From Peptoclostridium acidaminophilum DSM 3953 (lineage in GTDB: Bacteria > Bacillota > Clostridia > Peptostreptococcales > Peptostreptococcaceae), in NCBI RefSeq assembly GCF_000597865.1, contig NZ_CP007452.1, positions 1,619,183 through 1,683,182 on the forward strand: a stretch of DNA of 64,000 nucleotides. The letters run 5' to 3'. Within the stretch, counting starts at the first letter, position 1. Each line of letters starts with the position of its first letter. Under the pieces are notes generated by a model. The model was not told the origin of the DNA. It ran no database searches and saw only the letters and a list, made by a program, of their open reading frames with translations. The position numbers and the translations under genes are program-made. Positions 1-64,000 of the stretch are shown in pieces.

Positions 1-1613
1 ACAGAATCCAATACCGCCTTCGCTATGTTAGACGCATGGTCGGCAATCCTTTCAAGGTTGCTTATCATGTCGAGGAATATTACTCCTGCCTCTGGATTGC
101 AAAGGCCTTTATTTAGCCTGTATATGTGGTTCATCCTGAATGACCTTTCCATTGCATCTACTTGATCTTCTATGCCTATAACCGTCATAGCAATGTCTCT
201 GTTGCCGGTTTTCATAGCCTCAAGAGCCGCTTCATAGGCTTGCATAGTCTTATTATATATGGCCTCCAGATCGCCTATCGCTTCATTTGAAAACAGCAGA
301 TTCTTTCCAAGCACTTCCATTGCAAGCTCTGCTATGTTCTCGGCATGGTCTCCGACCCTTTCTATGTCATTCACCGTGCTGAAAAGGCCGTCAACAATCT
401 CCCTGTTCTCATCTCCGAGCTCCTTGTTTGAAAGCTTGACCAGGTAGTCGACTAGCGCCTTTTCCAGTTCATTTACTTCCTTCTCAATTGTGAACGTACT
501 TTTTACTTCATTTGTATTTCTGTTGAAAAATCCCTCCATGGATGCCTTGAATGATCTTTTGGCAACATTGCCCATGTGCAGGCATTCCCTTATTGTGTTT
601 GCAAGAGCAATACTCGGAGTTTCGAGTATTCTGGAATCTATATACTTTGTAACCTTGAATTCAACTTCTTCGCCTTCTTTTTCCGGTATGACTAAGTTTG
701 CAATCTTAACCAGCAGCATCGCAAAAGGAAGCTGTATAACTACGTTAGATATGTTAAACAGTGTGTGGGCATTTGCTATCTGCCTTGCAGCATTAGTCGG
801 GTCGAGCATCGTTACAAAATACGTTATAGGCTTTGTCAATAGGAATATGAAAAGCGTTGTTCCTATTACATTAAAGCTAAGATGCATTATAGCGGCTCTT
901 TTGGCGTTCTTGCTTGCTCCTATGCTAGAGAGCATTGCTGTAATACAGGTTCCAATGTTTTCACCGTAGAGTATCGGCAATGCGGAGCTAAGCGGAATAA
1001 GCCCTTCAGATGCAAGCGCTAGCAATATACCCATAGAAGCGCTTGAGCTTTGTACTATAACAGTAAGTCCAAATCCTATAAGTATACCCAATATTGGATT
1101 GTGTGAGAATTTGATAATCATGTCGCCGAATCCGGGATAATCCCGAAGAGGCTTTACCGCGTCCTTGAGGAACTCCATACCTATGAACAGTATACCAAAG
1201 CCTATCATTATCTCTGCAATCTGTTTTGTCTTTTCATTGCTAGAAAACAGGTAGAAAATCATACCTATACCAACCGCTATGGGCGCAAAATCGGTAAGGC
1301 TGAATGAAACAAGCTGCGCCGTCACCGTCGTACCTATGTTGGCACCCATTATGACTCCTACTGCCTGTGTAAGGTTCATTATGCCCGCATTAACAAAACC
1401 CACAACCATTACAGTAGTGGCACTCGAGCTTTGGATTATTGCCGTTACAAACAGCCCCACAAGGGCTCCCATATACTTGTTGCTTGTGAGCAGCTCGATT
1501 ATTTTTCTAAGCCTGTCCCCTGCAGCCTTCTGGAGCCCCGCTCCCATTAGGTTCATTCCATAAAGAAAAAGTCCCAAGCCGCCTATTACGCCAAAAATTA
1601 TCTTTAAGGCCAT
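1..1613 (-). CDS. Na+/phosphate cotransporter, NptA/YjbB type (partial, C-terminus outside window)
   Basis: A membrane transporter of the Na/Pi-cotransporter family, usually two repeated membrane halves followed by a cytoplasmic PhoU-like helical domain. The visible 537 codons begin at ATG 1613 after an AGGAGG site and read MALKIIFGVIGGLGLFLYGM. This N-terminal hydrophobic segment with the GLFLYGM motif is typical of the family. The part near position 1 codes for the soluble helical PhoU-like region. The reading frame is open to the window edge, so the C-terminus is missing only because the window ends. It stands alone downstream of a promoter with Pho-box-like repeats, which suggests phosphate-starvation control. 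Family assignment is firm; the transported ion is inferred. Confidence 0.85.
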   Translation of the reverse strand, partial: MALKIIFGVIGGLGLFLYGMNLMGAGLQKAAGDRLRKIIELLTSNKYMGALVGLFVTAIIQSSSATTVMVVGFVNAGIMNLTQAVGVIMGANIGTTVTAQLVSFSLTDFAPIAVGIGMIFYLFSSNEKTKQIAEIMIGFGILFIGMEFLKDAVKPLRDYPGFGDMIIKFSHNPILGILIGFGLTVIVQSSSASMGILLALASEGLIPLSSALPILYGENIGTCITAMLSSIGASKNAKRAAIMHLSFNVIGTTLFIFLLTKPITYFVTMLDPTNAARQIANAHTLFNISNVVIQLPFAMLLVKIANLVIPEKEGEEVEFKVTKYIDSRILETPSIALANTIRECLHMGNVAKRSFKASMEGFFNRNTNEVKSTFTIEKEVNELEKALVDYLVKLSNKELGDENREIVDGLFSTVNDIERVGDHAENIAELAMEVLGKNLLFSNEAIGDLEAIYNKTMQAYEAALEAMKTGNRDIAMTVIGIEDQVDAMERSFRMNHIYRLNKGLCNPEAGVIFLDMISNLERIADHASNIAKAVLDS

Positions 1614-1669
1614 ATGTATCCTCCTAAACATCCAATATATTTTTAACACACCCGTAACATTCTATCAAA

Positions 1670-1730
1670 ATTATACCCTACTTATGTTAAGAACATGTTA
1701 AATATATTAAAAACATTAAGGATACGTTAA
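1670..1730 (-). promoter_or_regulatory. Promoter with Pho-box-like direct repeats upstream of the Na/Pi transporter
   Basis: Read on the minus strand, two exact TTAACA hexamers (1696-1701 and 1685-1690) lie 11 bp apart. Two near matches, TTAACG (1725-1730) and TTAATG (1714-1719), also lie 11 bp apart. A TATAAT -10 box follows at 1670-1675. TTAACA repeats with about 11-bp periodicity are the known binding pattern of PhoP/PhoB response regulators in Firmicutes, and the gene served is a phosphate transporter. Regulation itself is inferred. Confidence 0.6.
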
Positions 1731-1756
1731 CTCCAGGTAATTTTTTTGTTAATTTT

Positions 1757-3358
1757 TTATTCCAGAGAGTACGTATTGATTATTTTTTCTGCCACCCTCA
1801 TACCATCAACGGCGGCCGATACAATCCCACCGGCATAGCCCGCGCCTTCGCCTGCAGGGTATAGCCCTCTTACACTCGACGATTCGAGAGTTTGCTGGTC
1901 CCTGACTATCCTTACTGGCGCCGAAGATCTTGTCTCCACACCGGTAAGCACCGCATCCTCCATGGAAAAGCCCTTTAGTTTTCTGCCCATGGCCTTTATT
2001 CCTTCGCTTATTGCTTCGGCTGCAAAATCCGGCAGACACCTTCGCAGGTCTGAATACTTAGTTCCCGGCCTGTAAGTAGTCTTGACTCCGCCCAAACTCC
2101 CGGAATCTACATTGTTTACAAAGTCGCCGGCCTTTTGCACTGGTGCATAGTAGTTTGAGCCTCCCAATTCGAATGCCAGCCTTTCATACTTTTGCTGGAA
2201 ATGCATGCCTGCAAGAGGATGTGCGCTTCCAAAATCCGCTGGCTCGACATTGACTATGAGGGCGCTGTTTGAATTTTCACCGTTTCTGGCATGGTAGCTC
2301 ATTCCATTGACAACAAGTTCACCCTTGCTTGAGCTCGAGGCTATAACCTCGCCTCCCGGACACATGCAGAATGTATATACGGATCTGCCGCTCAAGCAGC
2401 TGTGCGTCAGCTTATAGTCGGCGGCACCCAGCCTTGGATGGCTGTAATGCTCCCCGTACTGGGCCTTGTTTATAACTATCTGCGGATGCTCTATCCTAAG
2501 ACCCATTGCAAACGGCTTTTGCATAAGTTCGGCCCCGGCATCATAAATAGCCTCGTATGTGTCTCTGGCGCTATGCCCAATGGCAAGAACTGTGCAGGAG
2601 CACTCGAGCTCTTCTGCATCGTTTATTGTAAGAGCCCTGATTGCTCCTTTTTCAGTCTTAAGGCCGCTGACTTTTGCTCCGAATCTGACTTCCCCTCCCA
2701 AGCTCTGTATCTTGAGCCTGATATTCCTTACAACTTCCTTTAGAATATCAGTCCCAACGTGAGGCCTGTGAGAATAAATTATCTCCTCGGGGGCACCGGC
2801 GTTTACAAGCTCCTGCAGCACCCTGGCGCATCTTGGATCCTTTATCCTCGTAGTCAGCTTGCCGTCAGAGAACGCTCCGGCCCCGCCTTCTCCAAACTGC
2901 ACATTCGACTCCTCGCTGAGCTCGCCCGTGCTCCAGAAATGCTCAACATCTTGGGTTCTCTTTTCAACATCCTGGCCCCTCTCGAGCAGCACGGGCCTGT
3001 AGCCGTTTTGTGCAAGCGCAAGCGCCGCAAAAAGACCTGCCGGGCCCATTCCTATAACCACAGGTCTTTTACCCAAAGGCACGCTCCCCCTTGCAACTAT
3101 GGACTCCGCTTCGAGTTTTACCGGAGCTATATCCTTGTCAGCTGCGAGTCGTTTGATGAGTGTTTCTTCGTTTTTAATTCTTACGTCAACCGTGTATACG
3201 AAGCTTATATTTCCCTTTTTCCTGGCATCTATAGACTCCCTTGCTATTCTGTACTCCAACAGCTCATCTCTTTGGAGCCTTAACTTCCTGAGTATTTTCT
3301 CCTCGATGCTTTCGATTTTTTCGTCTAAACTCAGCTTTATGTTGGACACTCTTATCAA
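1757..3358 (-). CDS. NAD(P)/FAD-dependent dehydrogenase (COG2509-type)
   Basis: A large flavoprotein related to uncharacterised FAD-dependent dehydrogenases of Clostridia and Bacilli; its substrate is unknown. The 533-residue protein has a roughly 90-residue N-terminal region, then a Rossmann FAD-binding motif VVIGMGPAGLFAALALA followed by an ERG acidic end. A CPGGEV segment lies in the middle, and a C-terminal GEGAGYAGGIVSAA stretch typical of FAD contacts closes the fold. The start is taken as TTG at 3358 (LIRVSNIKLS), 8 bases after AAAGAGGTG; the frame stays open further upstream but would run into the preceding gene. It follows two small genes on the same strand. No terminator is obvious before the transporter promoter. 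Confidence 0.8.
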   Translation of the reverse strand: MIRVSNIKLSLDEKIESIEEKILRKLRLQRDELLEYRIARESIDARKKGNISFVYTVDVRIKNEETLIKRLAADKDIAPVKLEAESIVARGSVPLGKRPVVIGMGPAGLFAALALAQNGYRPVLLERGQDVEKRTQDVEHFWSTGELSEESNVQFGEGGAGAFSDGKLTTRIKDPRCARVLQELVNAGAPEEIIYSHRPHVGTDILKEVVRNIRLKIQSLGGEVRFGAKVSGLKTEKGAIRALTINDAEELECSCTVLAIGHSARDTYEAIYDAGAELMQKPFAMGLRIEHPQIVINKAQYGEHYSHPRLGAADYKLTHSCLSGRSVYTFCMCPGGEVIASSSSKGELVVNGMSYHARNGENSNSALIVNVEPADFGSAHPLAGMHFQQKYERLAFELGGSNYYAPVQKAGDFVNNVDSGSLGGVKTTYRPGTKYSDLRRCLPDFAAEAISEGIKAMGRKLKGFSMEDAVLTGVETRSSAPVRIVRDQQTLESSSVRGLYPAGEGAGYAGGIVSAAVDGMRVAEKIINTYSLE

Positions 3359-3410
3359 ACAAAACACCTCTTTCTTATCCCGGACATTAGAAGACCAAAT
3401 CACGGCGGCT

Positions 3411-3728
3411 CTATGCAAAAGCCACACGGATTTGGTCATTTTCTTCAATGCCTGCGGTTTCAATTTTTACAAATTCCATTATATCAGCCTCAAGCTTTTC
3501 TTTATCGCTTGCCGCATCAGGATTTACATTGTCTACAATCGCCCAAAGCTCCCTGCCTATTTGCAGGCCTCTTGCCCTCAGGCCCTCCTCTGGTTCAAGC
3601 ACAATCACCTTGACATCGCATATGTGCGATTCCCTGTCGCCGAGCATTACCTCACAGTCGAACCTGTATATGCTGTAGCAAGATGTATTCTTGTATGGCG
3701 TAACTTCCTCAACGTGCGAAAACTTCAA
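3411..3728 (-). CDS. Hypothetical protein, 105 aa
   Basis: A small soluble protein not recognised as any family. It starts with TTG at 3728, preceded by AGGAG, and its start overlaps the last codons of the upstream DUF881 gene region closely, so the two are probably translated together. The sequence is mixed alpha/beta in composition, with acidic stretches and no membrane segment, signal peptide or metal-binding cysteine cluster. The tight spacing to both neighbours and the good ribosome binding site are the reasons for calling it real. Confidence 0.6.
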   Translation of the reverse strand: MKFSHVEEVTPYKNTSCYSIYRFDCEVMLGDRESHICDVKVIVLEPEEGLRARGLQIGRELWAIVDNVNPDAASDKEKLEADIMEFVKIETAGIEENDQIRVAFA

Positions 3729-3734
3729 AGGCCA

Positions 3735-4421
3735 TCATCTCCTGACGTATTTTAATTTTTTTTCATCTTCAAGCTTTGGAATGCTCATGTTGCCTGATTT
3801 CTTTATGGATATGTCCATGTCGTATGCCTTTCTCATGCTCTCGATTAGTATGTTGTCATCATTGATATACCTTCCGAGTCTGTCTATATCGCCAAGAACG
3901 CTTATCTCGTACGGCTGTACTATAGGCACTGAGTTTATGTTTATGTGGTTGCCGGCAAGCACAATTTCAGTGTATGGGCTGATCCTCTGGCCGTTAATGG
4001 ATATGGCCTCCCCACCATAATACCTTATGTCGTTTATCAGTAAAAGGAACCATTTTTTCTCTTCCATTATAAATCCAAGATTCTCATCCCGGTTTGTGTC
4101 TATCTTTATTATCAGACCGCTTCCCAAGGCTTCCACATAGCCAAGCGTTAGCTTCATGTCTTCAACCTCTTTTTTGAGCTTTTTTATCTCTGGGCTTTCC
4201 TCTTGGGCTGAGTTTTCATAAAGGCTCACCCTGTGCTTTGCAGCCCTTATTGTGTCGCTCAATTGCGTATTTTCCTTCCTTATCTGGTTGACCTGGGCTG
4301 TAATCTCCCTGTCTATAAAAGACGACTCAAATCTTTCATTGTATCCCGCCTTGAATTGTATGCCCATTAGTATACCCAGCAGCACAATCATCAGTACCAT
4401 CAGATTTATCTTGTTTTTCAT
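3735..4421 (-). CDS. DUF881 membrane-anchored coiled-coil protein (YlxW/YlxX-like)
   Basis: DUF881 proteins are extracytoplasmic proteins of Gram-positive bacteria, often near division genes; the molecular role is not established. This 228-residue copy has one N-terminal membrane helix (residues 6-22, LMVLMIVLLGILMGI). A coiled-coil region follows at about 35-95, and then the conserved globular domain with the ALGSGLIIKI and GGEAISINGQRI segments. Gene context is a 64-residue membrane protein just upstream and an unknown 105-residue protein downstream. Length and domain order match the family. Confidence 0.85.
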   Translation of the reverse strand: MKNKINLMVLMIVLLGILMGIQFKAGYNERFESSFIDREITAQVNQIRKENTQLSDTIRAAKHRVSLYENSAQEESPEIKKLKKEVEDMKLTLGYVEALGSGLIIKIDTNRDENLGFIMEEKKWFLLLINDIRYYGGEAISINGQRISPYTEIVLAGNHININSVPIVQPYEISVLGDIDRLGRYINDDNILIESMRKAYDMDISIKKSGNMSIPKLEDEKKLKYVRR

Positions 4422-4470
4422 AATCCATCATCCTTATGAGATTACTTTTTGATGCCCTTTGAAAGCTTGC

Positions 4471-4665
4471 CTATCTGAAAGAATTGTTTATGTAGTCCTC
4501 AAGCTCCTCGACCTTTTTTTCAAGTGCTGCAACCCTGCCTGAAAAATCGTCGTTTTGAGATGTTTTGATGCTTAGCCTTTTTATAACGTAGATGCATGCT
4601 GCCACAGGTATCGCAAGCATGACCGTAGCTATTATTATATTTATTCCCTGAAACAGCAAAAACAT
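4471..4665 (-). CDS. Small membrane protein with C-terminal coiled coil, 64 aa
   Basis: A short protein with one strong N-terminal membrane helix (about residues 5-30, rich in I, V and A). A basic patch and a heptad-like helix (RVAALEKKVEELEDYI) follow near the C-terminus. A GAGGGG ribosome binding site lies 9 bases before ATG 4665. It sits 49 bp upstream of the DUF881 gene on the same strand, and the two may act together at the membrane. No named family was recognised. Confidence 0.6.
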   Translation of the reverse strand: MFLLFQGINIIIATVMLAIPVAACIYVIKRLSIKTSQNDDFSGRVAALEKKVEELEDYINNSFR

Positions 4666-4763
4666 AATATTTTCCCCTCACTCTTTTAATTTCGCAGATA
4701 TTTAGATTATACCAAATACCACGGCAATATGCTGAAGAATATATCGATTTTGGAACAAAATAA

Positions 4764-4792
4764 GCCCCGGAATCCAATAAGGAATCCAGGGC
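4764..4792 (-). terminator. Rho-independent terminator after the HesB-like gene
   Basis: On the minus strand GCCCTGGATTCC and GGATTCCGGGGC form a stem, with one mismatch and one wobble, closing TTATT; TTATTTTG follows. It lies 14 bp beyond the stop codon of the HesB-like gene. Confidence 0.7.
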
Positions 4793-4805
4793 CTGTCTTT
4801 CTCTT

Positions 4806-5108
4806 CTAGCAGCTGCTTGATATGTTGGATTCTACTGTGAATCCCTTGCTGTACCATTTTTTTGAATAATCTATGTCTACCGAAGTCAGATTGCTTGCAA
4901 GCTCGCTGTCTACTAGCACTTTGAAGCCTTCAACTTCAACAGCTTCGTCATCTTCTTTTTGCTCATCCAGAGCAATTGACAGGACTGGTCCGCCTCAGCC
5001 AAATCTAGAGATATAGACTCTTACAAAGTCCTTGTCCTTTGATTTGTTGTTTTCACTGTAATATGATTCAAGCTGCTCCCTTGCCGATTGGCTTACATTA
5101 ACGTTCAT
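4806..5108 (-). CDS. HesB/IscA-like selenoprotein with in-frame TGA (Sec38)
   Basis: HesB/IscA-fold proteins bind iron-sulfur clusters or iron through conserved cysteines. Reading through one in-frame TGA (4995-4997) gives a 100-residue protein from ATG 5108 (site GGGGGG, 8-base spacing) to TAG 4806. The TGA falls in RFG-U-GGPVLSIALDE, precisely where Cys-homologues have a CGGP motif followed by LDE. A GFKVLVDS strand and a terminal SSSC follow, as in this family. HesB-like selenoproteins are an established bacterial group, so TGA as selenocysteine is far likelier than a nonsense mutation. A CCAG/CTGG stem can be drawn at 4967-4988 just after the TGA as a weak SECIS candidate. The gene is monocistronic, with its own promoter, palindromic operator and terminator. 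Confidence 0.85.
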
Positions 5109-5144
5109 TATTAGTTCCCCCCTGTTTTTCTGGTTTGTAATATC

Positions 5145-5173
5145 ATTATACCCCACAGGGGTATAATTGTAAA
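5145..5173 (-). promoter_or_regulatory. Promoter of the HesB-like selenoprotein gene with perfect palindromic operator
   Basis: On the minus strand TTTACA (5168-5173), a 17-bp spacer and TATAAT (5145-5150) form a near-consensus sigma-A promoter. The segment 5145-5167 is a perfect inverted repeat: arm ATTATACCCC, three bases ACA, arm GGGGTATAAT. It covers the spacer and -10 box. TACCCC...GGGGTA palindromes resemble operators of the CsoR/CstR family (copper or persulfide sensors); assignment to a particular regulator is inference. Confidence 0.7.
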
Positions 5174-5178
5174 CAAAA

Positions 5179-5202
5179 AAATTCCGGTTTTAACCGGAAT
5201 TT
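5179..5202 (-). terminator. Rho-independent terminator after engB
   Basis: Perfect stem AATTCCGGTT / AACCGGAATT followed on the minus strand by TTTTTTTG, beginning 9 bp after the engB stop codon. It separates engB from the HesB-like gene. Confidence 0.85.
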
Positions 5203-5210
5203 TTAGTCTT

Positions 5211-5837
5211 TTATTTTGCGTTGGACTCCTCGACTGTTATCTCGTATCCATTTCTTTCAAATGAGCTTATTATTTCATCCCACACTTCGTCTATGCCTGT
5301 CTTTTTAAGAGAGGAGAGCAGGATTATCTTTTCTTCATCCGCAAGACCCAGCTTATTTTTTATCATGGCTTTGTGCTTTTGATACTGGCCTCTCGTAATC
5401 TTGTCTGATTTTGTTGCAATGACCGTGCAGTCATATCCGAAATGCTTTATCCACTCATACATGATCCTGTCGTCTTCCTTGGGCTCATGCCTTATGTCCA
5501 CAAGCAGGAATATGCTGCAAAGCTCCTGCCTGTCGGAAAGGTATCTTTCCATGATGCCTCCCCACTTGGCCTGCTCAGTTTTTGAAACTTTTGCATAGCC
5601 ATATCCAGGAAGGTCCACAAAATGAAACTCTTCATTGACCTTGTAAAAATTGATTGTCCTCGTCTTGCCGGGATTCTGGCTGATTCTGGCAATGCCTTTT
5701 CTGTTGAGCAGCGTATTGATTGAAGACGATTTTCCTACATTCGATCTTCCGACAAATGCTATCTCAGGCAGTCCTTCAGCCGGATACTGATGTTTTTCAA
5801 CTGCGCTTGTTATAAATTCTGCGTTCTTAATTTTCAT
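5211..5837 (-). CDS. engB: Ribosome biogenesis GTP-binding protein EngB (YsxC/YihA)
   Basis: A small GTPase needed for late assembly of the large ribosomal subunit. The G1 loop GRSNVGKSS is at residues 30-38, a TRTIN switch follows, G3 is [11 protein letters not shown]4 is TKSD and G5 is SSLKKTG, all in order over 208 residues, the usual length. The start is set at ATG 5837 (MKIKNAEF), with AAGGAAG just upstream inside the end of lon; an earlier ATG at 5855 would add six residues. It overlaps lon by 11 bp, so the two are translationally coupled, an arrangement common in Firmicutes. Confidence 0.95.
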
Positions 5838-8190
5838 TCTTATCTTCCTTATCATCCTCTGCTGTGAGGATATTCTCCAGTACCTCGTCCATAGTTTCCA
5901 CAGGAATTATCTTGAGCGCTCTTCTTACATTGTGAGGTATCTCATCGATATCCTTCTCGTTTTCCTTGGGAATAAGCACTGTTTTTATTCCGGCTCTGTG
6001 GGCGGCAAGCGCCTTTTCCTTTAGTCCACCTATCTCCAATACCCTGCCTCTTAAGGTTATCTCACCCGTCATGGCAACGTCGCTTCTTGCAGGAACTCCA
6101 GTCAGCGCCGATATGACGGCAGTAGCCATTGTTATTCCGGCTGAAGGCCCATCCTTAGGTATTGCTCCTTCAGGGATGTGTATGTGTATATCCATGTTTT
6201 TATGGAACTCGTCGTCTATCTTGAGCTCCTTAGCCTTTGACCTTATGAATGAAAGCCCCGCCTGAGCCGATTCCTTCATTACATCGCCAAGCTGTCCTGT
6301 AAGCACGAGCTTGCCCGATCCAGCCATAAGAGCCACCTCTATCGAGAGAGTTTCGCCTCCCACAGCCGTCCATGCAAGGCCTGTCACGATACCCACCTGA
6401 GGCTTTTCTGCAACCATCTGATAGCTGTATCTGTGTTTCCCAAGATACTTTTCAAGGTTTGCACTTGTAACCTTTACCATGTTGAGTTTTGGATTCTCAA
6501 CATAGCTCTTGGCAGCCTTCCTGCACAGCTTTCCAAGAGTCCTCTCAAGCGTTCTTACGCCGGACTCCCTTGTGTAGTAGTTTATAATATCGAGCATAGT
6601 CTTGTCAGGAATCTTGACAAAACCCTCAGCAAGGCTGTGCTCCTTTATCTGCTTTGGCAAAAGGTGTCTTTTTGCAATTTCGAGCTTTTCCATTTCTGTA
6701 TAGCCCGACAGCTCTATTATCTCCATCCTGTCCCTGAGTGGTCCCGGTATTGTGCTAAGGCTGTTGGCCGTAGTTATGAAAAGCACCTTTGAAAGATCAA
6801 AAGGTATCTCCATGTAGTGGTCTGTAAATTCCTTGTTCTGCTCTGGATCAAGAACCTCAAGCATTGCTGACGCAGGGTCGCCCCTGAAGTCAGAAGCCAT
6901 CTTGTCTATCTCATCGAAGAGGAAAACAGGATTCTTTGACTTGACTTCCTTAATAGCGTTTATTATTCTTCCCGGTATGGCGCCAACATAAGTCCTTCTG
7001 TGGCCCCTTATCTCAGCCTCGTCTCTTACTCCTCCAAGCGAAACCCTGACAAACTTTCTGTTCATGGCTCTGGCTATTGACTTGGCTATCGAAGTTTTTC
7101 CTACTCCAGGAGGCCCCACGAAGCAGAGTATCGGTCCCTTCATTGATTTGGCGAGCTTTCTTATTGAAAGGTACTCGAGTATCCTCTCCTTGACCTTTTC
7201 AAGTCCGAAGTGGTCCTCGTCGAGTATTTTTTGGGCATCCTTTATTTCAAGCTTGTCCTTAGTCTCCTTGTCCCATGGCAGCGAGAAGAAAGTATCCACA
7301 TAGTTTCTTATTACAGCCGCCTCTGCAGAAGATGAAGACATGCTTGTGAGTCTTTTGATCTCTTTTTCTATTTTTTCCTTTATTTCCTTTGGTATCTTCA
7401 TCTTAACGAGTCTTTCCTTATATTCGTCTATCTCGTCAAGGGCTTCCTCGTCCTCACCCAGCTCCTTTTGTATCGCCTTTAGCTGCTCGCGCAGGTAGTA
7501 TTCCTTCTGCAGCCTGTTGACCTGCTTTTTGACCCTCATGTTTATATTTTTTTCGATTTCGAGTATTTCTATCTCTTCAAGCAAGATCTCGTATAGCCTC
7601 TCAAGCCTCTCCTTGGGATCGAAAATTTCAAGTATGTCCTGCTTTTGCTTTGGCTTGAGGTTCATGTTGGCTGCAACCGTGTCGCAGAATCTGTCCGGCT
7701 CTTCGATGTCTGAAATTGTAAGCAATATCTCAGGAGTCACCTTGCTGCCCACATTGACATATTCCTCGAACGCATCCATCACGCTTCTCATGAGCGCCTC
7801 TGTTTCCTTGTCGGGCTCGGCTTCCTCAAGATATTCCACCTCTTCAAGCACCGCTTTGAAGTAAGGCTCTTCCTGTATTACTTCCCTGAGCCTGGCCCTT
7901 GATACGCCCTCCACAAGCACCCTGATAGTATCCCCTGGCAACTTGAGCATCTGCTTTATCTTGCATATTGTTCCCACATGGTAAAAATCATCGACCGTCG
8001 GAATATCTATTTCAGCTTCCTTCTGAGATGTCAGGAAAATAAGCTGCTCGCTTACCATAGCCTCTTCAAGTGCATTTATTGATTTTTCTCTTCCGACATC
8101 AAAATGAAGGACCATGTATGGAAATATCGCCAGACCCCTCAGGGGTATAAGCGTCATTGTATGCTCTCTGAATACAATATTTTCGTTCAT
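5827..8190 (-). CDS. lon: ATP-dependent protease Lon
   Basis: Cytoplasmic AAA+ serine protease that degrades misfolded and regulatory proteins. The 787-residue protein has the N-terminal LON substrate domain (about 10-200), a coiled-coil linker (200-260), and an AAA+ domain with Walker [10 protein letters not shown] (359-367) and Walker [11 protein letters not shown]. The C-terminal protease domain carries the catalytic Ser683 in PKDGPSAG and Lys726 in GGLKEKA. ATG 8190 follows a TAGGAGTG site. It is the promoter-proximal gene of lon-engB. Full length, no anomalies. Confidence 0.98.
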
Positions 8191-8389
8191 TCAATCACTC
8201 CTAACTGCCATATAATAGCTATCGCTGTAAATCCCTTACTATTATATATTTAGTAAATTTATTTTTCAATAATTATATATCCTATTTATAATACACCATA
8301 TGTTGCAATCTTTAAACATTTATATGCAAATACTATTGTATGGTATAATCTATAATTAATACGAATGCCATACGGAAGGAGGCTTTGCC

Positions 8390-8902
8390 ATGCTAAAGCT
8401 TTTATTGTCATTTCTGAAAATAGGATTCTTCACATTCGGCGGTGGCTACGCCATGATCCCCCTAATCGAGGAGGAGCTAGTCAAAAGGCAGGGCATAATT
8501 GACGCCCACGATTTTATCGACATGATTTCAATAGCCCAGAGTTTCCCGGGGCCTATAGCAGTCAACCTTTCGCTGCTTATTGGCTACAGGCTTTACGGCC
8601 ACGCCGGAAGCCTCATCTGCTGCTTTGGCGCGGTTTTCCCCTCGTTCATATCAATACTTTTACTCGCCTGGATATATAGCATAGGCAAAAACCTGGATAT
8701 GCTTGATGGCTTCTTTTACGGTGTAAGACCTGTAATGGTGTCCCTGCTTGCATGCTCTTTCATTGCTCTTTTCAAGAAAATGAACAAATCGCATATGAAT
8801 ATCGCCTTGCTTGCGGCCTCATTTTTGCTTGTAACTCTGCTTGATGTGAATCCCATATTCATAATTGTCGCGGGAGGTGTCCTGAGCATATGGACAAACT
8901 AA
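8390..8902 (+). CDS. Chromate transporter family protein, first half-size subunit
   Basis: CHR-family membrane protein of 170 residues. Half-size members occur as adjacent pairs that presumably form a heterodimer equal to one full-length ChrA. The family signature FFTFGGGYAMIPLIEEELV is at about 13-31 and AQSFPGPIAVNLS at about 55-67; about six hydrophobic segments follow. A strong AAGGAGG site precedes ATG 8390, and a TATAAT box lies about 40 bp upstream at 8344-8349. The next gene overlaps by 13 bp and is its paralogue. Chromate itself may not be the physiological substrate. Confidence 0.88.
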   Translation: MLKLLLSFLKIGFFTFGGGYAMIPLIEEELVKRQGIIDAHDFIDMISIAQSFPGPIAVNLSLLIGYRLYGHAGSLICCFGAVFPSFISILLLAWIYSIGKNLDMLDGFFYGVRPVMVSLLACSFIALFKKMNKSHMNIALLAASFLLVTLLDVNPIFIIVAGGVLSIWTN

Positions 8903-9420
8903 TTTCACTCTACATAACGTTCTTCAAAATAGGAATGTTTACATTCGGGGGCGGCTACGCCATGCTGCCGCTCATAGAAAAGGAGATAATAGAAAGGCAG
9001 GGGTGGCTTACAAACACAGAGTTCCTCGACCTGCTCGTGCTTTCTCAAAGCTCTCCGGGGCCTATAGCCACAAACAGCGCCACATTCATAGGCTTCAAAT
9101 ACTACGGCATCGCCGGAAGCATAGTTGCCACGCTTGCCGTCACCTCGTTTTCAATAATAGTGCTTGGGCTCTTCTCTCCCGTACTCGAAAAATACAAGGA
9201 CTCGAGATACCTCAGGTCGCTTTTTAGCAATCTTCGGCCGCTTACCATAGGCTTCATACTCTCGGCCGTATTCTCCGTGTCGCTCAAGGCAAGCCTTGAT
9301 CCCATGTCAATTGTAATAACACTTGTTTCGTTCCTGCTGCTCTACAGCGGCAAGCTGAGTTCAATAGCCGCAATAGGCGTGTTTGGCATTATCGGAATAA
9401 TATTAAAAGGGGCCATATAG
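8890..9420 (+). CDS. Chromate transporter family protein, second half-size subunit
   Basis: The 176-residue partner of the preceding gene, with the same motifs (FTFGGGYAMLPLIEKEI and SQSSPGPIATNSATFIGF) and a similar run of membrane segments. It starts at ATG 8890 inside the end of the first gene, after GGGAGGTG, so the pair is translationally coupled. The stop codon lies within a bidirectional terminator hairpin shared with the oppositely oriented clpX. Together the two form an isolated two-gene operon on the plus strand between lon and clpX. Confidence 0.88.
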   Translation: MDKLISLYITFFKIGMFTFGGGYAMLPLIEKEIIERQGWLTNTEFLDLLVLSQSSPGPIATNSATFIGFKYYGIAGSIVATLAVTSFSIIVLGLFSPVLEKYKDSRYLRSLFSNLRPLTIGFILSAVFSVSLKASLDPMSIVITLVSFLLLYSGKLSSIAAIGVFGIIGIILKGAI

Positions 9421-9427
9421 CCCCTTT
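9405..9427. terminator. Bidirectional terminator between the chromate transporter pair and clpX
   Basis: Stem AAAAGGGGC / GCCCCTTT closing ATATA at the point where plus-strand and minus-strand genes converge. The stop codon of the transporter gene lies within it. Confidence 0.7.
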
Positions 9428-9433
9428 CAATTG

Positions 9434-10714
9434 TTATGCTATTTCACCAGATTCCTGGTTTTCATCTTCTTTGCCTTTGCTGCTTTTGAATATCACAAGC
9501 GGCGCCTTACCCTCAAATATGCATTCCTTGGTAATTATGACTTTCTCGATGTCGTCTCTTGATGGAATCTCAAACATTACGTCTGTCATAGTCTTTTCAA
9601 GTATGCTTCTAAGGCCCCTGGCTCCCGTTTTTCTTTCAATGGCTTTCCTTGCAGTGTAGACAAGCGCTTCTTTTTCTATTTCAAGCTCCACGTCGTCTAT
9701 TGCAAAAATCTTCTTGTACTGCTTAACAAGAGCATTCTTGGGCTCTGTCAATATGCTTATAAGCGCGTCCTCGTCAAGCAGATTAAGCGTAACTATTGCC
9801 GGAAGCCTTCCTATGAACTCAGGAATGAGTCCGAACTTGAGAAGGTCCTCTGGTTCTACCTGCTCGTATAGCCTGCTTATGTCCTCAGCCTTGTTGCTTT
9901 CGATTTCAGCCCCAAAGCCTATTGATTTGTGGCCTGTCCTCTTTTGGATTATCTTGTCTATACCGTCGAACGCTCCGCCGACGATGAAGAGTATCTTGCT
10001 AGTGTCGATCTGCAGGAACTCCTGATGAGGATGCTTCCTTCCACCCTGTGGCGGAACATTGGCCGTTGTACCCTCGAGTATCTTGAGCAGAGCCTGCTGA
10101 ACTCCCTCGCCGCTTACATCTCTTGTGATAGATGGATTCTCAGATTTTCTGGCTATCTTGTCTATCTCGTCGATATATATTATTCCCTTCTCTGCCTTTT
10201 CAACATCGTAGTCGGCTGCCTGTATGAGCTTTAGGAGTATGTTTTCAACGTCCTCTCCTACATAGCCCGCCTCCGTAAGCGATGTGGCGTCAGCAATTGC
10301 AAAAGGCACATTCAATATCCTTGCCAGAGTCTGCGCAAGCAGAGTTTTTCCGGAGCCTGTAGGTCCAAGCATAAGGATGTTGCTCTTTTGAAGCTCAACA
10401 TCGTCTTTCATGTCTGTGTTTGAGTTGAATATCCTCTTGTAATGGTTGTATACTGCAACCGCAAGCGTCTTTTTAGCAACCTCCTGGCCTATTACATACT
10501 CATCGAGTATCTTTTTGATGTCCTTCGGCTTTGGAAGTCCGGTTATTTCATTCTCAACCGCATCTTCGAACTCTTCCTTAATAATCTCCTGACAAAGCTC
10601 CACGCACTCGTCACATATATATACGTTCGGACCTGCTATGAGCCTTCTTACCTGGTCTTGTGATTTTCCGCAAAAAGAGCATTTAAGATGCTTTTTGTCA
10701 TCAAATCTTGACAT
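9434..10714 (-). CDS. clpX: ATP-dependent Clp protease ATP-binding subunit ClpX
   Basis: AAA+ unfoldase that recognises substrates and feeds them to ClpP. The N-terminal zinc-binding domain has Cys12, Cys15, Cys34 and Cys37 (CSFC...CDEC). Walker A GPTGSGKT is at 117-124 and Walker B is YIDEIDKI. The IGFG pore-docking loop that contacts ClpP is visible in [10 protein letters not shown], and the sensor-2 region is [10 protein letters not shown]. Length of 426 residues is normal. It lies 31 bp downstream of clpP and probably forms an operon with clpP and perhaps tig. Confidence 0.98.
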
Positions 10715-10745
10715 TTTTTCACCTCTTTATATATTTAACTAAGCC

Positions 10746-11330
10746 TTATACCCTCTTTTCCAATATTCCATCTATTATACCATATTCCTTGGCTTCCTGG
10801 GCACTCATGAAATAATCTCTTTCGGTATCGGCTTTTATCTTATCAATGCTCTGGCCAGTTCTTTCAGATAGTATCTGGTTAAGCTTTTCTTTCATCTTTA
10901 TTATTCTTTCAGCGTGTATTTGGATATCCGTAGCCTGGCCTCTTGTTCCTCCAAGCGGCTGGTGTATCATTATCTCGCTGTTTGGAAGAGCCATCCTTTT
11001 GCCCTTTGCTCCGGCTCCAAGGAGAAATGCTCCCATGGAAGCCGCCATACCCACACATACTGTAGCCACGTCAGGCTTTATAAACTGCATTGTGTCGAAT
11101 ATCGCCATTCCCGCTGTTATACTGCCTCCCGGAGAATTTATATAAAGATATATATCCTTGTCCGGATCTTCCGATTCCAGGAACAATAGCTGCGCAACTA
11201 TTAGCGATGCTGTAACGTCATTAACCTCTTCTCCAAGGAAAATGATTCTGTCCTTAAGAAGCCTCGAGTATATGTCGTAGCTTCTTTCTCCCCTTCCGGT
11301 TTGTTCTACTACTATTGGTACGAGTGACAT
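10746..11330 (-). CDS. clpP: ATP-dependent Clp protease proteolytic subunit ClpP
   Basis: Serine peptidase forming the tetradecameric proteolytic chamber. From ATG 11330 ([10 protein letters not shown]), which follows an AAGGGGGT site with 6-base spacing, the protein has 194 residues. The catalytic triad is Ser98 (AASMGAF), His123 (MIHQPLGG) and Asp172. The same frame is open 20 codons further upstream, but that extension has no ribosome binding site and does not resemble ClpP. It lies between tig and clpX, the common Firmicutes order tig-clpP-clpX. Confidence 0.97.
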
Positions 11331-11421
11331 TGTATTACCCCCTTGTCGTAACGTTTGTTTGCTTAATGCCATACATCTATTATATACCAATTAAAGCGCC
11401 AATAAACAGTTGATTTATAAA

Positions 11422-11447
11422 AAACAGCGGCATTGCTGCCGCTGTTT
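11422..11447 (-). terminator. Rho-independent terminator after tig
   Basis: Minus-strand stem AACAGCGGCA / TGCCGCTGTT followed by TTTTATAA, 6 bp after the tig stop codon. It implies that clpP has its own promoter or depends on read-through. Confidence 0.85.
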
Positions 11448-11452
11448 TTGGA

Positions 11453-12742
11453 TTATGCTATTTTAGCGTTCTGATAAAGCATTTCTACAGTCTTTTTAAC
11501 AAGCATGCTTTCCTTTATGCTGGTCATATCCTGCGGTCTAAGAGTCTTCTTGACCTTCTCAAGATCCATGCTGTAAAGCTTGGCCATTTCCTCAAGCTCC
11601 TTGTCGAACTCTTCATCGTTTATTTCAATTCCTTCAGTCTTGTATATCTTCTCAAGCACTAGAGATCTCTTGACGTTCTTAAGAGCCTGCTCCTTCATCT
11701 CGTCCTTCATCTCGTCTCTGTTTTTGCCTGTGAACTTTACATATGTATCCATGTCAAGGCCCTGGTATCTAAGCTGCATTTCAAAATCCTTCATCATAGC
11801 CTCAGCTTCCGCATCAACCATAACCTCAGGAACTTCAACAGTCGCTGCATCTACAACCTTTTCTACCATTGCATTCTTCATTTCAGACTCAACCTTCTTG
11901 TTTGCATCCTCCTGAAGCTTGCTCTTTATATCGGCTTTAAGCTCGTCCAGAGTGTCGAATTCGCTTACATCCTTTGCAAATTCATCATCAAGCTCTGGAA
12001 GCTCCTTGTACTTGATTTCGTTTATTTTCACCTTGAAAAGTGCAGGCTTGCCTGCAAGCTCCTCTGACTGGTAGTCTGCAGGGAAATCAACGTTCACGTC
12101 AACCTCCGAGTCAAGAGCCGCGCCTATAAGCTGCTCTTCAAAGCCTGGTATGAATGTGTTAGAGCCTACAACAAGGCTGTAGTTCTCGGCAGATCCTCCC
12201 TGGAACTCAGCTCCGTCTACGAAGCCCTTGAAGTCTATTGCAAGCATGTCTCCGTCCTGAACTCCTCTGTCAGAAACATTTACATATCTTGCGTTGTTTT
12301 CTATTTTTATTTCAAGGTCCTTAAGAACCTCTTCGTCTCCTACAACTGCTTCTTTCTTTTCAACTTCTATTCCCTTGTACTCGCCAAGCTCAACCTCTGG
12401 CTTAACTGTAACGTTAACAAGCATTACAAGGTCCTGTCCATCTCCTATTTGCTCTACTTCGTCTATTTCAGGCATAGCTACCGGATCAAGTCCAAGCTCC
12501 TTAACAGCTGCGTCATATGCAACCGGGAAAACTATGTTTATAGCATCCTCGTAGAATATACCCTTACCATAGTTCAATTCTATTATCTGCTTAGGAGCCT
12601 TTCCCTTTCTAAAGCCTGGTATGTGGAATCTTCCCCTTAGCTTGTTGTACGCCTTGTCAACTCCTGCTTGGAAATCCTTGCTGTCTACCACAAGTTTTAT
12701 TACTACGTTGCTTTTTTCTTTTTTTACTAGTTCTGAACTCAT
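11453..12742 (-). CDS. tig: Trigger factor, ribosome-associated chaperone
   Basis: Ribosome-bound folding chaperone with peptidyl-prolyl isomerase activity. The 429 residues comprise the ribosome-binding domain with the signature GFRKGKAPKQ (about 42-52), then the FKBP-type PPIase domain (about 150-245, with DGDMLAIDFKGFVDG and FPGFEEQL-like elements), and a long helical C-terminal domain. ATG 12742 is preceded by GGAGG. Normal length and domain order. Confidence 0.96.
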   Translation of the reverse strand: MSSELVKKEKSNVVIKLVVDSKDFQAGVDKAYNKLRGRFHIPGFRKGKAPKQIIELNYGKGIFYEDAINIVFPVAYDAAVKELGLDPVAMPEIDEVEQIGDGQDLVMLVNVTVKPEVELGEYKGIEVEKKEAVVGDEEVLKDLEIKIENNARYVNVSDRGVQDGDMLAIDFKGFVDGAEFQGGSAENYSLVVGSNTFIPGFEEQLIGAALDSEVDVNVDFPADYQSEELAGKPALFKVKINEIKYKELPELDDEFAKDVSEFDTLDELKADIKSKLQEDANKKVESEMKNAMVEKVVDAATVEVPEVMVDAEAEAMMKDFEMQLRYQGLDMDTYVKFTGKNRDEMKDEMKEQALKNVKRSLVLEKIYKTEGIEINDEEFDKELEEMAKLYSMDLEKVKKTLRPQDMTSIKESMLVKKTVEMLYQNAKIA

Positions 12743-12873
12743 TTAAATTTCCTCCTTACATTTATTCTATTTGGCCGGTTATTCGCCTTTACTTTCAGTT
12801 TGTAACTTCTAACCATTTCAATATTATATCATAGAATGTAGCATAAAGAACAAGTTAATTAATCGTTTGCACC

Positions 12874-12901
12874 AAAAAAGCCGCCCTGATGGCAGCTTTT
12901 T
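12874..12901 (-). terminator. Rho-independent terminator after the phosphoesterase gene
   Basis: Minus-strand stem AAAGCTGCC / GGGCGGCTTT closing ATCA, followed by TTTGG; it begins just after the phosphoesterase stop codon at 12905. Confidence 0.75.
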
Positions 12902-12904
12902 GCC

Positions 12905-13375
12905 TCATATCACTGTTATTATTGCATTTATTGCCTCATTTTGTATCTCCAAAAAACCTATTGTATGCATATCGCCCATTCTTGGCCTCGCGGCGCTTCC
13001 CGGATTGAAAAAGAGAGTGCCGTCTTCTGTTTCGCAAAGAGCCACATGGGTGTGCCCAAACACCACAATATCTGCTTTTTCTACCATCGCCCTTGTTTTA
13101 AGGCTTCTCATACCGAACTTGACGCCGTACGCGTGGCCATGGCAGAGCATTATCCGCTTGCCTCCCGCCTCAAATACGATTTCTTCCTCGACATCATCGT
13201 GGTCGCAGTTGCCTTTTACCGCAACCACGTCCACGCCGCTCATGCGGTGAATAATTATGGAATCCCTGAAGTTGTCGCCCGTGTGTAGTATCATATCGCA
13301 GCCCTCGAGCATTCTTGATGCCTTTTCAATCCAGCTTTCGCTGCCGTGAGTATCCCCTATGACCCCTATTTTCAT
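12905..13375 (-). CDS. Metallophosphoesterase, YfcE/MJ0936 family
   Basis: A small calcineurin-like phosphodiesterase of 156 residues. All metal-binding motifs are present in order: GDTHG (Asp8, His10), HTGDN, KGNCDHDD, CHGH and GHTH. The natural substrate of the family is uncertain. The gene starts 1 bp after the rph-rdgB fusion ends, a very common arrangement in Clostridia (rph, rdgB, then this phosphoesterase), and ends in a terminator. ATG 13375 lies in the last bases of the upstream gene, so translation is coupled. Confidence 0.92.
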   Translation of the reverse strand: MKIGVIGDTHGSESWIEKASRMLEGCDMILHTGDNFRDSIIIHRMSGVDVVAVKGNCDHDDVEEEIVFEAGGKRIMLCHGHAYGVKFGMRSLKTRAMVEKADIVVFGHTHVALCETEDGTLFFNPGSAARPRMGDMHTIGFLEIQNEAINAIITVI

Positions 13376-13376
13376 C

Positions 13377-14726
13377 CTAACCCAGCCTTTTTCTGAATTC
13401 CTTTTTCATGTTGTCAAGAGCCTTAGCCCTGTGGCTTATCTTGTTTTTGAGCTCCGGCTTTATCTGTGCAAACGTCTGAGACTGTCCTGATGCAATAAAC
13501 AGCGGATCGTATCCGAAGCCGCCTTCACCCTGAGGGCTCCTGAGTATTTTCCCTTTGCACGTTCCCTTGACTGTGAACTCTTCCCCGCCCGGGTATACAA
13601 CCGCAATAACCGACACGAACTTGGCGCTTCTATCTTCTTCCTCAGCCTCGCTCATCAGCTCAAGCAGCTTCTTGTTGTTGTCTTCATCAGTTACATCTTC
13701 ACCTGCAAATCTTGCCGAGAATACTCCCGGCTGGCCTCCTAGAAAGTCAACCATCAGACCCGAGTCGTCAGCAATCGCAATCTTGCCCGTAAGCCTTGCA
13801 ACCTCCCTGGCCTTTATGAGGGCATTCTCCTCGAAAGACGAACCAGTTTCCTCTATTTCAAGATTTGCAAGTCCCGCCTCCGACATTGAAATGAGTTGGA
13901 AGTTGAAGTCCTCTAGAATCCTCGAAAATTCTGCCAGCTTGCCCTTGTTCTGCGTGGCTACTACTACCTCCATTTTCTTTCTCATTATGATGTTTGTTAT
14001 TTCCTCGCCGAGAATCTCCTTTTGTATGTTTATAAGCTCCCTTACGCCTTTTTCGCCAAGGCTTATCATCTCAAAAAGCTGCTGCTTCTCGAACGGATGA
14101 GTTTCCGCCGTTCCCTGGAGCTCAACGAATTCGCCCTTGTCTGTCATTATTATGTTCATGTCAACCTGTGCCGCCGAATCCTCTTCGTAGCAAAGATCAA
14201 GCACTTCGTTTTCTCCCACTATGCCTACACTCACCGCGGCTATGAACGACTTGAGCGGCATCTCCTGTATAACGCCTTCTGCATAGAGCTTGTAGAATGC
14301 ATCTGCCAGAGCAACGTATGCGCCTGTTATCGAGGCTGTCCTGGTTCCTCCGTCCGCCTGAAGCACATCACAGTCTACCCATACCGTCCTTTCGCCGAGC
14401 TTTGAAAGGTCTACTACCGATCTTAGGCATCTGCCTATTAGCCTTTGTATTTCCTGAGTTCTGCCTTCTACCTTGCCTCTTGAAGATTCCCTTATTTTCC
14501 TGTGGCCTGTCGCCCTTGGCAGCATCGAATATTCTGATGTTATCCAGCCTGTGCCGGAATTCTTAAGGAATGGCGGCACTTTCTCCTCTACTGAGGCGGT
14601 GCACAGCACTTTTGTATCTCCTATTTCTATAAGTATCGAGCCTTCAGCATATTTTGTAAAGTTTCTCGTAATCTTCACTTTTCTTATCTGGTCAAATTTC
14701 CTGCCGTCGTTTCTCACTTGAATCAT
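13377..14726 (-). CDS. Bifunctional RNase PH / dITP-XTP pyrophosphatase (Rph-RdgB fusion)
   Basis: Two enzymes in one polypeptide. The N-terminal part (about 250 residues) is RNase PH, a phosphorolytic 3'-exonuclease trimming tRNA ends; motifs are [30 protein letters not shown] and [15 protein letters not shown]. The C-terminal part (about 200 residues) is RdgB/HAM1, which hydrolyses non-canonical purine triphosphates; motifs are [34 protein letters not shown] and GGFGYDPLF. The join is at [15 protein letters not shown] with no stop or frameshift. The start is set at ATG 14726 (MIQVRND), preceded by GGAAGAAAG; an in-frame ATG at 14744 has no site. Elsewhere these are usually adjacent separate genes. 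Confidence 0.95.
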
Positions 14727-14837
14727 CCTTTCGCTTTCTTCCATAAATTACGCACATTATATATTAACACAAAAATGATTATTTAAGAATCTTTTGGTGC
14801 TTTCTTGTTCGAACTCTGATAGGACTCTGACAAGAAT

Positions 14838-16460
14838 TTATTTGGCTTCGCGCCAGTAGTTTACTTTGTAGGATTTTTTACTTAATACTTCATCCGCTTC
14901 TGAATCTCCGGGAATATTTGTATTATCCCCGTTGTCCTCATTAACAATATAGAAATCGGATAGTTTCTCGTATCCATTCATGCTCTTGTACGTTATATGC
15001 TTCACGCCTTCACCATAAAAAATTATGTTTCCTCCGGCTATTAAGCTACCTTCGAAATTAAATCCCCCCGTTACAAATATATTCCCTGTTGTAAAGATTG
15101 TTCCTTCAATATTGTTGGGGAGCTCTTTGCTGACATCAAAGTTGCCTTCCCTTATATACAACTTATTCTTGTCACCCTCATAAATGTATATATCTTTTGT
15201 TTTGACATATACAACCTGGCCCTGGCCTTTCCCTTTCTCGAGCACTATAGACTCTTTTTCCTTGACTTTTTCACCGTCAAATTGATTGAAAATGTCATTG
15301 TCCCTTGTGCCAACGAGCGTCTCTCCTCCCACGTTTATCTTTGCATCAGAGTTTGTAACCGGCCCCTCCGCCCGAGTTGAGATGTTTCCTTTGACTACAT
15401 GCAACAATACGTTGCCGTTATTTCCGTTGTTTCCTTTATTGTCAGGCAGTTTAAGATACTCCATCACAGTGTTAATTTCATCTTCTTCTATATATTTATT
15501 TTGCTTTATAATCTTTTCTAGTTTATCTTTGTCATAGCCTACAACTATGCCTCCTATGTATTCCTTTACAGCTTCATCACTTACCTGTGATGTGCCATAT
15601 GTATACATGTCTCCTTCATGTATTTGGACGTTAGCCCCAGTCACAAATATATCTCCTCGCGTCATTATAGCTTTTGAATATATTTCGTTTTTGTATGTGA
15701 TATTGCTTGTGTATTCATATTCCGGCAGGGTTATATCAAGTGATGCCTCCAGGGCTTTTCCAATCTTGTTGTAGGAGCCTTCGGATTCTATCGAAACGGT
15801 TATTCTGTCATAAGACACGCTTTCGCCATCCTCATCCTTGTCATCTGAAATAACATACTCTGATTTTTTTACGGATATTTTTTTTAAGTTGCCGCTTTCT
15901 CCGCCAAATTCAGATTCATATTTGAAGTCATTTATTCGGTCCGATATGTCGTCTGAGAGAGACTCTTTTTTAAATTTTTCAGTTTCAAAGCTTTTGTACG
16001 CAGTAAAAGTTTTATCGAGATTCAGCTTCTCTCCTGTTTTTTTTCCTTTGTCATCATAAATAGGTTCGTATTTAAGCATACTCCCATCCAGCAAATTGTC
16101 GAGTCCCAATAAAGTTCCAAAGTATACCCTCTTGAACTCGGCTTCGACCAGGGCATTTACATTCTCTTCGCTTATGCTCTCTCCGCTAAGCTTGCTTACA
16201 AACCCTCCATCAGCCCATTCTCTCGCCTTTTTTTCAGCTTTTGCAGTTTCATCATCTATGACCCACATGGCGTGCTCCACTGCTGCATCAGATATGTAGA
16301 ATGCCTTGTTCTTCTCTGAGGCGAGCCTTCCCATCTTGAAGTTGCTCATTGAAAGTCCGATAACAGACACTCCTAGCATGGTAAGTACAAATACCATGAG
16401 CAAGCTGTATAAAAGCACGGAGCCGTTCTCTCTGCTTATTATTTTTTTTATGCTGCCCAT
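14838..16460 (-). CDS. PilX-like type IV pilus-associated protein, 540 aa
   Basis: A large pilus-associated protein with a class III-like N-terminus (ENGSVLLYSLLMVFVLTMLG) resembling PilX N-terminal domains, where one hydrophobic helix anchors the protein in the pilus or membrane. The long C-terminal part is rich in D, K, G and N. It contains repeated beta-strand units such as GDIFVTGANVQIHEGDMYTYG and GTIFTTGNIFVTGG, which suggest a beta-helical, bactofilin- or adhesin-like surface domain. It is the last gene of the type IV pilus operon. ATG 16460 follows CAGGTG. The anchoring role follows the family; adhesion is inference. Confidence 0.75.
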   Translation of the reverse strand: MGSIKKIISRENGSVLLYSLLMVFVLTMLGVSVIGLSMSNFKMGRLASEKNKAFYISDAAVEHAMWVIDDETAKAEKKAREWADGGFVSKLSGESISEENVNALVEAEFKRVYFGTLLGLDNLLDGSMLKYEPIYDDKGKKTGEKLNLDKTFTAYKSFETEKFKKESLSDDISDRINDFKYESEFGGESGNLKKISVKKSEYVISDDKDEDGESVSYDRITVSIESEGSYNKIGKALEASLDITLPEYEYTSNITYKNEIYSKAIMTRGDIFVTGANVQIHEGDMYTYGTSQVSDEAVKEYIGGIVVGYDKDKLEKIIKQNKYIEEDEINTVMEYLKLPDNKGNNGNNGNVLLHVVKGNISTRAEGPVTNSDAKINVGGETLVGTRDNDIFNQFDGEKVKEKESIVLEKGKGQGQVVYVKTKDIYIYEGDKNKLYIREGNFDVSKELPNNIEGTIFTTGNIFVTGGFNFEGSLIAGGNIIFYGEGVKHITYKSMNGYEKLSDFYIVNEDNGDNTNIPGDSEADEVLSKKSYKVNYWREAK

Positions 16461-16487
16461 GATATCACCTGCCTTTCATAGTTTGGC

Positions 16488-16961
16488 CTATTTTTTTGAT
16501 TTTCTCGCAAGGGAACTTAACTCCGCTTCTTTTTCTCCGTTGAAGTATACGCTTACATTAATCTCAACCAACGCTTCAAGCGCAGGGCTTTCATCGGGAT
16601 TTTCTTTGTAAACATCTGGCTCTGTGTTTGACTCATATTTGGAATATTCAACCTTGGCAACGTAGCCTTTGGTGTCGCTTATTTGTGAAACCTGCAATGT
16701 TGCGTCATCTCCGGATTCGTCAAAATATTTTGGAGTGCTCTTTTTCCCTCCATCCTCTGAAAAATCAATTTGCTCTGCTCTCTTCGATTTTTCAGACTCC
16801 ATTACGTTTTGTGCTATGTAGTTTGCCTTTATATGTCTTCTTGTGTCGTTGTCATTTTTTACTGATGTTGAAAATACCCTAAGCGTGGCTGATCCCATGA
16901 GCGCAATTATGAATACCGCAACCACCACTTCCACTAAAGTAAATCCTCTGCTTGACTTCAT
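16488..16961 (-). CDS. PilV-like minor prepilin
   Basis: A 157-residue prepilin with a canonical leader: short basic MKSSRG, then cleavage before FTLVEVVVAVFIIALMG, with Glu at position +5 of the mature protein. This marks it as a PilD substrate with N-methylated phenylalanine. The rest is a soluble domain rich in D, E and K. GGAGG precedes ATG 16961. It sits between pilO and the pilX-like gene, as minor pilins often do. No cysteine pair or other functional motif is visible. Confidence 0.85.
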   Translation of the reverse strand: MKSSRGFTLVEVVVAVFIIALMGSATLRVFSTSVKNDNDTRRHIKANYIAQNVMESEKSKRAEQIDFSEDGGKKSTPKYFDESGDDATLQVSQISDTKGYVAKVEYSKYESNTEPDVYKENPDESPALEALVEINVSVYFNGEKEAELSSLARKSKK

Positions 16962-17001
16962 TTAATGAACCTCCGAAAGGCTTGTCGTCTTTATCTGCAC
17001 C

Positions 17002-17883
17002 TTAAAAGTCAGACTGCTCAAGGAGCTTGTCCTCTGATGAACTCTTGCTGCTTTGATTGTTAGAGCCGGAGCCACGTGAATAATTCAGCAGGCTCAGTCT
17101 TCCTGTCATGAACGGGTCGCTGTTGCCGTAGTTTGACTTTATGTTCCATTCGATTTCAGCCTTCTGCTCGTTTTCATAGTAATATGGGAATTCGAGCTCT
17201 ATCGTACCTTCAATATTTTGCTCCGTATTGTTTATGGCTACACTCTTTATGATCACCTTTCTTGCACTCTTTTCCATCTCCAAAAGCGCTTTTTTTAGGT
17301 CTGCATAGTTTCCCGAAAATGATATTTTAACTCCCATAGCATCTACAAAACGATCTTCTTCTTTTTCCGATTTTTTATCGTCATCGTTTTTGACTTTGTC
17401 AGCTTCAGCTTCTCCGCTTTTTTTGTCGAGCGAATACTCCTGCAGGTCTATTTTCTCGCCTTCCTGGAGGAACTTGTCATACTCAGCCATAACCTGCTCA
17501 ACGGAATAAGTCTCCTCCCTGACTCCTGATTTTTCGGTTTCATCGCTTGTATCCGAAAAGCTTATCGAGCTCGTCTTTATGTCACTATCCTTGAATATGT
17601 TTTCTATGTACACAATTATCTGTTCCTGGTGGGCTAGCTGAGGAATCGCCTGTTGTATCTCCCTGTTCGCCAGCTTCAAAGCCTCCACCCTCTTAGAGAG
17701 ATTGTCCTTCTGCTCAATTTCGCTGTTCAGGCTGCTTTTGAGCTTCAGGTTTGATTCATAGCGTTCCTTTTGCTCTCTTAGCTCTATGAGCTTTGGCATG
17801 AATATGAAGTTATATATTGAGTATGCGGCCACAATAACAGCCAGACCGCCAACCATTATTTTTTCTCTGCTGGAAAGTTTCAA
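17002..17883 (-). CDS. pilO: Type IV pilus alignment-subcomplex protein PilO-like
   Basis: A bitopic inner-membrane protein of the PilM-PilN-PilO alignment complex. Residues 9-29 form a membrane helix (IMVGGLAVIVAAYSIYNFIFM), followed by a coiled coil to about 90 and a ferredoxin-like domain with a YADLKKALLEMEKSARKV segment. A charged insertion (KKSGEAEADKVKNDDDK) and a disordered serine-rich tail are additions to the usual core. The start is TTG 17883, 7 bases after GGAGG, which itself overlaps the stop of the pilMN gene 4 bp upstream. Identification rests mainly on topology and position. Confidence 0.75.
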   Translation of the reverse strand: MKLSSREKIMVGGLAVIVAAYSIYNFIFMPKLIELREQKERYESNLKLKSSLNSEIEQKDNLSKRVEALKLANREIQQAIPQLAHQEQIIVYIENIFKDSDIKTSSISFSDTSDETEKSGVREETYSVEQVMAEYDKFLQEGEKIDLQEYSLDKKSGEAEADKVKNDDDKKSEKEEDRFVDAMGVKISFSGNYADLKKALLEMEKSARKVIIKSVAINNTEQNIEGTIELEFPYYYENEQKAEIEWNIKSNYGNSDPFMTGRLSLLNYSRGSGSNNQSSKSSSEDKLLEQSDF

Positions 17884-17887
17884 TTTT

Positions 17888-19363
17888 CTACCTCCCGAAG
17901 CTGCATGTCAGCGTAAAGCTGCAGCCGGAATTTTCTGATGAATCCCTTTCTATGCTTGATACAAACACCTTTTCAAAATAGCCGTCGTCCTTTAGGTTGT
18001 GCACAAGCTCTGCCACCGAGACCTCGCTGCCTGCTGTACCCTTTATTACTATTTCGCCTCCCGAGCTGCTCGTTACGTTTATAAAGCCTATGTCGGCCGG
18101 AAGTTTCTTCTCTAGTGAAGAAAACATTGACGTAAAGGACTCGTTTTCTTCCTCTATCCGCTCAAGTATCTGCCGTTTCTCTTCCACACGCTTTTCAACC
18201 GAATCCAGGAAGGCCTGATGCTCGCTTGCCAGCTCCAATGTCCCCGAATCCCGCTCCATCTGCTTGTTGAGCTTACTCAATCGGTCTATCTCCCTGCTTA
18301 TTCCTATGTATATGCCGCTTAGAAATCCTATGAGCACTATAGCCGCAACTCCTGCTGCAACATACTTCTTCCCTGCTTTTCTTTTCTTTATTATCTCTTC
18401 GGGAAGGAGATTAATCTGCTTGCTTTTAAGTCTTAAAACTGCACCTATTGCAGGTATTAGCATAGAATAGTCCTGAGTTCCATTTTCCCTGTCAGCTGAA
18501 ATTTTTTCAAAATAAGGGGGCACATTTATTTTTCCAACCGCCACGTTTGTCACGCTCTCAAGATATTCCAGTATCCCCTCCGAATTGGAGGCTCCTCCCA
18601 TTACTACTATGTTGTCTATTTGCGATCCGAACTTCCTTGTCCTGTAGTAGTCCATAACCCGTCTGACTTCCTGCGCGAATTTTCCGAGCGATTCCAGTGA
18701 ATCCATTCTTCCCGCAACAATCTCAATTTCAGCGAAATAATCACTTCCGCTGAATATGACGAATCTCGTATGTCTTGCTCCCATGTCTATAACAAGCGTA
18801 TCCCTTCCTGGTTCAACTCCGGCCATACTCGAAAAGTTGGATACGCAGCCAGAGTGGATGTCAACCGAATTCAGCCTGAGGCCGCACTGCTCTATAAGCT
18901 GCATGTAGCTTTCAATCACATTTCTTGGAACCGCCGCAACTATGCACTTTAGCATAGCCTTTCCCTCTTCCACAACTTCGTCTATTACCTTGTAGTCTAG
19001 TATGTAATCTTCTTCCAAGCCGAGCAGGAAGTTGTGAGCCTCCATTTTAACGATGCTGCCTATCTCCTTATTGCTTGCCGGCGGAAATTTTCGTTCCCTG
19101 ATTATGAGAGCGCTCGACGACAGGCTTAAGAAGCATTCGCCATTCTTGCAGCCAAGCCTTGCCACTGCTTCTGAAAGCTCGTCTTCAAAAGGGTTGCTTC
19201 CAAAGAACACCTCCAGATTGAGTGTCCCATCTTCAAGAAAAGCCCCCGCAGGAGTTTTAATTATTTCGTAGCCGTCTGCCTCGAACATCCCTTTATTTAT
19301 CTTTCCAGCCACAAGCTTTATGTTATGGCTGCCTATGTCAATCCCCACAAGCTTTTTGCGCAT
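17888..19363 (-). CDS. PilM-PilN fusion protein
   Basis: The N-terminal part (about 1-320) is PilM, an actin-like cytoplasmic ATPase: LVGIDIGSHNIKLVAG phosphate-1 loop, VIDMGARHTRFVIF phosphate-2 loop and VVMGGASNSEGI adenosine motif. Immediately after it comes INLLPEEI, the conserved N-terminal tail by which PilN normally docks into PilM. A membrane helix (AAGVAAIVLIGFLSGIYIGI), a coiled coil and a periplasmic-type ferredoxin-like domain follow, the PilN body. In most bacteria these are two proteins; here the docking peptide is covalently joined. ATG 19363 follows GGAGG. It lies between a minor pilin and pilO in the pilus operon. Confidence 0.88.
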   Translation of the reverse strand: MRKKLVGIDIGSHNIKLVAGKINKGMFEADGYEIIKTPAGAFLEDGTLNLEVFFGSNPFEDELSEAVARLGCKNGECFLSLSSSALIIRERKFPPASNKEIGSIVKMEAHNFLLGLEEDYILDYKVIDEVVEEGKAMLKCIVAAVPRNVIESYMQLIEQCGLRLNSVDIHSGCVSNFSSMAGVEPGRDTLVIDMGARHTRFVIFSGSDYFAEIEIVAGRMDSLESLGKFAQEVRRVMDYYRTRKFGSQIDNIVVMGGASNSEGILEYLESVTNVAVGKINVPPYFEKISADRENGTQDYSMLIPAIGAVLRLKSKQINLLPEEIIKKRKAGKKYVAAGVAAIVLIGFLSGIYIGISREIDRLSKLNKQMERDSGTLELASEHQAFLDSVEKRVEEKRQILERIEEENESFTSMFSSLEKKLPADIGFINVTSSSGGEIVIKGTAGSEVSVAELVHNLKDDGYFEKVFVSSIERDSSENSGCSFTLTCSFGR

Positions 19364-19384
19364 ATTGCCCTCCTGCCGCTTAAT

Positions 19385-19846
19385 CTACTCATTTCTCAGG
19401 TTAACCTTTGTTGAAATCTCATAGTCTTTAATCCGCTTGCCTTTGATTGCGATTGTGTATTCCAGGCCCGATAGTTCCTTATCCCTGAAGCTTGGCTCTA
19501 TGTAGAGATCAACTGTTTCAAAATTCTTCTTCAGTTTCGGGTCGAATATCTCCTCATTTTCAGCTGAAATTGATGCCCCATTTATTTCTACCGACTGCCC
19601 ATCACCTTTATTCGAGACAGTTATTTCAGACGGTCCCGCCGTTCTTGTTATGTCCACCAGCTTTTCCATGGCGCCTCTTGCAAGACGCATTGCCTTTACG
19701 TTTTCATCCTCTTTGTGGAACACCTTGTACCCCGAGCTGAATGTCCCTGCAAGCGGAAACATTATCATGCCCATTACAGCGATGACGCATAGCAGCTCTA
19801 TGAGTGTAAAGCCTCTGCTTTCTTTTAAAATATTAATCCGCTTCAC
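19385..19846 (-). CDS. Type IV prepilin-like protein
   Basis: A minor prepilin whose leader ends in KESRG, cleaved before FTLIELLCVIAVMGMIMFPLAG, with Glu at position +5. A soluble domain of about 120 residues follows. GGAGG lies 7 bases before GTG 19846 (VKRINILKESRG), making that the likely start; the frame is open six codons further, including an ATG only one base after the site. Located between pilD and pilMN in the pilus operon. It resembles PulG/PilW-type pseudopilins in layout, but no specific subfamily is claimed. Confidence 0.82.
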   Translation of the reverse strand: MKRINILKESRGFTLIELLCVIAVMGMIMFPLAGTFSSGYKVFHKEDENVKAMRLARGAMEKLVDITRTAGPSEITVSNKGDGQSVEINGASISAENEEIFDPKLKKNFETVDLYIEPSFRDKELSGLEYTIAIKGKRIKDYEISTKVNLRNE

Positions 19847-19888
19847 CGCCATGCCTCCATTCAAATCAACTTAAAAAGATATAATTCG

Positions 19889-20644
19889 TTACATCAGATA
19901 CCATATTAATATCTCATCGAAGAAAAGCCCTGAAATGAGAACCCCTGCCGCAAGAAACGGGCCAAAGGGTATGTAGTCCTTCCTTCCCTTGATCTTGAAA
20001 ATCAGAAGTATAAGGGATACTAATCCACCTATCATAAAACCAATGAAAAGAGCGAGAAGTATAGGACCGTTTCCTATGAATATCCCCATGGCGGCCATGA
20101 GCTTTATGTCACCGCCGCCCATTGCGCCTTTTGTTATTATTGCCATTAGCAAGAGTATTCCGCTGGCGCTGAAGAAGCCTATGAGAGCCGAAAGGAGTGT
20201 CACATCCCTTGCAATAATATTGAGCAATATCCCCGCCCCTATTGAAAAAACCACTATCTCATCGGGTATTATCTTGTGCTCAAGATCTATGAACGATACC
20301 GCAAGAAGTATGCACATCATCACTGAATACTTTGCAAAAACAGCCGAAGGTCCGAGCATCGAAAAAAGCCATACAAATGAAACGCCTGTCAGCAGCTCCA
20401 CTATCGGATACCTGACAGCTATGCTCCCCTGGCATCCCTTGCATTTTCCCCTTTGCAGAATGTAGCTAAAAAGCGGCATGTTTTCAAGCATCGAAAGCTT
20501 CCTCCCGCATTTAGGGCAGCGCGAAGGAGGGAATACTATGGACTCGTCCCTTGGAATCCTGTATATGCATACATTGAGAAAGCTTCCAATAACAAGTCCT
20601 AGTATGAATATGAAACTGTATGAAATAAAATCTGTATTAGACAT
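19889..20644 (-). CDS. pilD: Prepilin peptidase PilD (A24 family)
   Basis: Polytopic membrane aspartyl protease that removes prepilin leaders and methylates the new N-terminus. The 251 residues show the zinc-binding cytoplasmic loop with Cys43, Cys46, Cys68 and Cys71. Catalytic Asp120 is in FIDLEHKIIPDE and Asp179 in GGGDIK; about eight membrane segments are present. ATG 20644 (MSNTDFISYS) follows CGGAG with 6-base spacing; a 38-codon upstream extension overlaps pilA and is not expected to be translated. No other prepilin peptidase lies in the window, so it may serve the Tad pilus as well. Confidence 0.93.
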   Translation of the reverse strand: MSNTDFISYSFIFILGLVIGSFLNVCIYRIPRDESIVFPPSRCPKCGRKLSMLENMPLFSYILQRGKCKGCQGSIAVRYPIVELLTGVSFVWLFSMLGPSAVFAKYSVMMCILLAVSFIDLEHKIIPDEIVVFSIGAGILLNIIARDVTLLSALIGFFSASGILLLMAIITKGAMGGGDIKLMAAMGIFIGNGPILLALFIGFMIGGLVSLILLIFKIKGRKDYIPFGPFLAAGVLISGLFFDEILIWYLM

Positions 20645-20677
20645 TTTTTTCTCCGTTATGTGGTATTTAATATTTTG

Positions 20678-20720
20678 TGGAGCGGCAAAGTGCATGGTAT
20701 TAAAACACATCGCCGCTCCA
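20678..20720 (-). other. Intercistronic stem-loop between pilA and pilD
   Basis: Arms TGGAGCGGCGATGTG and CACTTTGCCGCTCCA (minus strand) form a long, nearly perfect stem with a 13-base loop right after the pilA stop codon. The following bases (CAAAATATT) are only weakly T-rich. It may act as partial terminator or 3'-end stabiliser that keeps pilin mRNA more abundant than downstream pil mRNA. Confidence 0.6.
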
Positions 20721-20732
20721 TAATATGTTATC

Positions 20733-21125
20733 TTATTTTTTCTTGGCAAACTCTCCATCGGAAAATGCAGCTTTTTCTTCTTTTGAAGGAAGTTCTACAT
20801 TCCCATCTTTATCATAAGTATAGTTTCCCTTTTTTATGTAAGGACCATACTTGCTTTCCTGTTGTGTAGATAAGAATGTAATTACTTCTTCTGCAGTATC
20901 ATTATCAGCAGGTATATCCTTTCCACTCTCAGCTATATATCTTTCTACCGCCTCATTAAGAACAGCAATCGTCTGTCCATCTGATGCAGTCTTAGCCTTA
21001 GCTGTTATGCCTGCAATCTTAGGCACTGCCACTACAGCTATCATCCCAAGAACTGCTATGACAACAACAAGCTCTATAAGCGTGAAGCCTTTTTTACTTT
21101 TAAGGATTTTATTGATTGTCTTCAT
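20733..21125 (-). CDS. pilA: Type IV major pilin PilA
   Basis: The 130-residue major pilin candidate. A short leader ending KSKKG is cleaved before FTLIELVVVIAVLGMIAVVAVP, with Glu at position +5 and the typical proline kink. The C-terminal domain of about 75 residues is small and lacks cysteines, with a YGPYIKKGNYTYDKDGNVELP beta segment near the end. An outstanding AAAGGAGGTG site precedes ATG 21125 by 7 to 8 bases, consistent with high expression; a GTG three codons earlier is embedded in the site. Followed by a strong intercistronic stem-loop. Confidence 0.93.
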   Translation of the reverse strand: MKTINKILKSKKGFTLIELVVVIAVLGMIAVVAVPKIAGITAKAKTASDGQTIAVLNEAVERYIAESGKDIPADNDTAEEVITFLSTQQESKYGPYIKKGNYTYDKDGNVELPSKEEKAAFSDGEFAKKK

Positions 21126-21219
21126 CGTTTTCACCTCCTTTCACATCGACATGATGAGTCTATATGCAGAAGACTATCTGTTCCATTAGGTCTGAACATA
21201 TAATCATAGTGCAATCAAA

Positions 21220-22431
21220 TTAACTTCCCAGATACTGATACATATCGAACATTGGCATTACTATTGCCATTACTATCGTCCCTATTATAACTGCCATTAC
21301 CACTATAAGCATGGGTTCGAGCAGGGCTGTCATTCGTGCTATTGAATCCTCGACTTCCATGTCGTAGTAGTCCGCCGATTTCGAAAGCATTTCGCTGAGT
21401 GTTCCTGACTCCTCGCCTACCCTAACCATGGATATGAGCATCGGAGGGAATATTTTGACTTCGGAAAGTGGCCGAGAAAGCCCTTCTCCCCTTTTTATAT
21501 CGTTCATCACAGCATCCATGCCCTTGGAGACCACGGAGTTGCCCATTATCTTCTTGACTATCCCCATGGCCTGTATTATCGGTATGCCGCTTGCAAGCAA
21601 CGTCGACAGGGTTCTTGAAAATCGCGATGCCATTATCTTAATGTTCATTTCCCTGACAATCGGCACTGCTATCTTCAGCATGTCCAGCCTGTACCTGCCT
21701 TTTAGGCTTGTAATATACTTCCCGGCTCCTAACATGGCGAGCATGAGCGAAGCAAACACTATGTACCAGTAACTGCTCATTATATCTCCGCTTTTGAGAA
21801 GCATCCTTGTCAAAAGCGGCAGCTGAGCTCCCGAGCCCTCGAACATGTCAACAAACGTGGGCAGCACGAACACCATTAGAAAGCACACCACCATGAATGA
21901 TACCGCCACTATTATCGCAGGGTATGTCATGGCTGTCTTTATCTTTCTAGTAAGCGCATTTTCCTTTTCAAAGTGGAACGCCATCCTTTGCATTACTATG
22001 TCCATCTGGCCGGAAGTTTCTCCCGCCTCTATCATGTTTATCAGGATTTCCGGGTAAGTGCTTTTTTCCAGCTTCATTGCAATGGAGAGTGTCTGACCCT
22101 TTTGGAGCTTCTGATAGACATTGCCAAGGGACTGCGCGAGCGTTTTGTTCTCAGTTTGTTTTCTGAGGACATCCACGCATTCCAGTATCGATATTCCCGA
22201 ATCGAGCATGGCATGAAACTGCCTGCACATAACCGCTATGTCCTTTATTTTTATCTTTTTCCTTATTTTCAACCTTATGTCCTTGTTGGCCATGGTCTGG
22301 AGCTTGACGCTTATTGGATACAGCTCTTTTTCCTGTAGCTTTCTTACCGCTTCAAACTCACTGTTTGACTCTATGACTCCGCGCAGTTTCTTTCCATTGG
22401 TGCCCAGTGCCTCGTATATGTAGCTTTCCAA
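21220..22431 (-). CDS. pilC: Type IV pilus inner-membrane platform protein PilC
   Basis: GspF/PilC platform protein that couples the PilB/PilT motors to the growing pilus. The 403 residues show two repeated GspF domains (about 65-190 and 270-390) with the MIEAGETSGQMD and MVRVGEESGTLSEML signature repeats, and three membrane helices near 165-190, 215-240 and 370-395. The start is TTG 22431 after AAGGTG. It lies between pilT and pilA, the standard order. Confidence 0.95.
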   Translation of the reverse strand: MESYIYEALGTNGKKLRGVIESNSEFEAVRKLQEKELYPISVKLQTMANKDIRLKIRKKIKIKDIAVMCRQFHAMLDSGISILECVDVLRKQTENKTLAQSLGNVYQKLQKGQTLSIAMKLEKSTYPEILINMIEAGETSGQMDIVMQRMAFHFEKENALTRKIKTAMTYPAIIVAVSFMVVCFLMVFVLPTFVDMFEGSGAQLPLLTRMLLKSGDIMSSYWYIVFASLMLAMLGAGKYITSLKGRYRLDMLKIAVPIVREMNIKIMASRFSRTLSTLLASGIPIIQAMGIVKKIMGNSVVSKGMDAVMNDIKRGEGLSRPLSEVKIFPPMLISMVRVGEESGTLSEMLSKSADYYDMEVEDSIARMTALLEPMLIVVMAVIIGTIVMAIVMPMFDMYQYLGS

Positions 22432-22443
22432 AAAATCACCTTC

Positions 22444-23496
22444 TTATATGTATCGTGTAAGGGCTTCCTTGTCAAATGCACAGCTAAGCGCATCGTCGTA
22501 GCTTATGGTCCCTTCCCTGTAGAGCCTTGCCAGGGAACTGTCCATCGTGTGCATGCTATGCTTTGCACCCGTTTGTATGACGCTCATTATCTGGTGCGTC
22601 TTGCCTTCCCTTATATGATTTCTTATGGCCGAATTGCATGCCATAATTTCTGTCGCCACCACCCGACCCTCGCCGTCAGCCCTGTTTACAAGCTGCTGTG
22701 AAACTACGCCCTGTAGGACCGTGGCCAGCTGAACCTTTATTTGGTTTTGCTGCGACGGAGGAAATACGTCTATTATTCTTTCTATTGTCGACACTGAATC
22801 CATTGTATGGAGCGTCGAAAGCACCAGATGCCCTGTTTCCGCAGCTGTAAGCGCTATAGAAATCGTCTCAAGATCCCTCATCTCTCCAATCAAGATCACG
22901 TCCGGATCCTGCCTAAGCGCAGCCCTTAGCGCATCCTTATATGTATGGCTGTCGCTGCCTATCTCCCTTTGATTGACTATGCTCAGCTTATGCCTGTGCA
23001 GATATTCTATCGGCTCCTCTAGCGTAAGTATGTGACAGCTCCTGCTCCTGTTTATCTCATCGACCATAGAAGCCAGCGTCGTCGTTTTTCCTGAACCTGT
23101 AGGTCCCGTTACAAGCACAAGGCCTCTTTTTTTGCCTGAAAACTCCCTGACTGCCGTAGGGAGCCCGAGCTCATCTATTGTTGGTATTTTAAGGGCTACC
23201 ACCCTCATAGCCACGCAGTAGCTTCCCCTTTGCCTGAATACGTTGACCCTGAACCTTCCTACTCCGACCTCCGAATATGAAAGATCCGTCTCGCCCTTTT
23301 CTTTGAGCATTTCTATATGCCTTTCGCCGAGGAACTCCATGGCAGCTTCCTCTATGTCTGACGGCGTCCATGGTTCATGCCCCTCAAGCCTTTGAAGCTT
23401 TCCGTCTATCCTCACAATCGGCGGCACTCCCACGCTAAGGTGAAGGTCGGATGCGTTTAGTTCCACAATCAACTTTGCCAATTCTCTCAATGTCAT
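22444..23496 (-). CDS. pilT: Type IV pilus retraction ATPase PilT
   Basis: Hexameric ATPase that depolymerises pili for twitching motility. 350 residues with an N-terminal PAS-like domain (ASDLHLSVGVPP), Walker [14 protein letters not shown] (about 130-142), an Asp box LTLEEPIEYLH, Walker B VILIGEMRDLETI and the His box TGHLVLSTLHT. The AIRNHIREGK region matches the C-terminal AIRNLIREGK motif that distinguishes PilT from PilB and is needed for retraction. ATG 23496 follows GGGGG. Confidence 0.96.
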   Translation of the reverse strand: MTLRELAKLIVELNASDLHLSVGVPPIVRIDGKLQRLEGHEPWTPSDIEEAAMEFLGERHIEMLKEKGETDLSYSEVGVGRFRVNVFRQRGSYCVAMRVVALKIPTIDELGLPTAVREFSGKKRGLVLVTGPTGSGKTTTLASMVDEINRSRSCHILTLEEPIEYLHRHKLSIVNQREIGSDSHTYKDALRAALRQDPDVILIGEMRDLETISIALTAAETGHLVLSTLHTMDSVSTIERIIDVFPPSQQNQIKVQLATVLQGVVSQQLVNRADGEGRVVATEIMACNSAIRNHIREGKTHQIMSVIQTGAKHSMHTMDSSLARLYREGTISYDDALSCAFDKEALTRYI

Positions 23497-23517
23497 AATT
23501 GCTACCCCCTGTATTGT

Positions 23518-25197
23518 CTAAAGGTACATTACTCTCATATATTCTTCCGTTGTAGTTGTGCCATCGAGTATGAGCTCCCTGCAGCTCTGCTGGAGAGTCA
23601 CCATCCCGCTCCTGCGGGCGTATTCCTTGATCGCCTCAATCTTGCTCTCGTCGAATATCATCTTCCTTATTTCATTGTCTATTATAAGTATTTCGTAGAC
23701 CGAAATCCTTCCTTTATAGCCTGTGTTGTTGCAATATTTGCAGCCTCTGCCCCTTTTGAGGGCCCTACCAATGAATTCCTCCGTGTCGCCACCAATCAGC
23801 TGCAGCTCGTCCTGTGCAGGATAGTAATCCTCCACGCAGTGCTGGCATACCTTTCTTACAAGCCTTTGGGCCACTATGCCCTTTAATGACGATGAAACAA
23901 GATACGGCTTTATATCCATGTCCAGAAGCCTTGATATTGATGATGCCGCATCGTTTGTATGGAGCGTCGAGAGCACAAGGTGCCCTGTTATGGCGGCCCT
24001 TATTGCAATCTCAGCGGTTTCAGTGTCCCTTATCTCTCCTATCATTATTATGTCGGGATCCTGCCTTAGTATGGACCTTAGCCCTGTTGAGAATGTAAGC
24101 CCCGTCTTTGGATTCACCTGGATCTGGTTTATGCCGCTCATCCTGTACTCCACAGGGTCCTCTACCGTGACTATGTTTTTCCTCGAATCGTTAAGGTCCG
24201 CAAGCGCCGCATATAGCGTAGTGCTCTTGCCGCTTCCCGTTGGGCCCGTCACAAGCAGAAGGCCGTTTTTGAACCTGAGCAGCTCCTCGAACCTGTCCCT
24301 GTTGCTGCCTGAAAGCCCGAGCCTGTCTTTAGTCTTTAAAAAGCTTTGGTTGTCGAGAACTCTTATTACAACCTTCTCGCCATATATGGTCGGTATTGTC
24401 GAAATTCTAAGATCAAGGCTTCCCCTGCTGTCATTGACCTCTATCCTGCCGTCCTGCGGCACTCTTTTTTCCGCTATGTTGAGCTTGGACATTATTTTTA
24501 TCCTTGTCACTATCGACCCGTGCGCGTTTATGTCTGGACGCATAACTTCCACCAGCTCTCCGTCAATGCGAAATCTTATCCTGAGGCCTTCAGGTGAAGG
24601 CTCTATATGTATATCGCTTGCCCTGTTTTGCACAGCCTGCATTATTATGGAATCCACAAGCCGCACTATAGGAGCGTCAGTTACATCGTCATTCAGATTG
24701 ACTTCAAGCTCTCTGTCTATAAGGCTGAATTCCTGCCTGAACTCCGCCACGGCCTTTTCGACCTTCTGCGTGCTGAAATATCTTTGAATGGCTCTTTCAA
24801 GCTCTCCCTTCGTAGCAATTGCAGGTATCACAGTGAAGCCAAGCATCCTCTCAAGCTGGCTTATCGCTATTATATTGAAAGGATCGCTCATGGCAACGGT
24901 GAGTTCGCCGCCCTGCAGCTTTACGGGAATGACCTGGTTTTCAATCGCGTAGCCTTCGCTAATAAGCTTTGGAACGCTCGGCTCTATGTAGCAATTGTCC
25001 AGCTCAAAGTGATGTATCCCCAGCTGATGCTCAAGCACCTCTATTATGTCACTGTCAGTTACGTATCCAAGCTCTATTAGCACTTCCCCAAGCTTTTTCT
25101 TTAGTCTTTTTTGAACATCCAGCGCATTTTCAAGCTCTTCAGCTGTTATCTTTCCAAACTTCAAGAGTATGTCTCCGAGCCTGACATTATTGTTCAT
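23518..25197 (-). CDS. pilB: Type IV pilus assembly ATPase PilB
   Basis: GspE/PilB extension motor. 559 residues: an N-terminal MshEN-type domain (about 1-150, RLGDILLKFGKIT and LGEVLIELGYVTDSD), which in some PilB proteins binds c-di-GMP; then the ATPase core with Walker A GPTGSGKSTTLYAAL and Walker B IIMIGEIRDTETA; and a tetracysteine zinc site (CQHC...CKYC). It is the first gene of the pil operon. The MshEN motif suggests, but does not prove, c-di-GMP control, interesting beside the PilZ protein at 39.7 kb. Confidence 0.95.
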   Translation of the reverse strand: MNNNVRLGDILLKFGKITAEELENALDVQKRLKKKLGEVLIELGYVTDSDIIEVLEHQLGIHHFELDNCYIEPSVPKLISEGYAIENQVIPVKLQGGELTVAMSDPFNIIAISQLERMLGFTVIPAIATKGELERAIQRYFSTQKVEKAVAEFRQEFSLIDRELEVNLNDDVTDAPIVRLVDSIIMQAVQNRASDIHIEPSPEGLRIRFRIDGELVEVMRPDINAHGSIVTRIKIMSKLNIAEKRVPQDGRIEVNDSRGSLDLRISTIPTIYGEKVVIRVLDNQSFLKTKDRLGLSGSNRDRFEELLRFKNGLLLVTGPTGSGKSTTLYAALADLNDSRKNIVTVEDPVEYRMSGINQIQVNPKTGLTFSTGLRSILRQDPDIIMIGEIRDTETAEIAIRAAITGHLVLSTLHTNDAASSISRLLDMDIKPYLVSSSLKGIVAQRLVRKVCQHCVEDYYPAQDELQLIGGDTEEFIGRALKRGRGCKYCNNTGYKGRISVYEILIIDNEIRKMIFDESKIEAIKEYARRSGMVTLQQSCRELILDGTTTTEEYMRVMYL

Positions 25198-25324
25198 AAC
25201 TCAATCCGCCTTTCCGTCTGTATGGATACTTTATAATCAATATATATTTTACTATATGACACGCCTTTACAGGCAAACCGCAAAAAATTTAACATTAAAT
25301 GTACACAACATTCATATATATACC

Positions 25325-25359
25325 AAAACCTGCGGCAAATATGCATCACCGCAGGTTTT
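25325..25359 (-). terminator. Terminator after the M18 aminopeptidase gene
   Basis: Stem AAAACCTGCGG / CCGCAGGTTTT with a 13-base loop, 13 bp beyond the aminopeptidase stop, just upstream of the pilB promoter region. The T run is short, so termination strength is uncertain. Confidence 0.65.
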
Positions 25360-25371
25360 AGGTTCAAAAAA

Positions 25372-26685
25372 CTATTCAATTTCAAAGAATTTCACGAAAC
25401 TTTTATATATCATGTGGTGATCCTTCACGCCGCCCAGCTCCCTTATTGAATGCATTGCAAGCACAGGACTCCCTACATCTACCGAAGGTATGTCAAGCTG
25501 CGACGCTGATATTGGCCCAATAGTCGAGCCTCCAGGTTCGTCCGACCTGTTTGCAAACCTTTGAAATTCCACCTCCGCGGCATTGCATATCTGCTCGTAC
25601 ACACCTGCCGAATGGCTGTCTGAAGTGTATTTTTGATTTGCGCTTGCCTTTATCACTGGACCCTTGTTGATTATCGGCCTGTTTGTCGAGTCGCTCTTTT
25701 CGGGTCTGTTCGGGTGGAGCGCATGCGCCAGGTCGGAGGATATCAGGAAAGAGCTGTAAGTCGCCCTGATAAAATCCTCCCTGCCTTTTGAAAGGGAGAT
25801 GGCTATCCGCTCAAGCACGTTCCTCAGCATCGGGCTGTCGGCTCCTTGCTTTGTGGAGGAGCCCACCTCCTCATTGTCAAATACCACCTTCACGCTTACG
25901 CCTTTGCTACCCTTGGAATCCAAAAGCGCCCTTATACCGGCATGCACCATCGACAGATTGTCAAGGCGCGATGAAGATATGAACTCGCCCTCGAGCCCCG
26001 TTATGCAGCCCTTTTCGTATTCATAAAGCGACAATTCAAAATCGAGTATGTCCTCAGGCTGTGCCGCCAGCTCGCCTGATAGAAGCGCCTTTATCTTATG
26101 TGCTTCCGGAAGCTGGCCCTCGAGCACCGCCAGCAGCGCAGCCAGCTCTGTCTGCCTGTTGAGCTCAACGCCCTTGTTGACATCCCTGTTCATGTGTATG
26201 GCCAGATTCGGTATTACCGCTATGGGCCTTTTGAAATCAACGAGAGCTTCTTTCGGCCTGAGAGGGCTGTCTGATTTGAGCGTCACCCTTCCCGCCATTC
26301 CAAGCGGCCTGTCAAGCCATGTGTTGAGTATTGGCCCTCCGTAAATCTCCGTGTTGAGCCTGTAATATGCTCCCTGCTCGGACATCTCGGGCGAAGGCTT
26401 CAGCTTTATCGCCGGAGAATCCGAGTGCGACGCTATTATCCTGAAGCCATTTTTTTCTATGTCTGCTGAATTTATGCAAAACGCTATAATTGCAGATGAA
26501 TTTTTCTCCACGAAATACCTGCCGCCCTCTTTAAGATCCCATTTGCCGCTCAGCTCCAGCTTTTCAAAGCCGCTTTCAAGCAGAAGCCTGCTGCACACGC
26601 TGGCGCAGTGGAAAGGGGTGGGGCTTTCATATATGAAGTCTATCAGCTCCTGTGCAAAGACTCTTTCTTCGTTTCCTATGTTCAT
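25372..26685 (-). CDS. M18 family aspartyl aminopeptidase
   Basis: Cytosolic dodecameric zinc aminopeptidase that removes N-terminal acidic or neutral residues in peptide turnover. 437 residues with the M18 motifs in order: ASHSDSPAIKLKP (first metal His and Asp), VFDNEEVGSSTKQGA (catalytic Glu pair) and SSDLAHALHPNRPEK with the conserved HxxHP region, plus a C-terminal AMHSIRELGG zinc His. Flanked by pilB and pcrA and ends in its own hairpin. A protein-catabolic enzyme suits an amino-acid fermenting host. Confidence 0.94.
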   Translation of the reverse strand: MNIGNEERVFAQELIDFIYESPTPFHCASVCSRLLLESGFEKLELSGKWDLKEGGRYFVEKNSSAIIAFCINSADIEKNGFRIIASHSDSPAIKLKPSPEMSEQGAYYRLNTEIYGGPILNTWLDRPLGMAGRVTLKSDSPLRPKEALVDFKRPIAVIPNLAIHMNRDVNKGVELNRQTELAALLAVLEGQLPEAHKIKALLSGELAAQPEDILDFELSLYEYEKGCITGLEGEFISSSRLDNLSMVHAGIRALLDSKGSKGVSVKVVFDNEEVGSSTKQGADSPMLRNVLERIAISLSKGREDFIRATYSSFLISSDLAHALHPNRPEKSDSTNRPIINKGPVIKASANQKYTSDSHSAGVYEQICNAAEVEFQRFANRSDEPGGSTIGPISASQLDIPSVDVGSPVLAMHSIRELGGVKDHHMIYKSFVKFFEIE

Positions 26686-26728
26686 CTATCTCATCTCCAA
26701 CCCTCATGCTCTGGCGTTTGCCTTGAGC

Positions 26729-28972
26729 CTATGCAAGCTCCAGCTTTATATATTCGAGATTTATTGTCTTGACTCCCTTGTTTTCGAAGGCTATCGTGAC
26801 GTTGCTGCCGTCTTTTGAAACTACAGTTCCGCTTCCGAACCTCGGATGGACTATCTTGCTTCCAAGGCTTACGTCGCTGTTGTCGATGCCAGCCTTGGAC
26901 GTGTCGTCCAGTACGCTTTTCGACGAATAAACCCCGAAGCTTGCAGCGTCAAGCGCAAAATTCTGCTTTATGCTCTCATCCATCTTGTTCCTGTTTGACT
27001 TGGCCTGCCTCTTGTCGTTTCTGGCTGCCACGTTGAGGCTTTCAGTAAGATCCTTTGGCAGCTCGTTTATAAACCTGGAGCTGACTCCATAGTTTCTCCT
27101 GCCGTATATTGTCCTCTCGTGAGCATAAGTCATGTAGAGATTCTCCTTGGCCCTTGTTATTCCCACGTAGCAGAGCCTTCTCTCCTCCTCAAGCTGAGTC
27201 TCGTCGAGTATCGCGCGGTTTGTAGGGAATATGCCTTCCTCCATACCCGCAATGAAAACCGTATTGAATTCAAGACCCTTGGCGCTGTGAAGCGTCATGA
27301 GCGAAACATACTCCTCATCGTCGTCCATGGCATCTATGTCTGCAACCAGCGAAATTGACGCCAGGAATGTCTCAAGGTCCTTTTCCTCGCTTATCTGCTC
27401 GAATTCAATTGCGCTTGATATGAACTCCCTGAGGTTTTCAATCCTGGTTTGACTCTCTACAGTGTTCTCAGCCTTGAGCTCCGAAATATAGCCCGTATTT
27501 TCAAGGACCTTCTCAATAAGCTCCGATACGTTCATAACCTCCTTCATTGCCATGAAGGCGCCTATATGCGTAATGAAATCATTCAGCTTCGACTTGCTCC
27601 TTGTGGATACATAGTCGGCGTGCTCCAGTTCAAGCAGCACTGAGTATATGCTGTTTTCCCTCTCAAGCGAAACCTCCTCAAGCTTGTCTAAAGTCTTGGC
27701 CCCTATACCCCTTTTGGGAACGTTTATTATCCTCTTGAGGCTTATGTTGTCCAGAGGGTTTTGTATAAGCCTAAGGTATGCGATTATGTCCTTTATTTCT
27801 TTCCTGTCGTAGAATTTCATGCCCCCGTAGATCTTGTAGGACACATTCTGCCTCATGAGAGCTTCCTCTATCGCCCTCGACTGCGCATTAGTCCTGTAGA
27901 GCACTGCAAAATCGCTGTTGCTCCTTTCATTTTTGTCCACGAGATCCTTTATCTGGCGGGCTATGAAGTCGCCTTCCTCCCTCTCATCTCCAGCCTTGAA
28001 AATCTTTATATGGTCACCGCCGTCCTGTTGTGTCCAAAGGCGCTTTAGCTTTCTTTCCATGTTGTTTTTTATGACATGATTTGCCGAATCGAGTATTACC
28101 GAGGTCGACCTGTAGTTCTGCTCAAGCTTTACTACCGTCGCATCCTCGAACTCCTGCTCGAAATTGAGTATGTTTGATATGTCGGCACCCCTCCAGCCGT
28201 ATATGGACTGGTCGTCATCGCCCACTGCGCAAAGATTCCTGTGGTGCGCGGAAAGGAGGCTTATGAGCTTGTATTGAGCCTTGTTGGTGTCCTGATACTC
28301 GTCCACCATGACATACCTGAACTTCCTCTGGTAGAAATTCAAAACGTCAGGATGGTTTTCGAACAGCTCGACAGTCTTGACTATTATGTCGTCAAAATCA
28401 AGCGCGTTGTTTTCCTTTAGCTTTTTCTGGTATAGCTTGTATATGTCTACTATCTTTGACATTTTGAAATCATCTTTATATATGCCGCCAAACTCTTCCG
28501 GCGTTATGAGCTTGTCCTTGGCGTCTGATATGTGGTTTATTACCATTTTGGGCTCGTACAGCTTTTCGTTTATGTTGAGCTCCTTTATGGTGTCCTTTAG
28601 GAGTATGAGCTGGTCAGCCCTGTCATATATTACAAACGATCTGGCATAGCCGAGTTTTTCTATGTCCCTTCTTAGCATCCTTACGCAGCATGAGTGGAAG
28701 GTGCCTATCCATATGCCATCAGCATTCTCTCCAAGCAGCTTTTCCACCCTTTCCTTCATCTCCCTTGCCGCCTTGTTTGTGAAGGTTATGGCGAGTATGT
28801 TGGATGGAAAAATCTCCCTCGTAGCGAGGATGTAGTGTATCCTGTTTACAAGCACCGTGGTCTTGCCCGAGCCTGCGCCAGCAAGTATCAGCAGTGGACC
28901 CTCCGCTGTCATTACCGCCTTTTTTTGCATTTCGTTGAGATGTGAATATCTTTTTTCTATTTCGCTATTCAT
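26729..28972 (-). CDS. pcrA: ATP-dependent DNA helicase PcrA/UvrD
   Basis: Superfamily 1A 3'-5' helicase for repair, replication restart and plasmid replication. 747 residues with motif I AGAGSGKTTVL, motif II VDEYQDTNKAQY, motif III AVGDDDQSIYGWRGAD, motif IV LEQNYRST, motif V TLHSAKGLEF and motif VI RRLCYVGITRAKENL. The C-terminal tail ends in the PcrA-type RNA-polymerase-interaction fold (GSKIVHPRFGSGTVV). AGGTG precedes ATG 28972. No ligase gene follows in the window. Confidence 0.96.
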   Translation of the reverse strand: MNSEIEKRYSHLNEMQKKAVMTAEGPLLILAGAGSGKTTVLVNRIHYILATREIFPSNILAITFTNKAAREMKERVEKLLGENADGIWIGTFHSCCVRMLRRDIEKLGYARSFVIYDRADQLILLKDTIKELNINEKLYEPKMVINHISDAKDKLITPEEFGGIYKDDFKMSKIVDIYKLYQKKLKENNALDFDDIIVKTVELFENHPDVLNFYQRKFRYVMVDEYQDTNKAQYKLISLLSAHHRNLCAVGDDDQSIYGWRGADISNILNFEQEFEDATVVKLEQNYRSTSVILDSANHVIKNNMERKLKRLWTQQDGGDHIKIFKAGDEREEGDFIARQIKDLVDKNERSNSDFAVLYRTNAQSRAIEEALMRQNVSYKIYGGMKFYDRKEIKDIIAYLRLIQNPLDNISLKRIINVPKRGIGAKTLDKLEEVSLERENSIYSVLLELEHADYVSTRSKSKLNDFITHIGAFMAMKEVMNVSELIEKVLENTGYISELKAENTVESQTRIENLREFISSAIEFEQISEEKDLETFLASISLVADIDAMDDDEEYVSLMTLHSAKGLEFNTVFIAGMEEGIFPTNRAILDETQLEEERRLCYVGITRAKENLYMTYAHERTIYGRRNYGVSSRFINELPKDLTESLNVAARNDKRQAKSNRNKMDESIKQNFALDAASFGVYSSKSVLDDTSKAGIDNSDVSLGSKIVHPRFGSGTVVSKDGSNVTIAFENKGVKTINLEYIKLELA

Positions 28973-29024
28973 CTATGAATCACCTATTTCCGATATATTT
29001 AGACTGCTTTGGCTTTCTAAAAGA

Positions 29025-29050
29025 AAAAAGAGGTGTCTGCCTCTTTTTTT
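29025..29050 (-). terminator. Rho-independent terminator after the nitrilase-family gene
   Basis: Minus-strand stem AAAAAAGAGGCA / TGTCTC-type with AGAGG / CCTCT core closing CAGACA, flanked by T runs on both sides, between the amidase gene and pcrA. Confidence 0.75.
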
Positions 29051-29105
29051 GCACTCCATATATTACATTATACTCTATATTTGATGTCTCGTCCAAGCAT
29101 AGCGC

Positions 29106-29942
29106 TTAGTATTCGCCGCCAGTTTTCTTGTCATGTATGGCGTACAAATCCGTCCTCCTGTGGGCAAGCAGCGGCAGCTCGCTTCTCACTTTATCCACAA
29201 AATCAGTGTCTATCTGGGAATAAAGTATGCATTCCTTCTCGTCCGCCTCAGCAGCAACCTCACCCCAAGGCGTTGTTACCATAGAGTGGCCGTAAGCTGT
29301 GTAGCTGGACTCCATGCTTCTTGCCGGGGATGCCGCCACGAAATATACCTGGTTGTCGAGGGCCCTTGCCCTTGCAGTCAGCTCCCAGTGGGCCGGGCCG
29401 GTTGTCATGTTGAATGCCGCAGGTATTACGACTACCTTTGCGCCGCCTTCCACGGCCATGAGCCTTATAAGCTCCGGGAATCTCATATCGTAGCATATGG
29501 CCACGCCCACATTGCCAAACTCCGTCTCGAATACGGTAATGTCTTCTCCCCTGCCGAGAACGTCCGACTCCTTGAAGGTTATCTTGCCCTTTACGTCTAT
29601 GTCGAAAAGATGAATCTTTCTGTGCCTTCCCAGGAGCTCGCCTTTTCTTCCGAATATGTAGGATGTGTTGTATATGCTCTCGCCGTCTTTTTCGGGTATC
29701 GAGCCGCCAACTATGTATATTCCAAGATCAGAAGCTATTGACGAAAGGAAGTCTGTTGTAGTTCCAGGATAGCTTTCCGCGTATTCCGGAAAATATTTGT
29801 TGTCGTAGGGACAGTTGAACATCTCCGGCAGCACCGCCATGTCGGCTCCGTTTGAGGCCGCTTCTCGCAGCATGCGCTCGGCGGTTTTTATGTTGAGTTC
29901 CTTGCCTTCCGTTACGTTCATCTGGCATATTGCTATTTTCAT
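29106..29942 (-). CDS. Carbon-nitrogen hydrolase, Nit2/omega-amidase-like
   Basis: Nitrilase-superfamily amidase of 278 residues. The catalytic triad is visible: Glu40 (VLPEMFNCPYDN), Lys109 (RHRKIHLFDID) and Cys150 (AICYDMRFPEL). The sequence around the triad is close to omega-amidases (Nit2), which hydrolyse alpha-ketoglutaramate and alpha-ketosuccinamate formed by glutamine and asparagine transaminases. An AAGGAG site precedes ATG 29942. It is followed by a terminator and preceded by zwf 34 bp away. Substrate is inferred from family resemblance. Confidence 0.88.
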   Translation of the reverse strand: MKIAICQMNVTEGKELNIKTAERMLREAASNGADMAVLPEMFNCPYDNKYFPEYAESYPGTTTDFLSSIASDLGIYIVGGSIPEKDGESIYNTSYIFGRKGELLGRHRKIHLFDIDVKGKITFKESDVLGRGEDITVFETEFGNVGVAICYDMRFPELIRLMAVEGGAKVVVIPAAFNMTTGPAHWELTARARALDNQVYFVAASPARSMESSYTAYGHSMVTTPWGEVAAEADEKECILYSQIDTDFVDKVRSELPLLAHRRTDLYAIHDKKTGGEY

Positions 29943-29975
29943 ATTATCAGCTCCTTTTGGCTTTCTACATGCCGA

Positions 29976-31457
29976 TTATTTTCTCGGATTCCCATCACCC
30001 AACCAACGTCTCCCATCTCTCTCAAGCAATCTTTCCGCCTCATTTGGCCCGCTGCTGCCGGCGCTGTAAAAATGCAGGCATTCCTTGCGTTTTTCGCAGG
30101 TGTCAAGTATGTCTTCCACAATTCTCCATGAACTTTCAATTTCATCCCACCCGGCGTAACGTGTGGAGTCGCCCCGAATCGCGTCGTATATAAGCCTTTC
30201 ATAGGTCTCCGGGTTTTTGCTTTTTAGCTCCTGATTCTTGAAGAAGCTCATTTCAAACGGTTCCAGCTTGTCCAGCCTCCCTGGCTTTTTCATATGGAAT
30301 TGAAGCGAAATGCTCTCCTCCGGCAATATATTTATAGAGAGTAGATTTGGCTGCGAGTCCACGAACGCCTCCGCGCCGTATACACTTGAAAGGTTTTTGA
30401 ATTCGACTGCAATATTCAAGAGCTTGTTGTTAAGCCTTTTGCCTGTCCTGACGTATACAGGCACTCCGTTCCACCTGGAATTTTCTACAAACAGCCTGAG
30501 TGCTGCAAAAGTAGCTGTAACAGAATCCTCCGGAACACCTTTTTCGCTCCTGTAGCCTTTTACTCCTTCACTTTTTATGGTTCCTTCCGCATACTGGCCC
30601 AGCACAACATTTTCGCCAATATCTTCCGGAGTCATATTGCATATGCTTTTTATCACCTTGAGCTTTTGTTCCTTAATGTCTTCCGGCGCAAGGCTTACTG
30701 GCGGTTCCATCATAACAAGCGATATCAGCTGTATTATGTGATTTTGCACCATGTCGCGCAGCACCCCACTGCTTTCGTAATATTCCTCCCTACCCTCAAC
30801 CCCAGCCTCCTCCAATATGGAAATCTGTATGTTGTCTATGCAGCTAGAGTTCCACACCTGCTCAAGCATTGAGTTTGAAAATCTCAGGCTGAGTATGTTT
30901 TGAATCATCTCGTTGCCAAGGTAGTGGTCAATCCTGTATATGTCCTCTTCCTCAAAAACACTTCTTATTACAGCATTTAGGCTTCTGGCACTGGCAATAT
31001 CCCTGCCGAAAGGCTTCTCGACAATCAGCCTTCTGAATGAATCCCTGCCATTTGCCAGGCCTGAGTCCCTGAGCTTTTCAACTATCGGGCCGAAAAAATC
31101 GTGGGATGTAGCAAGATAAAAAAGCCTGCCCAGTGGCCTGCCGCATTCTTTTTCTATTTCTGCGAGCTCCGTCTCAAGCTTCCTGTATCCTTCAATATCG
31201 TTGAAATCAAACTGCCTGTACGAAATTATTTTCTCAAACCTCCGCCAGACATCCTCATCATAGCCTAATCTCGAATACCTTGAAATACATTCCCTGACCG
31301 ATTCCTTATATTCGCCTTCAGACCGTATTGACCTTCCTACAGTAACTACTCTGCTCTCCTGTGGAAGATTGTTTTCAAAATAGAGATTATAGATGTCGGG
31401 AATCAGCTTTTTTCTGCCAAGATCCCCCGTTCCGCCGAAAACAACTATTATGCTCAT
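29976..31457 (-). CDS. zwf: Glucose-6-phosphate 1-dehydrogenase
   Basis: First enzyme of the oxidative pentose phosphate pathway, making NADPH. 493 residues with the Rossmann motif VFGGTGDLGRKKLIP at 5-19 (the GxxGDLxxRKL form), VEKPFGRD, and the active-site signature RIDHYLGNEMIQN. GGAGGTG precedes ATG 31457. It stands without 6-phosphogluconolactonase or 6-phosphogluconate dehydrogenase neighbours in this window. The C-terminal sequence matches the family to the end. Confident. Confidence 0.95.
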   Translation of the reverse strand: MSIIVVFGGTGDLGRKKLIPDIYNLYFENNLPQESRVVTVGRSIRSEGEYKESVRECISRYSRLGYDEDVWRRFEKIISYRQFDFNDIEGYRKLETELAEIEKECGRPLGRLFYLATSHDFFGPIVEKLRDSGLANGRDSFRRLIVEKPFGRDIASARSLNAVIRSVFEEEDIYRIDHYLGNEMIQNILSLRFSNSMLEQVWNSSCIDNIQISILEEAGVEGREEYYESSGVLRDMVQNHIIQLISLVMMEPPVSLAPEDIKEQKLKVIKSICNMTPEDIGENVVLGQYAEGTIKSEGVKGYRSEKGVPEDSVTATFAALRLFVENSRWNGVPVYVRTGKRLNNKLLNIAVEFKNLSSVYGAEAFVDSQPNLLSINILPEESISLQFHMKKPGRLDKLEPFEMSFFKNQELKSKNPETYERLIYDAIRGDSTRYAGWDEIESSWRIVEDILDTCEKRKECLHFYSAGSSGPNEAERLLERDGRRWLGDGNPRK

Positions 31458-31559
31458 GCTCCACCTCCAGATACGCTTGACCGCCTAGCGGCCTCCAGGC
31501 ACATACCAAGCCTTGCTTCGAACTCATTTTTCATTTATACCCCAAAAATAAAAAACAAA

Positions 31560-31581
31560 GCCGCCGGAAATTTCCGGCGGC
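31560..31581 (-). terminator. Rho-independent terminator after ileS
   Basis: Perfect 11-bp-arm palindrome GCCGCCGGAAA / TTTCCGGCGGC followed on the minus strand by TTTGTTTTTTATTTTT. Confidence 0.9.
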
Positions 31582-31598
31582 AATTATGCTAATTATTA

Positions 31599-34500
31599 TT
31601 ATATTCTCTCAAGCTTGATGCTTGCGTCGTGGCCGTTGAGGTTTTGAACCTCCATGCCCTCAAGCTCTGCAAATTCTATGGATTCGGCAAGAGTTTCGCT
31701 CATGATGTAATCGCTGTGTACTCCAACCGCCTTTGTTATCTCTTCTCCGGCGTTGTAGAATACCTTTATCTTGTCGAGCATGTCATAGCCGTTTGACTTT
31801 CTCATCTGCTGAACCTTCGATATGAACTCTCTCGCGTAGCCTTCGTCTACAAGCTCCTGAGTAAGGTTTGTATCGAGTATTACAAACAGGTTGTTCTCCA
31901 TTGCCACGTTGAAGCCTTCCTTGGCTGATATTGTAGTGAGCACGTGCTCCTTGCCGAAGCTGAAGCTCTCGCCGTCAAGCTCGACTGCAACGCTCTCGCC
32001 AGCTTCAAGTTTTGGAACTACTACTGAAGCGTCAAGTCCTGCAAGCACTCCCGTGAACGTCTTGACCTTGTTTCCAAGCACCGAGCCTACAACCTTGAAG
32101 TTAGGCTTGAGGCTGAAGTTCATGAAACTGCTGAGGTCTTTTTCGAATATTACTTCCTTTACGTTAAGCTCCTCGCCTATTAGCGGCACTAGGTCGCCTA
32201 TAAGGCTCTCGTATTTTCCGTCTATAAGCACCTTTTGTATAGGCTGGCGAACCTTTATCCTTACAGCCTCTCTTGAAGCCCTGCCCAGAGTTACAAGTCC
32301 TCTTGCTATTTCCATCTTCTCCGCGAGCTTTTCGTCCATAAGCTCTTCCTTGGCTCTTGGATAGTAGCTGGTATGCACCGAAAGCTCTCCCGTAAGGTTC
32401 TTGTATATTTCCTCAGAGATGTATGGAGCTATAGGAGCTGCCAGCTGTGCAAGCTCGACAAGTATTTCGTAGGTCGTGTTGTATACGGCCTTCTTGTCCT
32501 CAGTAAGCTCAGGCTCCCAGAATCTTCTCCTCGACCTTCTTATATACCAGTTTGAAAGGTCTTCGTTTATGAAGTCCTGCACTTTTCTTACTACCTTTGT
32601 AAGGTCGAACACTTCCCACTCAGCCTCTACTTCCTTCTTGAGACTGTTGAATCTTGAAAGTATCCATCTGTCTATTTCAGGTCTTTCGCTGTATTCCACG
32701 AAGAATTCCCTTGCGTCTATGTTGTCAGTGTTTGCGTACAGCGTGAAGAAGTTGTACACGTTCTTGAAAGTTCCAAAGAACTTGCTTTGAACCTCTCTGA
32801 GGCCATCTATGTCAAATTTTGTAGGCGACCATGCCGGAGATACATAAAGCAGGTACCATCTTAGCGCGTCCGCGCCGTATTCGTCAAAAAGCTCGAACGG
32901 ATTTACAGTGTTTCCTCTCGACTTGGACATCTTCTTGCCTTCCTTGTCGAGTATAAGGTCGTTTACAAGAACATTCTTGTAAGGCGCCCTGCCCTTCATG
33001 AACACGGATATCGCAAGCAGCGAGTAGAACCAGCCTCTTGTCTGGTCTATACCCTCGCATATGAAATCCGCAGGGAACAGCTCAGAGTCGAAGTTCTCGG
33101 CATTTTCGAACGGATAGTGGTGCTGAGCGTATGGCATGGCTCCAGAGTCAAACCAGCAGTCTATAACGTCAGCAACTCTTGTCATAGTGCCGCCGCACTT
33201 ATCGCATTTTATATGCACATCGTCAACATACGGTCTGTGAAGCTCTATGGACATGTCTATGTCCTCAACTGCTCTCTCCACAAGCGCTTTTCTGGAACCT
33301 ATGGTTTCAAGCTCGCCGCACTCGCATCTCCATATGTTGAGAGGCGTTCCCCAGTATCTGCTTCTTGAAAGCGCCCAGTCATTCACATTTTCAAGCCAGT
33401 TTCCAAAACGCTTTTCTCCTACATAGCCAGGGAACCAGTTTACCTCGTTGTTGCTCTTTACAAGATTGTCCTTTAGCTTTGTCATCTCTATATACCAGCT
33501 TGGTTTTGCGTAATAAAGCAGAGGAGTTCCGCATCTCCAGCAGTGAGGGTAGTTGTGCTCCATCTTCTCTTTCTTGAAGAGCTTGCCCTCAGCCTTTAGC
33601 CATTTTATTATATCCAGGTTGGCGTCCATTACGAACATGCCCTTCCAAGGAGTCTCAACGAACTGTCCTGTCTCGTCAACAGGCTGAAGCACCGGAAGAT
33701 CATACGCTCTTCCAAGGTTGTAGTCGTCCTCGCCGAACGCGGGAGCCGTGTGTACTATGCCAGTACCGTCCTCTGTAGTTACATAGTCTCCGCAAGTAAC
33801 GAAGAAAGCCTTCTTGTCGGCCTTCACAAAAGGCATCAGCTGCTCGTACTCCATGTACTCAAGGTCCTTGCCCTTAAGCTCCTGCAGAACTTCGAAATCT
33901 TCTCCGACAACCTTCTTTGAAAGGTTCTTTTCAACATAGAACACATTGCCCTGAGCAAGCACCTTAAGATAGGTCTCGTTAGGGTTAACTGTAAGCGCCA
34001 CGTTTGAAGGGAGTGTCCAAGGAGTAGTCGTCCACACAAGGAAATACTCGTCCATGTCTTTTCTCTTGAATGCAACTATTACAGTGTCAGTCTTGACTTC
34101 CTTGTAGCCTTGCGCAACCTCGTGCGATGCAAGTCCTGTTCCGCATCTTGAGCAGTATGGAAGTATCTTGTGGCCTTCGTATATAAGGCCTTCCTTGAAG
34201 AACTTGTCGAGTATGTGCCATTCGCTTTCTATATAGTTGTTGTCTAGTGTTATATACGGATTGTCAAGATCTATAAGGTATGCCATGCGCTCAGTCATCT
34301 CTCTCCACTGCTTTTCGTAAGTGAAAACAGACTCCCTGCATTTTTCGTTGAACTCTTTTATTCCGTACGCCTCTATCTCCTGCTTGCTTGAAAGGTTAAG
34401 CTGCTTTTCAACCTCTATCTCAACAGGAAGTCCGTGAGTGTCCCAGCCAGCCTTTCTCTTAACCTGGTAGCCGCTCATTGTCTTGTATCTGCACACCGAG

Positions 34501-34697
34501 TCCTTAAGAGTCCTGGCCATTACATGGTGTATTCCAGGGTTTCCGTTTGCAGTAGGAGGTCCCTCGTAGAATACGAAAGGAGTTTTGCCCTCCCTTGCCT
34601 TTATGCTTTCGTTTAGTATGTCAACTTCTTTCCAAAACTGTGTTATCTTCTTCTCGGTCTCGTTGACCGTGTTGCACAGCGAATCGAATTTGCTCAT
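31599..34697 (-). CDS. ileS: Isoleucyl-tRNA synthetase
   Basis: Class I aminoacyl-tRNA synthetase of 1032 residues. The HIGH motif appears as PGIHHVMART and the KMSKS motif as KKMSKSRGN. The editing CP1 domain lies between (WTTTPWTLPSN, HTAPAFGEDDY), and the anticodon-binding domain follows the core. Zinc-type cysteine pairs (CSRCG, CWRCG) are present. Its length and eukaryote-like style resemble the long IleRS type linked to mupirocin tolerance in some bacteria; that property is inference. Transcription is governed by the upstream T-box. Confidence 0.96.
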   Translation of the reverse strand: MSKFDSLCNTVNETEKKITQFWKEVDILNESIKAREGKTPFVFYEGPPTANGNPGIHHVMARTLKDSVCRYKTMSGYQVKRKAGWDTHGLPVEIEVEKQLNLSSKQEIEAYGIKEFNEKCRESVFTYEKQWREMTERMAYLIDLDNPYITLDNNYIESEWHILDKFFKEGLIYEGHKILPYCSRCGTGLASHEVAQGYKEVKTDTVIVAFKRKDMDEYFLVWTTTPWTLPSNVALTVNPNETYLKVLAQGNVFYVEKNLSKKVVGEDFEVLQELKGKDLEYMEYEQLMPFVKADKKAFFVTCGDYVTTEDGTGIVHTAPAFGEDDYNLGRAYDLPVLQPVDETGQFVETPWKGMFVMDANLDIIKWLKAEGKLFKKEKMEHNYPHCWRCGTPLLYYAKPSWYIEMTKLKDNLVKSNNEVNWFPGYVGEKRFGNWLENVNDWALSRSRYWGTPLNIWRCECGELETIGSRKALVERAVEDIDMSIELHRPYVDDVHIKCDKCGGTMTRVADVIDCWFDSGAMPYAQHHYPFENAENFDSELFPADFICEGIDQTRGWFYSLLAISVFMKGRAPYKNVLVNDLILDKEGKKMSKSRGNTVNPFELFDEYGADALRWYLLYVSPAWSPTKFDIDGLREVQSKFFGTFKNVYNFFTLYANTDNIDAREFFVEYSERPEIDRWILSRFNSLKKEVEAEWEVFDLTKVVRKVQDFINEDLSNWYIRRSRRRFWEPELTEDKKAVYNTTYEILVELAQLAAPIAPYISEEIYKNLTGELSVHTSYYPRAKEELMDEKLAEKMEIARGLVTLGRASREAVRIKVRQPIQKVLIDGKYESLIGDLVPLIGEELNVKEVIFEKDLSSFMNFSLKPNFKVVGSVLGNKVKTFTGVLAGLDASVVVPKLEAGESVAVELDGESFSFGKEHVLTTISAKEGFNVAMENNLFVILDTNLTQELVDEGYAREFISKVQQMRKSNGYDMLDKIKVFYNAGEEITKAVGVHSDYIMSETLAESIEFAELEGMEVQNLNGHDASIKLERI

Positions 34698-34737
34698 AAA
34701 ATCACCTTTCCTTGTCTAATTTGGTATTGCTGTAAAA

Positions 34738-35012
34738 TAAAAAATCCCAAGCCATAACGACTTGGGACGAATATTCTCGCGGTACCACCCAAATGAACAG
34801 ACCAAACCAAGCATTTTTATAAAATGCGCCTCAAGTCTGACACTTTGTATGGATTTAACGCATCCACTATCGCAAAGGCTTATTCTCATAACGATTTCAG
34901 CCTTCGGGCTCATAGGTGATATTCATGCACTATATGCTGACAGCCTTCCACCGAGCGGCCGCCTCTCTAAAAACATCTTCACTGCACTACTGTCCTAATC
35001 CAAGCCTTTGGT
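34738..35012 (-). ncRNA. T-box leader of ileS
   Basis: On the minus strand the conserved T-box GGGTGGTACCGCG (34779-34791) is followed by a terminator CCCAAG / CTTGGG plus T run (34745-34767). Upstream is a stem I region with AGTA-type and GGCTGTCAGC-like elements and a candidate isoleucine specifier ATC in GAATATCACC. Uncharged tRNA-Ile binding would favour the antiterminator and allow ileS transcription. It fills the 34.7-35.0 kb gap. Confidence 0.9.
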
Positions 35013-35160
35013 TTGTATTTAAAAAACTTTCTTTACCTTTAAATAATATTTAATATCTGTATATTTGTCAAGTAGATAGCTATTCTAATTAATTTATATT
35101 TCAATTTCCGATGTAAACAACAAGTGCTTTGGCGTATCTCGGATTCATAAATAATTTAAT

Positions 35161-36030
35161 TTATTCCACCAGGTTTGGAGGCTCGTCATCTATATCAAAG
35201 CCTTCGATTTCTTCATCATAATTGTAAACCTGCTCTAATCTTAAGGATATCTTGTCATTATTTTTTTCATAATTTCCAACAACTGTACATTTAAAAACAA
35301 CTGTGTCTGAAAGGGGTATTAACTGCTTATTGTCTAACTTGTCATAGGGGTCTTCACCAACCTTATCATTAGACAAACCAAACATATAAACAGTATTTCC
35401 TTCTCTCAATATTACTTTCAATGGATCAGCCACACCACTCAAATCCTTACCCTTTTTAAACATGATTGTTCCATCTTCTATGTTTACTTTAATACTGTTA
35501 GATGATATGGTCAGATCATCATTGTGTATCCTTTCCTTATCACCAGGACTAACGTGATCCCAACCCGAAAGAATTTCGTCTTCATCTTCCTCGTCATAAT
35601 TATCCAGGTTTATAAAAGGCAATGCCTCTCCATCCCAATCATTATTTTTTGCAACCGCACGCGCCGACACGTCAGTTTGCGTCAATCCCAAAATTTTAGC
35701 AAAAGTATATTGTACTGTTCTTGTGCAGACAACCTCAATTTTTTTTGAATCCCCATCATACGGAGTTGTAGGCATAATTTCTGATGATTCCACTTCGTTT
35801 AATCCAGCATAGGATATTGCTGTACTTTTAGCAGTGGCTGCACTTGGCAAATCATGAGCTCCAGCCAAAGCAGCCGCGTCAGCGACACTTTGAAGCTTCG
35901 ACTTGGTGTAAGCAATCATACCTACATCAACAGCCAAGGCTGAAAATCCAAGAAGAACCGTACTCATCAAAGCTAACATCACCAGAGCTATCCCGTCTTT
36001 ATTTTTCAAGATTTTTATGAACTTTTTCAC
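35161..36030 (-). CDS. TadG-like pilus/secretion-associated protein
   Basis: A 289-residue protein with a Tad-type N-terminus: KNKDGIALVMLALMSTVLLGFSALAVDVG membrane segment, then the YTKSKLQSVADAAALAGA motif that defines the TadG/DUF2134 family. The remainder is an extracytoplasmic domain with a very acidic patch (DNYDEEDEDEI). The start is GTG 36030, 8 bases after GGAGG. It stands 4 kb away from the main Tad operon and on the same strand, with its own leader. Role as minor pilus component is inferred from the family. Confidence 0.8.
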   Translation of the reverse strand: MKKFIKILKNKDGIALVMLALMSTVLLGFSALAVDVGMIAYTKSKLQSVADAAALAGAHDLPSAATAKSTAISYAGLNEVESSEIMPTTPYDGDSKKIEVVCTRTVQYTFAKILGLTQTDVSARAVAKNNDWDGEALPFINLDNYDEEDEDEILSGWDHVSPGDKERIHNDDLTISSNSIKVNIEDGTIMFKKGKDLSGVADPLKVILREGNTVYMFGLSNDKVGEDPYDKLDNKQLIPLSDTVVFKCTVVGNYEKNNDKISLRLEQVYNYDEEIEGFDIDDEPPNLVE

Positions 36031-36253
36031 TCAAACAACCTCCTTTTATGCTTTTAGCCATAGGCTTACAACCTAGTAAACAGCCGAAATGATTTTCTAT
36101 TAATTAAGGCTTTTTAAGATAAGATTATTCTTTTTGTTTTATACCCAGTGTGCTTTCTTTTATAGCTAAAATCCAACTGAATATTTTCCATATCAACTCA
36201 GTACCGAGAACTTATATGGATTAATTATTTGGCTATATGGGTATATTTATTAT

Positions 36254-36281
36254 TGAACAATGTTCATTTGCTTTTTCTGTA
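36254..36281 (+). promoter_or_regulatory. Candidate promoter and palindromic operator of the hsp20 gene
   Basis: A perfect inverted repeat TGAACA-A-TGTTCA at 36254-36266 overlaps a TTGAAC -35-like hexamer, with a weak TGTAAA-type -10 near 36278. It lies 38 bp before the ATG of the small heat-shock gene. The sequence is not a CIRCE element. The regulator is unknown. Confidence 0.4.
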
Positions 36282-36303
36282 AATTTATCGAAGGGGTGAT
36301 TCT

Positions 36304-36738
36304 ATGAACTGGCTTACACCGCTTGACAAGAGAAGGGATAGCCTTAGAAAGTATATCGACGAAATGCTTGGCGACGATTTCCTCAAGCTTCCTGCAAAAG
36401 ACTTCTTTCCAGAGACTAGAATGAGAACAGATATAAGGGAAACCGACAAGGAGTATGTACTAGAAGCTGAGCTTCCGGGATTCCAAAAGGAAGAGATAAA
36501 AATAAACGTAAAAGACAACTACCTTATTATATCTGCAGAGAAAAAGGAAGAGATTGAAGAAAAAACCGAGGATTATATAAGAAAAGAAAGAAGCTATGGC
36601 AGCCTAAAGCGTTCCTTCTATCTTGAAAATATTAAAGAAGGCGATATAAAAGCAAAATTTGACAACGGCATTTTAACTGTTGTCCTTCCAAAGTCAGAGG
36701 AAATTAAAAAAGAAGAAAAAATCATCGATATTGAATAA
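36304..36738 (+). CDS. Small heat-shock protein, Hsp20/alpha-crystallin family
   Basis: ATP-independent holdase chaperone that protects unfolding proteins. 144 residues: a short N-terminal arm (WLTPLDKRRDSLRKYIDEML), an alpha-crystallin domain from about 40 to 130 (RTDIRETDKEYVLEAELPGF, GSLKRSFYLE, then AKFDNGILTVVLPK containing the GxLxxxxPK signature), and a short acidic tail. GAAGGGGTG precedes ATG 36304. It is monocistronic, with a palindrome in the promoter and a bidirectional terminator downstream. Confidence 0.95.
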   Translation: MNWLTPLDKRRDSLRKYIDEMLGDDFLKLPAKDFFPETRMRTDIRETDKEYVLEAELPGFQKEEIKINVKDNYLIISAEKKEEIEEKTEDYIRKERSYGSLKRSFYLENIKEGDIKAKFDNGILTVVLPKSEEIKKEEKIIDIE

Positions 36739-36746
36739 ACCACTTT

Positions 36747-36782
36747 AAAACGGCTGTTGCGCATATATGCAACAGCCGTTTT
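36747..36782. terminator. Bidirectional terminator after hsp20
   Basis: Perfect stem AAAACGGCTGTTGC / GCAACAGCCGTTTT closing ATATAT-containing loop, with T run on the plus strand and A run on the other side; it also serves the convergent gene at 36812. Confidence 0.9.
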
Positions 36783-36811
36783 ATGTTTTCAATATGTTTC
36801 CAATGAATGTT

Positions 36812-37120
36812 CTAAGCAATGTCATCATCTTTGATCTGAGCCTCTATGAAACTGTCAATAAGCGTTTCAACGCTCATGTTATGTGAGCGGCAAAAGTCTC
36901 TAAGACATTGGGCTTTTTCAGATTCAATCCTTATCTTGATCTGCTTTTTAGGCTCGATGGTTTTAATTTTTTCCAATAAGAGTATCGGCTTATTGGCAAG
37001 CACATAATTGATGTAATCCACTATTTCATGCTTGGGCTTTCTTGATTTCTGCCTGCACAGAGTTTTGAATTTTCTCAGACTTTCCTGGTCTATTTCTATA
37101 AGCAATTCTTCTTTTTTCAT
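36812..37120 (-). CDS. Tandem ribbon-helix-helix-like protein, 102 aa
   Basis: An unrecognised small protein that seems to be an internal duplication. Each half begins with an alternating strand followed by two helices: KKEELLIEIDQESLRKF with KHEIVDYINYVLA, and KKQIKIRIESEKAQCL with SVETLIDSFIEAQI. This is the ribbon-helix-helix pattern, in which two strands pair to contact DNA; two copies in one chain would make a pseudo-dimer. The start is ATG 37120, preceded by GGGGG 5 bases away; eight further codons upstream lack a site. It follows the AmmeMemo gene on the minus strand. DNA binding is inference. Confidence 0.6.
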   Translation of the reverse strand: MKKEELLIEIDQESLRKFKTLCRQKSRKPKHEIVDYINYVLANKPILLLEKIKTIEPKKQIKIRIESEKAQCLRDFCRSHNMSVETLIDSFIEAQIKDDDIA

Positions 37121-37181
37121 GGAATCCCCCGCATATAACTGCAATAATCTCTAGTCTTTTATCTGAAATAATTGCACCTTA

Positions 37182-38624
37182 TTATTTAACCTCATGTCTT
37201 TCGACTTCGAATCTATACAGCTTGCATTCTTCGGTTTCATCTATGTCGGCTTTTTTCTTGACTATATCAAGCTGCTTTTCAATAGAATCAACACCGTCCA
37301 GATTTGGAAGAAGTAGGGCCCTCTTATGTTCAGATTCCACTACAACGCCATATCTGTAAACATCGAGTTCATCTTCAGAATCGACTTTCTCAAGATTACC
37401 TAAAACATCCACCTTGATCTCTATCTCATTTACTTCATCGTTCCCAAGAGGTGCGAACCTTGGATCCTTAGAAGCTGCGCTTATTGCGTTTGATATTATC
37501 TCCTCCGCGATGTTTTCCCTGACAGGGCTTATGGTGCCTATGCAGCCTCTCAGGCAGCCGTCCTTGTGTATTGATACGAAAACTCCGGCCTTTCTTTCTT
37601 CCAGGCCATCAACCAGGTCGCTTCGCCCCTGGAAAACCGAATTTTTTACCTCGTGCCAGCTGAGCCGCTCGCCTTCCTCAGCCCATTTTTCTATAGCCTC
37701 CCGAGCCGTCTTGATGTATGCGTCTTCACTTTCCTTCATAATCCTGTAGTGGTCTAGATTCTTTTTTTTTAATTCTTCCAATAAGCTTTCTGTCTTGCCC
37801 GCCTTGACCTCTATGAAGGCCGTCATGTAGCCTACCCCGAAAGGCCCCTCGTATGAATACACATGGGGCTTTGTCGCGACCGAGTCGACACTGCCAAGAG
37901 CCATAACAATAGACCTTAAGCCGCACTCTCCCGCTGGTTCAGATATCTTTGTTGGCATTCTGACTACAGACTCATATTCGCCTTTTTCTATTGCTTCAAC
38001 GAGGGTTTTGTCGAACACTGGACCCATTGGGTTGTATGAATATGGTCCGTCATCCTTTAACCTGTGTGAGAGGTCTCCGCTTGCAACTATTACAGTATTC
38101 CTTCCGGTCTCTTCAACTGCATCCCTTAGCGCCATCCCTGCCCTGTACATCTCCATAAGGTCCAGCATTCCGATTGTTATGTGGACTATTTTATAACTGC
38201 TAAAGCTTTTGTCGATATAATACATAGGGACTAAGCAACCGTGGTCAAGCTCCACCCTGACACCGTACATATGAGCCCTGTTTTCATTCAGAAATATGCT
38301 TGGAATTCCGTTTTCGTTGAAGCTTTTACGTATAGATTCCTTTAGCTGAATGTCCACTTCCTTTTCATATTCCATGTCGGGCCTCATAAACTGGCCAAGA
38401 TCACCTGCAATCCTTTCTTCATCCAGCACGCAAAGACCATCCGAAAATGCGTTTCCGTGAGGTGTTATGAATATGATTGTCTCAGGCTTTATCTTGGCAA
38501 TTTCATCTGCGAGCCTGCTCATTCCTTCAATCGTATTTATTGCGCCATGCTCCTCGCCCCTGCCTATCTCGGGTATTATTATGGGCGGGTGGGGCGACAT
38601 TGCAATCCCTTTTATGAATGTCAT
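37182..38624 (-). CDS. AmmeMemoRadiSam system fusion protein: MEMO1-like (AmrB) plus AMMECR1 (AmrA)
   Basis: A 480-residue two-domain protein. Residues about 1-260 are a MEMO1/LigB-like dioxygenase-fold domain (SPHPPIIIPEIG, FITPHGNAF, VIVASGDLSHRLKDDGP, EYGP-like SYEGPFGVGY). After a short linker, residues about 290-480 form an AMMECR1 domain with the hallmark GCLRGCIGTI. Together with the radical SAM gene immediately upstream these are the three parts of the AmmeMemoRadiSam system, conserved but without established function. The start is ATG 38624, after AAGGAG that overlaps the radical SAM stop codon; the frame is open 13 codons further upstream. Confidence 0.93.
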   Translation of the reverse strand: MTFIKGIAMSPHPPIIIPEIGRGEEHGAINTIEGMSRLADEIAKIKPETIIFITPHGNAFSDGLCVLDEERIAGDLGQFMRPDMEYEKEVDIQLKESIRKSFNENGIPSIFLNENRAHMYGVRVELDHGCLVPMYYIDKSFSSYKIVHITIGMLDLMEMYRAGMALRDAVEETGRNTVIVASGDLSHRLKDDGPYSYNPMGPVFDKTLVEAIEKGEYESVVRMPTKISEPAGECGLRSIVMALGSVDSVATKPHVYSYEGPFGVGYMTAFIEVKAGKTESLLEELKKKNLDHYRIMKESEDAYIKTAREAIEKWAEEGERLSWHEVKNSVFQGRSDLVDGLEERKAGVFVSIHKDGCLRGCIGTISPVRENIAEEIISNAISAASKDPRFAPLGNDEVNEIEIKVDVLGNLEKVDSEDELDVYRYGVVVESEHKRALLLPNLDGVDSIEKQLDIVKKKADIDETEECKLYRFEVERHEVK

Positions 38625-38637
38625 AGCTCTGCTCCTT

Positions 38638-39486
38638 TTAAAATATGTTTCCCAAATGGACATTGTTCAAATATTTCTTTGCCTTCTCGTGCATTCTTCT
38701 CATGAAATCCACGTCAGTCGGAGGCTCATGATATTTATAGGCGGGAAAATATCTCGAAAGATGAAGTGGTATATCTTTATCTATACCCGCAAGCCATTCG
38801 AATATTTGAGTCAATTCTTCTTCTGTATCGTTCATTCCTGTGACAATTAGAGTTGTCACCTCAACATGACTTTTGCTGTTTGCAAGCTTTATTGTTTCTA
38901 AAACGGGTGCAAGCCTTCCGCCGCACATTCTTCTATAGGTGTCGTCACTAAAGGTTTTGAGGTCTATATTGAAAGCATCCATATAGTCCAGCAGCTCCTC
39001 CAGCGGCTCCCTTTCTATGAAACCGTTGGTGACCATTATGTTTTTAAGGCCCTTGCCGTGGGCAAGCTTGGCGGTTTCAAGCATGAACTCGTAAAAAACA
39101 GTGGGCTCGTTGTATGTGTAAGCTATTGAAGGAAAGCCCTCTCTGATTGCCATGTCCACAATATCCTCGGGAGTCCGCTCAAGCAGAAAGCTTGGCTGCT
39201 CCTGGGCTATCTCGTAGTTCTGGCAGAACTTGCACGAGAAGTTGCAGCCGTAGCTTCCCAGGGACAGGGTCCTTGTTCCGGGCATGAAATGATAGAGAGG
39301 TTTTTTCTCGACCGGATCGTCGTGTACGGCTGTAAGCTTGCCATAGTTAAGGGAATACAGCTTTCCCCCCATGTTTTTCCTGACCCTGCATATGCCGGTC
39401 TTTCCTTCAAGTATCCTGCAGTGGTGGGCGCAGAGCTGACATTCTATATGGTCATCCAATACGTTGTAGTACATAGCTTCCTTCAT
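38638..39486 (-). CDS. AmmeMemoRadiSam system radical SAM enzyme (AmrS), short form
   Basis: Radical SAM enzyme of the PflA-like group. 282 residues: an N-terminal cysteine region (CQLCAHHCRILEGKTGICRVR), then the [4Fe-4S]-SAM motif CNFSCKFCQN. A TYNEPTVFYEFM and an NIDLKTF segment follow, ending in HLSRYFPAYKY. The protein ends at NNVHLGNIF with a TAA stop, whereas many homologues carry a further C-terminal cysteine-rich tail. The reading frame is clean and the stop overlaps the ribosome binding site of the next gene, so the short form is real rather than truncated by error. Substrate unknown. Confidence 0.92.
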   Translation of the reverse strand: MKEAMYYNVLDDHIECQLCAHHCRILEGKTGICRVRKNMGGKLYSLNYGKLTAVHDDPVEKKPLYHFMPGTRTLSLGSYGCNFSCKFCQNYEIAQEQPSFLLERTPEDIVDMAIREGFPSIAYTYNEPTVFYEFMLETAKLAHGKGLKNIMVTNGFIEREPLEELLDYMDAFNIDLKTFSDDTYRRMCGGRLAPVLETIKLANSKSHVEVTTLIVTGMNDTEEELTQIFEWLAGIDKDIPLHLSRYFPAYKYHEPPTDVDFMRRMHEKAKKYLNNVHLGNIF

Positions 39487-39730
39487 AATTCAGAGGACCC
39501 CTTTCTTAAATTAAAATTAAAAACATTTTAACGAAATCGTTTCACAAAGCCTAACGGGGGTATTTAATCAATAGCCTCAACTTTTATTTGTCCTATATGA
39601 TATATATCCATAACTGTGCTAAACACGCATATAGACAACTAAATTCATCATTTTCATGGCATTTATACCAACATAAAAGCATTAAAAATATAATCTGTTT
39701 TGCTTTTGCAAAGTAGGGGGGTAGGTAGTG

Positions 39731-40099
39731 ATGGATCCGCACTTATTGAGACACCATGCCAGGGTCAGGCATGAGGACAAATCCATGTGCTGGAGATACT
39801 ATGACGAAAAAGAGCTCATAGAGCTTGAAAATCCGCTTGAGCTTTATATAGTAGATATATCGGCAGGCGGCGTAGGCGTCAAATCATTCAGCAGCATATC
39901 GAAAGGGAACATTTTGATTTTCGATCTTCCTTTCGGCCTAAGTACATACAAGGTGATGGGCAAAGTCATGTGGGTAGACAAAAGAGAAAACTGCTACAGG
40001 GGCGGACTTGAATTTGTAAGCCTGCCGTTCAGCCTGAAGGAGTCCCTTATTGAGCTTTCTAAGCTCGGGGAAGAAGCGCCGCTTGTTGAAAGCTATTAA
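39731..40099 (+). CDS. PilZ domain protein, probable c-di-GMP receptor
   Basis: A 122-residue single-domain PilZ protein. Both c-di-GMP contact motifs are present: RxxxR as RHHAR (residues 7-11) and DxSxxG as DISAGG (about 42-47), followed by the beta-barrel core (LIFDLPFGLSTYKVMGKVMW). ATG 39731 follows a GGGGGG tract; a GTG one codon earlier is possible. It is monocistronic, flanked by a promoter-size gap and a strong terminator, and points toward the converging Tad operon. Control of pili by c-di-GMP is a reasonable inference. Confidence 0.88.
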   Translation: MDPHLLRHHARVRHEDKSMCWRYYDEKELIELENPLELYIVDISAGGVGVKSFSSISKGNILIFDLPFGLSTYKVMGKVMWVDKRENCYRGGLEFVSLPFSLKESLIELSKLGEEAPLVESY

Positions 40100-40104
40100 A
40101 GCAA

Positions 40105-40157
40105 AAAGGATGTCTAATTTCTTACGGTACCAGTAAGGCACTAAGAATTAGACATCT
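40105..40157. terminator. Strong bidirectional terminator between pilZ and the Tad operon
   Basis: Long nearly perfect stem (AGGATGTCTAATTTCTTA with TAAGAATTAGACATCTTT), loop about 17 bases, T run on the plus side and A run on the opposite side. Confidence 0.85.
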
Positions 40158-40217
40158 TTTTTATTTGCATAAAAAAAAGGCAGAAACGACATCATATCTC
40201 CGCATCCGCCTATCATC

Positions 40218-40565
40218 CTATTCATCTATTAGCTTTAGCATATCGCCTACATTTAAGCCCTTCATAGGCGAAAATCTCGAATCAGCCTCTATAACGCTGT
40301 ATGCTCCCTTTACAGGCATTACAGTATTTCCAGGCCTTAACTCCTTGACAATTTTGAGTACGCGCATATCCTTGTCGACAAAAGCGGCATCTATGGCGAA
40401 TTTCATGAAAAATGTGTGTATGCTGCTGCATGGGGTTATTACAAGGCATTCCCCCTCAGGAAGACCTTTAATCCCCATAAGACCACGAAATCTTTTGAAG
40501 AATGAATTTGCAAGTCTCGCTCTGCTGAACAATATGAGTTCCTCACCTGCTACTTTTATTTTCAT
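40218..40565 (-). CDS. DUF192 family protein
   Basis: A 115-residue DUF192 protein, a compact beta-barrel family of unknown function. The signature is clear: ARLANSFFKRFRGLMG, then CLVITPCSSIHTFFMKFAIDAAFVD, and VIEADSRFSPMKGLNVGD. Unlike many members it has no signal peptide. It is the last gene of the Tad operon, starting 9 bp after the tadC stop with an AAGGTGAG site, so it is co-transcribed. Presence of DUF192 proteins at the end of Tad loci suggests a role in that system, but nothing in the sequence proves it. Confidence 0.85.
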   Translation of the reverse strand: MKIKVAGEELILFSRARLANSFFKRFRGLMGIKGLPEGECLVITPCSSIHTFFMKFAIDAAFVDKDMRVLKIVKELRPGNTVMPVKGAYSVIEADSRFSPMKGLNVGDMLKLIDE

Positions 40566-40574
40566 CTTCTCACC

Positions 40575-41492
40575 TTAAAACAGCGAATTCTTTATCTGTA
40601 TTAGAGCCGGCCCTAGTATGACTACGAAAAGGCCAGGGAAAACAAATAAAACAAGAGGAATAATCATTTTTACAGGTGCCTTTACTGCGAGCTCCTCAGC
40701 TCTTTGCCTTCTCTTTGTCCTTATCTGCTCCGCCTGTATTCTAAGCACTCTTCCTATGCTGACTCCGAGCTGCTCGGCCTGTATTATTGAGGATATGAAC
40801 ACTCTCACGTCGTCCGCATCACACCTTTGGGCCATGTTCTTAAGCGCGTCCCTTCTTGTCTTGCCTAACTGAACCTCAGAAATTACTTTTTCGAACTCCT
40901 TTGCGATGTCATTCTTGCTCTTTTCTACGAGCTTGACAACAGCGCTGTCAAATGAAAGTCCCGACTCCACGCTTACAGTAAGAATGTCAAGAGCGTCAGG
41001 AAGCTGTCTTGTAAGGACCTTGCCCCTGTTCCTAATATAGTAATCCAACAGCATGTTTGGCAGCAGCCATGCGGCCGCAAAGGAGCATATAACAAGCAGC
41101 ACTTTCATGGCAATTGCATAGTCGCTGTTAACCATAAGGAAAACTGTCGAGATAGGAATTATAACAGCAAAAATTATTCTAATTACAATCCAACCTGTGG
41201 CTCCGATGCCATAGGGCTCTCCGGCTCTCTCAGCCTTGAGCTCAAGCTGCTCGAATATTCCTTTAGGAGTCTTCTTTGAAACCTCGTTTTTAAGCTTCTT
41301 TTGAAAGGGAACAAACAGCCTTTCCTTAAATGGAAGCTGTCTTACATCAGCCACATTGTCTTCTTCACCATAAAGCTGTTCCACGACTCCCAGTCTTCTT
41401 TTTATACTAATAGAAGGGGCAAGCGCAGCATTTATAGCTACATACAAAAAAAACGATATTCCCAAGCTTGTCACTACAAAAGTCCAATCCAT
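40575..41492 (-). CDS. tadC: Tad pilus membrane platform protein TadC
   Basis: GspF-domain inner-membrane protein of the Tad/Flp pilus. 305 residues with membrane helices at about 5-22, 105-150 and 275-300. The T2SSF domain contains LPDALDILTVSVESGLSFDSAVVKL and the QAEQLGVSIGRVLRIQAEQIRTKRRQRAEE segment typical of TadC. An AAGGAGGG site precedes ATG 41492. It follows tadB by 12 bp; TadB and TadC together form the platform. Confidence 0.93.
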   Translation of the reverse strand: MDWTFVVTSLGISFFLYVAINAALAPSISIKRRLGVVEQLYGEEDNVADVRQLPFKERLFVPFQKKLKNEVSKKTPKGIFEQLELKAERAGEPYGIGATGWIVIRIIFAVIIPISTVFLMVNSDYAIAMKVLLVICSFAAAWLLPNMLLDYYIRNRGKVLTRQLPDALDILTVSVESGLSFDSAVVKLVEKSKNDIAKEFEKVISEVQLGKTRRDALKNMAQRCDADDVRVFISSIIQAEQLGVSIGRVLRIQAEQIRTKRRQRAEELAVKAPVKMIIPLVLFVFPGLFVVILGPALIQIKNSLF

Positions 41493-41504
41493 ATGCCACC
41501 CTCC

Positions 41505-42485
41505 TTAATACTTGACGTCAGTTATCCGCTTAATAATCACAAAACCAACGATTTGTCCCATTAGAGCCATACCTATCAGATACTGTCCCAATCTGTCGCT
41601 TATTAGAGTTTTCATATGATCTGGATTTATAAAGCTTATGATGACAGCAAATCCAAAGGGCAGCAGAGCAATTATAAGCCCGGAAAGCCTTGCCTGACTC
41701 GTTAGAACCTTCACCTCTCCCTTCAGCTTGATCCTGTCACGGATTGTAGAGGATATGTTGTCGAGTATCTCAGCCAGATTGCCTCCTATCTGCCTATGGA
41801 TAAGGACAGAGGTTACCATCAGGTCCAGGTCTTCCGTATATGATCTTTTCAACATATTATTAAGAGCCGTCTCCATACCTCCACCGACCTGAATCTCCTT
41901 TATAACCTTTCCAAATTCAGTTGAAATAGGCTTTGGCATCTCCCTTCCCACTGTATCCATGGCTTGAAGAAAGCTGTAGCCAGCCCTTAGTGTTCCCGCC
42001 ATCATTGTAAGGGCGTCTCCAAGCTGTTTGTCCAGGTTCTCGATTTTTTTCCCTCGTTTAACTCTTATCAAAAGTACTATGGCTGCTGCAACAAGTACTC
42101 CGGTCATCGCTCCCATAAGGATGCTTGATGTGGCTGCATAACCGAAATATGTTGCTAACAAAACAAGAAAACCCGAACCTGCTACAAATTCTTCCACAGT
42201 AAGCAAAATGTCCGCACTATCAAGTTTTCTGTCCAGAGCGTCTCTTTGATTACTCAAATATCCTATCTTTTCAGCACTCTTCTCGAATTTTTTCAAATAA
42301 TCTTTAACTCCCGATATGGAAAACGATGGTTTTTCGGGATTATTTTTATCAAAATTCTCATAATTGCCTTTTTGAAGATATTTGCCAAGCCGCTTTATGG
42401 GCTTTTTATAACCTGATGCATCTATCAACATTGTGACCAGGAGAACTGTTGATATGAAAACATATAGCAATATAAAATATAACAT
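41505..42485 (-). CDS. tadB: Tad pilus membrane platform protein TadB
   Basis: Partner of TadC, a GspF-domain membrane protein of about 326 residues. Helices are near the N-terminus (LYFILLYVFISTVLLVTML), at 110-150 and at the C-terminus. The signature includes LGDALTMMAGTLRAGYSFLQAMDTV and HRQIGGNLAEILDNISSTIRDR. ATG 42485 follows GGGGGG; a TTG six codons earlier is less likely. It begins 22 bp after tadA and precedes tadC. Confidence 0.93.
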   Translation of the reverse strand: MLYFILLYVFISTVLLVTMLIDASGYKKPIKRLGKYLQKGNYENFDKNNPEKPSFSISGVKDYLKKFEKSAEKIGYLSNQRDALDRKLDSADILLTVEEFVAGSGFLVLLATYFGYAATSSILMGAMTGVLVAAAIVLLIRVKRGKKIENLDKQLGDALTMMAGTLRAGYSFLQAMDTVGREMPKPISTEFGKVIKEIQVGGGMETALNNMLKRSYTEDLDLMVTSVLIHRQIGGNLAEILDNISSTIRDRIKLKGEVKVLTSQARLSGLIIALLPFGFAVIISFINPDHMKTLISDRLGQYLIGMALMGQIVGFVIIKRITDVKY

Positions 42486-42507
42486 ACTCTCGCCCCCCGC
42501 CAACTGA

Positions 42508-43833
42508 TTATCTGAAAATATCCTCGTTTATCTTGATGTTGGCTTCCTTTATTTTATCGAGAATCTTAGGTTTTATTCCTGTGCTTACAAGCTCGCCTCT
42601 TATCCGTCCTCTCGAATCCCTGCCTTCGTTTTTAAACTTGAATATCTCCTGAAGCGTTATAACCTCGTTCTCCATGCCCTGTATCTCCATTATGCTTACT
42701 ATCTTCCTGCTTCCATCCCTTAGCCTGGCTTGATGAACAATGATGTCAATAGCTGAGGCTATCTGCTCTCTTACAGCTTTTAGAGGCAGGTCCATTCCCG
42801 CCATGAGCACCATCGTCTCGAGCCTGGCCAGCATGTCCCGCGGGGAGTTAGCGTGGCCTGTAGTTATGGAACCGTCGTGGCCTGTATTCATAGCCTGAAG
42901 CATGTCCAGGGCCTCCCCGGAACGAACCTCGCCGACTACTATCCTGTCCGGTCTCATCCTCAGGGCGTTCCTTACAAGGTCCCTTATTACAATGGCGCCC
43001 TTGCCTTCTATGTTGGGAGGCCTTGACTCGAGTCTGACAACGTGCTCCTGGTGAAGTTGGAGCTCCGCGGCGTCCTCTATGGTGACAATCCTCTCGTCCG
43101 GCGGTATGAATGAGGAGACTACGTTGAGGGTGGTTGTTTTTCCGCTTCCGGTTCCTCCCGATATAAACATGTTGAGCCTGCTTTCCACGCAAACTCTCAA
43201 GAATTCAGCTATTTGGGGACTCATTGTTCCAAAGCCTATAAGGTCCGTAGCCGTAAAGGGGTCCTCGGCGAATTTTCTTATTGTAAGGACTGGACCGTTC
43301 AGGGCCAGGGGAGGGATTATGGCATTTATCCTCGAACCGTCAGGAAGCCTTGCATCCACCATTGGAGAAGATTCGTCGACTCTCCTTCCAAGGGGAGTCA
43401 CTATCTTTTCGATGACGTGCATAAGCTGTGCGTCATTTCTGAACTTGGCCTTTGTTTTTTCGATTCTTCCCTCTATTTCCACATAAACGAAGTTCGCACC
43501 ATTCACCATGACTTCAGTGACTGCGGGGTCGTTTATAAGGTCCGTAATGGGACCGTAGCCCACTATCTCGTTCATGGTTTTAGTTATTATTACTTCCTTC
43601 TCGCTTTTATTGAGGAATACATTGTCTTCCTCAATAATTTCGTCAAGTATCAAGATGATCTTTTCCCGAAGCTCGCTGTCGTTGAGCTTCCTTTTCTCAG
43701 TCGACTTTATAAGCTTGCCTTGAATCTTGTCTATTATCTGATAAGTCTCTTCCGAGACCTCCAGCTCATCATCTTCCTTATCTATTTCAGCCTCATAAGC
43801 CTTTCCCTTATTAAGTCTGTCCATAAGACCCAT
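42508..43833 (-). CDS. tadA: Tad pilus ATPase TadA (CpaF)
   Basis: Secretion ATPase powering Flp pilus assembly. 441 residues: an N-terminal helical domain, then the GspE-like core with [17 protein letters not shown], Walker [16 protein letters not shown], Asp box [11 protein letters not shown], Walker [27 protein letters not shown] and the His-box [18 protein letters not shown] precedes ATG 43833. It lies between tadZ and tadB in canonical order. Full-length. Confidence 0.96.
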
Positions 43834-43866
43834 AAAGCCTCACCTCCAAAATAAATTTCTTGAAAA

Positions 43867-45054
43867 TTACTTGCCTTGTATTATAAAATCCGAGATTTCT
43901 GATATCTTTTTCGCTATCGGCTTCCTTGAATTATTGAGCATGAAAGGGGCCCCGGTGTTTATGGACGATATGGCGATTGCGTCGTCCATAGGTATCACAT
44001 TGAGAATACTTTTCTTGGCTGTCTTCTCAAGGTCTTTTATGCTTATGCCGTGTTTTTTGCTGTATCTGTTGAGTATGAGATTGACCTTGTTGTCCTCGTA
44101 ATTCAGCTTTTTCATGATGTCAAGCCCCACCCTTGAGCTCTTAACAGAAGGCAGATCAAGCGTAGTAACGAACAGGATGTGATTTGACATGTCAAGGGCT
44201 GTCAAATTGACTTCCTTGAAGGAAGGGCCCGTGTCTATGACAATGTAGTCGTAGCTTCTGGCCAGAATATAGATTATCTTCTCCAAGCTGTTGCTTGTGA
44301 CGTATTCGGCCTGTTCAGGGCTTATAGGCGCAGGAAGCACGCTGAGACCCGAGCTGTGATGTACCAGATACTCCTGAAGCGTATCCTTGTCTATTCCATT
44401 CATGTCCTTTACCATGTCCACTATCGTTCTTTTCGGATAAAGGTCGAGCATAAGGGCTATGTCACCAGACATTAGGTCAAGATCTACTAGCGCCACCTTT
44501 TTCTTTGTCTTGTCGGCTATGGAAACCGCAAGGTTTATCGCTATAAGGCTCTTGCCCACCCCGCCCTTAGTGCTGAAAAGAGTTATTATTTTGGACTCAG
44601 TAGGAAGTCTGAAATCATACGCTTCTTTTTCTTCGTTTTTTCCACCTGTTTCAGCTCTGAGCGCCTCTCTTCTGCTCTTGTCGAGCTCGTACAGGCTCTT
44701 GACAGTGTCTATAAGAGAGTTTACAGTAAAGGGCTTAACCAGGAAGTCCCTTGCTCCCGAAGCCATGGCCCTTTTTACATAGGTCTTGTTTTTTTCTGTA
44801 AACACCATAACAACAAGCACGTTAGGGTCGTTGTTTAGCAGGTGTCTTACAGCCTCCATTGCATCAAGGCCCTCTATTTCGGCATCGAGCAGGACAACAT
44901 CAGGCTTGATAATCTTTGACATTTCAACAACCCTGTCGCCTGTTTCCACCTTGCCTACTATTTCAATTCCGCCTTCACTTTTCAAAATATGATTAAAGCT
45001 TCCATCAGGTTCGTATGTGCTGTCAGCAATAAGCAGCTTAATAGTATCTCCCAT
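43867..45054 (-). CDS. tadZ: TadZ/CpaE: receiver-like domain plus MinD-type ATPase
   Basis: Localisation factor of the Tad system. 395 residues: the N-terminal response-regulator-like domain (about 1-125) keeps a phosphoacceptor-type Asp in VVLLDAEIEG and the GARDFLVKPF region. The ParA/MinD ATPase domain follows, with the deviant Walker A FSTKGGVGKSLIAINLA and VALVDLDLMSGD, and an IDTGPSF switch. ATG 45054 (MGDTIKLLIAD) follows GGGAGG with 7-base spacing; a GTG five codons upstream lies within that site. The intact receiver suggests phosphorylation could regulate it. Confidence 0.92.
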   Translation of the reverse strand: MGDTIKLLIADSTYEPDGSFNHILKSEGGIEIVGKVETGDRVVEMSKIIKPDVVLLDAEIEGLDAMEAVRHLLNNDPNVLVVMVFTEKNKTYVKRAMASGARDFLVKPFTVNSLIDTVKSLYELDKSRREALRAETGGKNEEKEAYDFRLPTESKIITLFSTKGGVGKSLIAINLAVSIADKTKKKVALVDLDLMSGDIALMLDLYPKRTIVDMVKDMNGIDKDTLQEYLVHHSSGLSVLPAPISPEQAEYVTSNSLEKIIYILARSYDYIVIDTGPSFKEVNLTALDMSNHILFVTTLDLPSVKSSRVGLDIMKKLNYEDNKVNLILNRYSKKHGISIKDLEKTAKKSILNVIPMDDAIAISSINTGAPFMLNNSRKPIAKKISEISDFIIQGK

Positions 45055-45078
45055 GTCAGGTCCTCCCACAAATTCAAA

Positions 45079-45789
45079 TTATCTATTGGTTATATCAGTT
45101 CTTGTTATACCGTTAGTTTCCTGTATATCCTTGTCGTCTGGATTTCTAAGAACAAGATGGACTTTCCCGTAGTCCTGGGCGAACACTATCTTTTCAGCAT
45201 CCCAAACGTTAACAGCAACTGTTATTCTTCGATTTCCTTCTGATCCTTCAGCAACTATGGGCTCTTTGCCGATAGTAAAATCCTTGTCTACAGCTAGCAC
45301 TATTACATTCTGAAGCATGTCCTTCGCCACGTCGTTGTAAGGATCTTTAGCTCCAAAATATGTAATCAAATCAACGTAATCGCCCGGCCTTATGAGGTCT
45401 GCCACCCCTGCAACTGAATCAACCTCTAGTGTTACTGCTCTTTGATTCTTTGGAATGTTATAAGAGAAGTAGCTTTTTTCCAGATTGCCCACTCTGTCCC
45501 GAATAAGCTGCTCCCCCTGCGCTATGTTGTCTATTGCGTATTTTCCAACTACCACGTCGCTTTCCGTATAGGCTCCTTTGGCTATAAGGTCATCCTTTAT
45601 CCCCTTCTTTTCCACCATCTCGGCAGTTATCTTTGTCTTTGCGGGAATATCAGCCGTTGCAACCCAAACCTTAGTGAATTTAGCTTCATCGTTTTCGGAT
45701 ACGATCTGGTCGATATACTTGTATACCGCGAATGTAGTTATAAGTCCAAGCAAAATAGAAAGCAGCACCATTTTTTTGTCAGTTTTCAT
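45079..45789 (-). CDS. cpaB: Flp pilus assembly protein CpaB/RcpC
   Basis: An extracytoplasmic protein with one N-terminal membrane helix (MVLLSILLGLITTFAVYKYI). An SAF domain follows at about 40-110, with the WVATADIPAKTKITAEMV motif, then a RcpC/CpaB domain with VTLEVDSVAGVADLIRPGDYVDLI. ATG 45789 (MKTDKKM) is chosen because GGGGGG lies 6 bases upstream; the ATG two codons earlier touches that site. It leads the tadZ-tadA-tadB-tadC run. Its role in Firmicutes, which lack an outer membrane secretin, is unclear. Confidence 0.9.
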   Translation of the reverse strand: MKTDKKMVLLSILLGLITTFAVYKYIDQIVSENDEAKFTKVWVATADIPAKTKITAEMVEKKGIKDDLIAKGAYTESDVVVGKYAIDNIAQGEQLIRDRVGNLEKSYFSYNIPKNQRAVTLEVDSVAGVADLIRPGDYVDLITYFGAKDPYNDVAKDMLQNVIVLAVDKDFTIGKEPIVAEGSEGNRRITVAVNVWDAEKIVFAQDYGKVHLVLRNPDDKDIQETNGITRTDITNR

Positions 45790-45858
45790 AGCCATCCCCC
45801 CGAGTGTATTGTTTTTATTGTTAAGTCAACTCACATCCCTTTTAAATAAGTCGTTCAA

Positions 45859-46236
45859 TTAGGTTTCACTCTTCATTACAGTTGTTATTACTATATTGAT
45901 GCTATCCCCCAATCCCAATTCCAACAAGTCTCCAACAGGTGTAATCATCTCATAGTCTTGGCTTGCCACCGCCGTTACGTTGCCACCGCCGGGTGTAATG
46001 ACTACTGTAACAGGTGGATATTTCGCTGCAATATCGGTCTGAATCCCACCGTAATCGGTGTCAACTGCCGCTCTTCTAGCCGCTTCTCTTGAAGCGTTCG
46101 TAACTACTATATACGATTTAAAAAGCCAGCCAAACTCGGCAATGCCAAGCATTATACCCAGCATGATCAACACCGAAAGAGCCAATTCAACCAATGCCTG
46201 TCCTTTTCTGTTTTTTACTCTTTTAAAAAATAACAT
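45859..46236 (-). CDS. TadE-like pseudopilin
   Basis: A minor pseudopilin of the Tad system with the leader NRKGQALVELALSVLIMLGIMLGIAEFGW, showing the G-Q-A-L-V-E signature of TadE proteins. The family motif FKSYIVVTNASREAARRAA follows, then a soluble C-terminal domain. 125 residues from ATG 46236, after a GGGGTGG site; upstream in-frame GTG codons lie inside the site. It heads the operon that continues with cpaB. A terminator hairpin lies between it and the Flp pilin genes. Confidence 0.88.
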   Translation of the reverse strand: MLFFKRVKNRKGQALVELALSVLIMLGIMLGIAEFGWLFKSYIVVTNASREAARRAAVDTDYGGIQTDIAAKYPPVTVVITPGGGNVTAVASQDYEMITPVGDLLELGLGDSINIVITTVMKSET

Positions 46237-46482
46237 AATCACCACCCCGCTCACATGTTTTTAGTGGATATTGTTGTATGATTTTTATATACCCACAAAA
46301 TAGTCATAACAAATATATCTGTATATAAAGTGTTCAAAATTTCCTTCACAAGAGCTTATTTTGAACTTCCTTTAGATTGCATTTCAAAATTGATATCCTC
46401 GCCCTTAGCTAATGATTATATTACCAGTCCTCGTGTAGACTTTTATCGACTAGTTCGAGCCTAAGCTAGGCAAACAAAACAT

Positions 46483-46516
46483 AAAAGCCTTGCCTTATAT
46501 ACAAGGCAAGGCTTTT
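46483..46516. terminator. Terminator between the Flp pilin genes and the rest of the Tad operon
   Basis: Near-perfect stem AAAAGCCTTGCCTT / AAGGCAAGGCTTTT with an ATATAC-type loop. Its position 44 bp after the second Flp pilin stop suggests that abundant pilin mRNA ends here while the assembly genes are made at a lower level. Confidence 0.85.
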
Positions 46517-46559
46517 AACTAATGATTCTATTCCCCTAAAAATTCATTTTATTTAGATA

Positions 46560-46745
46560 TTACGGTGGCGTCAATTTTGTTGTGATATTGGCAAATATTG
46601 CTGTTATCTGTTCCTCCATAAGCCCTAAAGCGGCAGCTACAACTATTGCTACTAATACAATAATTAGCGCATACTCTACAAGCCCTTGTCCTTCTTCATT
46701 CTTAAGTACATTAAACCTTACATAATCCATAAAATACCTTAACAT
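46560..46745 (-). CDS. Flp-type pilin (first copy)
   Basis: A 61-residue Flp pilin. The prepilin motif is NEEGQGLVEYALIIVLVAIVVAAALG: cleavage follows a glycine, with the E-Y pair at mature positions five and six that defines Flp pilins. GGAGGGG precedes ATG 46745. It is adjacent to a second Flp gene 39 bp upstream and followed by a strong terminator. Either could be the main fibre subunit. Confidence 0.92.
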   Translation of the reverse strand: MLRYFMDYVRFNVLKNEEGQGLVEYALIIVLVAIVVAAALGLMEEQITAIFANITTKLTPP

Positions 46746-46784
46746 GATAACCCCTCCTTTTTAATTAACTCTAAGGTTTAGATT

Positions 46785-46976
46785 CTATAGTATAGCTTCT
46801 ATTTCCTCTAAAATTTTATTGTATAAACCCTGTACACCTAAACCAAAATCACCAAGACTTGCTACTACACCAATGGCTATCAACAATATTATCAACCCAT
46901 ACTCCACTAACCCCTGTCCTCTTTCGTCCTTCCTTATTGCAAATATTTCTAAGAACCTTTTCCATCTGCTTGGCAT
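46785..46976 (-). CDS. Flp-type pilin (second copy)
   Basis: A 63-residue Flp pilin with leader ending KDERG and mature start QGLVEYGLIILLIAIGVVASLG. ATG 46976 (MPSRWKRF) follows AGAGGGGTGG; in-frame GTG codons three positions earlier lie in the site. It differs from its neighbour mainly in the leader and in the last 20 residues (GVQGLYNKILEEIEAIL). It is the first gene of the pilin pair, with an AT-rich promoter region upstream. Confidence 0.92.
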   Translation of the reverse strand: MPSRWKRFLEIFAIRKDERGQGLVEYGLIILLIAIGVVASLGDFGLGVQGLYNKILEEIEAIL

Positions 46977-47246
46977 TAGCACCACCCCTCTGTTGGTTCA
47001 TGCCCTACTGGATATAATCAAAGTCTGTTGTTTTTTAAGTTTTATTTTATATTTGATTTATACCTCGTTTTTCTATTTTTAATCATTTTTTTAATTAATT
47101 TTTAAGATTTTTTTAATATTTCTGCGAGGGTGGTTTTTTTACCTATGTAACACATGCATTCCCAACGTTTTCATGCAAATTGTTGATAGTAAATATATAC
47201 CTTCAAACTTTAACTCCAATCATCTTTTTATGAAAATTATAATAAT
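46977..47246 (-). promoter_or_regulatory. AT-rich leader/promoter region of the Flp pilin genes
   Basis: A 270-bp AT-rich stretch upstream of the Flp pilins. On the minus strand a TATAAT-like box in TTATTATAATTT occurs near 47240, with no convincing -35. No riboswitch consensus (neither c-di-GMP class I nor II) could be recognised by eye. Nothing else is supported here. Confidence 0.3.
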
Positions 47247-47429
47247 TTATGTTGACTTTTTGTGGTTTATGATCTCAAACTCAGCAATATAAACGCTGTA
47301 AAGTTTTGTTATTGGCATAATCATTGTTACGTTTCTGTTCCTCTTTTTCGGATTTATTGCCTCATAATTAATATCATAGTATCCTTCCGCTTCAAACCAG
47401 TCATAGAATTCAGCCAGCCTTATAAACAC
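47247..47429 (-). CDS. Small ORF, possibly frame-disrupted hypothetical protein
   Basis: From GTG 47429 the frame gives 60 residues of ordinary protein-like composition (FIRLAEFYDWFEAEGYYDINYE, then NRNVTMIMPITKLYSVYIAEFEI). The frame remains open upstream to a TGA at 47474, with KKYSSANCRHPLKD preceding. An ATG lies one base out of frame just before it, followed by a run of seven A. With six A instead, the product would start MKKYSSANCRHPLK and be 74-75 residues. No good ribosome binding site is visible. It may be a decayed gene, a phase-variable gene, or not expressed. Confidence 0.35.
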   Translation of the reverse strand: MFIRLAEFYDWFEAEGYYDINYEAINPKKRNRNVTMIMPITKLYSVYIAEFEIINHKKST

Positions 47430-47486
47430 ATCTTTCAGAGGATGGCGGCAGTTAGCGCTGGAGTATTTTTTTCATGATACGTCAAA

Positions 47487-47510
47487 AGCGGCGAAATCTC
47501 TTCCGCCGCT
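47487..47510 (-). terminator. Terminator after the 119-residue membrane protein gene
   Basis: Stem AGCGGCGGAA / TTTCGCCGCT on the minus strand followed by TTTGACG; 44 bp after the stop codon at 47554. Confidence 0.65.
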
Positions 47511-47553
47511 TCTTTATATACAACACTATATTTTTCATTTATTCATTCTTTTT

Positions 47554-47913
47554 TTATTGCCTGAGCTCTCTTCTGCTCCTGCTTGGCACGTAGACCCTGC
47601 AGTTGTCGAGTATTCTGTCTACGACGTTAGTAAGCCTTGTCTTTAGCTCCTCGCTTATGTCGTCTGACGCCATTACTGCACTGCAGACCTCTCTCACCTT
47701 GTCTTCGTCCTCTGAAGGTATAAGCAGCCTTCTCTTTTCAAGATGGCGTATATATTTTTTTACAGCCTCGTCCGTATATCCGTTGTCAAATTCACTCTGG
47801 GCCTTTGACAGCTCCTCGCTTTCCTTTTCAAAGCTGAATGAACCTGCTATGGAAAGTACAAGGAATATAGTTATTATAAGTATTGCTGCTCCGATTAATA
47901 TTGTACCGATCAT
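47554..47913 (-). CDS. Hypothetical membrane-anchored protein, 119 aa
   Basis: A protein with a single N-terminal membrane helix (GTILIGAAILIITIFLVLSIAG) followed by a soluble helical domain rich in E, D, K and R (about 30-119). The soluble part contains an AQSEFDNGYTDEAVKKYIRHLEKRRLL segment that has the look of a single TPR-like helix pair. GGAGGTG precedes ATG 47913; 15 upstream codons lack a site. No known family was recognised. It stands alone between the Tad region and a small plus-strand gene, and ends in a terminator. Confidence 0.65.
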   Translation of the reverse strand: MIGTILIGAAILIITIFLVLSIAGSFSFEKESEELSKAQSEFDNGYTDEAVKKYIRHLEKRRLLIPSEDEDKVREVCSAVMASDDISEELKTRLTNVVDRILDNCRVYVPSRSRRELRQ

Positions 47914-48113
47914 GAGGCACCTCCATTCCATATATAAATTATTTATACACAAAAACAAGCCTTTTTAAACGTTTCATTCCAATATTATTTGACTCGCAAT
48001 TATAGTAAGTATTTTTCACTTATGGGGATTTTTTTGAAATGGCTTGCAAATACTGATTTTCTTGCATATAATTAAGTTATGGAAATCATTATTTTTTATC
48101 AAGGAGAGTTTTG

Positions 48114-48293
48114 ATGAGAATAGAGGATGACAAGTTTATCGTGGACGACCCCGAGGAGCAAAGATTAATCTATTGGGCATTGGCGGAATACTGCAACATA
48201 TACCACAAGGACAACAAGGCAGCTTCACAAATTCTTAATTCAATGCGTGACTACATGAAAGACAAGCTCTTCACGGATATCAACTGCAAATAA
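48114..48293 (+). CDS. Small hypothetical protein, 59 aa
   Basis: A short acidic protein (MRIEDDKFIVDDPEEQRLIYWALAEY and so on) with no membrane segment. AAGGAG lies 7 bases before ATG 48114, and a terminator-like hairpin follows, so it is likely expressed. The composition suggests an all-helical fold. No family recognised. Confidence 0.6.
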   Translation: MRIEDDKFIVDDPEEQRLIYWALAEYCNIYHKDNKAASQILNSMRDYMKDKLFTDINCK

Positions 48294-48300
48294 CACGCTC

Positions 48301-48335
48301 GGCGGCCTTTAAATCAGGCTGCTTTTTATTTTTTT
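48301..48335 (+). terminator. Terminator after the 59-residue protein gene
   Basis: GGCGGCCT and AGGCTGCT form a stem with G-T pairs closing TTAAATC, followed by TTTTATTTTTTT. Confidence 0.6.
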
Positions 48336-48347
48336 GCAAAGCTATAA

Positions 48348-48407
48348 GGGGACAAAAAGAAAGGGACGGGCCCTTTGTCCCTAAATCGGGCCACAGAAAC
48401 CGTCCCC
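48348..48407. repeat. Palindromic GGGGAC...GTCCCC element, REP/RAYT-like
   Basis: A 60-bp segment bounded by inverted ends GGGGAC and GTCCCC, with an internal self-complementary core (AAAGGG-ACG-GGCCCTTT and GGGAC/GTCCC). Palindromes with GGGGAC and GTCCCC ends occur as dispersed repeats in Firmicutes, often linked to Y1-type REP-associated transposases. Only one copy is in this window, between a terminator and the end of the transporter gene. Confidence 0.5.
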
Positions 48408-48420
48408 TGCATTCAATTTT

Positions 48421-50160
48421 CTATATTACTTCTTCTATCTTCGCTTCCAGAATGTCTTCATCCTTTACCGATTTTCCAAAGAAGTATACCACAGCTCCCA
48501 CTACAGCTATCGCGACAGGAAGCACTATATATACTGGTATTCCAAGGCCTGCTGGTATATATCCAAACAGCACTGCTATTGAAGCTACTGTGACGGCATA
48601 CACCATCTGCGTCCTTGTGTGCTCTATGTGGTCGCAGGCTGATCCCATTGATGAAAGTATTGTAGTGTCTGATATTGGAGAGCAGTGGTCTCCGAATATC
48701 GCTCCCGTAAGAACTGCTCCCGCGCTCATTACCACGTAAGAGTTCTCAGGGTTTATTGCAAGTGCAAGAGGCACTGCAAGCGGCATTAGTATGCCCATTG
48801 TGCCGTATGAAGTTCCTGTTGCAAAAGATATTATTGAACCGAGTATGAATATCACTGTCGGAAGCAGGAATGCAGGCATTGCGTCCGAAAGCACTGAAAC
48901 CAGGAATTTGGCTGTTCCAAGCTCTTTTATTACTCCCGAAAGCGACCATGCAAGCAGGAGTATTACTCCTGTTATAACAAGCGACTTCATGCCCTGTATC
49001 CAAGTATCTATTGCTTCAGATATTGTGAATATCTTCTTGCTAACGCCCATAACCATTGCCACTATGCTTCCGAGAAGCGCCGCCTGGAAAAGGACTATAC
49101 TTGCATCAGATGCGCCGAAGGTCTCCCTTATCGCATAGAAGGAGAAGGGACTTTGCTTTATCGCTGCTATAACCGCAGCATCCTCCTGGAGCGCCATATA
49201 GCCGTTGTAGTAGAATCCAACGAATGCCGAACCTATGAGCACGCCTATTGGTATTATTGCATTCCACACGCTCAGCTTTATGCCCTTTGGAGGCTCAAGT
49301 CCTGTGGCCTCTTCCGAAACCATAGGCTTTGCGCCGTCAGGAAGCACCTTGCCTGTATTTCTAGTTCTCTTCTCTGCATGGTACATAGGTCCGAATTCCT
49401 TCATGAATATTGCAGTGAAGAATATGAAAAGCAGTATGAGTATGTTGTAGAATCTGAAAGGAATTGTCTGCAGGAAAACTCCGTATGCGTTTACAGTCTG
49501 TCCCACAGAATCATATGCGTCCTTTATAAGGCTCAGCTCGTAGCCAATCCATGTCGATATGAGGGCTATGCCTGATATAGGCGCCGCAGTCGCATCTATT
49601 ATGAATGAAAGCTTCTCCCTCGACACCCTCATCTTGTCCGTTACAGGCCTCATTATAGGGCCTACTATAAGCGAGTTTGCGTAGTCGTCAAAGAAAACAA
49701 GCAAGCCGAGTATCCATGTTATAATCTGGGCGCTGACCGGGGATTTTGCCCTCTTTGCCAGAGCCTCTGCCACGGCCTTGGCGCCGCCCATCTTTGAAAC
49801 CAGCGCTATAAGCCCTCCTATTGTAAGACACTGAAGGAGTATTCCAGCATTCCAGCTGTCAGCCATTGAGCCTAGTATCTTGTCTATGAGCATCATGAAT
49901 CCGTTGAAAAACGCTCCTATTACATTCGAATCGTTGAGTCCCAGCATGAAAACGCCTGAGAAAACTCCCAGAAACAGTGAGAAAACAACGTTCTTTGTTA
50001 TGAATGCAAGCGCTATTGCCACAAGCGGGGGCACAGCCGTCCATATTCCGAATTTGTCTGCGTTTGATTGGGCAATGTCGACTTCCGCTGCAAATACGCT
50101 GCCCGAAAGTACGATTACGAATAATGCCGACAGCAGCAAAGCCATTCTAAACCTTTTCAT
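48421..50160 (-). CDS. NhaC-type antiporter family, probable lysine transporter (LysW-like)
   Basis: A polytopic membrane protein of 579 residues in the NhaC family. The N-terminus (MKRFRMALLLSALFVIVLSGSVFA) looks like a signal sequence or first membrane helix; about twelve further helices follow. Landmarks are WILGLLVFFDDYANSL, ATAAPISGIALISTWIG, and SFATGTSYGTMGILMP with GDHCSPISDTTILSS near the end. ATG 50160 follows GAGGAGG; eight upstream codons are rejected because they contain that site. Control by a lysine riboswitch makes lysine uptake (or lysine/H+ or Na+ exchange) the likely function, as for the predicted LysW group. Confidence 0.88.
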   Translation of the reverse strand: MKRFRMALLLSALFVIVLSGSVFAAEVDIAQSNADKFGIWTAVPPLVAIALAFITKNVVFSLFLGVFSGVFMLGLNDSNVIGAFFNGFMMLIDKILGSMADSWNAGILLQCLTIGGLIALVSKMGGAKAVAEALAKRAKSPVSAQIITWILGLLVFFDDYANSLIVGPIMRPVTDKMRVSREKLSFIIDATAAPISGIALISTWIGYELSLIKDAYDSVGQTVNAYGVFLQTIPFRFYNILILLFIFFTAIFMKEFGPMYHAEKRTRNTGKVLPDGAKPMVSEEATGLEPPKGIKLSVWNAIIPIGVLIGSAFVGFYYNGYMALQEDAAVIAAIKQSPFSFYAIRETFGASDASIVLFQAALLGSIVAMVMGVSKKIFTISEAIDTWIQGMKSLVITGVILLLAWSLSGVIKELGTAKFLVSVLSDAMPAFLLPTVIFILGSIISFATGTSYGTMGILMPLAVPLALAINPENSYVVMSAGAVLTGAIFGDHCSPISDTTILSSMGSACDHIEHTRTQMVYAVTVASIAVLFGYIPAGLGIPVYIVLPVAIAVVGAVVYFFGKSVKDEDILEAKIEEVI

Positions 50161-50208
50161 AAAAATCCTCCTCATTTGATTCACAAAAAACCAGATTCCA
50201 ATTAAAAA

Positions 50209-50235
50209 ATCCCCTGAAAAGCCATTTCAGGGGAT
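50209..50235 (-). terminator. Riboswitch terminator of the lysine leader
   Basis: Stem ATCCCCTGAAA / TTTCAGGGGAT closing TGGCT, then TTTTTTAATT on the minus strand; 50 bp before the transporter start codon. It is the expression platform of the lysine aptamer. Confidence 0.9.
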
Positions 50236-50299
50236 CGCGAACGCACATTCACAAAGCTCTATCCGGAGATTTCCTTTGGAAACCCGGCGTGCCTTCCGA

Positions 50300-50465
50300 T
50301 TCTCAATAGCTCTCCACTCTCGCGTGACAGTCCTGCACATGTTCTATGCAGTCCCAATGCATGGCCTTAAAGCGTCAGCCAGGCATTTCGGCAACAATTC
50401 CTTTCCCATGGCCTCACTGTGCTTAACTCAGTCATGGTACTCTTAAATGCTGCACCTCTACTTTT
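50300..50465 (-). ncRNA. Lysine riboswitch (L-box) aptamer
   Basis: Minus-strand order matches the lysine aptamer: AGAGGTGC at the 5' end (near 50460), AAGAGTA, GGGAAAGGAATTGTTGCCGAAATGCC for the core, CTGGCTGACGC, then GGACTGTCACG and GGAGAGCTAT at the 3' side. A terminator follows. High lysine should stabilise the terminator and shut off the NhaC-type transporter gene. Confidence 0.92.
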
Positions 50466-50600
50466 GAATCTCAGTTTAACAGATTTTTCAGCAAGAAGTC
50501 TCTCGCCTCTATTTGTAACGTAGGTAACGAGATTAATTGCTAATTTTTTATACTTTTCTTAAAAAATTAAAAAACCATGGTTTATGAACAAATAATCGGG

Positions 50601-50627
50601 TATGATTAAATTGCCGAACATATGTTC
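50601..50627 (+). promoter_or_regulatory. Palindromic site with SOS-box resemblance upstream of tnpB
   Basis: A perfect 12-bp palindrome GAACATATGTTC (50616-50627) preceded by C, close to the Bacillus LexA/DinR consensus CGAAC-N4-GTTCG except for the last base. It lies just after a TATGAT -10-like hexamer (50601-50606) and 30 bp before the ATG. LexA control is inference. Confidence 0.5.
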
Positions 50628-50656
50628 TTTAATTATTTACGAAAGGAGTTTACCCC

Positions 50657-51832
50657 ATGATTAGATGCCATAAAACAAGCTTTTATGCAACTAAATCCGA
50701 CATTGATAGACTCTTTGCATGCAATAGGCTTTCCGCTGAAATTTGGAACGCCTGTCTTGCCGTTTCAAAGAGCTACTCGCTTGCAAATGGTGGAAAGTGG
50801 ATAGGAAAATCCCTGCTTCAAGCTGAGATGAAGGGCAGATTCCCACTTCACAGCCAGTCAATACAAGCTGTTTGCCACAAGTACCTGTTTGCTAGGGATT
50901 CAGCTTATGCCGCTAGACTAAAGGGCTACAAGAACAAATACCCCTACAAGACCAAGCGAAACTTCAACACCAAATGGATTGACAAGGCGTTCAAGATTTT
51001 ACCCAGTGGGAAAATCGAGCTTTCCATGGGCATAGCCAACGGAAAGAGGCAAAAACCTATAACCATTTGGTGCAAGGAGATCCCCCTTGGGGACATCAAA
51101 GAAATCGAGCTTGTCTACGACAGATGGCTCATGGTCTCCATAAGCTATGACGACTGCGCTGACGAAACTGAAACTTCCGGCACAAAAAAGGTTGGCGTTG
51201 ACCTTGGCGAGATTCACTCCATTGCCGCCTTCTGTGATAACGGCGAGAGCCTTATAATAACAGGCCGGAAACTCCGAAGTGTTCACAGGCTCAGGAATAA
51301 GAAGCTCGCAGAACTCCAAAGGCTCATGAGCAAGTGCAAAAAAGGCTCACGCCAATGGAAACGCTACAACCATGCCAAGCAATTTGTACTCTCAAAATCC
51401 GAAAAGCAGCTAAAGGATGCCTTGCACAAGTCTAGCAGTAACTTTGCAATCTGGTGTGTTGAAAACGCCGTAAGCGAAGTCGCCGTTGGCAAGATCGAAG
51501 GCGTCCAACGTAAAACCAAAGGCAAAAAGAGCAAAAATACTAACCAGAAACTCTCGAACTGGGCTTTCGGCAGACTCCAAAAATACATGGAGTACAAACT
51601 CAAATCCTGTGGCATAGCCATGTACAAAATTGACGAGAGCTATACAACGCAGACATGTCCTGTCTGCGGCAGAAAGAAGAAGTCCTCAGGCAGAAACTAC
51701 AAGTGCAAATGCGGCTACTCATGCCACCGAGACATCCACGGTGCGAGGAACATCCTTTCGAAGCATCTTAGCGGTGGGCGGATAACGCATGTGGCTGACA
51801 TCGAAAACCAAAAGTATCTACGGATAGCTTAG
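50657..51832 (+). CDS. tnpB: RNA-guided endonuclease TnpB
   Basis: Programmable DNA nuclease ancestral to Cas12, which uses a right-end-derived omega RNA as guide. 391 residues with an intact RuvC centre: Asp182 in GVDLGE, Glu282 in VGKIEGV and Asp360 in CHRDIHGARN. The zinc finger Cys335, Cys338, Cys351 and Cys353 (CPVCG...CKCG) is also present. The N-terminal part holds the helical/wedge region with TKRNFNTKW. AAAGGAG precedes ATG 50657. All catalytic residues are present, so the protein should be active. It is the only transposon protein here. Confidence 0.93.
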   Translation: MIRCHKTSFYATKSDIDRLFACNRLSAEIWNACLAVSKSYSLANGGKWIGKSLLQAEMKGRFPLHSQSIQAVCHKYLFARDSAYAARLKGYKNKYPYKTKRNFNTKWIDKAFKILPSGKIELSMGIANGKRQKPITIWCKEIPLGDIKEIELVYDRWLMVSISYDDCADETETSGTKKVGVDLGEIHSIAAFCDNGESLIITGRKLRSVHRLRNKKLAELQRLMSKCKKGSRQWKRYNHAKQFVLSKSEKQLKDALHKSSSNFAIWCVENAVSEVAVGKIEGVQRKTKGKKSKNTNQKLSNWAFGRLQKYMEYKLKSCGIAMYKIDESYTTQTCPVCGRKKKSSGRNYKCKCGYSCHRDIHGARNILSKHLSGGRITHVADIENQKYLRIA

Positions 51833-52020
51833 GCTAAAAGTAGTAGAAGGGCTGTTCCGCCCCACCCGCAAGGGTGTTGCTTGCTTAGGATTCCCGCTCT
51901 GCCTACGCAGCGATGCTGTGAGGACATGCAGCCAACCTGTATGTTCGACCGGGAGAAAAGGTTTTCGATGGCAAGAAACTCCCACTTCTAACTCCTATAG
52001 AGCTAAGTGGGGGAGGTTCA
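51833..52020 (+). ncRNA. Candidate omega RNA (reRNA) scaffold and right end of the TnpB element
   Basis: Non-coding segment directly after the tnpB stop, with several hairpins (GGCTGTTCCGCCCC; CCCGCAAGGGTG; the terminal CTCCCACTT...AAGTGGGGGAG stem at 51979-52015). In TnpB systems the omega RNA overlaps the 3' end of tnpB and this region; the guide is the DNA just beyond the right end, here TTGTTGTAATCATTG (52021-52035). Boundaries are approximate. Confidence 0.6.
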
Positions 52021-52090
52021 TTGTTGTAATCATTGTTACGTTCATTATATTATATACATAAAAAACTTGTCAATCCATACAGTGTTTTTT

Positions 52091-52561
52091 TTAGAATTTG
52101 TCCATCAGGTTGGACATTTCTATCGCAGTCATGGCCGCGTCCCAGCCCTTGTTGCCCGCCTTGGTTCCTGCCCTTTCTATTGCCTGCTCTATGTTTTCAG
52201 TTGTGACAACGCCAAAGGCCACAGGAATTTCCTTCTCAAGGGATACGCTTGCAACTCCCTTTGAAACCTCGCTGCACACGTAGTCGTAGTGGGATGTAGC
52301 GCCCCTTATTACTGCGCCAAGAGCTATTATGGCGTTGTATCTGCCTGTTGAAGCCAGCTTCTTGCAGGCAAGAGGTATCTCGAAGGCCCCCGGAACCCAT
52401 ACGAGCTCTATGTTTGCATCCTCGGCCTCGTGCCTTTTAAGGCAGTCTACAGCGCCGCCTATAAGCTTTGATGTTATGAATTCGTTGAATCTTGATGCCA
52501 CTATTGCGAATTTCTTATCCCTTGCCAGGAGCTTTCCTTCATATACGTTCATGTTGTTCAT
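52091..52561 (-). CDS. ribH: 6,7-dimethyl-8-ribityllumazine synthase
   Basis: Penultimate enzyme of riboflavin synthesis, forming 60-mer or pentamer assemblies. 156 residues with the motifs [35 protein letters not shown] (catalytic His) and the C-terminal [14 protein letters not shown]. It is the fourth and last gene of the rib operon, 88 bp after ribBA. The start lies in MNNMNVYEG; the first ATG (52561) follows a GGAGG site at 9-base spacing, and the second ATG is possible. Confidence 0.96.
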
Positions 52562-52649
52562 TTTGTTACCTCCACAGTTTTATTTTTTATAGTTCTTTTT
52601 AATAGTTCTATTGTTTGCTCTAGCTATTCAGTTTGCTGACGCTTTATGT

Positions 52650-53843
52650 CTACAGCTTATCTAGTATGTGTCCCATCTTGTCCTTTTTTGTCTTGAGGTA
52701 TGCGACGTTGTGTTCGCAGATGCCCACCTCAATCCTTTCGGCCTTTTCCACGCTTATGCCGAATCTGGCCATCGAGTCTATCTTGTCGGGGTTGTTAGTC
52801 ATGAGCACTATGCTGCTGACGCCAAGGTCCTTGAGCATTGCGCAGGCCTGGCTGTACTCCCTCTCGTCCTCTTCGAAGCCCAGCGCCAGGTTGGCTTCTA
52901 CAGTGTCCATACCCTTGTCCTGGAGCTCATATGCCCTTATCTTGTTTAGAAGGCCTATGCCCCTGCCCTCCTGCCTCAGGTATATGAGAACTCCGCAGCC
53001 GTACTCGTTTATCCTCTTCATTGCAGTCTTTAGCTGGTTGCCGCAGTCGCATCTTAGCGAGCCCAGCACGTCTCCAGTCAGGCATTCGGAGTGCACCCTC
53101 ACAAGCGGAGTCTTCGATGAGAGGTCTCCCTTTACAAGTGCGATGTGCTCCTTGCCTGTTACATAGTCTTCGTAGCCGTATATCTCGAAAATCCCATGCT
53201 CTGTAGGCAAGCTTGCAGTTCCGGTTCTTGTTACAATCATCTCGTGCTTTTTCCTGTATTCTACAAGGCTTTCTATTGTAAGTATCTTCATGTCGAACTT
53301 GCCGGCAAGCTCGAAAAGGTCCTTTTGCCTTGCCATTGTGCCGTCGTCGTTTATTATCTCGCATATCACTCCGGCTTCCTTGAAGCCCGCAAGCCTGGAA
53401 AGATCTACTGCAGCCTCGGTGTGGCCCATCCTCTCGAGCACTCCCTTGTCCTTTGCCAAAAGCGGGAATATGTGCCCTGGCGATGTGAAATCGCTCGGCC
53501 TCGAATCCGCGTCCGCCATCTTCTGTATGGTGTTAGCCCTTTCGTATGCCGATATGCCCGTCGTGCAGTCGACGTGGTCTATCGACACGGTAAAGGCCGT
53601 TTCTTTCCTGTCCGTGTTTGTCTTTACCATGCCCTCGAGCCCGAGCCTTCTTGCTATCTCCCTGCTTACAGGAGCGCACACGAGCCCCCTGCCGTGCTTT
53701 ATCATGAAGTTGATCGCCTCGGCAGTCGTCACCTCGGCCGGAATGAAAAAGTCTCCCTCGTTCTCCCTGTCCTCGTCGTCAACTACTATTATTATCTTGC
53801 CTTCCCTTATGTCGCTTAGTGCCTCTTCAACTGTGCAAAACAT
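52650..53843 (-). CDS. ribBA: Bifunctional DHBP synthase / GTP cyclohydrolase II
   Basis: Supplies both precursors of lumazine. 397 residues: the N-terminal RibB domain (about 1-200; DDEDRENEGDF acidic loop, RGLVCAP, DHVDCTTGISAYERA) makes 3,4-dihydroxy-2-butanone 4-phosphate. The C-terminal RibA domain (about 205-397) opens GTP and has the zinc site CLTGDVLGSLRCDCG and the YLRQEGRGIGL motif. Third gene of the rib operon, 18 bp after ribE. Full length. Confidence 0.97.
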   Translation of the reverse strand: MFCTVEEALSDIREGKIIIVVDDEDRENEGDFFIPAEVTTAEAINFMIKHGRGLVCAPVSREIARRLGLEGMVKTNTDRKETAFTVSIDHVDCTTGISAYERANTIQKMADADSRPSDFTSPGHIFPLLAKDKGVLERMGHTEAAVDLSRLAGFKEAGVICEIINDDGTMARQKDLFELAGKFDMKILTIESLVEYRKKHEMIVTRTGTASLPTEHGIFEIYGYEDYVTGKEHIALVKGDLSSKTPLVRVHSECLTGDVLGSLRCDCGNQLKTAMKRINEYGCGVLIYLRQEGRGIGLLNKIRAYELQDKGMDTVEANLALGFEEDEREYSQACAMLKDLGVSSIVLMTNNPDKIDSMARFGISVEKAERIEVGICEHNVAYLKTKKDKMGHILDKL

Positions 53844-53861
53844 AATATGCCTCCCTATTGT

Positions 53862-54515
53862 CTATAAAAATCCGTTCTCTGCCAGAAAATTCGCTGTAAG
53901 GTTTGACTTTTTTTGGGCTTCATCACTTTTAAAGCCCATCAGCCTCTCGACGTACTTGCCTATAATGTCGGCCTCAAGGTTAACCTTGTCGCCCGGCGAT
54001 TTTAAACTGAGCACTGTATTCGAAAGCGTGTGCGGAATTATTGAGACCTGGAACTCGTCCCTTTCGAGGCCGCTTACTGTAAGGCTTATGCCGTCTATTG
54101 TTATAGAGCCCTTCATCACTGTATATTTTGCTACGCTCTCAGGCATGCTTACCGTAAAGAGCTTTGATATGCCGTTGTCCTCTATTGATTTTATGGTTCC
54201 CACGCCGTCTATGTGGCCGGAGACTATGTGGCCTCCGAATCTTCCTCCCGCGAGCATTGCTCTCTCGAGGTTGACGCTCTCATTCGTCCTGAGAGTGCCC
54301 AGCGTACTTATCCTCAGCGTCTCGTGCATCACGTCCGCCGCAAAGTGTGAGCCGGATAAGTCCACAACCGTCAGGCAAACCCCGTTTGTGCATATGCTGT
54401 CCCCGAGCTTTGTATCCTCGAGCACTCTTTTGGCCTTTATGTGAAGCTGCACTCCCTTGTCCTTTTTTACAATCTTCTCTACCCTTCCAAGCTCCTCTAC
54501 TATTCCAGTAAACAT
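53862..54515 (-). CDS. ribE: Riboflavin synthase, alpha subunit
   Basis: Dismutates lumazine to riboflavin. 217 residues with two repeated lumazine-binding barrels: first half MFTGIVEELGRVE to about 95 with NGVCLTV, second half from about 98 with HIVSGHIDGVG and IDGISLTV. ATG 54515 lies within the end of ribD (16-bp overlap), pointing to translational coupling. The RibE name follows the Bacillus-type usage for riboflavin synthase. Confidence 0.96.
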   Translation of the reverse strand: MFTGIVEELGRVEKIVKKDKGVQLHIKAKRVLEDTKLGDSICTNGVCLTVVDLSGSHFAADVMHETLRISTLGTLRTNESVNLERAMLAGGRFGGHIVSGHIDGVGTIKSIEDNGISKLFTVSMPESVAKYTVMKGSITIDGISLTVSGLERDEFQVSIIPHTLSNTVLSLKSPGDKVNLEADIIGKYVERLMGFKSDEAQKKSNLTANFLAENGFL

Positions 54516-55618
54516 GATCGCTCTCCTTTCATATAGCCCTGCACAAGTATGTCAGGGCCTACGCTTTCGGCCCATAGGCCTTCAAGCTCCAGTGCGTCTT
54601 TCATGAGCGATGGCGGGCTGCCGGCCGTCCAGGTCGGCGACTCCGATCCCGTCAGGATCTTAGGCGCCATGAACATCATCACCTTGTCGACAAGGCCTGA
54701 TCTTAGAAAGCTTGTGTTCACCCTTGCCCCCGCCTCGACAAGCACGCTGTCGAAGCCTCTCGATGCAATGTCGGCCAAGAGCACTTTAAGGTCTACGCCG
54801 CTTTCGCACTTTGGAAACACTCGCAGCTCTGCGCCGGTGCCTCTTATCATTTCCCTTCTGTGTATAGGTGCATCATCCGTTACGCACACCAGCGTGTTGC
54901 GGGAATCCTGCGTTAGCACCTTCGAATCCAAAGGTATTCTTCCTTTGCTGTCGAGCACTATCCTGAAGGGGCTTTTCCAATCACCCTCGAGCCTGACATT
55001 GAGCATCGGATCATCCTTTATTACAGTCTCCACACCCGTGACAATGCATGAGACACCTGCTCTTATCTTGTGCACCAGTCTTCTTGACTCGTCGCTCGTT
55101 ATCCACTTGGAATCGCCGGAAGCAGTGCATGTCCTCCCGTCCATCGTGACGGCCGTTTTTAGTATTACGAAGGGTTCGCCCTTGCTTATGTGCTTTATGA
55201 AAATTTCATTGAGCCTAATTGACTCCTCTTCGAGCACACCCGTCTCCACCTCTATTCCCGCGTCTAGCAGCTGCTTTATCCCGCCGCCGAGCACTCTTGG
55301 GTTTGGGTCTCTCATTCCAACCACTACCCTCTTGAGGCCGCTTTTTATTATAAGCTCGCTGCACGGAGGCGTCTTGCCGTAGTGGCAGCAGGGCTCGAGG
55401 TTTACATATAGTGTCGCTCCGCGCGAGCTCTCACCTGCAGCTCTTATGGCATTGACCTCGGCGTGGGCCTGTCCGAATTTCTCATGGTAGCCCATGCCTA
55501 TGATTTCTCCGCCCTTTATTATTACGCAGCCCACGAGTGGATTGGGACTGACGTGTCCCCAGCCTTTTTTTGCAAGCTCGAGCGCCATTTTCATGTATGC
55601 TTCATCTATGTTTTTCAA
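54500..55618 (-). CDS. ribD: Bifunctional riboflavin deaminase/reductase RibD
   Basis: First gene of the operon after the FMN riboswitch. 372 residues: the N-terminal cytidine-deaminase-like domain has the zinc site HAEVNAI with EPCCHYGKTPPC. The C-terminal reductase domain (about 150-360) has KTAVTMDGRTCTASGDSKWI and a GVETVIKDDPMLNVR stretch. The start is TTG 55618 following a weak GGTG site; no better start is available before the conserved AYMKMALELA region. Confidence 0.95.
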   Translation of the reverse strand: MKNIDEAYMKMALELAKKGWGHVSPNPLVGCVIIKGGEIIGMGYHEKFGQAHAEVNAIRAAGESSRGATLYVNLEPCCHYGKTPPCSELIIKSGLKRVVVGMRDPNPRVLGGGIKQLLDAGIEVETGVLEEESIRLNEIFIKHISKGEPFVILKTAVTMDGRTCTASGDSKWITSDESRRLVHKIRAGVSCIVTGVETVIKDDPMLNVRLEGDWKSPFRIVLDSKGRIPLDSKVLTQDSRNTLVCVTDDAPIHRREMIRGTGAELRVFPKCESGVDLKVLLADIASRGFDSVLVEAGARVNTSFLRSGLVDKVMMFMAPKILTGSESPTWTAGSPPSLMKDALELEGLWAESVGPDILVQGYMKGERSCLLE

Positions 55619-55670
55619 AAGAGCACCGCCTTTTCAAGTTTTGCTTTGGCTATTTTTTTAAAACAAAAAA

Positions 55671-55691
55671 CCCGAAGACTAATTCTTCGGG
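55671..55691 (-). terminator. Second terminator hairpin in the rib leader
   Basis: Perfect stem CCCGAAGA / TCTTCGGG closing ATTAG followed by TTTTTTGTTTT on the minus strand. It stands between the riboswitch terminator and ribD, giving two intrinsic terminators in tandem. Confidence 0.8.
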
Positions 55692-55773
55692 CTGGTTTTT
55701 CAAAACTTTCAAAAGCTGGGCTTCTTCAATATAAACTGCTGCGCGGCACCGCTCAAATCTGTTAAAATAAAAA

Positions 55774-55793
55774 CCCTGAAGCAGGCTTCAGGG
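55774..55793 (-). terminator. First terminator of the FMN riboswitch
   Basis: Stem CCCTGAAG / CTTCAGGG closing CCTG, followed by TTTTTATTTT on the minus strand, 40 bp after the aptamer. Confidence 0.88.
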
Positions 55794-55830
55794 GAAAATA
55801 CAATTTTCTATTGCATCGCGCGTCACGATA

Positions 55831-55945
55831 TATTGCTTCTCCCATCCAGACTCTGACTGTCGGCACTGGAATTACACCAGTTCAGCCTTTTTCCAAGGCT
55901 CGCGGGCTATACCGCCGGTAGGGAATTTCACCCCTCCCCGAAGAA
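55831..55945 (-). ncRNA. FMN riboswitch (RFN element)
   Basis: The minus strand shows the RFN landmarks: TTCGGGGAGGGGTGAAATTCCC, then ACCGGCGGTATAGCCCGCGAGCC, CTGAACTGGTGTAATTCCAGTGCC and GACAGTCAGAGTCTGGATGGGAGAAG. FMN binding should promote the terminator and repress ribD-ribE-ribBA-ribH. Confidence 0.95.
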
Positions 55946-55970
55946 AATATTTGCTATTCAATTATGTTAC

Positions 55971-55999
55971 TCTATAATTCTACAGCATTTATTTCACAA
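55971..55999 (-). promoter_or_regulatory. Promoter of the riboflavin operon
   Basis: TTGTGA (55994-55999), a 17-bp spacer and TATAGA (55971-55976) on the minus strand, just upstream of the FMN riboswitch. Moderate match to sigma-A. Confidence 0.5.
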
Positions 56000-56034
56000 T
56001 GTCAATAAACCTGGCGCTCGGCAGAGTTTAAAAG

Positions 56035-56322
56035 CTAAGCTCCAGGTGCCTCAGCAGCCTGCTCTTCTTCTTTTATGAGTTCCTTTAGGCTTTCCACGTA
56101 TGCATCCTTTTTAGATTCCATAACAGCCTTCAGGTCTTCGCATGTCACTTCATAGTCATTTGTGATGTCGATATCCTCGTTTGGATTAACGCATTTTAAT
56201 ACTACGTGTGATTTAGGATAGCTCATGGCAAACTTTTCAAGTCTCTCGCCCATTTCATCCATCTTTTCTATGTTGCTGAGAATCGCTCTTACATCCTTAG
56301 CCTTATCTATTATATTGCTCAT
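56035..56322 (-). CDS. Hypothetical protein, 95 aa
   Basis: A small, strongly helical and acidic protein (SNIIDKAKDVRAILSNIEKM, later ESLKELIKEEEQAAEAPGA). Central region VVLKCVNPNEDIDITNDYEVTC contains two cysteines 18 residues apart. A good AGGAGGC-type site precedes ATG 56322. Single gene between the rib leader and the divergent flavoprotein gene. No family recognised, no membrane segment. Confidence 0.65.
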   Translation of the reverse strand: MSNIIDKAKDVRAILSNIEKMDEMGERLEKFAMSYPKSHVVLKCVNPNEDIDITNDYEVTCEDLKAVMESKKDAYVESLKELIKEEEQAAEAPGA

Positions 56323-56470
56323 ATTTTTTCGCCTCCTGATTTCAGATGTTTTAAATGATTATACCATTATTTATACACAATTGCGTAGTAATTTATTCGT
56401 CTAAAAATGGGTAAATATAAATCATGTTGGTTTATTAAAACTATAGGAGCTTCATACTTTGAGCGAGGTG

Positions 56471-57832
56471 ATGATTTTGAGCGGTGAAAAGATAATCGTA
56501 TTAGGAGGCAACGCAGCAGGCATGAGCGCGGCTTCGAAGGCTGCAAGGATGGACAGGAGCCTCAAGATAACTGTATACCAAAGCGGCAACATGGTTTCAT
56601 ACGCTCCCTGCGGGCTTCCATACTATGTGGGCGGTCTTGTGGCCGACAAGGCTTCTCTCATAGCGCGCACTCCCGAAAAATTCCGCGAGAGCCTGGGAAT
56701 CGATATAAGATTGAATTGCAGGGCTGTAAAGGTTATCCCGGAATCAAAAAAAGTAGTTGTAGTGGATGAGTCCTCAGGCAATATGATTGAAGACTGGTAT
56801 GACAAGCTTGTAATTGCCGTAGGCGCCAAGCCCGTATTCCCGGACTTTCCGGGCAAGGGCCTTGAGAATGTCTTTACGGTCACTAAAATAGACGATGCCG
56901 TGAAAATAAAAGAGGCTCTTGAGGCCGAAAGTATAGAAGACATAGTTATAGCCGGAAGCGGCTACATCGGCCTTGAGATGCTCGAAAACTTCATAAGGCT
57001 TGGCAAAAGAGTCAGGGTGATTGACAGGAACAATCATGTGCTCTCGACATTCGAAGGTGAAATCAGCGAGCTCATAGAAGCGGAGATAGGCAAATACGAC
57101 AATGTGACGCTCAGCATGGGCGAGAGCTTCGAGGAGATACTGGGAGCTTCGAAGGTTGAGGCGGTGAAAACAGACAGGGCCACATACAAGGCCGACATGC
57201 TCATTATGGCGCTCGGCATACGCCCCGACACTGAATTCCTGCGCGAGACCGGCATAGGCATGCTTCCAAACGGAGCCATAGCCATAGACAGGAAGATGAA
57301 GAGCAGCCTCGAGGATATATACGCAGCAGGAGACTGCGCAGGAGTCTACCACAGAATTCTTGGCGACAACCAGTATATAGCGCTCGGCACTGTCGCCAAC
57401 AAGCAGGGCAGGATACTCGGCGAGAATCTAGCCGGCGGCTCAAGGGAGTTTCCGGGAGTCATAGGCTCAGTTGTCACAAGGATAATGGATTTAACCATAG
57501 CAAGGACAGGCATAGGAGAAAGCGCCGCCAGGGAGAAGGGCTTCAATGTCGGCACCAATTTTATAAAAGCCAAAAACCACGCCGGCTACTACCCCGGCGC
57601 AAGCCCTGTATACATCAAGCTCATATATGAAACTGGCTCAGGACGTCTGCTTGGCGCGCAGCTTGCAGGCAAGAGCGGCGTAGCGCTCAGGGCCGACGTG
57701 TTCGCAGTGGCAATACAAGCCGGCATGACTCTCGATGAGATAGGCTATCTCGATCTTGTATATGCACCTCCTTTTGCAGGTGTCTGGGACGCCGTAAACA
57801 TCGCCGCGAATTCATCCAAGAATCAAGAATAA
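56471..57832 (+). CDS. CoA-disulfide reductase-like FAD/NAD(P) oxidoreductase
   Basis: A pyridine nucleotide-disulfide oxidoreductase of the CoA-disulfide reductase/NADH oxidase group, roughly 453 residues. Motifs are FAD site IVLGGNAAGMSAASKA, the active cysteine in MVSYAPCGLPYYVGG, NAD site IAGSGYIGLEMLENF, and the second FAD contact DIYAAGDCAG. The dimerisation domain follows. No rhodanese domain is fused, unlike CoADR-RHD forms. GCGAGGTG lies upstream; ATG 56471 touches it, while TTG 56477 has better spacing, so the exact start is uncertain. It may act on persulfides, CoA disulfide or O2. Confidence 0.9.
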   Translation: MILSGEKIIVLGGNAAGMSAASKAARMDRSLKITVYQSGNMVSYAPCGLPYYVGGLVADKASLIARTPEKFRESLGIDIRLNCRAVKVIPESKKVVVVDESSGNMIEDWYDKLVIAVGAKPVFPDFPGKGLENVFTVTKIDDAVKIKEALEAESIEDIVIAGSGYIGLEMLENFIRLGKRVRVIDRNNHVLSTFEGEISELIEAEIGKYDNVTLSMGESFEEILGASKVEAVKTDRATYKADMLIMALGIRPDTEFLRETGIGMLPNGAIAIDRKMKSSLEDIYAAGDCAGVYHRILGDNQYIALGTVANKQGRILGENLAGGSREFPGVIGSVVTRIMDLTIARTGIGESAAREKGFNVGTNFIKAKNHAGYYPGASPVYIKLIYETGSGRLLGAQLAGKSGVALRADVFAVAIQAGMTLDEIGYLDLVYAPPFAGVWDAVNIAANSSKNQE

Positions 57833-57841
57833 AACACAACA

Positions 57842-57870
57842 AGGGCTCCGCTTAAATTCGTCGGAGCCCT
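57842..57870. terminator. Bidirectional terminator after the flavoprotein gene
   Basis: Perfect stem AGGGCTCCG / CGGAGCCCT with an 11-base loop, then CCTGTTTTTTCC; it also serves the convergent gene. Confidence 0.85.
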
Positions 57871-57911
57871 CCTGTTTTTTCCTGTAACATCCAGACCAGC
57901 TGTTCTTTCCG

Positions 57912-58637
57912 CTATTCGCTGCATGCCTTTATGAAGCTTTCGAATATTGCAAGCTGTTCTTTATGCTCGTCAACCATGCACTCCGGGTTCCACTGCACGC
58001 CTGCCACGAAGGTTTCTCCCTCGAGTTCGACTGCCTCTATTATTCCGTCGGCTGACTGCGCCACTACCTTGAGCCCCTTGCCCAGGTCCTTTATGGCCTG
58101 ATGGTGGAAGCTGTTGACAAACACCTTCTCCTCTCCCATTATGGAATGCAGCCAAGAGCCTGCTTCTATGGTTATGCAGTGAGACTTGTCACCCCTTTTG
58201 GATTCCTGGAAGTGCTTGAGTACGTTTTCGCCCTTGTAGCAGACATCCTGATATAGAGTTCCTCCCAGGGCCACGTTTATGACCTGTATTCCCCTTGATA
58301 TTCCAAGTATTGGCACATGGTTCTGCATGGCCTTCTTTGTAAGTTCAACATCGAAAAAGTCCTTTTTGGTGTTGAAGTAGCCTGTCTTCTCAAGCGGCTC
58401 GTCTCCGTAGAACATCGGATTTATATCTATTCCGCCCGAAAGCACGACTCCGTCTACAAGCTCAAGGTATTTTGCAAAATTCTCGACATCAGATGTATGG
58501 GGGAATAGTATGCACGTTCCACCGGATTTTTCTATGGCCCTTACATAGTCCTCTTCAAGAAAGTATCTCTCCTGGCCAGCCAGGTGGCCAATCTCTCCCA
58601 TCATGAAATTCGTTGTTATCCCTATTAAAGGTTTCAC
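57912..58637 (-). CDS. Class I glutamine amidotransferase-like protein (PuuD/C26 family), catalytic residues replaced
   Basis: Homologue of gamma-glutamyl-gamma-aminobutyrate hydrolases, 241 residues, with the family fold visible throughout (LSGGIDINPMFYGDEP, VINVALGGTLYQDV, VNSFHHQAIKDLG). However, the nucleophile elbow reads LGISRGIQ, with Ser114 instead of Cys, and the HPE motif reads QWNPEC, with Asn217 instead of His; only Glu219 remains. Codons are TCA and AAC, so this is not selenocysteine. It is probably not an active cysteine hydrolase and may bind a ligand. GTG start with AAGGAGG 7 bases upstream. Intact length argues for function. Confidence 0.85.
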   Translation of the reverse strand: MKPLIGITTNFMMGEIGHLAGQERYFLEEDYVRAIEKSGGTCILFPHTSDVENFAKYLELVDGVVLSGGIDINPMFYGDEPLEKTGYFNTKKDFFDVELTKKAMQNHVPILGISRGIQVINVALGGTLYQDVCYKGENVLKHFQESKRGDKSHCITIEAGSWLHSIMGEEKVFVNSFHHQAIKDLGKGLKVVAQSADGIIEAVELEGETFVAGVQWNPECMVDEHKEQLAIFESFIKACSE

Positions 58638-58738
58638 GGCTCTTCCTCCTTAATGTGTTATTCAGAAACTCCCACAGTTAAAGCGCATGGGGTTCTTGTG
58701 TTTTATCAATCTTGTAATGGTATATACCCACAAAAATG

Positions 58739-58765
58739 AAAAAGTCCAAAAAAATCGGACTTTTT
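58739..58765 (-). terminator. Terminator after the CCA-adding enzyme gene
   Basis: Stem AAAAAGTCC / GGACTTTTT around ATTTTTTT, overlapping the stop codon at 58764-58766. Confidence 0.75.
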
Positions 58766-60149
58766 ATAATTCGCTTTGATTCTCGTCTTGAGCCGCTTTG
58801 TATTCCTCGAGCTTTTTCGCAGCCAAATCCAGGAGCAGCTTTCTCTCATTCAGTTCCGGATGCCCCAGCACTGTATCAAAAAGGTAGTGTATGGTATCAC
58901 TCATAACCTTGCTTTGAGGGAATCCAAGCGCGATCAGATCATGGCCGTTCACGGCAAGGTCGCTTATAGTCATTGGCTCCTTGCCCATTAGCACGTTGTG
59001 GACTCTTTCCTTGAAATCCTCAAGATAGCCAAAGTCAAAGGGCTCCTTGCAGCCGAGCACGTCAGCGTATATAAGGCTGAAGTAGTCCTCCAGATTCTGC
59101 CTTCCAAGCCTGTTGATAAAACGCTTTATGCCTTTTTTTGAAAAGCCCTCAAGCTGGTCCATGTGCTCCCTTATGAGGCCCTCAACGGCTTCTATTGTTC
59201 TCTTGTCGTATCTTAAGCGCCTTAGTATTGATATTGTAAGCTCTGCGCCCACGTCGTCGTGGCCGTAGTAATGCGCTATTCCCCTCTCATCAAGCTCCAT
59301 GCACCTTGGCTTGCCGATGTCGTGAAAAAGCGCCGCAAGCCTAACATTTAGAGTCTGAGGCGTGTTGTCGAGTACAACCATTGTGTGTTCAAAAAGGTCC
59401 TTGTCATGGTAGGGGTGCCTCTGGTCAAAGCCAACCATCTCGTAAACCTCCGGCGAGATATACTCCATAAGCCCCGTGTCGACTAGCAGGCGTATCCCCT
59501 TGGACGGCACTCTCGAAAGCAGCAGCTTGTCGAATTCCTGCCTTATCCTCTCGACGCTCACGCAGCATGCATGTCTTTTGTTCCTGAGTATCGAGGCGAA
59601 TGTGTTCTCTTCTATTTCGAATTCAAGCTGCGTTGCAAACCTCACCGCCCTGAACATCCTCAGGGCATCCTCGTCGAAGCGCCTGTCCGGATCTCCCACG
59701 CAGCGCACAACGCCTCTTTCTATGTCATCCATGCCCCCGAAGGGGTCTACTATGCCGTTTTCATGGCTGTATGCCATGGCGTTTATAGTGAAGTCGCGCC
59801 TTGAAAGGTCGTCCTGGACATCCTTTGTGAAGCTTACGCTGTCGGGCCTTCTCCTGTCGCTGTACTCGCCTTCAATCCTGTGGGTTGTTATTTCATAGTG
59901 GACTCCGTTGTATAGAACCGTCACAGTCCCGTGCTTAAGGCCTGTTGGTATTACGCGGAAGCCTTCGATATTTCCAAATACGCTCATAACCTCCTCCGGC
60001 TCGGCCGATGTGGAGATGTCCCAGTCGTTGACCCTGTGTCCCATAAGGCTGTCCCTTATGCAGCCTCCCACGACGTATGCCTCGTGACCTCTCTCTGTGA
60101 GCGTGTCTATAATGTCCAAAACATCCTTGGGAACCTTTATCTCTATCAT
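58764..60149 (-). CDS. cca: CCA tRNA nucleotidyltransferase with HD domain
   Basis: Adds or repairs the 3' CCA of tRNA. 461 residues: a class II poly(A) polymerase-like head with YVVGGCIRDSLMGHRVNDWDIST (the GGxVR...DxD motif), RRDFTINAMAYS and DPDRRFDEDALRMFRAVRFA. An HD domain follows with ALFHDIGKPRC. The C-terminal region is typical of this Firmicutes type. Contains all residues for CCA synthesis in one chain. ATG 60149 precedes a well-conserved start; no strong site was noted. Confidence 0.95.
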   Translation of the reverse strand: MIEIKVPKDVLDIIDTLTERGHEAYVVGGCIRDSLMGHRVNDWDISTSAEPEEVMSVFGNIEGFRVIPTGLKHGTVTVLYNGVHYEITTHRIEGEYSDRRRPDSVSFTKDVQDDLSRRDFTINAMAYSHENGIVDPFGGMDDIERGVVRCVGDPDRRFDEDALRMFRAVRFATQLEFEIEENTFASILRNKRHACCVSVERIRQEFDKLLLSRVPSKGIRLLVDTGLMEYISPEVYEMVGFDQRHPYHDKDLFEHTMVVLDNTPQTLNVRLAALFHDIGKPRCMELDERGIAHYYGHDDVGAELTISILRRLRYDKRTIEAVEGLIREHMDQLEGFSKKGIKRFINRLGRQNLEDYFSLIYADVLGCKEPFDFGYLEDFKERVHNVLMGKEPMTISDLAVNGHDLIALGFPQSKVMSDTIHYLFDTVLGHPELNERKLLLDLAAKKLEEYKAAQDENQSEL

Positions 60150-60245
60150 GTTCTACCACCTGTCATCATCAGATTGTATAATCATCTCTGTCTCTACTCC
60201 CTATTTACCCTCATTATATGTTCATAATGCAAAAAGAGCAAAAAA

Positions 60246-60265
60246 GGCACCGCATTAGCGGTGCC
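60246..60265 (-). terminator. Terminator after the Sec-rhodanese gene
   Basis: Perfect stem GGCACCGC / GCGGTGCC with loop TAAT, followed by TTTTTTGC on the minus strand, 8 bp beyond the rhodanese TAG stop. Its position supports the reading of the gene through the TGA. Confidence 0.92.
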
Positions 60266-60272
60266 GATAAGA

Positions 60273-61247
60273 CTACTTCGCCATAGGCATACTCTGGTCT
60301 GCAGACCATTCGTATATAGAAGCTTCGTAGTTTCTAACTTTTTCAAAGCCAACGGCTCTGAGGATCGAGGATACATATCCTGATCTTATACCCATTGTTC
60401 AGTAAACAACAAAATCATCTTCAGGTGTAACGCCTGCAGCCGCCATTATCTCCTTGATTTCCTCCGGAGACTTTGGAGTTGCATTTTCATTTAGAAGATC
60501 ACTCCAAAGCAGCCATTTTGCTCCCTCTATGTGGCCTCCTCTGGCTTCGCCTGCATTCTGGCTTCCCTTGAATTCTTTTTCTGTTCTAACGTCTATTATC
60601 ACAGTCTTATCAAGGTTTTCCTGCACATATTCCTTTGTTGCTCTGTAGCTATCGTCAAAGTCCTTGAGCACCAGACCTGTCGAAGGCGCCGGTGCTGGCG
60701 ATTGATCTTTTGTGATGTCATAGCCAAGCTCCTTCCAGTATGCCAGTCCTCCGTAGAGAAGCTTGACATTGTCAAGGCCCGCCATTCTCATCTGCCACAG
60801 GTTTCTTCCGTCCGGTCCGGGACCTGTAAGAACGTCAGAGTAGAATACTACAGTCTTGTCGTTTGTAACTCCGAACGACTCAAGCTTCTTTGTAAGCTCC
60901 TCCTTGTCCAGAGAAGTTCCCCAAAGAGGATCTCCCGGCTTGCCCTCGATCTTTGAGAAGCTGTGGAAGCCTGCGCTTATTGCGCCTGGTATGTGTCCTT
61001 TAGCGTAAGCATCCGGCTTGTTGCCATCGAATATTATAACGTTTGGATCATCCAGCATTCCACTTAGCTCCTGTGGAGTTATGAATATGTCTGAATTCTC
61101 AAAACCCGAAAGGTCAACTTTTGCTGCTGATTCTTCAGGCTTATTTGTCTCTTGCGCAGGCTGCGATGCGCATGCGCTCAGCACGAGCATCATTGCAACA
61201 AGCAGTGCGGCAAGAGAAAAAAGTTTGTTTTTACGCACTTTTTTCAT
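60273..61247 (-). CDS. Lipoprotein tandem rhodanese with in-frame TGA at the catalytic cysteine (Sec283), candidate selenoprotein
   Basis: A secreted sulfurtransferase-type protein. The N-terminus has a lipobox LVLSAC (Cys26), so it should be anchored outside the membrane. Two rhodanese domains follow (about 45-175 and 185-324). The first lacks a Cys in its active loop (VFYSDVLTGPGPDG). In the second, DDFVVY is followed by TGA (60399-60401), then TMGIRSGYVSSILRAVG and 24 further residues to TAG, then a terminator. Rhodanese loops read CxxGxR, so TGA occupies the catalytic Cys. A possible SECIS stem (GATC-AGGAT / ATCCT-GATC, loop ATGT) lies at 60363-60385. AAGGAG touches ATG 61247; GTG 61238 has better spacing. 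Confidence 0.85.
60363..60385 (-). promoter_or_regulatory. Candidate bacterial SECIS stem-loop in the rhodanese gene
   Basis: On the mRNA, GATC-AGGAT pairs with ATCCT-C-GATC around ATGT, starting 14 nt after the TGA with its loop about 23 nt downstream. Bacterial SECIS elements lie immediately 3' of the UGA and carry a G near the loop start. Stem, distance and G fit in outline; thermodynamic fit was not computed. Confidence 0.5.
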
Positions 61248-61941
61248 CTCCTTCTTTTAAAATTTTTTTTGCATTTTTTTCATCCCAAATCTTTTTGAAC
61301 ATGAATATGAGTACGCTCAGCGAGAAGAGTGTGAGAAGTCCAATCACAAACATCTTTATTCCCCCGGAAAGCATTTCCCCGATGTAAGAATATATTATTG
61401 TTGCTGGAAGCTGTCCAAGCCCTGTCGCCCAGAAGAACGACCAGAAGCTCATTGATGTCAATCCTGCCGCATAGCTTACAATGTCAAATGACATGAACGG
61501 CAAAAGTCTGGCTACCAGTATCGCATACTTGCCGTATTTTTCGAAAAACCCGTCGACGCTTTCGAGCGCGAATTTGCTTGTGAGCTTTTCCACAGTGCCT
61601 CTTCCATAGAACTTTGCTATATAAAAACAAAGTGCGGCTCCGGCCATGGCGCTAGACCATGAAAGCAGCGCTCCCTTGACCCAGCCAAAAAGACTCGCAT
61701 TGGCAAAGGTTATAAGAAATGCGGGAAGCGGCGCCATTACGGACTGGAATACCATGAGCAGGAATGATACCGTCGGCGCGAGTATACCGAAAGAATTTAT
61801 GTATCCCTTCACAAGCCCCACATCCAGGTTTCCCATTATGAAAAATGCCTGCTTTACGTTCCTTTGTACAGGCTCTGCAAAAGCGTACACAAGTGCGATC
61901 GCCAGTATTATTCCTATCTTTAAATATGTTGATTTTTTCAT
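61231..61941 (-). CDS. TVP38/TMEM64 family membrane protein
   Basis: A DedA-like/SNARE-associated membrane protein of 236 residues. About five or six helices and the family core are visible: APLPAFLITFANASLFG, WSSAMAGAALCFYIAKFYGRG, and the RLLPFMSFDIVSYAAGLTSM motif with its re-entrant-type loop. It overlaps the start of the rhodanese gene by 17 bp, so the two are cotranslated. TVP38 proteins have been linked to transport of small anions or lipids in various bacteria; co-occurrence with an extracytoplasmic rhodanese suggests a sulfur- or selenium-related job, which is inference. Confidence 0.88.
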   Translation of the reverse strand: MKKSTYLKIGIILAIALVYAFAEPVQRNVKQAFFIMGNLDVGLVKGYINSFGILAPTVSFLLMVFQSVMAPLPAFLITFANASLFGWVKGALLSWSSAMAGAALCFYIAKFYGRGTVEKLTSKFALESVDGFFEKYGKYAILVARLLPFMSFDIVSYAAGLTSMSFWSFFWATGLGQLPATIIYSYIGEMLSGGIKMFVIGLLTLFSLSVLIFMFKKIWDEKNAKKILKEGDEKSA

Positions 61942-62509
61942 ATAGCCACTGTCCTCCTGTATTTACTGTTGATACCATACCTCAATAATCCTCAAAGTCT
62001 GCTTGTCACAAGTGCTTCGTTGGATCTGTATGTGTTTGTTTTGTAATTCCATGAATCATTATAGATAATATTTATGCATTTTACAACGACAATTCTCAAT
62101 AATTACCATTTGGGCATTTGCCAACAATCCTCGTTTTTTGTTTTATTGTTATTTTATTATCTATTTGTGTTCGTTTTTACTTCGGTTAAATTATGCATAT
62201 CTACTCATTTGTGCAGCCCTGCCTTATAGGTTTTTACTGCCATTTGTTGATTTGCCGACATTTTCAGCATGTTTTTATTTCGAAGCCCCTCCTCAATTCC
62301 ACATATTTACATCAATCCTGATGGCGTCATTTGCCATGCGTCTTCCGCTTTGACATTATGTTTTTCTATCGATGCTTGTTTTGTTATGAATTATTTCAAT
62401 ACAGGCATTGAGGTGCTGTATTGTCCCCCCGAAAGATGATAGTATCTATATGAATGACTGCTCACATTTTAAATTTAACGAGTTGCTCCTGAAAGGACGG
62501 ATACACCAG
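61942..62509. other. Divergent intergenic region, 568 bp
   Basis: AT-rich stretch between the divergent TVP38 and Fe-S protein genes, holding the promoters of both. An 11-bp inverted repeat CTTGT-C-ACAAG lies at 62002-62012, about 60 bp before the TVP38 gene, and could be an operator. No RNA family, terminator or reliable coding sequence is visible. A reading frame at 62138-62353 lacks a ribosome binding site and protein-like composition. Confidence 0.5.
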
Positions 62510-63655
62510 ATGACAACATTTAATACACCTGAAAATATAAAGCAAAAGTCGCTCGAATATGAAATGAGATGCATAGACTGCAGGGCCTGCATGAAGAACT
62601 GTCCCATGCTCGATGAGTTCTGCACATCGCCAAAGGAGCTTCTTGGCCGCATAGGCTCAGCTGACACTCAGCCGCTGGAGCTTCCCTATTCATGCTCCCT
62701 CTGCCAGTACTGCGCAAGAGTGTGCCCAAGGGACATAGATTTTTCAGCGCTATTCCATCCGATGAGAGAGCATATAGTAGCTTCAGGGAGTGTAAGCTCC
62801 AAGCCTCTGTCCAAAGGGCTCTCAGTAGTTGCAAACCACCAAAAGCTGAGTTTTTCTAAGGTTTTCTCCTCCAGCTTCCCAAAAGCTGGCAAAAAAGCAA
62901 AAACGGCCTTCATCCCGGGCTGCAGCCTGGCATCATACAGCCCTGAGCTTGTAATTTCATCCCACAAATATCTTCAAAGAAAAATCGGGGATGTAGGCCT
63001 TATAATCCAGTGCTGTGGAAAGCCAACACTTTCAGTGGGTGACTTGGAAAAATTCAGCGACTACTACTCCCGTCTTGAAAAGATGATGGACAAAATGGGC
63101 TGTGACACTGTAATAACGTCGTGCCAGAACTGCTACAAGACCATAGCTAAATACAGCCCCCATATAAAGGTAGTATCACTTTGGGAGGTTATGGCAGACC
63201 TTGGGGTTCCCGAAAAGGCAGCCGGCGTCGGACGCGGCATAGATGCCATGTTTGCGCTGCACGATCCGTGCCCCACTAGAAATGTAGCCTCCATGCATGA
63301 AGCCGTAAGAGAAATAGTCCGTCAGCTCGGCCTAAATATGGTAGAGTTTGAAAGCAACAGGTCACTCACAGCCTGCTGCGGCCAGGGCGGTATGATAGGC
63401 CTTACAAGTCCCAAGCTGGGTGTAAGGCAGATGAAAAAAAGAGCCTCCGAAGGAAAGGAAGCCGACTATATAATAACTTACTGTGAATCGTGCGTTGAAT
63501 CCATGCAAAGCGCCGATGCAAAATCGCTCCACATACTCGACATTGTATTTGGGGATAATTTTGAAGGCAGGGATTTGAACCAGATAAGACCAGGCTTTGC
63601 TGGCAAGTGGCTCAACAGATACAGGATAAAAAGGCTCACAGACAGGCTGGATTAG
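62510..63655 (+). CDS. Fe-S protein with two CCG domains (HdrD/GlpC-like)
   Basis: Cytoplasmic electron-transfer protein of about 381 residues. N-terminal 2[4Fe-4S] ferredoxin domain: Cys21, 24, 27, 31 (CIDCRACMKNC) and Cys62, 65, 68, 72 (CSLCQYCARVC). Two CCG cysteine-rich domains follow: PGCSL, CCGKPT and SCQNC; then DPCPT, CCGQGG and YCESC. CCG domains bind special clusters and often handle thiols/disulfides, as in heterodisulfide reductase. ATG 62510 (MTTFNTPENI) is preferred over 34 additional upstream codons that show no homology; a GAAAGGA site lies 12 bases away. Adjacent flavin and rhodanese genes are suggestive. Confidence 0.88.
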   Translation: MTTFNTPENIKQKSLEYEMRCIDCRACMKNCPMLDEFCTSPKELLGRIGSADTQPLELPYSCSLCQYCARVCPRDIDFSALFHPMREHIVASGSVSSKPLSKGLSVVANHQKLSFSKVFSSSFPKAGKKAKTAFIPGCSLASYSPELVISSHKYLQRKIGDVGLIIQCCGKPTLSVGDLEKFSDYYSRLEKMMDKMGCDTVITSCQNCYKTIAKYSPHIKVVSLWEVMADLGVPEKAAGVGRGIDAMFALHDPCPTRNVASMHEAVREIVRQLGLNMVEFESNRSLTACCGQGGMIGLTSPKLGVRQMKKRASEGKEADYIITYCESCVESMQSADAKSLHILDIVFGDNFEGRDLNQIRPGFAGKWLNRYRIKRLTDRLD

Positions 63656-63659
63656 GCAT

Positions 63660-63679
63660 AGCCCCTTGCATAAGGGGCT
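63660..63679 (+). terminator. Terminator after the Fe-S protein gene
   Basis: Stem AGCCCCTT / AAGGGGCT closing GCAT, followed by TTTTTTTATG. Confidence 0.92.
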
Positions 63680-63729
63680 TTTTTTATGTAGTATTTTATT
63701 TATGATATCTAATTGAAAGGAGCATTAAA

Positions 63730-64000
63730 ATGTGGAGCATTGCTTTATTTTTGTTTGCTGGCATCGCCATAGGCTACTTCCGGGGGATGAACGAGAAGGA
63801 GAAAAAGATAAATTCGACGCTGCAGCAGGCGGGACTGATATTTCTGCTTTTTTCAATGGGCTGCGCAATAGGGGCCAATAAGGACATACTCTCCAACATA
63901 TTGAAGATAGGCAAGGTTTCTGCTTCCTTTGCTTTGCTGACCTCACTGTTTAGCATAGCATTCGTATTCCTTATAACCTCAAAACTTATGAAGGGAGCTG
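63730..64000 (+). CDS. LysO-type lysine exporter, N-terminal part (partial, runs off window)
   Basis: First 90 codons of a LysO/DUF340 membrane protein. AAAGGAG lies 7 bases before ATG 63730. The sequence reads MWSIALFLFAGIAIGYFRG, then LQQAGLIFLLFSMGCAIGANKDILSNI and a third helix, as in the N-terminal LysO segment that exports lysine. In Firmicutes this protein may be split into two genes. The end is cut by the window. The presence of a lysine exporter fits the lysine-regulated importer at 48-50 kb. Confidence 0.85.
   Translation, partial: MWSIALFLFAGIAIGYFRGMNEKEKKINSTLQQAGLIFLLFSMGCAIGANKDILSNILKIGKVSASFALLTSLFSIAFVFLITSKLMKGA

Follow-up and report, generated by a model that had tools for sequence, protein, structure and literature searches.

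A predicted selenocysteine-containing tandem rhodanese lipoprotein encoded beside a VTT-domain membrane protein in Peptoclostridium acidaminophilum

Annotation by standard rules ends a rhodanese-like protein of Peptoclostridium acidaminophilum at an in-frame TGA, after 282 residues. Two questions arise from this locus: whether the TGA is an ordinary stop or a selenocysteine (Sec) codon and, in the latter case, what an enzyme carrying Sec at this position would do. The gene lies in a window of 64,000 nucleotides (C1:1619183-1683182), by which the whole stretch of DNA analysed is meant, in a genome made up of a 2,246,262-base and an 808,774-base replicon. A published account of Eubacterium (Peptoclostridium) acidaminophilum DSM 3953 describes a chromosome of 2.25 Mb and a megaplasmid of 0.8 Mb and counts 8 predicted selenocysteine-containing proteins, with no mention of a rhodanese (PMC4056300). 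The features needed to follow the reading frame are given below.

60273..61247, minus strand: putative Sec-rhodanese lipoprotein gene (tandem type), with 324 codons counted from the ATG when the TGA is read as Sec
60399..60401, minus strand: in-frame TGA (codon 283) in the column of the catalytic Cys
61236..61238, minus strand: GTG, probable alternative start, nine bases behind AAGGAG
60246..60265, minus strand: intrinsic terminator, a stem-loop with an 8-bp perfect stem followed by a T run

An interrupted frame and its relatives

The minus-strand frame runs from ATG 61247 through 282 codons to the TGA and continues for 41 codons to a TAG (60273-60275), as the first-pass annotation had described, perfect terminator included. 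Since ATG 61247 directly abuts AAGGAG and the GTG lies nine bases behind it, the GTG is the likelier start. The loop around the interruption reads Y-TGA-T-M-G-I-R-S-G. The best sequence match among solved structures is the Thermus rhodanese 1uar (5e-29), and the ungapped loop alignment places the TGA on its loop Cys, which we take to be catalytic.

Relatives were collected by a contig search (9 loci) and from 61 related genomes (46 of which gave a match at E 0.001), 391 genomes of the organism's own class, 398 of its own phylum, 296 from the phylum that includes an Aquicultor genome and 45 from the family that includes a Desulfosporosinus genome, the larger groups being sampled. This yielded 21 full-length orthologues including the window protein, one per genome, with 53-100% identity and from both Bacillota and Actinomycetota. 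Each of the 21 contains exactly one TGA, in the same column (in the alignment of G015 a second stop precedes the start codon, leaving one UGA within the protein), followed by 41 residues (40 in one), and the loop is uniformly Y-U-T-M-G-[IM]-R-S. The sample of 391 own-class genomes held no further Sec orthologue; four other genomes in it gave TGA-free matches at E 1e-50 or better. By comparison, all 14 aligned homologues of 32-38% identity have Cys at this column, in a Y-C-T-x-G-I-R-S loop, which together with 1uar bears out the earlier claim that the TGA replaces the catalytic Cys. When 52 rows were placed in a tree, one side of a branch with a support of 100/100 held the Sec proteins, with a single change of label. 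Six of the genomes (G001, G012, G015, G023, G032 and G055) also encode a TGA-free homologue of 34-40% identity, and the loops inspected in the first five of these are of the Cys type.

Partial copies were left out of the 21. Two of them are second copies of the C-terminus of the Sec rhodanese with the TGA, one contig-internal (L093, G753:C5) and one at a contig edge (L033/L080, same MAG, G001:C23). In Desulfosporosinus sp. BG (G445; L032/L092), the copy ends before the UGA, with the gene of the VTT-domain protein described below still upstream.

Purifying selection acts on the segment behind the TGA, where dN/dS is 0.07-0.36 in nine hand-chosen pairs. A chance TGA is very unlikely, because 20 other full-length orthologues carry it in the same column and the sequence after it is under purifying selection, and a sequencing error is unlikely, because the nearest named relative, a separately sequenced MAG of the same genus Peptoclostridium (91% identical), has the same TGA. 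The simplest rival reading, namely that the TGA is an ordinary stop and the gene encodes a rhodanese that is truncated at 282 residues or in decay, agrees with the standard annotation and with the truncation of the G445 relative before its UGA. Nevertheless, the retention of the TGA, the frame and the downstream sequence in 21/21 full-length proteins, under purifying selection, leaves it with a negligible probability. TGA closes 5 of the 46 raw ORFs of at least 200 aa in the window: the present gene, one clear case and three that other ORFs overlap. This tells little about the use of TGA as an ordinary stop. Judged from sequence comparison, the window gene almost certainly encodes a real selenoprotein with Sec inserted at the TGA, and standard gene calling, in taking this codon for a stop, cuts the protein at residue 282, within the active site.

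Selenocysteine machinery and the hairpin behind the UGA

The genome holds the machinery that such a reading needs, as the first-pass annotation had proposed checking: selD, selA, selB and a tRNA-Sec gene (anticodon TCA; the selC of that proposal) are clustered at about 1177743-1182418 of C1. A SelB match over the cut-off was found in all 21 genomes with the Sec form. SelB was also tried as a discriminator between the Sec and Cys forms and was present in 30/30 genomes, of which half (15) carry the Sec form; it is required, yet uninformative for Sec versus Cys, because the 15 other genomes have it too.

UGA recoding by SelB and tRNA-Sec would use a hairpin just behind the codon, and a candidate lies there.

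60363..60385, minus strand: SECIS-like hairpin, columns 17-39 (column 1 being the T of TGA), beginning 14 nt after the TGA

Over 15 distinct sequences, columns 17-39 can form a 9-pair hairpin in which 94.1% of cells are paired, against 22-43% for slid versions of the same hairpin. In the window alone the signal is modest against dinucleotide shuffles (z -1.31; 22/200 as good) and reaches z -2.14 against synonymous recodings (a fraction of 0.026 as good). When bases 13-45 of every gene were compared with 1000 synonymous recodings each, the mean z was -2.18 in the Sec genes (n=21) and +0.54 in the Cys genes (n=14, these being the Cys homologues aligned first, without those found later). The two sets of values do not overlap (one-sided p 4e-7, a value that is too small as the rows are related), the weakest Sec gene being orthologue G479 with z -0.58. 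An earlier run over a longer stretch, with 14 Sec and 14 Cys genes, had given mean z values of -1.86 and +0.20, respectively. Furthermore, the third bases of invariant residues vary less over the first 17 codons behind the UGA, with a mean uniformity of 0.75 in 10 columns against 0.58 in the 67 columns outside that stretch (p 0.005). Covariation is limited: pairs 21-34 and 24-31 are changed on both sides in 5 cells, which 0/500 shuffles reach, and the number of doubly changed pairs, two, is reached by 106/500 shuffles. Taken together, these comparisons point to a SECIS-like hairpin conserved across the Sec orthologues, in line with the stem that the first-pass annotation had put forward.

Bacterial SECIS elements are expected to carry a G among the first two loop bases, a rule from which the window hairpin departs, the loop of its MFE fold being AUGU. 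An outer SECIS helix joining columns 5-10 with 47-52 was rejected, as pair 6/51 fails in 7/15 sequences and pair 9/48 in 8/15; RNAalifold proposes a different outer extension, which is almost invariant. Third bases 13-18 codons after the UGA (CTC, GTT, GGC, TTT; 60348-60362 in the window, and in the orthologues) are nearly fixed and lie outside the hairpin. At the Rfam gathering score, SECIS is not listed in the window, where only the following three riboswitch or leader elements are found.

55830-55949, minus strand: FMN riboswitch
34760-35011, minus strand: T-box leader
50299-50468, minus strand: lysine riboswitch

Architecture, location and known relatives

60729..61079, minus strand: N-terminal rhodanese domain (Pfam), in which Ser137 matches Sec283 by a reading of the strand-loop pattern
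60300..60635, minus strand: C-terminal, presumably catalytic rhodanese domain (54.5 bits), with the TGA inside it
61170..61181, minus strand: lipobox LSAC with Cys26

Pfam thus recognises two rhodanese domains in the window protein. An AlphaFold2 model built from 20 sequences (pLDDT 88.2, pTM 0.84) is closest to tandem thiosulfate sulfurtransferases, with 3p3a, the mycobacterial CysA2, CysA3 and SseA, 1uar and 1rhd among the first 18 Foldseek rows. The two domains, the fold and the loop position are shared with these enzymes (1uar, CysA2/CysA3/SseA and bovine 1rhd), which differ in having Cys where all 21 proteins have Sec and show 23-30% identity in the named Foldseek rows. The likeness suggests at most that the window protein works like a tandem thiosulfate sulfurtransferase with Sec in place of Cys.

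The lipobox reported in the first pass is a conserved trait. A lipobox-like Cys occurs in 21/21 proteins when the start codon is picked freely among the first 40 residues; 17/21, the window protein included, match strict G+LPP, the pattern for a Gram-positive signal peptide with a lipobox, and the other four have [AG]-C after a hydrophobic stretch. The Sec rhodanese is, by these signals, very probably an extracytoplasmic lipoprotein. An additional Cys near residue 65-90 is present in 14/21 (within an aligned DCNKP in nine of those), while the window protein and six others are without it. Cys26 of the lipobox is the sole Cys of the window protein, so an intramolecular selenosulfide in its mature form is unlikely. 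The first-pass annotation had further called an exported selenoenzyme unusual; the conserved lipobox upholds the location, but the rarity was overstated, as available extracts describe ExtKL of Geobacter as a periplasmic cytochrome and predicted selenoprotein (PMC6148476, PMC5877670).

The accompanying statement that rhodaneses use Cys is incomplete, since Sec rhodanese-like proteins are published, to go by the available extracts (PMC1088965, PMC2398784, PMC9312934, PMC13188914). These extracts list three Sec rhodanese-related sulfurtransferases under COG2897, one of them named in a SECIS figure (PMC1088965, from 2005), a Sec rhodanese under cd01449 with a count of 8 (PMC2398784, from 2008) and several Sec rhodanese-like forms, including UxxG forms 2 and 4 (PMC9312934, PMC13188914). 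Sec in a tandem-type rhodanese is, in other words, already published and not new. Form 4 (COG2897/cd01449; PMC13188914, PMC1088965, PMC2398784) likewise combines Sec, as UxxG, with a tandem-type rhodanese; the extracts mention neither a membrane anchor nor a VTT partner for it, and this comparison by description is compatible with one clade as well as with two. The literature searched, the coverage of which is incomplete, gave no account of a membrane-anchored Sec-rhodanese clade or of its VTT partner, and an earlier mention is possible. No listed NCBIfam model reaches its cut-off for the window protein; membership was rejected for ExtH (NF040901, 43.9 against 200 bits), MST (NF008557, 73.1 against 250 bits) and the rhodanese-related (seleno)protein LYCAU (NF041203, form 3; 35.5 against 115 bits).

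Closer at hand, the same bacteria encode tandem rhodanese lipoproteins of the Cys type, which have a lipobox-like Cys, the same domains and a YCTxGIRS loop, and differ from the Sec type in their Cys, the lack of the hairpin, the opposite order of the neighbouring genes and an identity of 32-38%. The Sec type forms a clade of an exported enzyme over two phyla, with Sec in all 21 found members where the fold normally has Cys, and the Cys-type homologues in several of the same genomes offer a natural experiment on what selenium contributes to rhodanese chemistry.

The VTT-domain partner and the proposed chemistry

61231..61941, minus strand: gene of a VTT-domain membrane protein, immediately upstream and sharing 17 bases with the rhodanese frame (counted from the ATG)
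61627..61629, minus strand: codon of VTT Cys105, conserved in the partners of Sec and Cys rhodanese lipoproteins
62058..62086, minus strand: promoter-like site upstream of the VTT gene, a consensus match only (10 of 12 matches; 8 sites of that quality found against 4.6 expected)

In 18/21 Sec loci the gene immediately upstream, in the same orientation, encodes a VTT protein (only the end of the gene being visible in L028). At the other three, one gene stands between (G023) or none was found (G032 and G012, over about 300 bases for G012). In the Cys-type loci the VTT gene is directly downstream in 8/14; the rhodanese/VTT pair is retained despite the swapped gene order. Cys occupies the column of window C105 in 17/17 aligned partners from Sec loci, 11 of which have no other Cys. 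A partial census of 80 distinct VTT-like ORFs, mostly from 20 genomes (two of the immediate neighbours come from G031 and G021), found Cys at this column in 18/19 ORFs that adjoin a rhodanese lipoprotein of the Sec or Cys type; the remaining one (L076, residue I) has no Pfam VTT match and was discounted. The corresponding figures were 1/6 for ORFs near but not adjacent and 9/53 for those elsewhere with a residue there, two further rows that are not near being gapped; one of these nine (L179) is next to a different rhodanese, which has two domains and whose start is lipobox-like. The Cys is a trait of a subfamily and not the outcome of 18 independent events. A functional link between the Sec rhodanese and the VTT protein is likely on this evidence. 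Fusions of a VTT/DedA membrane domain with a rhodanese are known as well (P. aeruginosa PA1209); the available extracts describe a single fused protein, with no mention of Sec, in contrast to the separate genes found here, and term the link to the lipid carrier unclear (PMC10127716, PMC12893004). With its conserved VTT neighbour, in which one particular Cys is retained, the Sec rhodanese opens the DedA-rhodanese link to testing.

The reading that we favour on balance, taken as a whole, is that of a lipid-anchored tandem rhodanese with Sec283, partnered by the VTT protein and engaged in sulfane-sulfur transfer outside the membrane. After export, a lipid attached to Cys26 would tether the protein to the outer face of the membrane, where Sec283 would serve as the nucleophile of the C-terminal rhodanese domain, jointly with the membrane protein encoded upstream. 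Its selenolate may pick up sulfane sulfur from extracytoplasmic thiosulfate, polysulfide or persulfide to give Sec-S(-), the sulfur of which would then be handed to an acceptor. Sulfane-sulfur chemistry is the somewhat better bet, the reaction and donor being our inference; the loop residues do not name the donor. As a tentative and rather doubtful extension, the two proteins might form a chalcogen relay, in which sulfane sulfur or selenium passes between the outer Sec283 and VTT Cys105, crossing the membrane or loading a lipid-linked substrate; if true, a VTT/DedA-type protein would have a part in sulfur handling, and the DedA-rhodanese fusions would be accounted for.

It is unlikely that the selenolate instead acts at the surface on selenite, selenide or tellurite, by binding or reduction, as proposed for the ExtH operon. 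ExtH of Geobacter (NF040901), which available extracts present as another rhodanese-family lipoprotein (PMC6148476), is a weak relative of the window protein (43.9 bits, E 1.6e-11) and belongs to an operon of selenite/tellurite reduction, and deletion of its neighbour extI is described there as impairing the reduction of both oxyanions (PMC5877670, PMC6148476); bovine rhodanese is likewise cited, in the extract at hand, as making selenopersulfide from selenite and glutathione (PMC10298544). Nevertheless, the score of the window protein is far under the 200-bit cut-off for ExtH, and the neighbours that were scanned with Pfam, which are some of those present, include no cytochrome or porin genes of the ExtH-operon type.

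Redox roles are common among predicted selenoproteins, as an available extract puts it (PMC9312934). This would suit a surface peroxidase or thiol/disulfide exchange enzyme on a rhodanese scaffold, as would the frequent preference for Sec in reactions with oxidants. Such a role is quite improbable, however: the rhodanese shape of the loop is retained, and a selenenic acid formed in the window protein or its six nearest relatives would find no second Cys in the mature chain to resolve it. More improbable still, and by a wide step, is a service of the rhodanese/VTT pair in arsenic or arsenosugar-type metabolism: genes matching TIGR04283 and TIGR04282 lie near the Sec gene in L027, ArsS (TIGR04167, 433.5 bits, cut-off 300) occurs in L135 and ArsR-like and ArsP genes are found near L071 and L072, but none of them was seen to adjoin the window gene, and the wider surroundings vary between genomes.

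Some neighbouring genes are recorded in their own right. Cys-type VTT genes stand beside arsenosugar-type genes in L135 (G1081; ArsS TIGR04167) and L138 (G010; TIGR04169, TIGR04283). The smaller replicon of the window genome carries a second Cys-type VTT gene (L137, G000:C2:551500-555800), with no adjacent rhodanese lipoprotein recognised. A divergent gene at 62408-63655 of the window encodes CCG and 4Fe-4S domains; its cluster recurs near 5/23 compared loci, and two members of the cluster match part of NF045663 ("diclust_near_Sec"), below the cut-off.
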